A stretch of 38,716 bases of DNA from Bacteroidia bacterium (GTDB lineage: Bacteria; Bacteroidota; Bacteroidia; DATLTG01), in assembly GCA_039924845.1 (NCBI GenBank), contig JBDTAC010000005.1, forward strand, positions 1 to 38,716, read 5' to 3'. How positions within the stretch are numbered: position 1 is the first letter of the stretch; each line of letters opens with the position of its first letter. The notes beneath the pieces were generated by a model that was not told the DNA's origin, ran no database searches, and was given only the letters and a program-made list of their open reading frames with translations. Positions 1-38,716 of the stretch are shown here, in pieces. The position numbers and the translations under genes were made by a program.

Positions 1-1295
1 AATATCCAAAAGATAAATTAGCGGAAATAGATAAAGACATTGCAGATGCGAATGCTGCTAAATCATCAGCGGAAAAACAAAAAGCATTGGATGCGCAATA
101 TCAAACATTGATTGCCAATGCAGACAAATCCTTGGCAGGAAAGGATTACGACAATGCGAAAACAAATTATACGCAAGCTTCTTCCTTAAAGCCAAACGAA
201 CAATATCCGAAAGATAAATTAGCTGAAATTGCAAAAGACCAAGCCAATGCGCAAGCCGCCGCTGATGCTGCCGCCAAACAAAAAGCATTGGATGCGCAAT
301 ACCAAACATTGATTGCTAGTGCAGATAAATCTTTAGCAGGAAAGGATTATGACAATGCGAAAACAAATTACACTCAAGCCTCTTCTTTAAAACCGAACGA
401 ACAATATCCGAAAGATAAATTAGCTGAGATTGCAAAAGACCAAGCAAATGCGCAAGCCGCCGTTGATGCTGCCGCCAAACAAAAAGCTTTGGCTGCGCAA
501 TACCAAACATTGATTGCTAATGCAGACAAATCCTTGGCAGGAAAGAATTACGATAATGCAAAAAGTTCTTACACACAAGCTTCTTCCTTAAAACCAAACG
601 AACAATATCCGAAAGATAAATTAGCAGAAATTGATAAAGACATTGCAGATGCGAATGCTGCTAAATCATCAGTGGAAAAACAAAAAGCTTTGGATGCGCA
701 ATATCAAACATTGATTGCCAGTGCAGATAAGTCTTTGGCAGGAAAGAATTACAATAATGCGAAAACAAATTATACGCAAGCCTCTTCCTTAAAACCAAAC
801 GAACAATATCCAAAAGATAAATTAGCGGAAATAGATAAAGACATTGCAGATGCGAATGCTGCTAAATCATCAGCGGAAAAACAAAAAGCATTGGATGCGC
901 AATATCAAACATTGATTGCCAGTGCAGATAAGTCTTTGGCAGGAAAGAATTACGATAATGCGAAAACAAATTATACGCAAGCCTCTTCCTTAAAACCAAA
1001 CGAACAATATCCAAAAGATAAATTAGCTGAAATAGATAAAGACATTGCAGATGCGAATGCTGCTAAATCATCAGCGGAAAAACAAAAAGCTTTGGATGCA
1101 CAATATCAAACATTGATTGCTTCCGCAGATAAATCCCTGGCGGGAAAGGATTATGACAACGCGAAAACAAATTATACGCAAGCTTCTTCTTTAAAACCAA
1201 ACGAGCAATATCCGAAAGATAAATTAGCGGAAATTGATAAAACTATTGCGGCTGAACAAGCTACAAATGCCGAAAAATCTGCAGAAGCTGCGAAA
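1..1295 (+). repeat. 201-bp in-frame tandem repeats
   Basis: Unit starts fall at 90, 291, 492, 693, 894 and 1095, a constant 201 bp, with a partial unit at the window edge. Units 693-893 and 894-1094 differ at only a few bases. Positions 1-117 are identical to 805-921, four periods away. Two linker types occur: IAKDQANAQAA in the units starting at 90 and 291, and IDKDIADANAAKSS in the edge unit and those starting at 492, 693 and 894. This suggests block duplication or conversion of repeats. Confidence 0.95.
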
Positions 1296-2135
1296 GAAAA
1301 AGAATTGAACGATCAATACGCGGCGGCTATCCGTTCGGCGGATGAATTGTTGGGAAATAAAGAGTATGACAATGCGAAAAAAGGATATAACAATGCGTTG
1401 ATGTTGAAACCAGCGGAACAATATCCGAAAGATAAAATCAAAGAAATAAATGCAGATATAGCAGCAATGGCTGCGTCAAATAGTGCCGCTGCCGAAGCTG
1501 CTGCCAAACAAAAAGCATTGGATGAAAAATACGATAATTTGATTGCAACAGCTGATGAGGCAAAATCTGCTTCCAAATATATGGATGCAAAAACAGCTTA
1601 TCAGCAAGCCTCTGCTTTGAAACCAAATGAAGAATATCCGAAAGATAAAATTGCGGAGATTAATAACAAAGAGATTGCTTTACAAGAAGCTGCGAAAAAA
1701 GAGGCACAATACAAATTACTTATTGTAAAAGCAGATCAACAATTCTCAACAAAAAAATACAAACTCGCACAAGCCTATTACCAGCAAGCATCGACAACAA
1801 AATCGGATGAGCAATATCCAAAAGATCAATTAAAAAAGATAGATGATTTATTGCATCCTAAAGCGACTACCGAAACTCCAACGAATGTCGCTACTACCGT
1901 TGATCCTACCACTCCCACACAAGATTCTGTGAATCCTTTGGTAAAAGAATATGGACAAGGAGTTACAGAGCAACATACGCAAGATGCCAATACCGACGTT
2001 ACCGTTCGTATTGTGGTGAAAGGAAATTACGCGTATGTGTACAAAAAAGTAGTGTGGAATTTCGGGCAAGTTGATTATTACAAAAACGATGTGCCGATTA
2101 CCAGTTCCACTTACGAAAACGAAACGAGCCATTAA
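1..2135 (+). CDS. TPR-like tandem-repeat protein, 5' end outside the window
   Basis: The frame is open from the left edge, so the gene begins upstream; the ATG at 87 lies inside a repeat and is not a start. The protein is built of 67-residue units. Each contains a helix-turn-helix resembling a tetratricopeptide repeat (AQYQTLIA..ADKSLAGK.YDNAK, then YTQASSLKPNEQYPKDKL) and an Ala/Lys-rich linker. Six units are almost identical and two or three towards position 1850 have diverged. After a Thr/Pro-rich stretch, a C-terminal domain of about 70 residues (from about 1936) holds VRIVVKGNYAYVYKKVVWNFG and looks beta-rich. I do not recognise this domain. TPR-like repeats usually mediate protein-protein contact; a scaffold role in the cell envelope is inference. 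recN begins 6 bp after the stop, so the two may be co-transcribed. Confidence 0.8.
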   Translation, partial: YPKDKLAEIDKDIADANAAKSSAEKQKALDAQYQTLIANADKSLAGKDYDNAKTNYTQASSLKPNEQYPKDKLAEIAKDQANAQAAADAAAKQKALDAQYQTLIASADKSLAGKDYDNAKTNYTQASSLKPNEQYPKDKLAEIAKDQANAQAAVDAAAKQKALAAQYQTLIANADKSLAGKNYDNAKSSYTQASSLKPNEQYPKDKLAEIDKDIADANAAKSSVEKQKALDAQYQTLIASADKSLAGKNYNNAKTNYTQASSLKPNEQYPKDKLAEIDKDIADANAAKSSAEKQKALDAQYQTLIASADKSLAGKNYDNAKTNYTQASSLKPNEQYPKDKLAEIDKDIADANAAKSSAEKQKALDAQYQTLIASADKSLAGKDYDNAKTNYTQASSLKPNEQYPKDKLAEIDKTIAAEQATNAEKSAEAAKEKELNDQYAAAIRSADELLGNKEYDNAKKGYNNALMLKPAEQYPKDKIKEINADIAAMAASNSAAAEAAAKQKALDEKYDNLIATADEAKSASKYMDAKTAYQQASALKPNEEYPKDKIAEINNKEIALQEAAKKEAQYKLLIVKADQQFSTKKYKLAQAYYQQASTTKSDEQYPKDQLKKIDDLLHPKATTETPTNVATTVDPTTPTQDSVNPLVKEYGQGVTEQHTQDANTDVTVRIVVKGNYAYVYKKVVWNFGQVDYYKNDVPITSSTYENETSH

Positions 2136-2141
2136 ACTCCA

Positions 2142-3800
2142 ATGCTGCAAAGGTTATTGATACAAAATTATGCGCTCATCGATCGCGTCGAAATAGATTT
2201 TTCGGAAGGCGTAAATATTATTACGGGAGAAACTGGCGCGGGAAAATCTATTTTGTTGGGCGCACTTTCTATGCTTGTTGGGCAGCGTGCAGATGTGCAA
2301 GCCTTGCAAAAAAAAACGGAGAAATGTGTGATTGAAGGCATTTTTTCAGCAAAGGATGCGTTGGAAATTCAACAGTTTTTGGAACGCAATAATCTGGACA
2401 TTGAAAAAAAAATTTTTGTACGACGAGAAATAAATCCAGAAGGAAAATCGCGCGCTTTTATAAACGACACGCCCGTAACGCTGGCGCAACTCAAAGAACT
2501 TGGTTTTTATTTAATTGACATTCATTCCCAACACGAAACGCTTCAGTTGAATGAAGCGGGTTTCCAGCTTTCGGTGGTAGATGCCTACGCGCAACACACG
2601 ACGCTTTTACAACAATACAAAAAAAAAAATTTTTCATACCGAGATTTACAAATTGCGCTTACTGTGCTTGTGGAAAGCGAAAAGCAATCGAAAAAAGAAT
2701 TTGATTATTTTTTATTTCAATACAATGAATTGGAAGAAGCTGCATTGAAAAATGGAGAACAAGAAAAAATAGAAGAGGAGCTGAATACCTTGAACAATGC
2801 AGAAAAAATAAAGTCAGATGTTTCAAAAGCATTGAATGCGTTGAATGACGGCGAATCCAATGTTTTAGCTTCGTTTTCTGAATTAAAAATTTTGCTCAGC
2901 GGAATTTCAAAATACGGAAAAACGATGAGCGATTTAAACAATCGTTTTACTTCTGTTCACATCGAATTAAAAGACATTGCGAGCGAATTGGAAAATGCAG
3001 AACAAAAAATAATACATGATCCGAAACGCATCGAAGAATTGAACAATCGTTTGGATATCGTTTATAAATTACAACAAAAACATCAAGTAAAAACAATTGC
3101 GGAATTAATTGAAATTCGAGATAATTTGAGTTTGAAAATTGAAGCGGTTTCTTCGATGGAAACGGAAATTAAACAAAAACAAATCGAATTAGAAAAAATA
3201 AAAACAGAGGTTTTTAAAACGGCAGAAAAAATTTCGGCAGCTCGAAAAAAAATATTTTCGAAAATCGAAAGAGAAATACAAACACTTTTGGTAGACATCG
3301 CAATGCCGAATGCACAATTTAAAATTGAACACATATTGCTTGAGAATCCTACAGAAACAGGCTTCGATAAAATAAAATTTTTGTTTTCGGCAAACAAAGG
3401 CAGCGATTTAAAAGAGTTGAATAAAGTGGCATCGGGCGGAGAACTTTCACGTTTGATGTTGTGTATAAAATCCTTGATTGCACAATTAAAATCGTTACCA
3501 GCAATTGTTTTTGATGAAATTGACACTGGCGTTTCGGGTGATATTGCCGGAAAAGTGGGTATGATTATGGAAAAAATGGCAGCTTCGATGCAAGTGATTG
3601 TGATTACGCATTTGCCGCAAATAGCGAGCAAAGGCAAAACGCATTTTATGGTTTACAAAGAAAGTGGTAGCACACTTACCTTGAGTAATATCAAAAAACT
3701 TTCTCCACAAGAGCGGATTCAAGAAATTGCAAAAATGCTGAGCGCAGGAACTCCAACTGCAGCTGCCATCAATAATGCAAAAGAATTATTAAGCGTTTGA
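2142..3800 (+). CDS. recN: DNA repair protein RecN
   Basis: RecN is an SMC-like ATPase that acts at DNA double-strand breaks and promotes recombinational repair. The 552-residue protein has a Walker A motif GETGAGKS at residues 29-36, a long central coiled coil with a Glu/Lys/Gln-rich arm (about 160-370), the ABC signature ASGGELSR near 430 and a Walker B region AIVFDEIDTGVSG near 454-466, followed by the switch VITHLPQIA. Length and domain order match the family. The ATG at 2142 gives the standard N-terminus MLQRLLIQNYALID. It lies 6 bp downstream of the repeat protein. The TGA stop is embedded in a copy of the dispersed AT-rich element. Confidence 0.97.
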   Translation: MLQRLLIQNYALIDRVEIDFSEGVNIITGETGAGKSILLGALSMLVGQRADVQALQKKTEKCVIEGIFSAKDALEIQQFLERNNLDIEKKIFVRREINPEGKSRAFINDTPVTLAQLKELGFYLIDIHSQHETLQLNEAGFQLSVVDAYAQHTTLLQQYKKKNFSYRDLQIALTVLVESEKQSKKEFDYFLFQYNELEEAALKNGEQEKIEEELNTLNNAEKIKSDVSKALNALNDGESNVLASFSELKILLSGISKYGKTMSDLNNRFTSVHIELKDIASELENAEQKIIHDPKRIEELNNRLDIVYKLQQKHQVKTIAELIEIRDNLSLKIEAVSSMETEIKQKQIELEKIKTEVFKTAEKISAARKKIFSKIEREIQTLLVDIAMPNAQFKIEHILLENPTETGFDKIKFLFSANKGSDLKELNKVASGGELSRLMLCIKSLIAQLKSLPAIVFDEIDTGVSGDIAGKVGMIMEKMAASMQVIVITHLPQIASKGKTHFMVYKESGSTLTLSNIKKLSPQERIQEIAKMLSAGTPTAAAINNAKELLSV

Positions 3801-3819
3801 AAAATTAATTTTTTGAAGC
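3796..3819 (-). repeat. Dispersed AT-rich element at the recN stop
   Basis: GTTTGA-A4-TTAA-T6-GAAGC is a reverse-orientation variant of the element. The TGA of recN is part of it. Confidence 0.6.
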
Positions 3820-3855
3820 CTCCAATAAGCACTTCCCTTTCAGCCTTAATTTGTG

Positions 3856-3863
3856 TACTTTTG
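3856..3863 (+). promoter_or_regulatory. Bacteroidota -7 promoter element of the FabK-like gene
   Basis: TACTTTTG matches the -7 consensus TAnnTTTG. No clear -33 TTTG is seen 19-21 bp upstream. The start codon follows only 8 bp later, so the transcript would be nearly leaderless. Confidence 0.6.
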
Positions 3864-3871
3864 CGACGAAA

Positions 3872-4804
3872 ATGGAAAATAAAATCACCCAACTTTTCTC
3901 TGTAAAATATCCACTTATTCAAGCTGGAATGATTTGGTGCAGTGGTTGGCAATTAGCTTCTGCCGTGAGTAATGCAGGCGGCTTGGGATTGATTGGCAGC
4001 GGATCTATGTATCCAGAAGTATTGCGTGAGCACATTCAAAAATGTAAAAAAAATACATCAAAACCTTTTGGTGTCAATGTGCCTTTGTTGTATCCCGATA
4101 TTGATAAACACATGGCTGTGATTATGGAAGAAGATGTAAAAATTGTATTTACTTCTGCCGGAAATCCGAGTACATGGACTCCCATCTTGAAAGAAAAGGG
4201 AATTACCGTTGTGCACGTTGTTTCGAATGTAAAGTTTGCAAAAAAAGCAGAAAATGCTGGCGTAGATGCTATTGTTGCCGAAGGTTTTGAAGCCGGCGGA
4301 CATAATGGACGCGAAGAAACCACTACTTTTTGTTTGATTCCGATGATACGTGATGCGGTGCAAATCCCCTTAATTGCAGCTGGCGGAATTGCAAGCGGAA
4401 AAGCGATGTTGGCAGCGATGGTTTTGGGCGCGGATGGCGTACAAATTGGAACGCGTTTTGTTGCTTCGGAAGAATCATCTGCACATATTCATTTTAAAGA
4501 AAAAGTGGTCAATGCCTTGGAAGGCGATACATTGTTGGCTTTGAAACAACTCACTCCCGTAAGGCTTTTGAAAAATAATTTTTTCGAGACGATCCATCGC
4601 GCCGAATTAAATGGTGCATCTGTGGAAGAATTAAAAGAAATACTTGGTCGTGCGCGCGCCAAAAAAGGTATGTTTGAAGGAGATGTAGACGAAGGTGAAC
4701 TCGAAATCGGACAAATTGCAGCTCTTGTAAAAAACATTCAGCCAGCTGCAAAAATTATAGTAGAAATTATTCAGGAATACGAACACGCAAAATCAATTCT
4801 CTAA
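3872..4804 (+). CDS. FMN-dependent nitronate monooxygenase / FabK-like enoyl reductase family protein
   Basis: This 310-residue TIM-barrel flavoprotein belongs to the 2-nitropropane dioxygenase family, which covers nitronate monooxygenases and the FabK enoyl-ACP reductases. The N-terminus PLIQAGMIW.SGWQLASAVSNAGGLGLIG, the central EGFEAGGHNGRE and the phosphate-binding AAGGIASGKAMLAAMVLGADGVQIGTRF are all typical. Sequence alone does not settle which reaction it performs, so no symbol is given. The ATG at 3872 is preferred over an in-frame TTG at 3851, because the TTG would overlap the promoter element. The next gene starts 17 bp after the stop. Confidence 0.85.
   Translation: MENKITQLFSVKYPLIQAGMIWCSGWQLASAVSNAGGLGLIGSGSMYPEVLREHIQKCKKNTSKPFGVNVPLLYPDIDKHMAVIMEEDVKIVFTSAGNPSTWTPILKEKGITVVHVVSNVKFAKKAENAGVDAIVAEGFEAGGHNGREETTTFCLIPMIRDAVQIPLIAAGGIASGKAMLAAMVLGADGVQIGTRFVASEESSAHIHFKEKVVNALEGDTLLALKQLTPVRLLKNNFFETIHRAELNGASVEELKEILGRARAKKGMFEGDVDEGELEIGQIAALVKNIQPAAKIIVEIIQEYEHAKSIL
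4566..4587 (+). repeat. Dispersed AT-rich element inside a CDS (KNNF frame)
   Basis: TTTTG-A5-TAA-T6-CGAG lies in frame in the FabK-like gene and encodes LKNNFFE. Confidence 0.45.
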
Positions 4805-4821
4805 AAAAATAAATTTCTTAA

Positions 4822-6060
4822 ATGATAAAATACGAAAAATTCGAATTGGCGAACGGCTTAAAAGTAATTGTTCACGAAGATAAATTGACAGAATTAGCCT
4901 GCATGAATATTTTATACGATGTGGGCGCACGCGACGAAAACCCTGAACAGACTGGCTTTGCGCATTTGTTTGAACATTTAATGTTTGGAGGTTCTGTGAA
5001 TATTCCCAATTACGACGAGCCTTTGCAAAGAGCTGGCGGCGAAAACAATGCCTTTACCACCAACGATATCACCAATTATTATTTAACGCTTCCGGCTACT
5101 AATATTGAAACTGCTTTTTGGTTAGAATCTGACCGAATGTTGAGTTTGGCTTTTTCTGAAAAAAGTTTGGAAGTGCAACGCAATGTGGTCATCGAAGAAT
5201 TTAAACAAAGTTATCTCAATCAGCCTTACGGCGATGCGTGGTTGATGATGCGGCCACTCGCGTATAAAGTGCATCCGTATCGTTGGGCAACCATCGGAAA
5301 AGAAATTTCGCACATCGAAAAAGCGAAAATAGAAGACGTAAAAAACTTTTTCAAAAAACATTATGTGCCCAACAACGCGATAATGGTGATTGCTGGAAAC
5401 GTAACGCTGGAGCAGGTAAAAAAACTTTCTGAAAAATGGTTTGCGCCCATTCCTGCCGGAATAAAAATAAAACGCGCACTTCCTGTTGAACCAAAACAAA
5501 AAGAAGCACGACAGGAAACAGTGGAACAAAATGTTCCTGCAAGCCGCATTTACAAAGCGTATCACGTGTGCTCCAGAACAGACGATGATTTTTATGCCAC
5601 CGATCTTCTGTCGGATATTTTATCGAGAGGAAATTCTTCGCGTTTGTATAAATCCTTGGTAAAAGACAAACAAAAATTCAATGAAATAAGTGCTTACACG
5701 AGTGGTGACATGGACAAAGGCTTGTTTGTGATTTCTGGTAAACTCGCTAAAAATGTAAGTATGGAAGACGCAGAAAAAGCAATCGACGACGAATTAATGT
5801 TGCTCAGAAATGAAATAATCGGAAAAGAAGAATTGGAAAAAGTTAAAAATAAAATCGAATCTTCTTTAGTGTTTTCGGAAATGGATATTTTAACGAAAGC
5901 TATGAACTTAGCGGTTTCTGAGTTGATGGGCGATTGTGATTTAATCAATCAAGAAATTGAAAAATACACTTCGGTGAATGCCGAAAAATTGCAACAACTT
6001 TCTAAGTCCATTTTTAATCCTGAAAATTGTTCTACTTTATATTACCTCGCAAAAAAATAA
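4822..6060 (+). CDS. M16 family zinc metallopeptidase, catalytic subunit
   Basis: This 412-residue peptidase belongs to the M16 (pitrilysin/insulinase, mitochondrial processing peptidase-like) family. The inverted zinc motif HLFEH is at residues 48-52, and the downstream glutamate ligand fits EE at about 125-126 (VVIEEFKQS). M16 enzymes of this size usually work as a heterodimer of an active and an inactive subunit. The adjacent gene encodes a partner without the zinc motif. No signal peptide is visible, so the cell compartment is unclear. The last codons (AKK-stop) form an AT-rich element. The gap to the partner gene is 17 bp, so the two are almost certainly one operon. Confidence 0.93.
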   Translation: MIKYEKFELANGLKVIVHEDKLTELACMNILYDVGARDENPEQTGFAHLFEHLMFGGSVNIPNYDEPLQRAGGENNAFTTNDITNYYLTLPATNIETAFWLESDRMLSLAFSEKSLEVQRNVVIEEFKQSYLNQPYGDAWLMMRPLAYKVHPYRWATIGKEISHIEKAKIEDVKNFFKKHYVPNNAIMVIAGNVTLEQVKKLSEKWFAPIPAGIKIKRALPVEPKQKEARQETVEQNVPASRIYKAYHVCSRTDDDFYATDLLSDILSRGNSSRLYKSLVKDKQKFNEISAYTSGDMDKGLFVISGKLAKNVSMEDAEKAIDDELMLLRNEIIGKEELEKVKNKIESSLVFSEMDILTKAMNLAVSELMGDCDLINQEIEKYTSVNAEKLQQLSKSIFNPENCSTLYYLAKK

Positions 6061-6066
6061 TTTTTT
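6051..6066 (+). repeat. AT-rich element spanning the M16 stop codon
   Basis: A7-TAA-T6 contains the TAA stop of the upstream peptidase in its centre. Confidence 0.5.
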
Positions 6067-6077
6067 AACTCGCATTT

Positions 6078-7361
6078 ATGACCCTTAACAGAACAATAGC
6101 TCCGGGCTTTGAAACAGCCGAAAAGATAAATATTCTCCAAGCGACATCTCAAAAATTAAGCAACGAAATTCCGGTTTACAGCATTTCTGCGGACACGCAA
6201 GATTTGGTAAAAATCGAATTTTGGTTTCCTGCCGGAATCATGCAACAATCCGCGCCTTTGCTTGCTGCTACTACGAATGCAATGTTAATTGAAGGCACCA
6301 AAAAATATTCTGCCGACGAGCTTGCTGAAAAAATTGATTATTACGGCGCGTTTGTGGAATCTGGAACGGCACAAAACTCATCTTCTTTTTATTTATATAC
6401 GATGAATAAACATCTTTCAAAAACGCTTCCTTTTGTAGAAGATATTTTGAAAAATGCAACTTTTCCGAAAGGACAATTGGATGTTTTTGTTCAGAATAAA
6501 AAACAAAAATATTTGGTGAATGAGAAAAAAGTAAATCATGTAGCACGAAAAAAATTCAGCGAATTATTGCTTGGCGAAAAACATCCTTGCGGATACAACA
6601 TTCAATTACATGATTACGATGCGCTGAAAACTGAGCAAATGCAGCAGTTTTATAAACAATTTTATACTTCTGATCAATGCAAAATTATTATTTCCGGAAA
6701 AATAGATAAAGAATTATTTCAATTACTTGATTACCATTTTGGCGGAAAAGATTGGCATTCCAAATCACTTCCAAAAAATAATTTTTCGGAAGTGCATTCT
6801 ACCAAACAAAATATTCATTTTTTGGAAAGAGCCGATGCCTTGCAATCCGCCATCCGAATCGGAAAAATTTTATTTAATAAAAAACATCCCGATTTTTTTC
6901 CAATGCAAATTTTAAACACCGTTTTGGGTGGTTATTTCGGTTCGCGACTAATGAGTAATATCCGCGAGGAAAAAGGTTATTGCTACGGAATTGGTTCCGG
7001 ATTGGCTTCTCAACAAGACACTGGTTATTTTTATATTTCTACGGAAGTAGGCGTGGATGTGTGTTCCAAAGCATTGGACGAAATTTACATCGAATTGCAG
7101 CGCTTATGCGATACTCCAGTGGGCGACGAAGAATTGCATTTGGTGAAAAATTATTTAATGGGATCGTTTATGCGCAGTGTTGACGGACCTTTCGCTTTGG
7201 CGGATAAATTCAAATCGCTGATGGAATATGAATTGAAATACGATTATTACGATCGGTATTTTGCTACCATAAAAAATTGCACTGCCAAACAATTGCAAGA
7301 ATTAGCAAATAAATATTTCCAAAAAGATTCGATGATTGAATTGGTAGTTGGCAAAAAATAA
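6078..7361 (+). CDS. M16 family peptidase-like protein, non-catalytic subunit
   Basis: This 427-residue protein has the M16 fold pattern but no HxxEH: the matching stretch reads AATTNAMLIEGTKKYSADELA. The substrate-binding R/Y type region in the second half is kept (EKGYCYGIGSG followed by GYFYISTEV). This is the usual arrangement for the inactive partner of an M16 pair. It starts 17 bp after the catalytic subunit. A degenerate element copy (CTTCC..GGAAG flanks) lies in frame at 6768-6792 and encodes LPKNNFSE. The stop lies in another element copy. Confidence 0.9.
   Translation: MTLNRTIAPGFETAEKINILQATSQKLSNEIPVYSISADTQDLVKIEFWFPAGIMQQSAPLLAATTNAMLIEGTKKYSADELAEKIDYYGAFVESGTAQNSSSFYLYTMNKHLSKTLPFVEDILKNATFPKGQLDVFVQNKKQKYLVNEKKVNHVARKKFSELLLGEKHPCGYNIQLHDYDALKTEQMQQFYKQFYTSDQCKIIISGKIDKELFQLLDYHFGGKDWHSKSLPKNNFSEVHSTKQNIHFLERADALQSAIRIGKILFNKKHPDFFPMQILNTVLGGYFGSRLMSNIREEKGYCYGIGSGLASQQDTGYFYISTEVGVDVCSKALDEIYIELQRLCDTPVGDEELHLVKNYLMGSFMRSVDGPFALADKFKSLMEYELKYDYYDRYFATIKNCTAKQLQELANKYFQKDSMIELVVGKK
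6768..6792 (+). repeat. Dispersed AT-rich element inside a CDS with perfect 5-bp flanking arms
   Basis: CTTCC-A6-TAA-T5-CGGAAG is in frame and encodes LPKNNFSE. The CTTCC and GGAAG flanks are complementary, so it can form a hairpin. Confidence 0.55.
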
Positions 7362-7367
7362 TTTTTC
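7352..7367 (+). repeat. AT-rich element spanning a stop codon
   Basis: CA6-TAA-T5-C holds the stop codon of the inactive M16 subunit (GKK-stop). Confidence 0.5.
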
Positions 7368-7385
7368 TAATTGATTAAAAATCAG

Positions 7386-7393
7386 TAGCTTTG
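7386..7393 (+). promoter_or_regulatory. Bacteroidota -7 promoter element
   Basis: TAGCTTTG fits TAnnTTTG and lies 19 bp before the preferred ATG at 7412. A T-rich stretch about 18 bp upstream may serve as the -33 region. Confidence 0.6.
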
Positions 7394-7411
7394 TTTCTTA
7401 TGAATAGCGGA

Positions 7412-9457
7412 ATGAAAAAATATTTTTTCGTCTTGTCTTTTATTGCCTTGTTTTTTTCGAATCGTTCGGAAGCTGTTGCCAATACAGCTTCTCCAGATGT
7501 TCGTTGTATTTCTGTTGCTGCTAACGGAGATGTTACCTTAACATGGATTATCCCTGTAAACACAGGGACTTTTACTGGGTATCATATTTTTACTTCCAAC
7601 ACTTTTGCTGGACCTTATACGGATGTACTTACCGTTGCTATTGCGGCACAAACTTCTGCCATTATTACACCTACAAATGCGAATAATGCGCCCGTTTATT
7701 TTTATGTAGAAACAAACAATACAGGAAATGTTTTTTCGGCACCGATTGATACACTTGCGTCCATCAAATTAAATGTAACCAATCCCGGTAACGGAACAGC
7801 TTTGCTAAATTGGAATCCCATTCATACACCTAATTTACCAACATCCACTGGGATTTATGATGTCTATCGAGAATATCCGACAGGCACTTGGACCTTGGTT
7901 GGAAGTACAAAAAACTTAATTTTCGCAGATACTATAACGGTTTGTAAAGCATTTTTGAATTATAAAGTTCAACTGGCAGATGCTTCCGGATGTATCTCCG
8001 TTTCGTCCATTGCAGGAGCTTTATTTAAAGATTTAATTGTTCCACACATTCCACTATTAGATACCGTGAGTATTAATCCAGCTGGGAAAGCCACTATTTC
8101 CTGGTATCCAAGTTATTCCACCAATGTAGAAGGTTATATTGTGTATCAAAACATAGGCGGAATTTGGACGAACATTGCGAACGTTGTGGGTAGATTAACG
8201 ACGTTTTATACCAATCCTGCATCTTTGGCAGCTACTAAATCGGAACAATACCGCGTGGCAGCGTATGATAGTTGTAATAATATCAGTCCGATGGGAAATA
8301 TACACAACTCTCTTTTCTTGAAAAATAACTACAATGTTTGCGCTGTTTCCAATACCTTATCGTGGAATCCATATATCAATATGATAAGTGGAATAAATAC
8401 GTACAACATCTACGTAAGTATAAATGGAGCAGGATTTACTTTGCTGGCAACTACTACGGATACGCTCTACGAACACGCAAATTTACAATCTGCCACTACG
8501 TATTGTTATATCGTAAAAGCCCTTGATAATTCCAACACACGTACTTCTCTTTCGCAAACATTGTGTACGTACACTCATTTCCCGAAAGAGCCCAATTTTG
8601 CCTACGCCAGAACAGCAACCGTTACATCGCCCAGTTCCAACTTAATTTTAGCTCGCACTGATACTTCCGCGGAAATATCAAACTATGAAATAGAACGCGC
8701 TGATAATGCAAGCGGACCTTTCCAAATTTTGGGAACTGTACCAAGTTCTGCTAATCCAAACATTAGTTATACAGATAATACAGCATTGCCAAATCAGCAA
8801 AGTTATTTTTACCAAATTGTTCCCGTAGATAGTTGCGGAAAAGAAGCTCCACCAAGCAATAGTGCGCAAACCATTTTTTTGCAAGCCAGTGCCGATAATA
8901 ATTTCAACAATACATTGTCATGGAATCCTTATACACAATGGAATTCTGCAGTAAGCGGATATAAAATTTACAGAGGAATTGACGGAGTGATAAGTTCCAC
9001 TCCAATTAATTTTGTTCCTGCAAGCAGTGGACAAAACACTTACATAGACAATGTTTCCAACGAGTTGCAAGGAACGGGTGTTTTTAGTTATTATGTAGAA
9101 GCCTTTGCCAGCTTGGACGATGGCTTTAATTTTATTGATAGCAGCGCCTCAAATATTGCAGAAGCTTTGCAAAATCCGAAGTTTTTTGTGCCCAACGCAT
9201 TTACGCCTGGTATCCATGGCAATGCCAATACTATTTTTAAACCCATCAGCGTTTACATCGATCCTGCGGATTATAATTTCACGATTTACGATCGGTACGG
9301 CAGGCAATTTTTTAATACCAGTAACCCACAACAAGGCTGGGATGGCAGTATTGGCGGGCAAGATGCTCCTGTAGGCGTGTATGTTTATTTTATCAAATAC
9401 AAAGCTTCTAACGGACAATACACCGAGCAAAAAGGAACTGTTGCGCTTATTCGCTGA
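7412..9457 (+). CDS. Secreted multidomain protein with gliding-type (T9SS) C-terminal domain
   Basis: The 681-residue product starts with a signal peptide (MKKYFFVLSFIALFF, cleavage near NRSEA). It continues with several fibronectin type III-like beta modules recognisable by repeated patterns such as ATISWYPSYSTNVEGYIVY, LSWNPYI and SYFYQIVPVDSCG. The C-terminal 90 residues (PNAFTPGIHGNANTIFKP, then FTIYDRYGRQFF, WDG, PVGVYVYFIKY) match the gliding motility-associated C-terminal domain, which directs type IX secretion and surface attachment in Bacteroidota. A surface or adhesive role is likely; the ligand is unknown. ATG 7412 is preferred for its signal peptide. ATG 7400 (MNSG...) is possible, and TTG 7391 overlaps the promoter. 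The first codons MKKYFF are themselves an AT palindrome. Confidence 0.9.
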   Translation: MKKYFFVLSFIALFFSNRSEAVANTASPDVRCISVAANGDVTLTWIIPVNTGTFTGYHIFTSNTFAGPYTDVLTVAIAAQTSAIITPTNANNAPVYFYVETNNTGNVFSAPIDTLASIKLNVTNPGNGTALLNWNPIHTPNLPTSTGIYDVYREYPTGTWTLVGSTKNLIFADTITVCKAFLNYKVQLADASGCISVSSIAGALFKDLIVPHIPLLDTVSINPAGKATISWYPSYSTNVEGYIVYQNIGGIWTNIANVVGRLTTFYTNPASLAATKSEQYRVAAYDSCNNISPMGNIHNSLFLKNNYNVCAVSNTLSWNPYINMISGINTYNIYVSINGAGFTLLATTTDTLYEHANLQSATTYCYIVKALDNSNTRTSLSQTLCTYTHFPKEPNFAYARTATVTSPSSNLILARTDTSAEISNYEIERADNASGPFQILGTVPSSANPNISYTDNTALPNQQSYFYQIVPVDSCGKEAPPSNSAQTIFLQASADNNFNNTLSWNPYTQWNSAVSGYKIYRGIDGVISSTPINFVPASSGQNTYIDNVSNELQGTGVFSYYVEAFASLDDGFNFIDSSASNIAEALQNPKFFVPNAFTPGIHGNANTIFKPISVYIDPADYNFTIYDRYGRQFFNTSNPQQGWDGSIGGQDAPVGVYVYFIKYKASNGQYTEQKGTVALIR

Positions 9458-9465
9458 TATTTTCC

Positions 9466-9538
9466 ATTTGAAAAAATAATTTTTCATACGTGTTTTTGGA
9501 AGAGAAAAAAAGAGCTTCAAAAAAATAATTTTTCAAAC
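9466..9538 (+). repeat. Paired dispersed AT-rich elements
   Basis: Two copies (about 9467-9488 and 9515-9538) lie about 49 bp apart centre to centre, separated by a spacer containing GTGTTTTTGGAAGAG. A near copy of the same pair is at 10767-10838. They fill the start of the 300-bp gap after the secreted protein gene. Confidence 0.75.
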
Positions 9539-9686
9539 GCATTTTTTGGGAATTCTAAAATCAGCAATTATCTGAAAAGCATTTCTGCGTAAGTTCATTA
9601 CATGCGTTTATTTAACTGCACTATTTTTTGAGTTCTTTTATACATACTAAATGATAAAAATCATTTTTAAATATGCGCCACATCAT

Positions 9687-9716
9687 TTTCAACAGACAAT
9701 TATGTGACTATTTTCG
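9687..9716 (+). promoter_or_regulatory. Possible promoter of the universal stress protein gene
   Basis: TATTTTCG at 9709-9716 is a one-base variant of TAnnTTTG, with TTTC about 18 bp upstream. It lies 41 bp before the ATG. A 7-bp hairpin (AAATGAT/ATCATTT) is at 9649-9666. Nothing else is recognised in the 9539-9757 gap. Confidence 0.4.
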
Positions 9717-9757
9717 TCTTCAGTAAACCATTGTTTTAATTGTTAAAGAAAAATAAT

Positions 9758-10672
9758 ATGAAAAAGGATCTTAAAATATTAGTTGCCACAGATTACTCTG
9801 ATACTGCAGCAAACGTCTCGAAATATGCTATTCAGTTTGCAGCAGACACTGGCGCTGAGCTATTTTTTTTACATGTATTCGATTCATCTCACAAATATCC
9901 CATTGAATTTAGTACGTTAGAAAAGTTTGACAACGTACCCGTAGAATTTGAAATGAGGGAATTAATACAATACACTAAGAATATTGTTTCCTCATTAGGT
10001 AGCAATTTCAAAAAAATAAAAATAAACCACATTGTCCGAGAAGAACATATTGGAAAAACAATTTGCGAAGAAGCGCTTTATGTAAATAGTGACATTATTT
10101 TTATTGGCACACATGGCGAAACGGCTCTTCATCAAGTTTTTTTTGGTAGCCACACATGGGATGTTATCAATCAAGCGAAACTGCCAGTACTTGCTATACC
10201 AAAAGAAGCCGTTTACAATGGTGTTCACCATTTTATGCTCGCAACAGAATATCGAATTGGAGAATTGCCAATATTACAACTCCTTCTAAAATGGGTAAAA
10301 TTTTTTAAAGCAGATTTAAAATTATTTCATGTAACCAATGATGTTTTTTCTGAAGGATTCGAAATCGAATTGCTCAATAAATTTGAAAACGATATCCAGA
10401 AAAATTTGCCGAACGAAACAGTAACAATTCAACTAATTTACAACAATGATTTGGTTGATGGAATAAATTTATGCTGCGATAAATCGAAATCAAATTGGCT
10501 TGTTATGTGCCCTGAAAAATCACATTTGCTCGAAAAAGTTTTTGGTTCTTTATCAAGTACAACTAAAGAAATGAGCTTTCATACACATGTTCCTCTTCTC
10601 ACAATTCCTGATTATGATTCTCCATCTAATTTAAAATTTTGGGATAAAATGAAGAAAGAGTTTGCTCTTTAA
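9758..10672 (+). CDS. Universal stress protein, tandem UspA domains
   Basis: This 304-residue cytoplasmic protein carries two UspA domains. The first opens with KDLKILVATDYSDTAANVSKYAIQFA and has the nucleotide-binding pattern G-x2-G-x9-G-(S/T) in GTHGETALHQVFFGS, near residue 117. The second domain ends with CPEKSHLLEKVFGSLSSTTKE and lacks the first glycines, so it probably does not bind ATP in the usual way. Proteins of this kind respond to starvation and stress and may act through nucleotide-dependent partner binding. ATG 9758 is preferred over the in-frame TTG 9740. The gene stands alone between two element-rich gaps. Confidence 0.9.
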   Translation: MKKDLKILVATDYSDTAANVSKYAIQFAADTGAELFFLHVFDSSHKYPIEFSTLEKFDNVPVEFEMRELIQYTKNIVSSLGSNFKKIKINHIVREEHIGKTICEEALYVNSDIIFIGTHGETALHQVFFGSHTWDVINQAKLPVLAIPKEAVYNGVHHFMLATEYRIGELPILQLLLKWVKFFKADLKLFHVTNDVFSEGFEIELLNKFENDIQKNLPNETVTIQLIYNNDLVDGINLCCDKSKSNWLVMCPEKSHLLEKVFGSLSSTTKEMSFHTHVPLLTIPDYDSPSNLKFWDKMKKEFAL

Positions 10673-10765
10673 TACGATTGTTTATTTCTCATTTACATTC
10701 GAACCTTTCCGATTTTATTCTGAATTATTTTGCTAAATTTTATTGGAAATCAGATATTGAAATAA

Positions 10766-10838
10766 GGCTTCAAAAAAATAATTTTTCAAACCTGTTTTTG
10801 GAAGAGGAAAATAACGCTTCAAAAAAATAATTTTTCAA
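10766..10838 (+). repeat. Paired dispersed AT-rich elements
   Basis: Two close matches to the full consensus (10767-10790 and 10816-10838), 48 bp apart centre to centre, have the spacer CCTGTTTTTGGAAGAG in between. This is the clearest example of the paired arrangement. Confidence 0.8.
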
Positions 10839-10858
10839 CCTCCTTTTTAGATAATGTT

Positions 10859-10866
10859 TACCTTTG
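10859..10866 (+). promoter_or_regulatory. Bacteroidota -7 promoter element of the phosphohexomutase gene
   Basis: TACCTTTG matches TAnnTTTG exactly and lies 25 bp before the ATG at 10892. Confidence 0.65.
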
Positions 10867-10891
10867 AAACTTCAATACCGAAAAATAATTT

Positions 10892-12298
10892 ATGACAAAA
10901 ATAAAATTTGGAACAGACGGCTGGAGAGCAATAATTGCACAAGAATATACGGTTGAAAATGTTTCGCGCGTGGCGGAAGCAACCGCGTTGTGGTTATTAA
11001 AGCAAACTAAAAACGCTTCGGTAGTTATTGGTCATGATTGCCGATTTGGCGGGAAATTATTTGCCGAAACCGTTGCCAAAATAATGGCGACAAAAAACAT
11101 AAAAGTTTTTTTAGCAGAAGGATTTGTTTCCACACCAATGATTTCTTTAGGAACGTTACGCTGCAAAGCTGATTTAGGAATTATTATTACCGCCAGTCAT
11201 AACCCGCCGGAATACAACGGTTTTAAACTAAAAGGAAGTTATGGCGGTCCGCTTTTGCCCGATAAAGTGCAGGAAATAGAAGATATGATTCCGGATAAAT
11301 CAAACATCGATGTTGAAAAATTATCCGTGGAAGAATTTCAGAAAAAAGGTTTGATAGAAATAATTGATTTGGAAACGATGTATTGCGAACACGTGGAAAA
11401 TAATTTCGATATGGACGCAATTAAAAATTCAAGTTTAAACCTCGCTTACGATGCGATGTACGGAGCCGGGCAAAATGTGATGCGAAAATTATTTCCGGAA
11501 ATTACTTTTTTGCACGCGGATTATAATCCTTCGTTTGACGGACAAGCACCCGAACCAATTGATAAAAATTTACGTGAGTTTTCGGAATTGATAAAAATTT
11601 CGGAAGACATTGATTGTGGTTTAGCAACCGACGGAGATGCCGACAGGATTGGCTTGTACGACAATGAAGGAAATTTTGTAGATTCACATCACCTCATTTT
11701 ATTGCTGATAAAATATTTAGTAGAACAAAAAAAATATTCTGGAAAAGTAGTAACGGCATTCTCTGTAACACCGCGTGTTAAAAAGCTTTGCGCGCATTTT
11801 GGATTGGAAAACGAAGTAGTAAAAATTGGGTTTAAATACATTTGTGGCATCATGATTTCGGAAGATGTATTGTTGGGAGGCGAGGAATCAGGCGGAATTG
11901 CGATTAAAGGACATATTCCGGAACGCGATGGAATTTGGATGGGTTTAGTGATTTGGGAATACATGGCAAAATCCGGAAAATCCTTGAAAGAATTGATTGC
12001 TGAAATTTATGAAATTGTTGGATCCTTCGCGTTTGAACGTTCGGATTTACACCTAAGCGAAGAAGTGAAAAATAAAATTGTAGAAAATTGCAAATCGAAT
12101 AAATACAAAGCTTTTGGAAAATATGCGATTTCAAGAACGGAAGATTTAGATGGTTTTAAATACTATTTTAATGAAGACGAATGGTTGATGATTCGCGCTT
12201 CTGGAACAGAACCTGTTTTACGTTTGTATGCAGAATCAAGCAGTCGCGAAGCAGCTTTTGCTATTTTAGAAGAAACAAAAAAAGCCTTACTTGGATAA
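10892..12298 (+). CDS. Phosphoglucomutase/phosphomannomutase family protein
   Basis: This alpha-D-phosphohexomutase of 468 residues interconverts hexose 1- and 6-phosphates. The start KIKFGTDGWRA is the usual substrate-binding beginning. The phosphoserine loop ITASHNPPEYNGFKLK is near residue 100, the Mg-binding loop DGDADR near 247-252, the sugar-specificity loop GGEESGG near 329 and the phosphate-binding loop RASGTEPVLRLY near 440. All active-site loops are intact. Whether glucose, mannose or glucosamine is the preferred sugar cannot be read from the sequence. The gene has its own promoter. A degenerate element lies just after the stop and clpS follows within 70 bp, so read-through into clpS is possible. 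Confidence 0.93.
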   Translation: MTKIKFGTDGWRAIIAQEYTVENVSRVAEATALWLLKQTKNASVVIGHDCRFGGKLFAETVAKIMATKNIKVFLAEGFVSTPMISLGTLRCKADLGIIITASHNPPEYNGFKLKGSYGGPLLPDKVQEIEDMIPDKSNIDVEKLSVEEFQKKGLIEIIDLETMYCEHVENNFDMDAIKNSSLNLAYDAMYGAGQNVMRKLFPEITFLHADYNPSFDGQAPEPIDKNLREFSELIKISEDIDCGLATDGDADRIGLYDNEGNFVDSHHLILLLIKYLVEQKKYSGKVVTAFSVTPRVKKLCAHFGLENEVVKIGFKYICGIMISEDVLLGGEESGGIAIKGHIPERDGIWMGLVIWEYMAKSGKSLKELIAEIYEIVGSFAFERSDLHLSEEVKNKIVENCKSNKYKAFGKYAISRTEDLDGFKYYFNEDEWLMIRASGTEPVLRLYAESSSREAAFAILEETKKALLG

Positions 12299-12303
12299 AA
12301 CAA

Positions 12304-12328
12304 GGTTCGAAAAAATAATTTTTCAAAC
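12304..12328 (+). repeat. Dispersed AT-rich element upstream of clpS
   Basis: GGTTCG-A6-TAA-T5-CAAAC ends where an apparent ATG begins (12329). A weaker second copy, encoding KNNFQ if translated, follows at 12340-12356. Confidence 0.65.
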
Positions 12329-12364
12329 ATGAAAAAACAGAAAAATAATTTTCAAGAAAAGAAA

Positions 12365-12643
12365 ATGAAAAATTCAATTACAGAAACAGATTTTGCGGAA
12401 GAAATTGTCAGTAAATTAAATTCCGACAGCAATATTATTCTATACAACGATCATCACAACACGTTTGATTTTGTGATTGAAACCCTTGTAAAGGTGTGTA
12501 AACAAGATTATTTACAAGCCGAACAATGCGCCCATTTAGTACATTATAAAGGAAAATGTGCTGTTAAAAAGGGCTCGTTTGAAATTTTGGAACCGATTTG
12601 CATCCAATTATTAAGCGCAGGATTAACAGCTGAAATTATTTGA
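12365..12643 (+). CDS. clpS: ATP-dependent Clp protease adaptor ClpS
   Basis: ClpS binds the N-domain of ClpA/ClpC-type unfoldases and delivers N-degron substrates to ClpP. The 92-residue product shows the family core: NIILYNDHHNTFDFVIETLVKVCK, then QAEQCAHLVHYKGKCAVKKGSFE and a C-terminal ILEPICIQLLSAGLTAEI. The substrate-pocket positions (ND....T...V and the His of AHLVH) are kept. The ATG at 12365 gives the normal length. The upstream in-frame ATG 12329 would add 12 residues that are mostly translated AT-element sequence. No clp unfoldase gene is nearby. Confidence 0.93.
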   Translation: MKNSITETDFAEEIVSKLNSDSNIILYNDHHNTFDFVIETLVKVCKQDYLQAEQCAHLVHYKGKCAVKKGSFEILEPICIQLLSAGLTAEII

Positions 12644-12701
12644 TTTTTAAATTGTTTGCCGTAATAATTTCAGGAACTGTTTTCTGTTCAAATATAAAAT
12701 T

Positions 12702-12709
12702 TATCTTTG
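12702..12709 (+). promoter_or_regulatory. Bacteroidota -7 promoter element of the tRNA gene
   Basis: TATCTTTG fits TAnnTTTG. The mature tRNA starts 12 bp after it, so initiation would be just before the tRNA. Confidence 0.6.
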
Positions 12710-12721
12710 CGGACGTTTTAA

Positions 12722-12795
12722 GGTTTCGTAGCTCAACTGAATAGAGCGTCTGACTACGGATCAGAAGGTTGGGGGTTTGAATCCCTCCGAGACCA
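12722..12795 (+). tRNA. tRNA-Arg (anticodon ACG)
   Basis: A full 74-nt cloverleaf can be drawn. The acceptor arm GGTTTCG pairs with CGAGACC (one G-U), the D stem is GCTC/GAGC, and the anticodon stem TCTGA/TCAGA encloses the loop CTACGGA with anticodon ACG at 34-36. The T stem GGGGG/CCCTC encloses TTTGAAT, and the discriminator is A. No CCA is encoded. The D loop reads AACTGAATA and the T loop TTTGAAT, so position 19 is A and position 56 is U instead of the near-universal G19 and C56. Position 34 would be deaminated to inosine by TadA in the usual way. Confidence 0.95.
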
Positions 12796-12801
12796 CTCCG
12801 A

Positions 12802-12838
12802 GGGAAGAATTGTTAAAAATAACATTCTTCCCTTTTTT
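12802..12838 (+). terminator. Rho-independent terminator after tRNA-Arg
   Basis: GGGAAGAA-T-TGTTA pairs with TAACA-TTCTTCCC (13 bp with one bulged T, AAAA loop), followed by six Ts. Confidence 0.9.
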
Positions 12839-12886
12839 ATTTCTTTCAGAATCTCTTGCTAAATCTATTAAGCAGACCAATCACAT

Positions 12887-13088
12887 TTAATGCTTTCGGA
12901 GTTCGAGATTCATTTTTCTCAAAAATAAAATTTCGGGATATATCGAACTCACAATTGCAAAAGGTTTTTTAATAGGAATAAATTTATTGGTACTTGTTAT
13001 ATATTTAATTTTGGTTATCCTTTTAAAATCTATAGATAAAGAATATTTGAGATGCGGAATAGTACGAACTCCCAGAAATAGCGGTTAG
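12887..13088 (+). pseudogene. Start-less hydrophobic reading frame, possible remnant of a membrane protein
   Basis: The gap between the tRNA terminator and nrdA (about 400 bp) holds an open frame of 66 codons without a usable ATG. It encodes a clear transmembrane segment (FLIGINLLVLVIYLILVILL) followed by KSIDKEYLR and a stop at 13086-13088. A hydrophobic helix near a charged C-terminus resembles the end of a polytopic transporter or flippase, but that is only a resemblance. It may be a decayed 3' end or chance in AT-rich DNA. Confidence 0.3.
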
Positions 13089-13137
13089 ATAGACGGAAAT
13101 ATTTTTTTGCACTTACGTTTTGTATTGAAAAAAAGGA

Positions 13138-13161
13138 GCTTCAAAAAAATAATTTTTCAAA
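13138..13161 (+). repeat. Dispersed AT-rich element
   Basis: A copy of the full consensus (GCTTC-A7-TAA-T5-CAAAC) lies between the tRNA and nrdA, just outside the 40-bp palindrome. Confidence 0.7.
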
Positions 13162-13183
13162 CCCATTTTATTTTTTTCAAATA

Positions 13184-13223
13184 AAAAAGTCCTTCGAAAA
13201 AATATTTTTTCGAAGGACTTTTT
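13184..13223. terminator. Perfect 40-bp palindrome, bidirectional terminator (nrdA side)
   Basis: AAAAAGTCC-TTCG-A6-T is followed by its exact complement A-T6-CGAA-GGACTTTTT, with no unpaired loop base. The GC-containing arms and flanking T runs on both strands make it a likely terminator for nrdBA (minus), 22 bp after the stop. Its core equals a variant of the dispersed AT-rich element. Confidence 0.8.
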
Positions 13224-13245
13224 ATTTGCTTAAAAAAATTTTATT

Positions 13246-15621
13246 TTAACCGCTGCAGCTTTCGCAATTTTCAGGATTATCTAAAGAACAACTTATTTCA
13301 GCTTGACGTTGCAATATCAAGGCATCTTCGTTTCCTAAAATTTCGAGCGGTTGTTCGCTTTCTGCTTCTACCGTAAATTTGATGGCATCCGCAGCCGCTT
13401 TTGTTCTCAAATAATACATTCCTGTTTTTAACCCTTTTTTCCAAGCGTAAAAGTGCATGGAACTTAGTTTCGCGAAATTCGGACTTTGTATAAATAAATT
13501 CAAGGATTGCGATTGACAAATGTACGCGCCTCTGTCGGCTGCCATATTGATAATAGTTTTTTGCGAAATTTCCCAAACTGTTTTGTACAATTCTTTTATG
13601 TTTTGCGGAATTTCGTCAATGCCTTGAACAGAACCATTGGCTCCGATAATTTTATTTTTCAATTTATCGTTCCAAATACCCAATTTTACAAGGTCTTTCA
13701 ATAAATGTTTGTTAACGATCACAAATTCGCCCGACAATACTCTGCGCGTGTAAATGTTGGATGTATATGGCTCGAAACATTCGTTATTACCAAGTATTTG
13801 TGATGTAGAAGCAGTTGGCATCGGCGCAAGCAATAATGAATTACGTACACCAAATTTTTTCACTTCTTCTTTCAACACGTCCCATTCCCAACGATTGCTC
13901 GGCGTTACGCCCCACATATCAAATTGAAAAATACCTTGAGAAACAGGTGATCCTGGATATGTTTCATAATGTCCTTCTACTTTCGAAAGATCTTTTGAAG
14001 CCGTCATCGAAGCATAATAAATCGTCTCGAAAATGTCTTTATTCAATTGTTGCGCTTCTTCCGAATCAAATGCCATTCGCATTAAAATAAAAGCATCTGC
14101 TAAACCTTGTACACCAATTCCGATAGGGCGATGACGCATATTTGATCTGCGTGCTTCCGGAACCGGATAATAATTTTTATCAATAATTTTATTCAGATTT
14201 TTTGTTACCACATACGTAACATCAAACAATCTTTGGTGATCAAATTTTCCATTTTCTACAAAGCGTGGCAACGCGATGGACGCCAAATTACATACGGCTA
14301 TTTCGTCTGGTGCCGTGTATTCTACAATTTCTGTACACAGATTAGATGATTTAATGGTGCCGAGATTTTTTTGATTGGATTTCTCGTTGCAAGCATCTTT
14401 GTACAACAAATACGGATTGCCCGTTTCTGTTTGTGCTTCGATGATGGCAGTCCATAATTCGCGCGCTTTAATAGTCTTTCTGGCGCGTCCTTCCGATTCG
14501 TATTTTGTATAAAGTTCTTCAAATTTTGCACCGTAACAATCGGATAATCCAGGTGCTTCGTTCGGACAAAATAAACTCCATTCGCCTTCTTCTTCTACGC
14601 GTTTCATAAATAAATCCGGAATCCACAAAGCGGTAAATAAATCGCGCGCTTTTGTTTCTTCTTTTCCGTGATTTTTACGCATATCTAAAAAATCAAAAAT
14701 ATCCGCATGCCAAGGTTCCAAATAAATAGCGAAACTGCCTTTGCGTTTTCCACCACCTTGATCCACATAACGCGCGGTATCATTGAAAACGCGTAACATC
14801 GGGATAATACCGTTAGACGTACCATTCGTCCCTCTGATGTAGGATCCAGTAGCGCGCACATTGTGAATGCTTAAACCAATTCCACCTGCAGACTGAGATA
14901 TTTTAGCACAATTTTTCAAGGTATCGTAAATACCATCAATACTGTCTTCTTTCAATGCCAATAAAAAACAAGATGACATTTGTGGTTTTGGTGTTCCTGC
15001 GTTAAATAAAGTAGGAGTAGCGTGTGTAAACCAACGTTCGCTCATCAAATTATACGTGATGATGGCTGCATCAATGTCTTCTTTATGGATACCGATAGCT
15101 ACGCGCATAATCATGTGTTGCGGACGTTCAGCTACTTCTCCATTTATTTTCAATAAATAACTTCTCTCCAAAGTTTTAAATCCGAAATAATCGTATCCAA
15201 AATCTCTGTCGTAAATAATAGTAGAATCTAAAATGTGTGCATTTTTTTCGATGATTTCATGCACATCTTCTGCGATAAGCGGTGCTTTTTTTCCTGTTTT
15301 CGGATCAATGTAATTGTAAAGCATTCCCATTGCTTTCGAAAACGATTTGCTAGTATTTTTATGCAAGTTAGAAACCGCTATACGCGATGCCAACAAAGCA
15401 TAATCAGGATGTGTGGTAGTGAGTGATGCGGCAATTTCCGCAGCTAAATTGTCCAATTCGCTGGTGGTTACACCTTCGTAAATGCCTTCAATTACTTTCA
15501 TCGCAACTGGAACTGGGTTCACATGAACGGGATCCAAAGCGTAACAAAGTTTTTGAATGCGTGCTGTAATTTTGTCGAATTTAATCGACTCGCGGCTGCC
15601 GTCTCTTTTGATTACGTACAT
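13246..15621 (-). CDS. nrdA: Ribonucleoside-diphosphate reductase, alpha (large) subunit, class Ia
   Basis: The 791-residue catalytic subunit reduces ribonucleoside diphosphates to deoxy forms. An ATP-cone opens the protein ([22 protein letters not shown], about 1-90) and implies allosteric activity control by ATP/dATP. Active-site parts are present: the redox Cys in MSSCFLL near 217, the N-x-C-x-E triad in [11 protein letters not shown] near 428, the radical-transfer pair YY in [11 protein letters not shown] near 733 and the C-terminal shuttle CESCSG that is re-reduced by thioredoxin or glutaredoxin. nrdB lies 55 bp upstream on the same strand, and a palindromic terminator lies 22 bp after the stop. 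Confidence 0.97.
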
Positions 15622-15676
15622 ATTTCTTCTATAGTATTAAGTGTTAAAAATATTTTTTTTAAGGATGAAAAAGGAA

Positions 15677-16642
15677 TTAAAAATCTTCGTCTAATTTGAA
15701 AACGTTTTCTTCTTTTTTGCCCATTACTCCTGATTTTTGGTATTCTGCTACGCGCTTCTCGAAAAAATTTGTTTTTCCTTGTAACGAAATCAATTCCATA
15801 AAATCAAATGGATTGGTGGTGTTAAATAATTTGCTGCATCCTAAAGCTACTAATAAACGATCTGCTACAAACTCGATGTATTGACACATCAAATCGGCAT
15901 TCATGCCAATTAATCTTACGGGAATGGCATCGCGCACAAATTCTTTTTCAATTTCTACAGCATTGCGAATAATTTCCGCCACTTTGGAAGCGGGTAATTT
16001 GTGTTTTAATTGAGAATACAACAAACACGCGAAATCACAATGCAAGCCTTCATCGCGCGAAATAAGTTCGTTAGAGAAAGTTAATCCTGGCATTAATCCG
16101 CGTTTTTTCAACCAAAAAATGGAGCAAAAACTTCCAGAAAAAAAGATTCCTTCTACAGCTGCAAAAGCTATTAAGCGTTCCGCAAACGAATCGCTACCAA
16201 TCCATTTCAATGCCCAAGCTGCTTTGCCGCCCACGCAAGGAAGTGTTTCGATGGCATTAAATAATTTTGCTTTTTCGTCCGGTTCTTTGATATAAGTATC
16301 AATCAATAAAGAATACGTTTCGGAATGAATGTTTTCCATCATTATCTGGAAACCGTAAAAACAACGCGCTTCCGGATATTGCACTTCATTCATAAAATTG
16401 ATGGCTAAATTTTCATTTACAATTCCATCGCTTGCCGCGAAAAAAGCAAGCACGTGTTTAATAAAGTGTCTTTCGTCATTGTTCAATTTATTTGCCCAGT
16501 CTTGCAAATCCGGCGAAAGATCTATTTCCTCCGCTGTCCAAAAACTCGCTTCTGCCTTTTTATACATTTCCCAAATCTGTTTGTGTTTAATCGGGAAAAG
16601 TACAAATCGGTCTTTGTTCTCTACTAAAATTGGTTCTGTCAT
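15677..16642 (-). CDS. nrdB: Ribonucleoside-diphosphate reductase, beta (small) subunit, class Ia
   Basis: This 321-residue ferritin-like protein generates the tyrosyl radical used by NrdA. Visible ligands are the E-x2-H in MENIHSETY (about 102-110), whose Tyr four residues after the His is the radical site, the E in [11 protein letters not shown] and E-x2-H in [10 protein letters not shown]. The tyrosine is present, so this is the conventional radical type and not the Phe-substituted class Ic. It is the first gene of the nrdB-nrdA unit. A 528-bp untranslated stretch with regulatory-looking sequence precedes it. Confidence 0.96.
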
Positions 16643-16672
16643 TTCTTCAAATTTTTCTAAGCATTCAACATC

Positions 16673-16704
16673 TAAATATACAAATATTTTCTAAAACCTG
16701 CAAA
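16673..16704 (-). promoter_or_regulatory. Putative nrdBA promoter
   Basis: On the minus strand, TTTG (-33) is followed after 20 bp by TATATTTA (-7, one mismatch to TAnnTTTG). It lies about 30 bp upstream of the nrdB ATG. Confidence 0.5.
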
Positions 16705-16793
16705 TTTGAGCGTATAAAACCCTCATCAAACCTATGGTTTCAACTCTATTGTTTCAGCAACGGATAGGAGATTGATTTTGCGGTCTACAAATT

Positions 16794-16868
16794 TTGACAA
16801 AAAATCGAGGCGTGTCAAGTTGTTTAAATTAACATTTGACTGAAGTTATAAACATTCATTGTGGATAC
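16794..16868. promoter_or_regulatory. Candidate operator region upstream of nrdBA
   Basis: An inverted repeat TTGACA-N13-TGTCAA lies at 16794-16818, a third TTTGAC lies near 16835, and TGTGGATAC at 16860-16868 matches the DnaA-box consensus TTATNCACA at 8 of 9 positions on the minus strand. nrd genes are under DnaA and NrdR control in other bacteria, but no clear NrdR box is seen. The function is inference. Confidence 0.35.
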
Positions 16869-16972
16869 TTTTTTGTTGAAAAAAATGTGTGAAATTTAAT
16901 TTGTTCGCTTCCACGCTTTTAACAAAAAAATTTCTTTTTTTGATGATTTATAGAAATTTAATTATGCTTTAT

Positions 16973-17032
16973 CGAGAAAAAGTATTAACTCGTGCGAGAG
17001 CACTTTATTCGAGATAATACTCTTTTCCCTCG
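16973..17032. other. Long imperfect hairpin between DUF3109 and nrdB
   Basis: CGAG-AAAA-AGTATTA-A-CTCG pairs with CGAG-A-TAATACT-CTTTT-CC-CTCG, about 19 base pairs with small bulges. The apical part TGC-GAGA-GCA forms a GNRA-type tetraloop. No T run follows immediately on the minus strand, so it is not a simple terminator. It could be a structured leader or a protein-binding site. Confidence 0.5.
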
Positions 17033-17070
17033 TTATCATTGCTTCGGGAAGATTTTTTTTTAAGAAAACG

Positions 17071-17169
17071 CCAAAAAATATTTTTCTGGAGCGTCCAGAA
17101 ATAATGCTTCAAAAAAATAATTTTTCAAACCCGTTTTAGGATTTCGTTTCGAAAAAAGTTTTTTTGAAA
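17071..17169. repeat. Cluster of three AT-rich elements downstream of the DUF3109 gene
   Basis: The copies are at about 17071-17090 (CC-A6-TAT5-CTGG), 17106-17130 (full consensus) and 17147-17169 (TTTCG-A6-G-T7-GAAA). The last abuts the DUF3109 stop and may help end its transcript. Confidence 0.65.
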
Positions 17170-17170
17170 T

Positions 17171-17734
17171 TTATTTTTTGATTTTGTTCGCCAGTTCCAA
17201 TTGCTCGTACCAATTTTTGCCGTATTTCCGAATAAGTGGATCTTTCAAAAATTTATAAACGGGTACATTTAATTTAGAACCGCATTCGCAAGCAGGTTTG
17301 CAAATTTCCCATTTGTGATAATTCACAGCATCATATTCCTTGTGTTTCGTAATTCGCACAGGATATAAATGGCAGGAAATAGGTTTCTTGAAATTTATTT
17401 TTCCTTCGTTAAAGGCTTTTTCGATGGCACATTTCGCTATTTTATTTTCGAAATAAACGTACGCGCAATGTTTGTCTTTTACCAAAGTGGTGGTGTATTC
17501 TTTGTCGGCATCCAACACGTAAGGACCCTGTTTTTCAATCGCTTTCACGCCATCAGCCGGAATGTACGGTTTTACTTTTTCGTACACTTCTTCCAAAATA
17601 CTTAATTCGTCATCCGCCAAAGGTGCGCCCGAATCGCCCGCCACACAACATTCTCCTTTGCAAGCATTTAAATCGCACACAAATTTTTTTTCGAGTAAAT
17701 CTTCCGAAACAAGTGTATTTTCAATGGCTATCAT
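17171..17734 (-). CDS. DUF3109 family cysteine-rich protein
   Basis: The protein has 187 residues with a conserved cysteine pattern: CDLNACKGECCVAGDSGAPL near the start, then HCAYVY, KCAIEKAF, ISCHLYPVRI and ICKPACECG. The family is common in Bacteroidota and related to YkgJ-type zinc/iron-chelating proteins. The cysteines suggest metal binding, possibly an Fe-S or zinc site, and the role is unknown. The ATG at 17734 lies 19 bp from a strong TATCTTTG promoter element. An AT-rich element fills the short leader. The terminal KK-stop again falls in A6-TAA. Confidence 0.88.
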   Translation of the reverse strand: MIAIENTLVSEDLLEKKFVCDLNACKGECCVAGDSGAPLADDELSILEEVYEKVKPYIPADGVKAIEKQGPYVLDADKEYTTTLVKDKHCAYVYFENKIAKCAIEKAFNEGKINFKKPISCHLYPVRITKHKEYDAVNYHKWEICKPACECGSKLNVPVYKFLKDPLIRKYGKNWYEQLELANKIKK

Positions 17735-17760
17735 CTTGAAAAAATATTTTTACAAAGATA
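17735..17760 (-). promoter_or_regulatory. Promoter -7 element and AT-rich leader of the DUF3109 gene
   Basis: On the minus strand TATCTTTG (17760-17753) fits TAnnTTTG. The remaining leader to the ATG is TA5-TAT6-CAAG, a variant of the AT element. Confidence 0.6.
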
Positions 17761-17798
17761 AAAATTCTGATGTAGAATGAAGAAGATAAAAATCGGTA

Positions 17799-17854
17799 CT
17801 CGAAAAATTATTTTTCAAGCATTAAAAAACGACTTCAAAAAAATAATTTTTCAA
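17799..17854 (+). repeat. Paired AT-rich elements upstream of the PA14 gene
   Basis: The copies are at 17800-17818 and 17833-17854, about 35 bp apart. Both are open in the frame of the downstream gene and would be read as RKIIFQ and FKKIIFQ if translation began at 17777. Confidence 0.7.
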
Positions 17855-17905
17855 AACAGAATTCTTCGCTTTTTACTACATTCGCAAGCACATCGTATTT
17901 ATAAC

Positions 17906-19402
17906 ATGAATATAAAACGTTTTATTTTCCTTTTCTTTTTTGGCTTTTATTTCGGTGCTTCTGCGCAAGAAATAAAACTTTCGGTGTTTCGTACGCAAGG
18001 CGAAGGCGTAGCGTGGTCCCTCGATGGTAAAAAAATTGTATACGATACAAAAGGCGCAAAGCCGCATCAATATTATGAACTTCACATCGCCGATACCGAT
18101 GGAAGTCACGATACATGCATCAGCAGCATCAATCCAGATATTCCGCACCGACATACTGGCTCGCCCGATTGGCATCCGTCTGGAAAATATATTTTATTTG
18201 TAGCGGAACAAGCTGTTCATCCTGGCGGTTCTGTGTCTGCAATTCCCGGATTTGGCGCTTACAGCGATATTTGGGTAATGACGCGTAATGCAAAACATGC
18301 GTATAAATTAACGAATGAGCCTTGCGATAAAAATCACGGAATTATTGGTCCGCATTTTTCGCACGACGGGAAACACATCGTTTGGGTGGAACGAAAAAGA
18401 GCCCCGAATCCGTTTAAGAAAAAATGTTTTTTTGGCTTTTGGGTCATCAAAACAGCTGATTTTATTGTTGATTCAGGAATACCGAAATTAATGAATATTA
18501 AAACGTTTGAGCCTGTCGCAAATGCTTTTTACGAAACGTATGGCTATACTGCGGATGATAAAAATATTATTTTCTGCAGCAATATGCGCGTCAATTTTTG
18601 GTGGGAATGCGGTATTTTTACCATCAATGCCTTAACGGGAAACGTCGTTCGGCAGCTAACTACAAACGATTACAACGAGCACGCAGTTTGCGCTCCAAAC
18701 GGAAAATGGATTATTTGGATGAGCAATACCATGGCAACGAAACAAGGTACGGATTGGTGGATCATGAATCCGGATGGTTCGTGCAAACAACGACTCACTT
18801 ATTTTAATGAACCCGGAAATCCAGAATATAATGGACATAAAAGATGGGCAGGTTTGACCAGCTTTAGTTCAGATTGCAAGCATTTTGTAGGAGGCGTTCA
18901 AAATAGTTTACTGAAACAAGAAGGCTCTATTTATAAAGTAGATTTTTTACCGTCTGGTAATGGAAATGGTTTAGAAGGAACATATTTTCAGACAGAAGAT
19001 TTTAGTGGCGCTCAAAAATCACGTATCGATCCTGCTGTAAATTATCGCTGGGGAAAACCTTGGCACGATACGTTGGTGAGCGGAAAAAAATATTCGGTGC
19101 GTTGGACAGGATTTGTACAACCGCTTTATTCCGAAACCTATACTTTTTATACGCCTGCTGATAAAAATATTTTTGTATGGATAAACGATACCTTGGTAAT
19201 TGGTTCTAATACTCCGAAAAATAAATACAAAGAAAAAATTTCGGAGCTAAATTTAGAAGCTGGAAAAAAATATTCTATTCGTGTAGAATATCATAATACT
19301 TTGCAAAAAAAAGCCACCGTATTTTTGTATTGGTCGAGTTTACAACAATACAAACAAGCAATTCCTGCCAGCCAATTATTTACGGATAATAAAGAAAATT
19401 AA
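17906..19402 (+). CDS. Secreted TolB-like beta-propeller protein with PA14 domain
   Basis: The 498-residue product starts with a signal peptide (MNIKRFIFLFFFGFYFGASAQ). Next come TolB/WD40-type propeller blades, recognisable as GEGVAWSLDGKKIVYDT, GSPDWHPSGKYILFV, IGPHFSHDGKHIVWV and AVCAPNGKWIIWMS. A PA14 domain from about residue 352 (LEGTYFQTEDFSG, SVRWTGFVQPLYSETYTFYT, RVEYHN) ends the protein and usually binds carbohydrate. An envelope or extracellular role in glycan recognition is inference. ATG 17906 is chosen because it gives a signal peptide. The longer frame from 17777 would only add translated repeat elements. A weak promoter-like TACATTCG is at 17877-17884. It converges with lepB. 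Confidence 0.85.
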   Translation: MNIKRFIFLFFFGFYFGASAQEIKLSVFRTQGEGVAWSLDGKKIVYDTKGAKPHQYYELHIADTDGSHDTCISSINPDIPHRHTGSPDWHPSGKYILFVAEQAVHPGGSVSAIPGFGAYSDIWVMTRNAKHAYKLTNEPCDKNHGIIGPHFSHDGKHIVWVERKRAPNPFKKKCFFGFWVIKTADFIVDSGIPKLMNIKTFEPVANAFYETYGYTADDKNIIFCSNMRVNFWWECGIFTINALTGNVVRQLTTNDYNEHAVCAPNGKWIIWMSNTMATKQGTDWWIMNPDGSCKQRLTYFNEPGNPEYNGHKRWAGLTSFSSDCKHFVGGVQNSLLKQEGSIYKVDFLPSGNGNGLEGTYFQTEDFSGAQKSRIDPAVNYRWGKPWHDTLVSGKKYSVRWTGFVQPLYSETYTFYTPADKNIFVWINDTLVIGSNTPKNKYKEKISELNLEAGKKYSIRVEYHNTLQKKATVFLYWSSLQQYKQAIPASQLFTDNKEN

Positions 19403-19403
19403 C

Positions 19404-19427
19404 GTTCGAAAAAATTTTTTTTCAAAC
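19404..19427. repeat. AT-rich element between convergent genes
   Basis: GTTCG-A6-T8-CAAAC fills the 30-bp gap between the PA14 gene and lepB stops. It may serve as a bidirectional terminator. Confidence 0.6.
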
Positions 19428-19432
19428 CGATT

Positions 19433-20491
19433 TTAATGAATCCATTTAAAACAACGATTCCAGCGAATGTGGCTGTTGTTTTGTTTTTTTTGGACGGAAA
19501 AAAGAATGAGAGAAGCTTTCCCGATAATATGATTTTCGGGTACAAATCCCCAATAACGAGAATCTTCCGAATCGTTACGATTATCGCCCAACATAAAATA
19601 ATAATTCATTTTAAAGGTGTAATGCCTGCAATAAGTGCCGTTGATGAAAATCGAATCGTTTTTTTCTTCGAACGTATTTTTTTCGTAATCCACAATAATG
19701 CGTTTGTAGAGATACAAACTATCTGCCGAAAGGCTTACCGTTGCTCCTTTTTTAGGAATAATCATCGGTCCATAATTGTCGACATTCCAAGGAAAATTTT
19801 TATTTTTCGGAAAAATCATATCGGAGTAATTTCCCTTTTTTTCAGACATTAGCGCAATGTCTTCCACGCCTTTTACTAAGCGCAATTGTTCCACATTTTC
19901 ACTGTCGAGTGTTAAAATATAATCGCCGCTTTCGGAAATTGGCCCGCCTTCGGTAATGCCCATTTTATCAAGCGTATCCGACTTAAATACTTTCGGATTT
20001 GTTTTTACGTGATAACTAAATTCGAGCGATAAGCAACTGTCCGATAATTTATGATTGATAAAAACGTGTGTGCTACGGATTTCAAACGTATCGCCAGGAA
20101 GCGCCACGCATCGTTTAATGAAATTAGTGCGATGATCTACCGGACGATTGTCTTCTGCGGGATAATTAAAAACCACCACGTCATTCCTTTTAATATGTGT
20201 AAATCCCGGCAAACGGAAATACGGCAACTGAATCCAACTTAAATACGAATTGGTGGTTCTGGTAAAAGGCAATGTTTGCTCGGAAAAAGGGTAAGCAACC
20301 GGCGTAATGGGCGTTCGCGGACCGTAATCAATTTTGCTAACGAGGATAAAATCGCCCGTGAGCAAGGTTTTTTCCATAGAAGCGCTCGGAATAAAATAAC
20401 CTTCTATCACAAACGTGCGCACTGCAATCACAATTATTATCGCAACTAAAACAGCGCCGCCCCATTCTCGTATAGTAGATCTTTTTTTCAA
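19433..20491 (-). CDS. lepB: Signal peptidase I
   Basis: LepB cleaves signal peptides of secreted proteins at the outer face of the inner membrane. The 352-residue protein has one N-terminal membrane segment ([16 protein letters not shown]), the catalytic Ser in [10 protein letters not shown] (Ser38), the catalytic Lys in [12 protein letters not shown] and the late box [18 protein letters not shown] large insertion between the Lys box and the last box is common in Bacteroidota LepB. The C-terminus [12 protein letters not shown] looks ordinary. The upstream lipoprotein gene is on the same strand, 148 bp away. Confidence 0.94.
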
Positions 20492-20539
20492 ATGTATATC
20501 GAATAATAAAGGTGAAAAGTACAGACCTTTACCGAAAGG

Positions 20540-20611
20540 TACGAAAAATTATTTTTCAAACGTGTTTTTCTGAAGTAAAAAAAGTGCTTCAAAAAAATAA
20601 TTTTTCGATGC
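20540..20611 (+). repeat. Paired AT-rich elements between the SGNH gene and lepB
   Basis: The copies are at about 20541-20561 and 20585-20608, 48 bp apart, with the spacer CGTGTTTTTCTGAAG that resembles those of the other pairs. A short hairpin ACCTTT-ACCG-AAAGGT lies beside it at 20524-20539. A degenerate third copy runs to the stop of the SGNH gene. Confidence 0.7.
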
Positions 20612-20639
20612 ACAAAAAAATAATCTAAAAAATAATTTT

Positions 20640-21983
20640 TTAAGGAAAAGAAATTCCTTGATAACTATTGACGTTTGTTGGAGGAATGGCAGCGCCATAT
20701 TTTTGGTTGATAGCCGTAATAAATTGATTGGCGATAAGCGCATATCCTTTTTGGCACGGACAAAATCCATCCAAACTAAAAAATCCACCTGTAACCAAAG
20801 CAGAATTAAAACTCACGCCATTGTCGAGAATGCCATTTTTAACCGTTTTAAAATACGCGTTCATATCCACCAAAGCTAAATTGTATTGCAAAGCTTTTGT
20901 CTGAATGACTTGATTGTAGCTGGTAATCGCGTTTTCAATAATTTGAATTTCAGATGAATCCAATACATATCGGTTCGGCAAAGGATTTAAAACGCCCAGC
21001 ATGTTGCACTTCATCGAATCCAAGGGCGCATCCAATAAAACATATTCGGCACGACTTAATTTTCGATATTTCCCTGAATTGGCAGGATATTCGATTACAA
21101 ATCCATTGGAATCTGCTTGAAAATGGAATAAATTTCCGGTAGATGTATTCAGAGAATCTGCCAAATGTTGTGTTAATACAACTCCTTGCGAAGGAATGGT
21201 AGTAAAAAAGGGCATGTCTCTAAAATCAGGAATAGTAGCAATCACTCCTTTGGTATTTCCCAAAGCCAATGTGCCGATAATGCTGTCCAACTCCTCGCCA
21301 AATGCGGCAGGCGAAAGAATTGTTTTTTTATACCCGCCGTTTTGGGCGTAATTGTAAATGTTTTCCATCCCCAACCAAGCGATGAAAAAAGTAGGATGTT
21401 GCGCCGCTGCATCGGCTGCCACGGTAGATGCTCCGATACTCGTCGCAAAACGCGTATAAAAAGGATTTGGATTAAAAGTAGAAAAAGGAAGTGAGAGATT
21501 GAGGTTCAATAAATCAGCCGTAGTGGCGCCCGGAATACCGTAATTATTGAAATTAGTACCTTGTACGCTATTCAAATACGGATTTGCTGCACTTGCTGAC
21601 AAATTATTAATTATAGGTTGCAATGCTGTTACGCCTTTGCAATCGGCCACATATCCAAGTGTGTTTTTAGAAATAAAAGGTCCTTGCCACGATTTAATAT
21701 TTAGTCCTAAACCATTGTTATCAGGCATCATTGGCTGAACAAAATTTCCGCCGCCGACCAATTTAAATTGCGTTGCGAGAATGGCTGGCAACGAATTTGT
21801 TTGTCCGCTTGCATACAAAGCTCCATCTTGATAACCCGCCATATAACTACCACCAACGGCAATTGTTTTTTGAAAATTAGCTGTTCCTGTAGAAGGTTTC
21901 GGAACATTTAGCGAAGGCTTGCACGAATTAAAAACAACGATTAAAAAACACAAAAAAGCAAGTTGGAAAAAATATTTTTTCAT
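20640..21983 (-). CDS. SGNH/GDSL-like lipoprotein with altered catalytic residues
   Basis: The 447-residue product has a lipoprotein-type signal (MKKYFFQLAFLCFLIVVFNSC, lipid Cys at 21). It continues with the SGNH hydrolase pattern: block I AVGGSYMAGYQDGALY keeps the serine (Ser46), and the late block near 403 reads SLDGFCPCQKGYALIANQF. In active relatives block III is GxND and block V is DxxHP. Here these read GMEN and DGFCP, so the Asn position carries Glu and the His position carries Cys. It is probably a non-hydrolytic or altered member, possibly an outer-membrane glycan-binding protein. It resembles Bacteroidota family proteins over its whole length, so a frameshift is unlikely. Confidence 0.8.
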   Translation of the reverse strand: MKKYFFQLAFLCFLIVVFNSCKPSLNVPKPSTGTANFQKTIAVGGSYMAGYQDGALYASGQTNSLPAILATQFKLVGGGNFVQPMMPDNNGLGLNIKSWQGPFISKNTLGYVADCKGVTALQPIINNLSASAANPYLNSVQGTNFNNYGIPGATTADLLNLNLSLPFSTFNPNPFYTRFATSIGASTVAADAAAQHPTFFIAWLGMENIYNYAQNGGYKKTILSPAAFGEELDSIIGTLALGNTKGVIATIPDFRDMPFFTTIPSQGVVLTQHLADSLNTSTGNLFHFQADSNGFVIEYPANSGKYRKLSRAEYVLLDAPLDSMKCNMLGVLNPLPNRYVLDSSEIQIIENAITSYNQVIQTKALQYNLALVDMNAYFKTVKNGILDNGVSFNSALVTGGFFSLDGFCPCQKGYALIANQFITAINQKYGAAIPPTNVNSYQGISFP

Positions 21984-21994
21984 CGAACAAAAAT

Positions 21995-22264
21995 TTAGGA
22001 ATGAATAATTTCTTTAGGAATATTAATGGCTTCGACTGATTTTATTTCGGGAATGGAACGTTTAATGGCGTCTTCAATTCCGGCTTTCAGCGTCATCATA
22101 CTCATCGAACACGACTTGCAAGCGCCATGTAATTCCAACTTCACGATGTTGTCGCTCGTTAATTCAACAAAAGAAACATTGCCGCCGTCCGCTTCTAAGT
22201 AGGGACGCAATTGAGTTAAGGCATCTTCTATTTTGGCAATTATTTCTGAATTTTTTGTGGACAT
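21995..22264 (-). CDS. NifU C-terminal domain protein (Fe-S scaffold/carrier)
   Basis: This 89-residue stand-alone NifU-like domain has LRPYLEADGGNVSFVEL and the cluster-binding CxxC in GACKSCSMSMMTLKAGIEDAIKRSIPEI. Such proteins hold and pass on iron-sulfur clusters in the cytoplasm. It follows mrp on the same strand after 28 bp, so the two Fe-S carrier genes probably form one operon. Confidence 0.92.
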   Translation of the reverse strand: MSTKNSEIIAKIEDALTQLRPYLEADGGNVSFVELTSDNIVKLELHGACKSCSMSMMTLKAGIEDAIKRSIPEIKSVEAINIPKEIIHS

Positions 22265-22274
22265 TTTTATTTCC

Positions 22275-22296
22275 GTTTGAAAAATTATTTTTTTAA
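22275..22296 (-). repeat. AT-rich element between mrp and the NifU gene
   Basis: GTTTG-A5-TTA-T7 lies inside this probable operon and contains the mrp stop codon. Confidence 0.55.
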
Positions 22297-23393
22297 TGCG
22301 TGCTAACTTCTGCCATTTTTACTTCTTTTGGTTTTGCATTTTGTATTGCGATTTGTTGCGCTACGTTTTTTGCCATTTCCATAAATGCGATGGCTTGTGG
22401 TGTATTTTCCTGCAATACTGCGGGCCTCCCAGCATCGCCCGCTTCGCAAATACTTTGCACCAAAGGAATTTGTCCGAGTAAAGGAAGCTGTAAACTTTCC
22501 GATAAATTTTTAGCACCTTCTTTTCCGAAGATAAAATATTTATTATTCGGTAATTCCGCTGGTGTGAAATACGCCATGTTTTCCACGATTCCCAAAACGG
22601 GAACGTGAATTGCTGGCATTTGAAACATCCCGATTCCGCGTTTTGCATCTGCCAAAGCAACGGCTTGCGGAGTGCTCACAATTACGACGCCTGTAAGTGG
22701 CACCGCAGAAATAAGCGACAAATGGATATCGCCCGTTCCGGGAGGTAAATCAATTAATAAATAATCCAATTCACCCCAATGCGTATCCAATAACATTTGT
22801 GTAAGCGCTTTGGAAGCCATTGGTCCGCGCCACGCTACGGCTTGTGATGTATCTGCAAAAAATCCGATGGAAAGTAATTTCACGCCGTAATTTTCTACTG
22901 GCAACATGTATTTTTTTCCGTTGATTTCTTTCGTTTGCGGCTTTTCTGAAACTACATCAAACATAATAGGCATGGATGGTCCGTAAATATCGGCATCTAC
23001 TAACCCTACTTTCGCGCCTTGCATCGCCAATGCCACCGCTAAATTAGATGTTACGGTAGATTTCCCCACGCCACCTTTTCCAGAGGCAATGGCAACAATA
23101 TTTTTTACGCCGCTTAAAACGGAAGCGCTTCGTTCACGTTGCGACGTTACTTTTGCCGTCATATTTACCGTGGTTACGGCGTCTTTACTCACATAATGTG
23201 TAATCGCGTTAACGCAAGCGCGGTGTATCAGCTCTTTCATCGGACAAGCAGGTGTAGTGAGTTCTACCGTAAAACGGACATCGTTTCCTTCCACAACAAT
23301 GTCTTGCACCATTCCCAGTGTTACAATATCCTTTTTAAAATCCGGATCGTCCACATTCCGTAAAGCATCCAGCACTTGTTCCTTGGTAATCAT
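22293..23393 (-). CDS. mrp: Mrp/ApbC family P-loop ATPase, Fe-S cluster carrier
   Basis: The protein has 366 residues. The N-terminal MIP18/DUF59 domain (KEQVLDALRNVDDPDFKKDI, TTPACPMKEL) is followed by a deviant Walker A SGKGGVGKST near residue 104 and LIDLPPGTGD. The second cysteine pair found in some Mrp proteins is replaced by ENMAYFTPAELPNNKYFIFG, as I expect for the Bacteroidota form. Mrp transfers Fe-S clusters to apoproteins. ATG 23393 gives the usual start MITKEQ; the upstream in-frame start at 23444 adds a hydrophobic tail that is not a family feature. The gap 23394-23584 holds nothing else I recognise. Confidence 0.93.
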   Translation of the reverse strand: MITKEQVLDALRNVDDPDFKKDIVTLGMVQDIVVEGNDVRFTVELTTPACPMKELIHRACVNAITHYVSKDAVTTVNMTAKVTSQRERSASVLSGVKNIVAIASGKGGVGKSTVTSNLAVALAMQGAKVGLVDADIYGPSMPIMFDVVSEKPQTKEINGKKYMLPVENYGVKLLSIGFFADTSQAVAWRGPMASKALTQMLLDTHWGELDYLLIDLPPGTGDIHLSLISAVPLTGVVIVSTPQAVALADAKRGIGMFQMPAIHVPVLGIVENMAYFTPAELPNNKYFIFGKEGAKNLSESLQLPLLGQIPLVQSICEAGDAGRPAVLQENTPQAIAFMEMAKNVAQQIAIQNAKPKEVKMAEVSTH

Positions 23394-23584
23394 TTTTATT
23401 CTTTTTTTAACAGTATGTAAAAGTACAAAAATTACAGAAACCATTAATAATTGAAAATGATTTGAGAATTTACCAATTAGAAAATGTACAGATGTAACGA
23501 TTAAGACCTCAGCGTTGTGCGGGACTTGGTTCAGTATCTGCGCGAGGTTTTGGAATAGAAAAATAAAACTTTCAAAAAATAAAT

Positions 23585-23617
23585 TTGCTTTTAAAATAAT
23601 TTCTCCATTATCTTTGT
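23585..23617 (+). promoter_or_regulatory. Promoter of the hom leader transcript
   Basis: TTTG at 23585-23588 and TATCTTTG at 23610-23617 match the Bacteroidota -33/-7 elements with a 21-bp spacer. The start of transcription would be near 23623, about 20 nt before the leader peptide ATG. Confidence 0.7.
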
Positions 23618-23641
23618 TTTACAATTTTTGAATTGATACAA

Positions 23642-23713
23642 ATGAAATTGACTGCTTTTTATCCGATGAATACTGCTTACAGCGCCATGATGTGCTGCGA
23701 GATGTGTATTTAA
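23642..23713 (+). CDS. Met/Cys-rich leader peptide upstream of homoserine dehydrogenase
   Basis: This 23-codon reading frame starts 25 bp after the promoter and ends with AMMCCEMCI-stop. It has five Met (including the start), three Cys and two Thr. The controlling codons cluster at codons 16-22 (23687-23707), just before the stop at 23711-23713. The peptide is too short to fold, and its position fits an attenuator leader, where slow translation at Met/Cys codons reports a shortage of those amino acids. Homoserine dehydrogenase feeds both methionine and threonine synthesis. I know of no named family for this peptide. Confidence 0.7.
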   Translation: MKLTAFYPMNTAYSAMMCCEMCI

Positions 23714-23730
23714 TTTTCGGAAAAAGCGAG

Positions 23731-23753
23731 CTCAAAAAAATAATTTTTCAAAA
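23731..23753 (+). repeat. AT-rich element in the loop of the hom antiterminator
   Basis: CTC-A7-TAA-T5-CAAAA lies between arms 2 and 3 of the attenuator. Confidence 0.65.
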
Positions 23754-23787
23754 GGCTTTTCCGATAAAAAGGAAAAGCCTTTTTTTA
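23750..23787 (+). terminator. Attenuator terminator upstream of hom
   Basis: A perfect 9-bp stem GGCTTTTCC/GGAAAAGCC, extended by A/T pairs, has an 8-nt loop and is followed by eight Ts. It lies 64 bp before the hom ATG with no long gene in front of it, which fits a regulated terminator. Confidence 0.85.
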
Positions 23788-23818
23788 TTTCTAAATTTTA
23801 TACCGATCAAAAAAGCGA

Positions 23819-23842
23819 ATCAAAAAAATAATTTTTCAAAAC
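23819..23842 (+). repeat. AT-rich element just upstream of hom
   Basis: ATC-A7-TAA-T5-CAAAA lies 10 bp before the hom start. Confidence 0.65.
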
Positions 23843-23851
23843 AATAAAAAT

Positions 23852-25057
23852 ATGAACGAGAAAAAAATTTCAATCGGATTATTTGGCTTTGGCTGCGTTG
23901 GACAAGGATTGTACGATGTATTAAATCATTCGCAAGGTTTGCAAGCAAACATCGAAAAAATTTGCGTGAAAGATCGTAGCAAAAAAAGAAAAATAGATGC
24001 CTCGTATTTTACATTCGATAAAAAAGACGTGTTGCAAAATAAAAATTTGGACGTTGTTGTGGAGCTGATTGACAATGCGCAAGAAGCTTTTGAAATTGTT
24101 ACCGATGCACTCAGAAATGGCGTGAATGTGGTAACGGCAAATAAAAAAATGTTGGCAGAAAATTTTGAAGCCTTGTACAAATTGCAAGAAGAAAATAACG
24201 TGGCGCTTATTTACGAAGGCTCTGCAGGTGGCAGCATTCCTATCATTAGAAATTTGGAAGAATATTACGACAATGAATTATTGAGTAGCATAAAAGGTAT
24301 TTTGAATGGATCGTGCAATTATATTTTAACGCGCATGGAATTGGAAAATCTGTCGTATGAAAATGTATTGAAAGACGCGCAAAAAAATGGTTTCGCAGAA
24401 TCCGATCCGTGGTTGGATGTGGCGGGATATGATACGCTTTATAAATTGTGTTTACTCGCGGTTCATGCTTTTGGCGTGCTTTTAAAGCCGGAACAAGTAT
24501 TGGCTTTGGGCATTCAAAATATTAGTTACGATGATATTTTATATGCGAAAGAAAAAAATTTACGCATCAAATTAATCGCGAAAGCGTACAAAAAAGGAAA
24601 CAAATTTCATGTGTATGCTTTGCCGCATTTCGTTAATAAAAATAGTGAATTGTATACTGTTTTATACGAATACAACGCTGTGGAAGTGGAAGGCGCTTAT
24701 TCGTGCCAACAAACATTTGTAGGCAAAGGCGCAGGAAGTCATCCGACGGGAAGCGCCGTATTATCAGACATTTCAGCACTTACGTACAATTATAAATACA
24801 GTTATAAAAAGCTGAAAAAAGTACGTCAATTGTTGAATGGAAAATACAATGCGCAAGAATTATTGGAGAATGATTTTAACATCAAAGTGTACATTCGTTA
24901 TCAACACAAAGAAGAATTGAAAGCCTTGGAAATTGTTGCTATTGAAGAAGAATATACTTCTCCGAAAATGAAATACATTATTGCAGAAGTTAATTTGCAA
25001 TCGCTTTTTCAATTAAAAGGAAATAAAGAAAATAAGCTTTTTGTTTGCGCGGTGTAA
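23852..25057 (+). CDS. hom: Homoserine dehydrogenase
   Basis: The enzyme reduces aspartate semialdehyde to homoserine, the branch point to threonine and methionine. The 401-residue protein has the NAD(P)-binding GFGCVG at residues 12-17, a dehydrogenase core with VVTANKKML and EGSAGGSIPIIR, and the catalytic segment GFAESDPWLDVAGYDTLYKLC containing the expected Glu, Asp and Lys. It is not fused to aspartokinase. About 55 C-terminal residues may be a reduced ACT-like domain. It is a single-gene unit under an attenuator, and the next gene, ybeY, is convergent. Confidence 0.94.
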   Translation: MNEKKISIGLFGFGCVGQGLYDVLNHSQGLQANIEKICVKDRSKKRKIDASYFTFDKKDVLQNKNLDVVVELIDNAQEAFEIVTDALRNGVNVVTANKKMLAENFEALYKLQEENNVALIYEGSAGGSIPIIRNLEEYYDNELLSSIKGILNGSCNYILTRMELENLSYENVLKDAQKNGFAESDPWLDVAGYDTLYKLCLLAVHAFGVLLKPEQVLALGIQNISYDDILYAKEKNLRIKLIAKAYKKGNKFHVYALPHFVNKNSELYTVLYEYNAVEVEGAYSCQQTFVGKGAGSHPTGSAVLSDISALTYNYKYSYKKLKKVRQLLNGKYNAQELLENDFNIKVYIRYQHKEELKALEIVAIEEEYTSPKMKYIIAEVNLQSLFQLKGNKENKLFVCAV

Positions 25058-25078
25058 TCTTATTTTTTGAAAAAGACA

Positions 25079-25103
25079 TGTTCGAAAAAATAATTTTTCA
25101 AAG
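25079..25103. repeat. AT-rich element between convergent hom and ybeY
   Basis: GTTCG-A6-TAA-T5-CAAAG includes the ybeY TGA stop on the minus strand. It may end both transcripts. Confidence 0.6.
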
Positions 25104-25523
25104 TGCTTTTTTTAAATAAAAATTTTCTTTGGCGCGCATTATTTCCTTGTCTTGCGGCAATTTATCTTTGTATCCGATAAGATGTAAAACGCCGTGAACC
25201 ATTACGCGCTGCAATTCAATTTCAAATGGCTGTTTAAATTTTTCGGCATTTTCGGTTACGCGTTCAATGCTGATAAAAATATCGCCGGAAATTGTTTTTT
25301 TTTCAGAATAATCGAAAGTAATAATATCTGTGTAAGTGTCGTGTTTTAGGTATTCGCGGTTAATTTGAAGCAAATGCGCATCGTTACAAAAAATATAATT
25401 CAGCGTTCCGAAAACTTTTTTTTCAGCGGAAGCCACAGCCACCAACCAAACTTTATTTTTTTTTTGTTGCTTGAGCTTAAACGGCGTATCTACCGCATGA
25501 AAACTGATGGAAGGAGAAGGCAT
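25098..25523 (-). CDS. ybeY: Endoribonuclease YbeY (16S rRNA 3' maturation)
   Basis: The 141-residue protein is a zinc-dependent nuclease of the UPF0054 family, active in rRNA maturation and ribosome quality control. The motif reads HGVLHLIGYKDKLP. Two His ligands are present but the usual third His (GYDH) is Asp here (GYKD). I believe this is shared by other Bacteroidota, but it should be checked. The start ATG directly abuts an AT-rich element. It follows the RsbW-like gene by 36 bp and probably belongs to its operon. Confidence 0.9.
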   Translation of the reverse strand: MPSPSISFHAVDTPFKLKQQKKNKVWLVAVASAEKKVFGTLNYIFCNDAHLLQINREYLKHDTYTDIITFDYSEKKTISGDIFISIERVTENAEKFKQPFEIELQRVMVHGVLHLIGYKDKLPQDKEIMRAKENFYLKKAL

Positions 25524-25545
25524 TTCAAAAATTATTTTTTCAAAA
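25523..25545 (-). repeat. AT-rich element forming the 5' flank of ybeY
   Basis: On the minus strand TTTTG-A6-TAA-T5-GAA is joined directly to the ATG, where a ribosome-binding site would be. Confidence 0.6.
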
Positions 25546-25559
25546 TCGGAAACAAAAAA

Positions 25560-25967
25560 TCAATTCGCACAAATATTAAAATCCAATTCTACTTTTTTTC
25601 CTTTGTCGTAAAAGCAAACTTTATCTGCCAAATTACGCATTAAAAAAACGCCTCTTCCATTTGGCTTTTCAATGTTTTCAGGGTTTGTTGGATCGGGAAT
25701 ATTAGAATAATCAAACCCTTCGCCTTCGTCTTCAATGGTAAATGAAATTTTATTTTTTTCAGTAGTTAATGTAATCAAAATATTTTTTTTCGGATTGGAT
25801 TTATTACCGTGCTGAATGGCGTTATTAACGGCTTCCGTAATGGCGATTAAAATATTGCCGTAATGTTCTTCCGTGACTTTAAACTTTTCACAAACTTCTT
25901 CGATAAATTTCTCCACTAAAAAAATATTTTCGGTAGAGGACGTTATTTTTAGTTTCTGTATTGCCAT
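25560..25967 (-). CDS. Anti-sigma factor-like histidine kinase-type ATPase (RsbW/SpoIIAB family)
   Basis: This 135-residue stand-alone HATPase_c domain has the N-box EAVNNAIQHGN, G1 box DEGEGFD and G2 box GRGVFLMRNLAD. RsbW-like kinases bind and inhibit sigma factors or phosphorylate STAS antagonists. Neither partner type is encoded nearby. ATG 25967, 7 bp after the stop of the DUF4175 gene, is preferred; the ATG at 26006 would overlap that gene by 32 bp. It is the middle gene of a DUF4175-RsbW-ybeY operon. Confidence 0.87.
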   Translation of the reverse strand: MAIQKLKITSSTENIFLVEKFIEEVCEKFKVTEEHYGNILIAITEAVNNAIQHGNKSNPKKNILITLTTEKNKISFTIEDEGEGFDYSNIPDPTNPENIEKPNGRGVFLMRNLADKVCFYDKGKKVELDFNICAN

Positions 25968-25974
25968 AAAATGG

Positions 25975-28900
25975 TCAGTTTGACTGAATGTTGTTGAAGT
26001 ACTCATTGACTTTGGTTTTATAAAAAGGGGTTAATGATGGAGGAACGGTTTTTAATAATTCTTGTTCTTGTATTTTTTGTGTATTGAATTGTAAAAATCC
26101 TATTGGCGGATTGGCGAAAAGTTGTTGTTTCGCCGTAATCGCATCACGCTTATTGTCCCATTTCTGCTCCTTTTCCGCCTTTTCAGATTCCAACATGCGC
26201 GTTAAAATAGCTTGCTGGCGTTTAACCGTTTCTTCGCTCAACATTTTATTTACTAAATCGGTTTCTGTTTTGTTCATTTCCTTTTCCATCTCGCTCATTT
26301 GCCCGGCTTGTTTTCCTGTCGGATCCATTTCACTTTCTCCTTGTTGCATTGCTTCTCGAATGGCAGCCTGTTGCGCAGCCAACTTTACCAATTGTTCGCT
26401 GAAACCTGACTGCCCGTTCTTTCCGCCTTTCCCACTTTTCCCGTCTTTTTTTCCACCTTTTTTCATCGCTTGTTGTAAAGCTTGAATTTGCTCGTTTAAT
26501 TGCTGCTGCATGGAACGCATTTGCGCCATGGAAGGTTTTGGGCTTTTTCCTCCAGGTTTCGAGCAACTTCCCTCTCCTTGCATTTGATTTTTTTTCTGAT
26601 CTTTTTGCATTTGTTGCAAAGATTCGTCCAATAAAAGTGCTAAATTATTGATGGATGTCATTGAATATTGTTGTCTTTCTGCCGCTGCAAATGTTTCTCT
26701 TTTCGCCATCGCATCAATGGATTTAGTCATATTCATATTGATGCTCGCAATTTCTCGATTCACAATTCCGTTGATTTGCGGCGCGCGTTTGCTTAACGCG
26801 AAAAGGCTGTCTTCAATGGTTTTGGTATTGTCTTGTAAATTTTTTTGGTCTTCCGCAATTTTCATATACTGAGGATTATCCGTACTCGTTTTTCCGATTT
26901 TATTCATCAATGCCTCTTGATCAAAAGAAAGCTGAATCAAATTATCAAGTATAGCACGCAAAGCAGCAATGTCTTCTGTTTGTGCTTGCTGTTGCATTTG
27001 TAATTGCATTTGCGCCATTTGCTGCGAAAGTTGATTCATTTGTTTAGAAGCATTCTGCTGCGATTCCGACGCTTTACTGTTTTTATTATTCTGCAATTGC
27101 TCGCTGCTTTTACTCATTTGATCTTTTATATCCTGCTGCTGCTTTTCGGTATTTGGCAAAGTATTCGGATTTTCCAACTCACTATTCTTTTTTGCCAAAT
27201 CCTGCATGTCTTTTTTGAAATCATCAAATTGTTGATTCAATTTCTTTTGTTGGTCTTTTACGGCTTGATTATCCGATTTGTTACTTTTTTCTTTCGTTTT
27301 GTCCGCTAAGCCTTGCTGTTTCTGAGATAAATCTTTTAATTTGTCGATGGCATCACTTAATTTTTGCTGTACTTCCATCTGCTTAAACAATTCCAACGTG
27401 CGCTCCAATTCCTTTTGCAAATCTTTATTATTCATGCTCATTTTTTGAAGTTCTTGCTGCACTTTATCTTTGTCCATTTCATTCAATAATTTTTGCAATT
27501 CTGCCAATTTCTTTTTCATTTCTTCCGGCATCACTTGTTCGAAAAGTTTTTGCAATTGCTGTTGTTCATCGGCAATTTTTTGATCTTCCTTTTTAAATTC
27601 AGATTGTTGCTGATCTTTTTGTGCGTTTTGTTTTTGCAAATCATCTACCTTTTTTTGCAACTCTTGTTGATGATTTAATAAATCCTGAATTTTCTTTTTT
27701 TCTTGCCAATCCAAATTTTTCTTCTGAAAAATATCTTCGCTCGTATTGCTTAATTGTTGTTGCATTTGCTGCGCTTCGTTGATCGCTTGCTGCATATTAT
27801 TTTTGATATTCGTATTGTTTTTTTCGGTGTTCTGCGCAATTTCTTCCAGCGTTGGCGCTTTAAAAATCATTTTTTCAGAACGCGTAGATTTTGCTCCATT
27901 TACTTCATCATTATCCCACACTTCGAAATAATATTCCAATTGATCACCCGGCTGAATATTCAACGAATCCATTTCCCAGAAATAATAAAAACGATCCTGC
28001 GTCAACGTTTTATTTACAGGAATAGAAACGATTTGCAAATTGTTTTTTTTACCGTTTGCGGATGAATCATTCGCTAAAAAGCGATAATTAAACGTGAGTT
28101 TCGTGAATCCATAATCGTCGCGAATAGCACCGTTAAAAAAATATTTTTTCGAGTCCATCGAATCCGTTTTTTCTTGCACCTGAATCGTTGGATACAAATC
28201 CGGAATCACGTTAATGGAATAACCGATAGAATCTTTGTTTTTCATAAATTCGTTCGACGTGCGAATGGAATAATTTTTACTGCTCATCAAACGCGTGCCG
28301 TACACAAATTGATTTTCATTGCACTGTTTCACGATTACCGACGAATCTCCGAAATGCAAAACAAGTGCATTTGTATTTTTCGTATTAAATTTCCAACTGA
28401 TTTTTGTGCCTTGCGGAACCACTAAATCGCCAGTATTTTTTAAAACTTCATCCTTTTTTCCAGTGTATTTTGGATAATTTAAACTGATTTCAAAATCGAG
28501 CAAAACCGGATTTGGCAATACTTTCAAATGATATTCTTGCGATTGAAAACCATCTGCACTTAACTGAAACGTGATGGAACTTTGTACACTTTTGAAAATA
28601 TAATTAAACAAAACAGTATTTTCTTTTGTCAATTTATATTGATTTTCGCCAATGTTGATGAACACATCTTGCGGAACATTATTTCCCGTTAATTTTACAT
28701 TTAGCTGAAAGTCTTGCTGCTGAATGGCTGTAAGCGAATTGTTATTAATCACAAATTGAAAAGGAGCTTGTTTCGCGAAAAAAGTTTGATGTTCCACCAT
28801 TCGCCAAGTGCCTTGCTTAATCACTGCTGGCGCGGAAAAGAGTAAAATTAAAAAAATCAAAAGCGGAAAAGCAGCATACGTAATGTATTTTTTATTTTCG

Positions 28901-29352
28901 CCAAAATCAACAGCAGCCGAAAACGGAATAGGACGCAACAAATTTATTTTTTGTTCGATGCTCGCTTCTACCAAAATAGTATTGGCAACAAGGCTTTGCT
29001 GCTGCAATTGCAGCACGTTTAGCAATTTATCTTTTACTTCGCCAAAATGATTTCCAATAATAATAGCAGCTTGTTCGTACGAAATAATTTTTCCGAGTTT
29101 GTATAATTTCAGCACAGGAATACTTACCCAACGAACCAAAATATAAACGTTGGCAAAGATAAAAGTGTAAAATAAAATGCTGCGAATAAGCACATCGAAA
29201 TGCGCAAAATATTCCAAAATAACAACCGCCAGATAAAAAATAAATCCGATGGCAACACTATATAAAACGCCGCGTATCAGCTGATTCTTATAGTATTTCC
29301 GGATAAATTCATCCAGCTTTTCAATCAATAATTGATAATTGTTTTTTTGCAT
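25975..29352 (-). CDS. DUF4175 family membrane protein with long coiled coil
   Basis: This 1125-residue protein has two N-terminal membrane helices (about 24-46 and 55-75) and a third near 160 (AAFPLLIFLILLFSAP). A beta-rich extracytoplasmic region follows (about 190-510). From about 530 to 1090 the sequence is Gln/Lys/Glu-rich coiled coil, including QMAQMQLQMQQQAQ and a Gly/Lys-rich stretch KKGGKKDGKSGKGGKNG. The domain is common in Bacteroidota, often next to RsbW- and ybeY-type genes. Its function is unknown to me. The bulk appears to lie outside the cytoplasm, with a coiled coil suited to forming a long stalk. Confidence 0.85.
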   Translation of the reverse strand: MQKNNYQLLIEKLDEFIRKYYKNQLIRGVLYSVAIGFIFYLAVVILEYFAHFDVLIRSILFYTFIFANVYILVRWVSIPVLKLYKLGKIISYEQAAIIIGNHFGEVKDKLLNVLQLQQQSLVANTILVEASIEQKINLLRPIPFSAAVDFGENKKYITYAAFPLLIFLILLFSAPAVIKQGTWRMVEHQTFFAKQAPFQFVINNNSLTAIQQQDFQLNVKLTGNNVPQDVFINIGENQYKLTKENTVLFNYIFKSVQSSITFQLSADGFQSQEYHLKVLPNPVLLDFEISLNYPKYTGKKDEVLKNTGDLVVPQGTKISWKFNTKNTNALVLHFGDSSVIVKQCNENQFVYGTRLMSSKNYSIRTSNEFMKNKDSIGYSINVIPDLYPTIQVQEKTDSMDSKKYFFNGAIRDDYGFTKLTFNYRFLANDSSANGKKNNLQIVSIPVNKTLTQDRFYYFWEMDSLNIQPGDQLEYYFEVWDNDEVNGAKSTRSEKMIFKAPTLEEIAQNTEKNNTNIKNNMQQAINEAQQMQQQLSNTSEDIFQKKNLDWQEKKKIQDLLNHQQELQKKVDDLQKQNAQKDQQQSEFKKEDQKIADEQQQLQKLFEQVMPEEMKKKLAELQKLLNEMDKDKVQQELQKMSMNNKDLQKELERTLELFKQMEVQQKLSDAIDKLKDLSQKQQGLADKTKEKSNKSDNQAVKDQQKKLNQQFDDFKKDMQDLAKKNSELENPNTLPNTEKQQQDIKDQMSKSSEQLQNNKNSKASESQQNASKQMNQLSQQMAQMQLQMQQQAQTEDIAALRAILDNLIQLSFDQEALMNKIGKTSTDNPQYMKIAEDQKNLQDNTKTIEDSLFALSKRAPQINGIVNREIASINMNMTKSIDAMAKRETFAAAERQQYSMTSINNLALLLDESLQQMQKDQKKNQMQGEGSCSKPGGKSPKPSMAQMRSMQQQLNEQIQALQQAMKKGGKKDGKSGKGGKNGQSGFSEQLVKLAAQQAAIREAMQQGESEMDPTGKQAGQMSEMEKEMNKTETDLVNKMLSEETVKRQQAILTRMLESEKAEKEQKWDNKRDAITAKQQLFANPPIGFLQFNTQKIQEQELLKTVPPSLTPFYKTKVNEYFNNIQSN

Positions 29353-29380
29353 CGTAAAAATCGCAATCGTTCTTTTGCTG

Positions 29381-29402
29381 CGCGAAAAATTATTTTTCCG
29401 CC
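29381..29402 (-). repeat. AT-rich element upstream of the DUF4175 gene
   Basis: On the minus strand CGG-A5-TAA-T5-CGCG is a degenerate copy lying in the leader between the promoter and the ATG. Confidence 0.5.
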
Positions 29403-29415
29403 GCTACTAAACGAG

Positions 29416-29423
29416 CAAAGTTA
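29416..29423 (-). promoter_or_regulatory. Bacteroidota -7 element of the DUF4175-RsbW-ybeY operon
   Basis: TAACTTTG on the minus strand fits TAnnTTTG and lies 63 bp from the ATG. T-rich sequence is upstream but no clear -33 element. Confidence 0.5.
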
Positions 29424-29472
29424 CAAAAAGTAAAAGGAGAAATCGCACTGAAAAAAATCGTGTTAAAAATAG

Positions 29473-29494
29473 GTTCGAAAAATTATTTTTTTGA
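29473..29494 (-). repeat. AT-rich element containing the YwqK-like gene stop
   Basis: The minus-strand TTC-A7-TAA-T5-CGAA encodes the last residues S-K-K and the stop codon of the gene. Confidence 0.6.
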
Positions 29495-30289
29495 ATGCCC
29501 TTTTTCTACGCCATTTTTATATTTAATTTTTGAAAGTATTTTTCCGTTAATGTCATATTCCATCCAAATGCCATCTTTTTTTCCGTCTTTATACGTGCCT
29601 GTAATTTTCACTTGTTTGCCATCAAAATATTCGGTGTAAGGACCATCCAGCGTATTATTTTTGTAAATACTTTTTGTTTGAACATTTCCATTGCTATCAA
29701 AATAACTGAGCGCTCCGCCTTCAATTTTTCCATCCACATACGTGAATTGTGTATTTATTTTTCCATCTTCATAATACCATTTCGAAACGCCATCACGCAC
29801 ATTCATTTTGTAATTTCCATCTTCTTGCATTTGTCCGTTATCGTAATAAACATGGTTAAATCCATTGTATTTTCCCATCGAAAATTTAGATTCTGTTTTA
29901 GTTCTTCCGCCCGGAAAATACGTTTTCAAATAACCATCAATCGTATCATTTACAAAATGTTCTTCCGATAAAAAATAACCGTTATTATCAATTTCTATCG
30001 CAATTCCATTGCGCATTCCGTTTTTATATGTCGATAAAAAATGAATAATTCCGTTGGGATGATAATCCATCCACGAACCATCTTTTTTTCCATCCACATA
30101 ATTTCCATACCAATTTGTTTCGCCTACTTTTTCGCACCACAAACCTTGTTTCAAGCCTCGCCCATCTACTTTATTGGAATCGCTTTGCGCAGAAAAAAAA
30201 GTTTTCGCGGAAGCAGAAAAGGCGAAAAAAGAAAACAGAAAAAGAGTCGCCAAAAAATTATTTTTTCGAAGTGTTATTTTTGATGTCAT
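29483..30289 (-). CDS. YwqK/MORN-repeat-like secreted protein
   Basis: The 268-residue product has a hydrophobic N-terminal segment (FLATLFLFSFFAFSASA) that fits a signal peptide. At least eight repeats of the MORN/YwqK type follow, such as NYVDGKKDGSWMDYHPNG, TYKNGMRNGIAIE and TYKDGKKDGIWMEYDINGK. Databases often name such proteins antitoxin YwqK, but nothing here shows a toxin partner. The repeats form a beta sheet that may bind membranes or proteins. The first codons run through an in-frame copy of the AT-rich element (RKNNFLA, 30250-30271). The last three residues plus stop use another copy. Confidence 0.82.
   Translation of the reverse strand: MTSKITLRKNNFLATLFLFSFFAFSASAKTFFSAQSDSNKVDGRGLKQGLWCEKVGETNWYGNYVDGKKDGSWMDYHPNGIIHFLSTYKNGMRNGIAIEIDNNGYFLSEEHFVNDTIDGYLKTYFPGGRTKTESKFSMGKYNGFNHVYYDNGQMQEDGNYKMNVRDGVSKWYYEDGKINTQFTYVDGKIEGGALSYFDSNGNVQTKSIYKNNTLDGPYTEYFDGKQVKITGTYKDGKKDGIWMEYDINGKILSKIKYKNGVEKGHSKK
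30250..30271 (-). repeat. AT-rich element inside the YwqK-like gene's signal region
   Basis: On the minus strand TTCG-A6-TAA-T6-GG is in frame and encodes RKNNFLA. Confidence 0.5.
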
Positions 30290-30410
30290 TTTATAGGAGG
30301 ATTAATTTTACTGCAAAAGTGCAGGATTTGAATTGGAAATACAAATCAACATCACAAAGACGATTGTTAATTTTTGTTAAAGCATTTTTACCGAATTGAA
30401 AAAATAGGGC

Positions 30411-30430
30411 GCGAAAAATAAATTTTTCGA
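30411..30430 (+). repeat. Degenerate AT-rich element upstream of nuoA
   Basis: GCG-A5-TAAAT5-CGA lies just upstream of the nuo promoter element. Confidence 0.45.
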
Positions 30431-30441
30431 AAATTATTGTC

Positions 30442-30449
30442 TAAATTTG
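30442..30449 (+). promoter_or_regulatory. Promoter -7 element of the nuo operon
   Basis: TAAATTTG fits TAnnTTTG and lies 30 bp before the nuoA ATG at 30479. Confidence 0.6.
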
Positions 30450-30478
30450 TCGCACTAAATAGTATTTATCTCTTTTTT

Positions 30479-30847
30479 ATGCCTCAAAGTTCCGCGATTG
30501 ATTATATTCCAATTGGATTGATGCTGCTTGTAGCCTCTGGTTTTGTAGTTCTGGTTATGTTTTTCACGCATCGTTTAGGACCAAAACGCAAATCAAAAAT
30601 AAAGTTAGACACGTTTGAATGTGGCATCGAATCACAAGGAAATGCGCGTGTTCCCTTTTCCATAAAATATTTTTTAATTGCTATTTTATTTGTTTTATTT
30701 GATGTAGAAGTTATTTTTATGTATCCCTGGGCTGTTAATTTTAAAGTTTTACGCATGACAGGATTTTTCGAAATGCTTGGTTTTATGGCATTTTTCGCCA
30801 TTGGCTTTGCTTACATCATCAAAAAAGGCGCATTGAAGTGGGAATAA
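30479..30847 (+). CDS. nuoA: NADH-quinone oxidoreductase subunit A
   Basis: This 122-residue membrane subunit of complex I has three hydrophobic segments (IPIGLMLLVASGFVVLVMFF, YFLIAILFVLFDVEVIFMY and MLGFMAFFAIGFAYII). The conserved loop FECGIESQGNARVPFSIKYF and the DVE motif are intact. The ATG at 30479 is chosen over TTG 30437, which lies before the promoter element. It opens the nuoABCDEF run. Confidence 0.95.
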   Translation: MPQSSAIDYIPIGLMLLVASGFVVLVMFFTHRLGPKRKSKIKLDTFECGIESQGNARVPFSIKYFLIAILFVLFDVEVIFMYPWAVNFKVLRMTGFFEMLGFMAFFAIGFAYIIKKGALKWE

Positions 30848-30866
30848 AAAATCAGAAATTAAACGT

Positions 30867-30890
30867 TTAGAAAAATATTTTTTTACAAAG
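30867..30890 (+). repeat. AT-rich element between nuoA and nuoB
   Basis: TTAG-A5-TAT7-ACAAAG is a degenerate copy inside the operon. Confidence 0.5.
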
Positions 30891-30901
30891 GATTTTTGAA
30901 G

Positions 30902-31462
30902 ATGAGCACGGCAACAGTAAAAACAAATGTAGAGATTACCAAAGCGCCTCCTGGTATTGAAGGTCCTGGATTTTTTGCTACAAGCATTGATAAAGTAGTA
31001 GGAATGGCACGTAAAAATTCTATTTGGCCACTTCCTTTTGCTACTTCTTGTTGCGGAATCGAATTTATGGCAACGATGGGTGCACATTACGATTTAGGTC
31101 GTTTTGGTGCAGAACGTTTAAGCTTTTCTCCTCGTCAAGCGGATTTATTAATGGTGATGGGAACCATCGCTAAAAAAATGGGCCCCGTTTTACGTCAGGT
31201 TTACGAACAAATGGCAGAACCACGTTGGGTATTATCCATGGGCGCTTGCGCTTCCAGCGGAGGAATTTTTGATACCTACAGCGTTTTACAAGGAATTGAT
31301 CGGATTATTCCCGTGGATGTTTACATTCCGGGTTGCCCGCCGAATCCGGAGCAAGTATTGGATGGAATTTTAAAAATTCAAGAATTGATTCAAAACGAAT
31401 CCATTCGCAGACGAGATACTGATGAATACAAGGCTTTACTCGCTAAATACAATATAGAATAA
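30902..31462 (+). CDS. nuoB: NADH-quinone oxidoreductase subunit B
   Basis: This 186-residue peripheral subunit carries the N2 4Fe-4S cluster that passes electrons to quinone. The ligands are visible as SCCGIEFMAT (tandem Cys near 50), GACASSGG and PGCPPNPEQ. The start ATG at 30902 is preferred over the in-frame TTG at 30896. An AT-rich element separates it from nuoA. nuoC follows after 6 bp. Confidence 0.96.
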   Translation: MSTATVKTNVEITKAPPGIEGPGFFATSIDKVVGMARKNSIWPLPFATSCCGIEFMATMGAHYDLGRFGAERLSFSPRQADLLMVMGTIAKKMGPVLRQVYEQMAEPRWVLSMGACASSGGIFDTYSVLQGIDRIIPVDVYIPGCPPNPEQVLDGILKIQELIQNESIRRRDTDEYKALLAKYNIE

Positions 31463-31468
31463 TTAGGA

Positions 31469-31978
31469 ATGGAAAAAACGGAATTACTCACTCTCGTAAA
31501 TCAGCAACTGAACGAAAAATTTAAGGAAGAAATTGTTTCTGCCGAAATGGCAAGAGATTTTCCTGTTTTTACTGTAAAGAAAGAGAAAATTGAAGAGATT
31601 ATACGCTTCCTCTATGAAAGTCCCGAATTACAATTTACTTTTCTCACCGATATTTGCGGAATTCATTTCCCGAACAATAAATCACAAGAATTAGGCGTGG
31701 TGTATCATTTGCACAACATGCAAAAAAATTATCGTATTCGATTAAAATTATTCACCAGTCTTTCTGATCCTTCTGTTCCAACTTTAACAAAATTATTTTC
31801 TGCTGCGAATTGGATGGAACGCGAGACATACGATTTTTATGGAATCACTTTTAAAGAACATCCTGATTTACGCAGAATTTTGAATGTGGATGAAATGATA
31901 GATTTTCCTTTGCGGAAAGAGTTTCCGTTGGAAGATCAGACACGAGAAGATAAAAACAATGCCATGTTTGGCAGGTAA
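31469..31978 (+). CDS. nuoC: NADH-quinone oxidoreductase subunit C
   Basis: The 169-residue peripheral-arm subunit shows the 30-kDa family signature: FLTDICGIHFPN, ERETYDFYGITFKEHPDLRR and FPLRKEFPLED. It is separate from nuoD, not fused. It sits 6 bp after nuoB and 11 bp before nuoD. Confidence 0.95.
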   Translation: MEKTELLTLVNQQLNEKFKEEIVSAEMARDFPVFTVKKEKIEEIIRFLYESPELQFTFLTDICGIHFPNNKSQELGVVYHLHNMQKNYRIRLKLFTSLSDPSVPTLTKLFSAANWMERETYDFYGITFKEHPDLRRILNVDEMIDFPLRKEFPLEDQTREDKNNAMFGR

Positions 31979-31989
31979 AAAATACTTTT

Positions 31990-33186
31990 ATGAATAAGCT
32001 GGCAGAAATTATCACAGAAGAAAAGGAATATTCAACCTTAAATTTAGGTCCTACACACCCTGCTACGCACGGAATTTTTCAAAACGTGCTGACGATGGAT
32101 GGAGAAGTAATTGTGGATGCAAAATCTACTATCGGCTACATCCATAGAGCATTTGAGAAAATAGCAGAACGCCGACCTTTTTATCAAATTACTACGCTTA
32201 CGGATCGTTTGAATTATTGCTCCAGCCCCATCAATAATATGGGTTGGCACATGACGGTGGAGAAATTATTAGGTGTGGAGATTCCGAAAAGAGCCGAGTA
32301 TATGCGCGTTATTATTATGGAACTTTCGCGCATTGCAGATCACATTGTGTGCGATACGGTAATTGCGGTGGATACCGGTGCTATGACCGGCTTTTTATAT
32401 TTATTCCAATGCAGAGAATGGATTTATGAAATTTTTGAAGAAATATGTGGTGCTCGCTTAACTACTAACATCGGTCGTATTGGCGGCATAGAGCGCGATT
32501 TTTCTAAAAAGGCTTGGGATAAAATAAATATCTTTTTAAAAGATTTCCCTGCAAAATTAAAAGAGTTTGAAGTGTTGGTAATGCGCAACCGAATTTTTAT
32601 GGATCGGACTATTGGCGTTGGCGGAATTTCTGCAGAAAGAGCGTTGAATTATGGTTTTACAGGTCCAAATTTACGTGCAGCAGGCGTTGATTACGATGTG
32701 CGTGTGATGAATCCATATTGCTCTTACGAAGATTTTGAGTTTACGATTCCTTTAGGCACAAATGGAGATACGTATGATCGTTTTATGGTGCGTTTAGAAG
32801 AAATGTGGCAGAGTTTGAGCATCATTCAACAAGCTCTTAAAAAAATGCCCGAAGGACCTTTTCACGCAAACGTTCCTGATTTTTATTTGCCCCCGAAAGA
32901 ACAAGTGTATAATAATATGGAAGCGCTGATTTATCACTTTAAAATTGTGATGGGCGAAACAGAAATTCCAGTTGGAGAAGTGTATCATTGTGTGGAAGGC
33001 GGTAACGGGGAATTGGGATTTTATTTGGTAAGTGATGGCGGGAGAACGCCGTACCGCTTGCATTTCCGCAGACCGTGTTTTATTTATTACCAAGCCTATC
33101 CGGAAATGATAAAAGGACAAATGCTTTCGGATGCTATTTTAACGATGAGCAGTATGAATGTAATTGCGGGCGAATTAGACGCCTGA
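31990..33186 (+). CDS. nuoD: NADH-quinone oxidoreductase subunit D
   Basis: This 398-residue 49-kDa-type subunit helps form the quinone site. It has LNLGPTHPATHGIF (family start), the helix STIGYIHRAFEKIAE, ISAERALNYGFTGPNLRA and the C-terminal GELGFYLVSDGGRTPYRLHFRRP. Its TGA stop lies in an AT-rich element (33183-33204). nuoE follows after 46 bp. Confidence 0.96.
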   Translation: MNKLAEIITEEKEYSTLNLGPTHPATHGIFQNVLTMDGEVIVDAKSTIGYIHRAFEKIAERRPFYQITTLTDRLNYCSSPINNMGWHMTVEKLLGVEIPKRAEYMRVIIMELSRIADHIVCDTVIAVDTGAMTGFLYLFQCREWIYEIFEEICGARLTTNIGRIGGIERDFSKKAWDKINIFLKDFPAKLKEFEVLVMRNRIFMDRTIGVGGISAERALNYGFTGPNLRAAGVDYDVRVMNPYCSYEDFEFTIPLGTNGDTYDRFMVRLEEMWQSLSIIQQALKKMPEGPFHANVPDFYLPPKEQVYNNMEALIYHFKIVMGETEIPVGEVYHCVEGGNGELGFYLVSDGGRTPYRLHFRRPCFIYYQAYPEMIKGQMLSDAILTMSSMNVIAGELDA

Positions 33187-33204
33187 AAAAATATTTTTTT
33201 GAAG
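33183..33204 (-). repeat. AT-rich element holding the nuoD stop, inside the nuo operon
   Basis: CCTGA-A5-TAT7-GAAGAGC is a reverse-orientation variant located between nuoD and nuoE. Confidence 0.55.
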
Positions 33205-33232
33205 AGCTAAAAAACAAATTTAATTTAATTCC

Positions 33233-33787
33233 GTGAGCACTCATAAACAACCTAAATTTAGCGACGATGCATTGGCTCTATGCCATAAAATCATGCAACG
33301 TTATCCGGAAGGAAAACAAAAATCAGCTTTATTACCCATTTTACATCTCGCGCAAGCGGAATTTGACGGATGGCTAAGTCCGGAAACGATGGATTACGTG
33401 GCATCTATCTTACATATTTTACCAGTAGAAGTGTATGAAGTAGCTACATTCTATTCGATGTACAATTTAAAACCCGTTGGTAAATGCGTGATTGAAGTGT
33501 GTCGAACAGGTCCTTGTTGGTTAATGGGTGCAGAAGATATCGTTAGACACATCGAAAAAAAATTACAAGTAAAAGTAGGTGAAACCACGAAAGACGGCAT
33601 GTTTACCTTGAAAACAGTTGAATGTTTGGCTTCGTGCGGAACAGCTCCCATAATGCAGATAGGGGAAAAATACCACGAGAATTTAACGTGCGAAAGTGTG
33701 GATACTATTTTAAACGATTACAAAAATAATACGAAAGAAAGTATTTCGCATTGGGCGAAAGAAAAAATAAAAGCTCACAATCAATAA
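33233..33787 (+). CDS. nuoE: NADH-quinone oxidoreductase subunit E
   Basis: This 184-residue thioredoxin-like subunit binds the N1a 2Fe-2S cluster. Ligand pairs fit CRTGPC and CLASC, in the 24-kDa family pattern GKCVIEVCRTGPCWLMGAEDI and TVECLASCGTAPIMQIG. The start is GTG at 33233, since no suitable ATG lies nearby. nuoF starts 3 bp after the stop. Confidence 0.94.
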   Translation: MSTHKQPKFSDDALALCHKIMQRYPEGKQKSALLPILHLAQAEFDGWLSPETMDYVASILHILPVEVYEVATFYSMYNLKPVGKCVIEVCRTGPCWLMGAEDIVRHIEKKLQVKVGETTKDGMFTLKTVECLASCGTAPIMQIGEKYHENLTCESVDTILNDYKNNTKESISHWAKEKIKAHNQ

Positions 33788-33790
33788 GCT

Positions 33791-35134
33791 ATGGGCAGAC
33801 AACTATTATTAGAACACCTCAACGTTCCGAATATTGACACATTTGAAGTATATCGCCAAAAGGGAGGATATGCTGCTGTGGAAAAGGCTTTGAAGACGAT
33901 GAATCCGGATGCAGTAGTAGACGAAGTGAAAAAATCGGGATTACGCGGACGAGGTGGAGCAGGATTTCCGACAGGAATGAAATGGAGTTTCATTGATAAA
34001 AAATCGGGCAATCCGCGTTATTTGGTTTGCAATGCCGATGAAAGCGAGCCCGGAACTTTTAAAGATCGCTTTTTAATGCAACACATTCCGCACTCATTAA
34101 TAGAAGGAATGATTGTTTCCAGCTTTGCGTTGGGCGCGAATACTGCGTATATCTACATTCGCGGAGAGATGATGCATCAATATCATATTCTTGAAAAAGC
34201 AATTGATGAAGCTTATGCAGCAGGTTTTCTCGGAAAAAATATTTTAGGAACCGATTATTCTCTTGATTTATATGTGCATCCCGGAGCTGGAGCGTATATC
34301 TGCGGAGAAGAAACGGCTTTAATCGAATCATTGGAAGGCAAAAGAGGAAATCCTCGAATGAAACCGCCTTTTCCTGCTATATCAGGTTTATGGGCGTGCC
34401 CAACGGTTGTAAATAACGTGGAAACCATTGCTGCTGTTCCGCACATCATCAACATGACGGGCGAGGAATATGCGAAAATCGGAATTGGAAAAAGTACTGG
34501 AACAAAATTAATTTCTGCTTGCGGACATATTAATAAACCGGGTGTTTACGAAATAGAATTAGGTTTACCGGTAGAAGAATTTATTTATTCTGACACGTAT
34601 TGCGGAGGTATTCGCAATGGTAAAAAATTAAAAGCAGTTGTTGCCGGAGGTTCTTCCGTACCTGTACTTCCTGGTGATAAATTATTAAAAACGCCTACCG
34701 GAGAACCCCGCTTGATGAGTTATGAATCCTTGAGTGAAGGAGGATTTCAAGCTGGAACAATGCTGGGTTCAGGTGGTTTTATTGTCATGGACGAAAGTAC
34801 CAGCGTGGTAAAAAACCTGTATACTTTTGCGCGTTTTTATCATCACGAAAGTTGCGGACAATGCAGTCCTTGCCGCGAAGGAACTGGTTGGATGGAAAAA
34901 ATACTTCATAGAATATTAGACGGACACGGCACCATTGAAGACATTGATTTATTGTGGGACGTACAAAGCAAAATAGATGGGCGTACAATTTGTCCTTTGG
35001 GAGATGCATCTGCTTGGCCCGTTGCCAGTGCCATTCGACATTTCAGAGCGGATTTTGAAGAATACATTAAACATCCAGAACAAATAAAAGACGTGAAACA
35101 TTATTACCGTCTGAATAATTTGGTGGAAGCTTAA
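33791..35134 (+). CDS. nuoF: NADH-quinone oxidoreductase subunit F
   Basis: This 447-residue subunit binds NADH, FMN and the N3 cluster. Motifs are GLRGRGGAGFPTGMKW (NADH/FMN), ICGEETALIESLEGKRGNPRMKPP and the cluster ligands SCGQCSPCREG with TICPLGDASAWP further on. It ends the nuo run: rsmI begins 20 bp later and nuoG does not follow. The remaining subunits (G-N) must be encoded elsewhere, or the complex may be incomplete. Confidence 0.96.
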   Translation: MGRQLLLEHLNVPNIDTFEVYRQKGGYAAVEKALKTMNPDAVVDEVKKSGLRGRGGAGFPTGMKWSFIDKKSGNPRYLVCNADESEPGTFKDRFLMQHIPHSLIEGMIVSSFALGANTAYIYIRGEMMHQYHILEKAIDEAYAAGFLGKNILGTDYSLDLYVHPGAGAYICGEETALIESLEGKRGNPRMKPPFPAISGLWACPTVVNNVETIAAVPHIINMTGEEYAKIGIGKSTGTKLISACGHINKPGVYEIELGLPVEEFIYSDTYCGGIRNGKKLKAVVAGGSSVPVLPGDKLLKTPTGEPRLMSYESLSEGGFQAGTMLGSGGFIVMDESTSVVKNLYTFARFYHHESCGQCSPCREGTGWMEKILHRILDGHGTIEDIDLLWDVQSKIDGRTICPLGDASAWPVASAIRHFRADFEEYIKHPEQIKDVKHYYRLNNLVEA

Positions 35135-35154
35135 TTTCTGCTTTATACACAATC

Positions 35155-35829
35155 ATGTCGAAACTTTTTTTAGTTCCTACTCCCATCGGAAACTTAGAAG
35201 ACATGACGCTTCGAGCGATTCGTATTTTGAAAGAAGTGGATGTTATTTTAGCAGAAGATACACGCACAACAGGATTTCTCTTAAAACATTTTGAGATTGA
35301 AAAAAAAATGTTTTCGCATCATTTACACAATGAACATTCCAGCGTAGATGCTTTAGTGCAGCGCCTTTTGAGCGGAGAAAAAATTGCCTTGGTAAGTGAT
35401 GCTGGCACTCCCGCTATTTCTGATCCCGGATTTTTGCTAGTAAGAGCCTGTATTCGTGCAGGAATTGCAGTAGAATGTTTACCTGGAGCCACCGCCTTTG
35501 TGCCTGCATTGGTTAATTCTGGTTTACCTGCAGATCGTTTTTGTTTTGAAGGATTTTTACCTCCCAAAAAGGGGCGCAACACACGAATGTTTCAATTGCA
35601 AAATGAAGTGCGTACGATGATTTTTTATGAATCACCCTTTCGATTGGTAAAAACATTAACCGAATTCTGTACTCATTTCGGTGCCGAACGCAAAGCCTCT
35701 GTTTCACGAGAACTTACTAAACTATTTGAAGAAACACAACGTGGCTCTATTCAAGAATTAGTGACGTATTTCAGTCAGAAAACAGTAAAGGGAGAAATCG
35801 TAATTGTAGTAGAAGGGAAAAAGGAGTAA
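35155..35829 (+). CDS. rsmI: 16S rRNA (cytidine-2'-O)-methyltransferase
   Basis: The 224-residue protein has the tetrapyrrole-methylase-like fold used by RsmI, which methylates C1402 of 16S rRNA. Motifs are LVPTPIGNLEDMTLRAIRIL, AEDTRTTGFLLKHF, VSDAGTPAISDPGFLLVRA and PGATAFVPALVNSGLP. It follows nuoF by 20 bp, so it may ride on the nuo transcript. The length is on the short side because the family's C-terminal extension is absent. Confidence 0.94.
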   Translation: MSKLFLVPTPIGNLEDMTLRAIRILKEVDVILAEDTRTTGFLLKHFEIEKKMFSHHLHNEHSSVDALVQRLLSGEKIALVSDAGTPAISDPGFLLVRACIRAGIAVECLPGATAFVPALVNSGLPADRFCFEGFLPPKKGRNTRMFQLQNEVRTMIFYESPFRLVKTLTEFCTHFGAERKASVSRELTKLFEETQRGSIQELVTYFSQKTVKGEIVIVVEGKKE

Positions 35830-35851
35830 ATTAACTTATACCTTAAAATCA

Positions 35852-35874
35852 TTTCAAAAAAGATTTTTTTGAAC
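35852..35874. repeat. AT-rich element between rsmI and the CysQ-like gene
   Basis: TTTC-A6-GA-T7-GAACG is a degenerate copy. Confidence 0.45.
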
Positions 35875-35920
35875 GATTTTTATTTACTAAACCTCTAAAC
35901 AAAAATTTGAATCTTCCTAA

Positions 35921-36733
35921 ATGCTAGAAACAGAAACACTCTCTCAATATTTATTACTTGCCATAAAAGCCTCGCTGGAAGCTGGAAAAGAAATTTTGTC
36001 GGTGTACGAAAAAGATTTTTCAGTAGAAATGAAATCTGATTTTTCTCCTTTAACAGAAGCCGACAAACAATCGCATGAAATAATTTCTGCTGCTTTAACG
36101 AAAACAGAATTACCCGTTCTAAGTGAAGAAGGGCGCAACATTCCGTACGAAGAACGCAAAAATTGGAATTACTTTTGGATGGTAGATCCATTAGACGGCA
36201 CAAAAGAATTTGTGAAAAAAAATGGAGAGTTTACCACCAATATTGCCCTAATTCACGAGCAAAAATCAATACTTGGCGTGATTTATATTCCTGTAAAAAA
36301 TATTTTATATTTTGCCTGTATCGGCATTGGAAGTTTTAAATGTACTTCGCCTTCAACTGAAATAAATAGTTTGGAAGATTTACTAAAAATATCTGAAAAA
36401 TTACCTCTGAAAAACAGTTCTGAAAAAAATTCTTTTCGAGTATTAGCAAGTCGTTCGCATTTATCGGAAGCAACCGAAAAATTTATTTCTGAGCTGCGAA
36501 AAAAATATTCTGAAATCGAATTTATATCTTCTGGAAGTTCTATAAAATTTTGTTTGCTGGCAGAAGGCGCTGCTTCTATTTATCCGCGTTTTGCGCCCAC
36601 AATGGAATGGGATACTGCCGCAGGACAAACGATTCTGGAGCTTTCAGGAAAAAATATTACGGATTGCACAACTAAAAATTCAATGTTGTACAACAAAAAG
36701 GAATTACTCAATAATTGGTTTATTGCTGAATAA
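35921..36733 (+). CDS. cysQ: 3'(2'),5'-bisphosphate nucleotidase, CysQ-like
   Basis: This 270-residue inositol monophosphatase-fold enzyme converts 3'-phosphoadenosine 5'-phosphate to AMP and protects sulfate assimilation. Motifs are SEEGRNIP (first metal Glu), MVDPLDGTKEFVKKNGEFT near 88 and MEWDTAAGQTIL near the C-terminus. The KEF after DPLDGT supports CysQ over plain inositol phosphatase. It converges on the DUF2461 gene with only 3 bp between the stops. Confidence 0.9.
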   Translation: MLETETLSQYLLLAIKASLEAGKEILSVYEKDFSVEMKSDFSPLTEADKQSHEIISAALTKTELPVLSEEGRNIPYEERKNWNYFWMVDPLDGTKEFVKKNGEFTTNIALIHEQKSILGVIYIPVKNILYFACIGIGSFKCTSPSTEINSLEDLLKISEKLPLKNSSEKNSFRVLASRSHLSEATEKFISELRKKYSEIEFISSGSSIKFCLLAEGAASIYPRFAPTMEWDTAAGQTILELSGKNITDCTTKNSMLYNKKELLNNWFIAE

Positions 36734-36736
36734 TTT

Positions 36737-37414
36737 TTACACAGACGTATTCTCAATTCCGTCAATAGCGCGCTTTAGAAATTGATGTAAAGGGGAAATG
36801 CTTTTGCAAATTTCGGTTGTTGCCTGAATAAAATTTTTCGCCAAAATTTTTTCATCCGTTAATTTATGAAGCACAATAAAATTTTTATTTTTCAAAATTT
36901 CAATTACTGGATTATCTGCAGTATAGCCGCGCGGAGGATTTTTCAATTTGTCTTCGTCCGACAATCCCGAAAAATATTTTTTGAAATTTTTGTCTTTCAA
37001 AAGGGCTAAAAATTCTTTTGTATTGTAATCAATTTCTTGACGAACTGCATTTAATTGTGGTGGCTGCGGCATATACATTCCGCCTGCTACAAAAGAGTTT
37101 CCAGGTTGAATATGTAAATAATAAACGGGCGAAAAAGATTTTTTTCCACCTTCGGAAATAGATGCACCAAAATTATTTTTGTACGGACTTTTATTTTTTG
37201 AAAAACGCACATCACGATTGATGCGGAACATACACTTTTTAGCTTCTTGTCCACTGATTGATTTATCAAATTGCACAATCGAAAAAATTATTTTTTCAAC
37301 TGATTTTCGCATATCTTCTTTCGCAATTTCATATTCTTTTCTATGTGCGTCAAACCAAGGTTTGTTATTATTATTTTTTAATTTTTTCAGAAATTCTAAC
37401 GTTTCTTTTTCCAT
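36737..37414 (-). CDS. DUF2461 domain-containing protein
   Basis: The 225-residue protein shows the DUF2461 pattern: FLKKLKNNNNKPWFDAHRKEYEIAKEDM at the start, then FRINRDVRFSKNKSPYKNNFGASIS and YYLHIQPGNSFVAGGMYMPQPPQLNAVRQEI. The fold and role are unknown to me; the family is widespread in bacteria. An AT-rich element is read in frame as EKIIFS (37280-37300). The gene follows mpl by 6 bp, so both probably share a transcript. Confidence 0.88.
   Translation of the reverse strand: MEKETLEFLKKLKNNNNKPWFDAHRKEYEIAKEDMRKSVEKIIFSIVQFDKSISGQEAKKCMFRINRDVRFSKNKSPYKNNFGASISEGGKKSFSPVYYLHIQPGNSFVAGGMYMPQPPQLNAVRQEIDYNTKEFLALLKDKNFKKYFSGLSDEDKLKNPPRGYTADNPVIEILKNKNFIVLHKLTDEKILAKNFIQATTEICKSISPLHQFLKRAIDGIENTSV
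37280..37300 (-). repeat. AT-rich element inside the DUF2461 gene (KIIF frame)
   Basis: On the minus strand GTTG-A6-TAA-T6-CG encodes VEKIIFS in frame. Confidence 0.45.
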
Positions 37415-37420
37415 TGTAAA

Positions 37421-38716
37421 TTAATTTTTATTAGTTTTCAAAACACGTTTTGCTAACTCCTTAAAATCAATGCCATCAAAATTTCCCGAACTCATCATTA
37501 ATAAATTGGTGTGTGTATAATCCAGCGAAAGCAAATGTGAAAATAACTTTTTTGCATCTGTAAAAATAGAAATATTAGTTCCGCCAAAAGCAGCTTTTAC
37601 TTGTGCTTCGGTAATATTTTTTAGTTTTTTATGTTCGATGGTATGCGGATTAAAATACACAAAAGCTTCGTCTGCCAAGGCCATTGAATTTTCATATTGT
37701 TTCAAAAAATCTTCGTTCAAACTGCTGAAGGTGTGCAACTCCATACAAGCAATTAATTTTCTATTCGGGAATTGCTTTTTAACCGCTTGTGTAGTAGCTT
37801 TCAGCTTGGATGGCGAATGCGCAAAATCTTTATAAACAGCTGAAAAATTATTTTTTTCAACCAATTCCAATCGTCTGGATGCACCCGAAAAAGAAGTAAT
37901 CGCTTCGTAAAATTTTTCATCATCAATTCCTAATTGTTGACACGCCAAACGCGCTCCATTCAAATTCATTAAATTGTGTTCACCAAAAATAGAAAGCTCG
38001 CAAGTACCTGCTTTTGTTGTGCAATTCGTTAAAATCGTAATGCCATTTTCAATTTTATGAGATGGAATTCCGTACGGAATTTTTTTAATATCTGCGCGAG
38101 CTGCTTCGGAAACATTTTTTACTTCTTTGTCTAACTCGCAATACACAAGACTTCCAAAAGGTTCAATCAGATTTACAAAAATTTTAAATTGCTCCACATA
38201 ATTTTCAAAAGTCGGAAACACATTAATGTGATCCCAAGCAATACCGCATAAAATAGCGATATTGGGTTTGTATAAATGAAATTTCGGTCTGCGATCAATC
38301 GGAGAAGATAAGTATTCATCACCTTCAATAACGGCTATTTTGGCTTCTTTCGAGAGTTTTACCATTGTGTCGAAACCTTCCAATTGCGCGCCAACTAAAT
38401 AATCGCAATCTATTTTATGAAAATGTAACACGTGCAAAATCATGGCGGTAATGGTTGTTTTTCCATGACTTCCACCAATTACCACACGAATTTTATCTTT
38501 GGTTTGCTCGTAAATATATTCCGGATATGAAAATATTTTTAAGCCGATTTCCTTCGCTTTTAATAATTCTGGATTATCCGCACGAGCGTGCATACCAAGA
38601 ATTACAGCATCTAACTCATTCGTAATTTTAGAAACATTCCAGCCATTTTCTTTGGGCAATAAATTGTATTTCGCGAGCCGCGATTTGGAAGGTTCAAAAA
38701 TTTCATCGTCCGAACC
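37421..38716 (-). CDS. mpl: UDP-N-acetylmuramate:L-alanyl-gamma-D-glutamyl-meso-diaminopimelate ligase, N-terminus outside the window
   Basis: Mpl attaches the murein tripeptide to UDP-MurNAc in cell-wall recycling. The frame is open to the right edge and begins GSDDEIFEPSKSRL, the family's Rossmann segment. About 30-40 residues are missing. The TTG near 38659 is internal, not a start. The P-loop VVIGGSHGKTTITAMILH, the EGDEYLSSPID box, HINVFPT and FKDFAHSPSK-like YKDFAHSPSKLKATTQAVK identify the ligase. MurC is an alternative, but the DEYLSSPID/HSPSK pattern favours Mpl. An in-frame AT-rich element (37840-37861) encodes EKNNFSA. Confidence 0.93.
   Translation of the reverse strand, partial: GSDDEIFEPSKSRLAKYNLLPKENGWNVSKITNELDAVILGMHARADNPELLKAKEIGLKIFSYPEYIYEQTKDKIRVVIGGSHGKTTITAMILHVLHFHKIDCDYLVGAQLEGFDTMVKLSKEAKIAVIEGDEYLSSPIDRRPKFHLYKPNIAILCGIAWDHINVFPTFENYVEQFKIFVNLIEPFGSLVYCELDKEVKNVSEAARADIKKIPYGIPSHKIENGITILTNCTTKAGTCELSIFGEHNLMNLNGARLACQQLGIDDEKFYEAITSFSGASRRLELVEKNNFSAVYKDFAHSPSKLKATTQAVKKQFPNRKLIACMELHTFSSLNEDFLKQYENSMALADEAFVYFNPHTIEHKKLKNITEAQVKAAFGGTNISIFTDAKKLFSHLLSLDYTHTNLLMMSSGNFDGIDFKELAKRVLKTNKN
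37840..37861 (-). repeat. AT-rich element inside mpl (KNNF frame)
   Basis: On the minus strand GTTG-A7-TAA-T5-CAG encodes VEKNNFSA in frame, in a variable loop before the KDFAHSP box. Confidence 0.45.

Follow-up and report, generated by a model that had tools for sequence, protein, structure and literature searches.

The 38,716-nucleotide stretch of DNA analysed here (the window) comes from the genome of an uncultured member of the class Bacteroidia (2.66 Mb, 99.1% complete). Directly upstream of its homoserine dehydrogenase gene, hom, it carries an element that is very probably a ribosome-mediated transcription attenuator controlling that gene, and a member of a family of such elements at Bacteroidia sulfur and methionine genes. 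This assignment is directly supported by the anatomy of the element, its homology to elements in other genomes, the conserved content of its leader peptide and the conservation of two alternative pairings, between RNA arms 2 and 3 (2:3) and between arms 3 and 4 (3:4). The promoter-like site, the leader frame, the four arms and the terminator all lie between a minus-strand gene for an Mrp/ApbC-like ATPase and hom on the plus strand (Table 1).

Table 1. Coordinates of hom and of the leader element upstream of it, in window positions
Feature	Position	Strand	Evidence
Bacteroidota-type promoter-like site, TTTG-N21-TATCTTTG	23584..23616	+	Weak alone; backed by its repeated occurrence before leaders of the family
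Leader ORF, 23 codons, MKLTAFYPMNTAYSAMMCCEMCI then stop; type A (control cluster near C-terminus)	23642..23713	+	Translation; C-terminal MMCCxMCI-stop recurs
Arm 1 (TGCTTTTTATCCGAT), within leader frame	23653..23667	+	1:2 energy -12.6 (E12), z -4.4
R2 covariance model match (R2 built solely from sulfite-reductase-linked elements)	23675..23791	+	79.3 bits, E = 4.1e-14
Control codons Met16-Met17-Cys18-Cys19-Glu20-Met21-Cys22	23687..23707	+	Leader translation; family Met/Cys content
Arm 2 (TTCGGAAAAAGCG), pairs with arm 3 (antiterminator) or arm 1	23716..23728	+	2:3 energy -12.1 (E23), z -4.4
Arm 3, 5' half of terminator stem	23750..23762	+	Hairpin/complementarity analysis
Arm 4, 3' half of terminator stem, into T-tract 23780-23786	23771..23783	+	Hairpin/complementarity analysis
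hom, homoserine dehydrogenase, 401 aa, apparently monocistronic	23852..25057	+	NF004976, 323 bits vs cut-off 205

An earlier note on this sequence had proposed the promoter-like site, the 23-codon leader frame and four alternative arms, and all of these are present. The promoter-like site stands about 25 nt 5' of the leader start codon; TTTG-type sites are expected 3.2 times per window by chance and two were found, while TAnnTTTG occurs within 100 nt upstream of 26 of 44 leader units of the family, against 5% in shuffles. The control cluster holds three Met and three Cys codons and runs on to Cys22, beyond the Cys19 at which the note had ended it. The terminator had been given as 9 bp with eight Ts; the perfect hairpin and its T-run are there, with the small difference that the stem measures 13 bp (23750-23762 / 23771-23783, 8-nt loop) and the run has seven Ts, beginning inside arm 4. 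The hairpin lies 65 nt 5' of hom. The arms are borne out by complementarity and by hairpin energies of -27.3 (1:2), -10.4 (2:3) and -18.9 kcal/mol (3:4); arm 2 begins 2 nt past the leader stop, and the 2:3 pairing joins 23714-23724 to 23757-23767 with 91% complementarity. The leader as a whole folds better than 200 of 200 dinucleotide shuffles (z = -4.2).

Some further features of the window can be recorded here. The arm 1 segment 23655-23666 is also 92% complementary to 23760-23771, which covers the terminator loop and the start of arm 4, an extra alternative outside the standard attenuator model. A 32-nt direct repeat (81%) at 23721-23752 and 23809-23840 flanks the terminator with two copies of the arm 2/spacer region, which looks like a duplication of the spacer. 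Elsewhere, at 87-2135, a 682-aa frame of near-identical repeats (LAGKDYDNAKTNYTQASSLKPNEQYPKDKLAEI...) encodes a long repetitive protein.

The Homoserine_dh domain of hom is the sole copy in the source genome, in which threonine synthase was not found and no homoserine kinase scored above cut-off. Because of this, hom here most likely feeds methionine only, so the earlier note's placing of it at a metabolic branch point should be dropped for the source organism. Sulfite reductase was likewise not detected in this genome. The source genome has four further Cys/Met PLP-enzyme genes and a metX-like gene; a search within 1.5 kb of these found no Met/Cys leader with a terminator.

Directly upstream of hom in relatives there is one clear second case, at locus L008, and one partial case, at L011. 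The L008 leader reads MKLIGLHILNASNSTAMYCMMMRF followed by a stop, and its arm sequences differ from those of the window yet still pair 1:2, 2:3 and 3:4. Such cases are few because hom often ends an operon, and the signal emerged at operon heads. In many close relatives hom closes a sulfate-assimilation operon that includes a gene of the sulfite reductase family and, further on, what we take by eye to be a siroheme synthase-like gene and cysH, and many of these operons carry the same kind of element, a Met/Cys leader with a terminator, at their head. Relatives keep the terminator, the leader frame and arm 2 together; the earlier note had named retention of the terminator with loss of the frame or of arm 2 as the pattern that would speak against its reading, and the comparative evidence supports that reading.

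The survey was anchored on sulfite reductase, whose gene is present in 94 of 395 genomes of the class. The best models for the protein belong to the NirA family and score below cut-off, so that the name ‘sulfite reductase’ rests on operon context. We applied a strict unit test, a frame with at least five Met plus Cys in eight codons that ends 5-90 nt before a terminator. By this test a unit was detected in 25 of 89 sulfite-reductase upstream regions and in none of their antisense strands, leaving 64 loci in the class with no detectable unit. Cys+Met ranked first among the 190 possible amino-acid pairs; it accounts for 25 loci, the runner-up pair for 12. When the terminator was waived, 28 frames were found in the real sequences compared with a mean of 0.05 in mononucleotide shuffles. 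Full units are present at 31 sulfite-reductase loci, which represent 15 family-level groups.

The leaders fall into two types. In type A, to which the window leader belongs, the frame closes with its control codons and arm 2 starts some 2 nt beyond the stop; type B leaders have a tail after the Cys run, and this tail contains arm 2. The distance from the last control codon to arm 2 has a median of 10 nt in both types. By the usual footprint of a ribosome, stalling on the cluster would leave most of arm 2 free, and a ribosome that has reached the stop would cover it. The C-terminal MMCCxMCI-stop of the window leader is also found in sulfite-reductase leaders such as those of L186 and L240. Overall, the control clusters contain 168 Cys and 106 Met, and Met fills 43 of the 55 non-Cys residues within Cys spans. 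Met is concentrated inside or flanking the Cys span when compared with the remainder of the leader (p = 4e-48); this value is descriptive, as the units are related and were partly picked for Met+Cys content. Several sulfite-reductase operons carry a type A and then a type B unit in tandem (e.g. L186, L192, L197, L202, L240 and L249). Four others (L171, L172, L173 and L259) have two tandem type B leaders, each with its own terminator.

Pairing was scored in 44 leader+terminator units, the terminator being a condition for scoring. The complementarity of arm 2 to arm 3 has a mean z of -3.2, and 84% of the units fall below -1.5. Because arms 2 and 3 are misplaced in the MAFFT alignment, covariation was read from it for the terminator only, and a swap test was used for these two arms. 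Own pairs of arms 2 and 3 average -14.1 kcal/mol against -9.8 for swapped pairs (z = -10), as co-variation under changing sequence predicts. Arm 1 is strong in the window and in L008 (z -3.1) but not in most relatives (family mean -0.5), and it finds no support as a family-wide element.

The covariance model R2 was trained on 14 sulfite-reductase-linked type A units, with the hom elements excluded. Applied blind, it found the window element (Table 1) in a match that includes the leader codons, as well as L008 (E = 2.9e-11); in a whole-genome search the window element scored E = 8e-13. Across the 395 class genomes R2 matched, besides the sulfite-reductase operons, elements before other sulfur and methionine genes: MKAINFYKLISSYNMMCCMMCCD and similar leaders precede APS kinase in ten genomes, and others precede a TauE/SafE-like permease (MHNSATHTLNTISSTMMCCMMCF) and O-acetylhomoserine sulfhydrylase (MKNKITMMCCMMGNENYVKA). 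R2 also matched Cys-rich leaders in front of a 2-oxoacid:ferredoxin oxidoreductase. NCBIfam names were obtained for hom, one APS kinase, O-acetylhomoserine sulfhydrylase and 2-oxoacid:ferredoxin oxidoreductase. The remaining APS kinases were named by similarity to the first, and the permease, which has no NCBIfam match, is presumed to be TauE/SafE-like from its sequence, by eye. Ten of the new APS kinase, TauE-like and metY-type units could be scored, giving z values from -0.8 to -5.4, and in most of these arm 2 starts 2-7 nt after the stop. The predicted arm 2 is present in most new units outside the kor ones.

Matches at E of about 1e-6 to 1e-4 are mixed, and several lack Met/Cys leaders (L281, L285, L286 and L289). 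A second match in the source genome (C73, E 4e-5) was rejected as a terminator without a Met/Cys leader. A phylum-wide sample added only two matches with E of 1e-5 or lower: one was a false positive, the other a Thr leader preceding thrA in another Bacteroidia genome. This Thr leader, at L310 (G674, C1:209381-209481), reads MNFIITTTTISTTTTISSCRKVCL, and its terminator lies 12 nt before the start of an aspartokinase-type thrA. R2 gives it 53.8 bits; part of the R2 score therefore reflects general attenuator architecture and not Met/Cys identity. The score hints that this leader and the sulfur leaders have architecture or ancestry in common, and the phylum may have matching leaders for its threonine and methionine branches.

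Two other sets of leaders deserve mention. In L297, L298 and L309 (genomes G354, G192 and G245), Cys-rich leaders with the endings MACMCCIFSVCGNCF, MACMCCKFCTCGDCF and MMAMCCKYTTCGICF, each with a terminator, precede the alpha gene of 2-oxoacid:ferredoxin oxidoreductase, an iron-sulfur enzyme system. In these leaders arm 2 may be encoded by the CGxCF tail. In L288 (G380, C1:6141-6256) a Met-rich leader, MKMEQTLRNMNIKHCYMINKMMMCRYMSKIRCRRM, with a terminator precedes the ATPase gene of what we take, by eye, to be a MetN-like methionine ABC transporter.

The window element combines a leader rich in the product amino acid, an intrinsic terminator, an antiterminator 5' arm just past the control codons, and conservation of both content and pairing. 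Met is the pathway product and Cys the sulfur donor. From this arrangement we infer leader translation, stalling, read-through and the identity of the sensed amino acid, as follows. RNA polymerase would start near 23622 and transcribe the leader, with a ribosome following on the 23-codon frame. With ample charged tRNA-Met and tRNA-Cys, the ribosome would reach the stop, its front edge over arm 2, so that 3:4 would pair and transcription would terminate before hom. With either charged tRNA scarce, the ribosome would stall at Met16-Cys22, leaving arm 2 free and holding arm 1 apart; 2:3 would then pair and hom would be transcribed. If the leader were left untranslated, arm 1 would pair with arm 2 and the terminator would form. 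The 2:3 hairpin of the window is much weaker than 3:4 and 1:2, so antitermination would have to rely on co-transcriptional kinetics.

At the level of the family, we consider it likely, with less assurance than for the window element itself, that several family-level lineages of the Bacteroidia run a sulfur regulon (the sulfite reductase operon, APS kinase, O-acetylhomoserine sulfhydrylase, a sulfur permease and hom) by Met+Cys attenuators. In many sulfate-assimilation operons the tandem A (Met+Cys) and B (Cys-run) units, each with a terminator, would form a two-input Met/Cys gate, and the window lineage, with no detected sulfite reductase, would have placed a type A unit directly on hom. Alternatively, only cysteine, or only methionine, might be sensed, the other residue being kept by codon or RNA fit or by shared ancestry. 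The excess of Cys over Met in the control clusters and the existence of leaders that consist almost entirely of Cys, such as those of L171 and L172, fit such a reading, but we hold it to be unlikely, given the proportion of Met among the non-Cys positions of Cys spans, the first rank of Cys+Met among all pairs and the equal numbers of Met and Cys in the window cluster.

The other explanations are much less probable. The leader could control translation of hom or act as a trans-acting peptide, and precedents can be cited: mycobacterial Cys-rich leaders have no clear terminators (PMC1262725) and have been described as translation attenuation (PMC13236596), and trans-acting leader peptides are known (PMC7298713). 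We regard this as improbable here, since a terminator and T-tract follow the leader in the window and in 44 of 44 scored units (where a terminator was required for scoring) and arm 2 pairs with a terminator arm. That the hairpin is an ordinary terminator between divergent genes, with a leader frame arising by chance, is more improbable still: similar A/T-flanked hairpins do occur near other genes of the source genome and the upstream gene is on the opposite strand, but the blind R2 match covers the leader codons, the antisense strands yielded nothing and the complementarity of arm 2 is conserved. Least probable of all is control of hom by an S-adenosylmethionine (SAM) riboswitch or a T-box, with the small frame accidental. 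SAM riboswitches do regulate methionine genes across many bacteria, but Rfam finds only a tRNA in the window and nothing at six relatives' loci, on which ground we rejected this candidate, and both the leader frame and its richness in Met and Cys are seen again in many lineages.

In the enterobacterial thr, his and trp attenuators a short leader frame carries the control codons, an antiterminator and an intrinsic terminator exclude each other, and the position of the ribosome is the sensor. The Met/Cys family shares this design and differs in its Met and Cys codons, its sulfur and methionine genes, its Bacteroidota-type promoter, the frequent lack of arm 1 and the frequent tandem arrangement of two leader+terminator units. 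The S-box (SAM) riboswitch fills the same physiological role, control of methionine and sulfur genes by premature termination, but there SAM is sensed directly by the RNA, whereas the window element has no Rfam match and sensing by translation is proposed. Polycysteine leader ORFs without conserved terminator hairpins have been predicted upstream of mycobacterial cysteine and sulfur operons (PMC1262725), and PMC13236596 refers to them (citing Canestrari 2020) as translation attenuation. They share Cys-run peptides upstream of sulfur genes with our family; however, they are leaderless Cys-run uORFs, whereas the window has an intrinsic terminator, an antiterminator arm, Met alongside Cys and a promoter-like site about 25 nt 5' of the start. 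In Rhodobacterales, uORFC-8-2 upstream of cysS also combines tandem Cys codons with an intrinsic terminator (PMC8632094), but in another phylum, at another gene, with two Cys codons and no Met reported. Within the same phylum, attenuation has been inferred upstream of amino-acid biosynthesis operons of Flavobacterium psychrophilum (PMC9723704), in a paper whose main text names no amino acids or Met/Cys leaders; further general hints of attenuation in Bacteroidota are given in PMC7366714. We found no report of a Met/Cys leader family in the open-access literature. The kind of mechanism is known, and the Met+Cys pair, the gene set, the tandem design and the phylogenetic home provisionally appear to be new.

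The R2 model offers a practical means of annotating this regulon, with 2-oxoacid:ferredoxin oxidoreductase and the MetN-like transporter as possible new targets. Most described cases of leader-peptide attenuation concern Trp, His, Thr and the branched-chain amino acids, with Cys in a few groups. Joint sensing of Met and Cys, if true, would give the Bacteroidota a means of sulfur control without a dedicated repressor or riboswitch, and the tandem A and B units would constitute a testable two-amino-acid logic gate. For the organism studied here, a Met/Cys attenuator, if true, would explain how a lone methionine-pathway hom is tuned.
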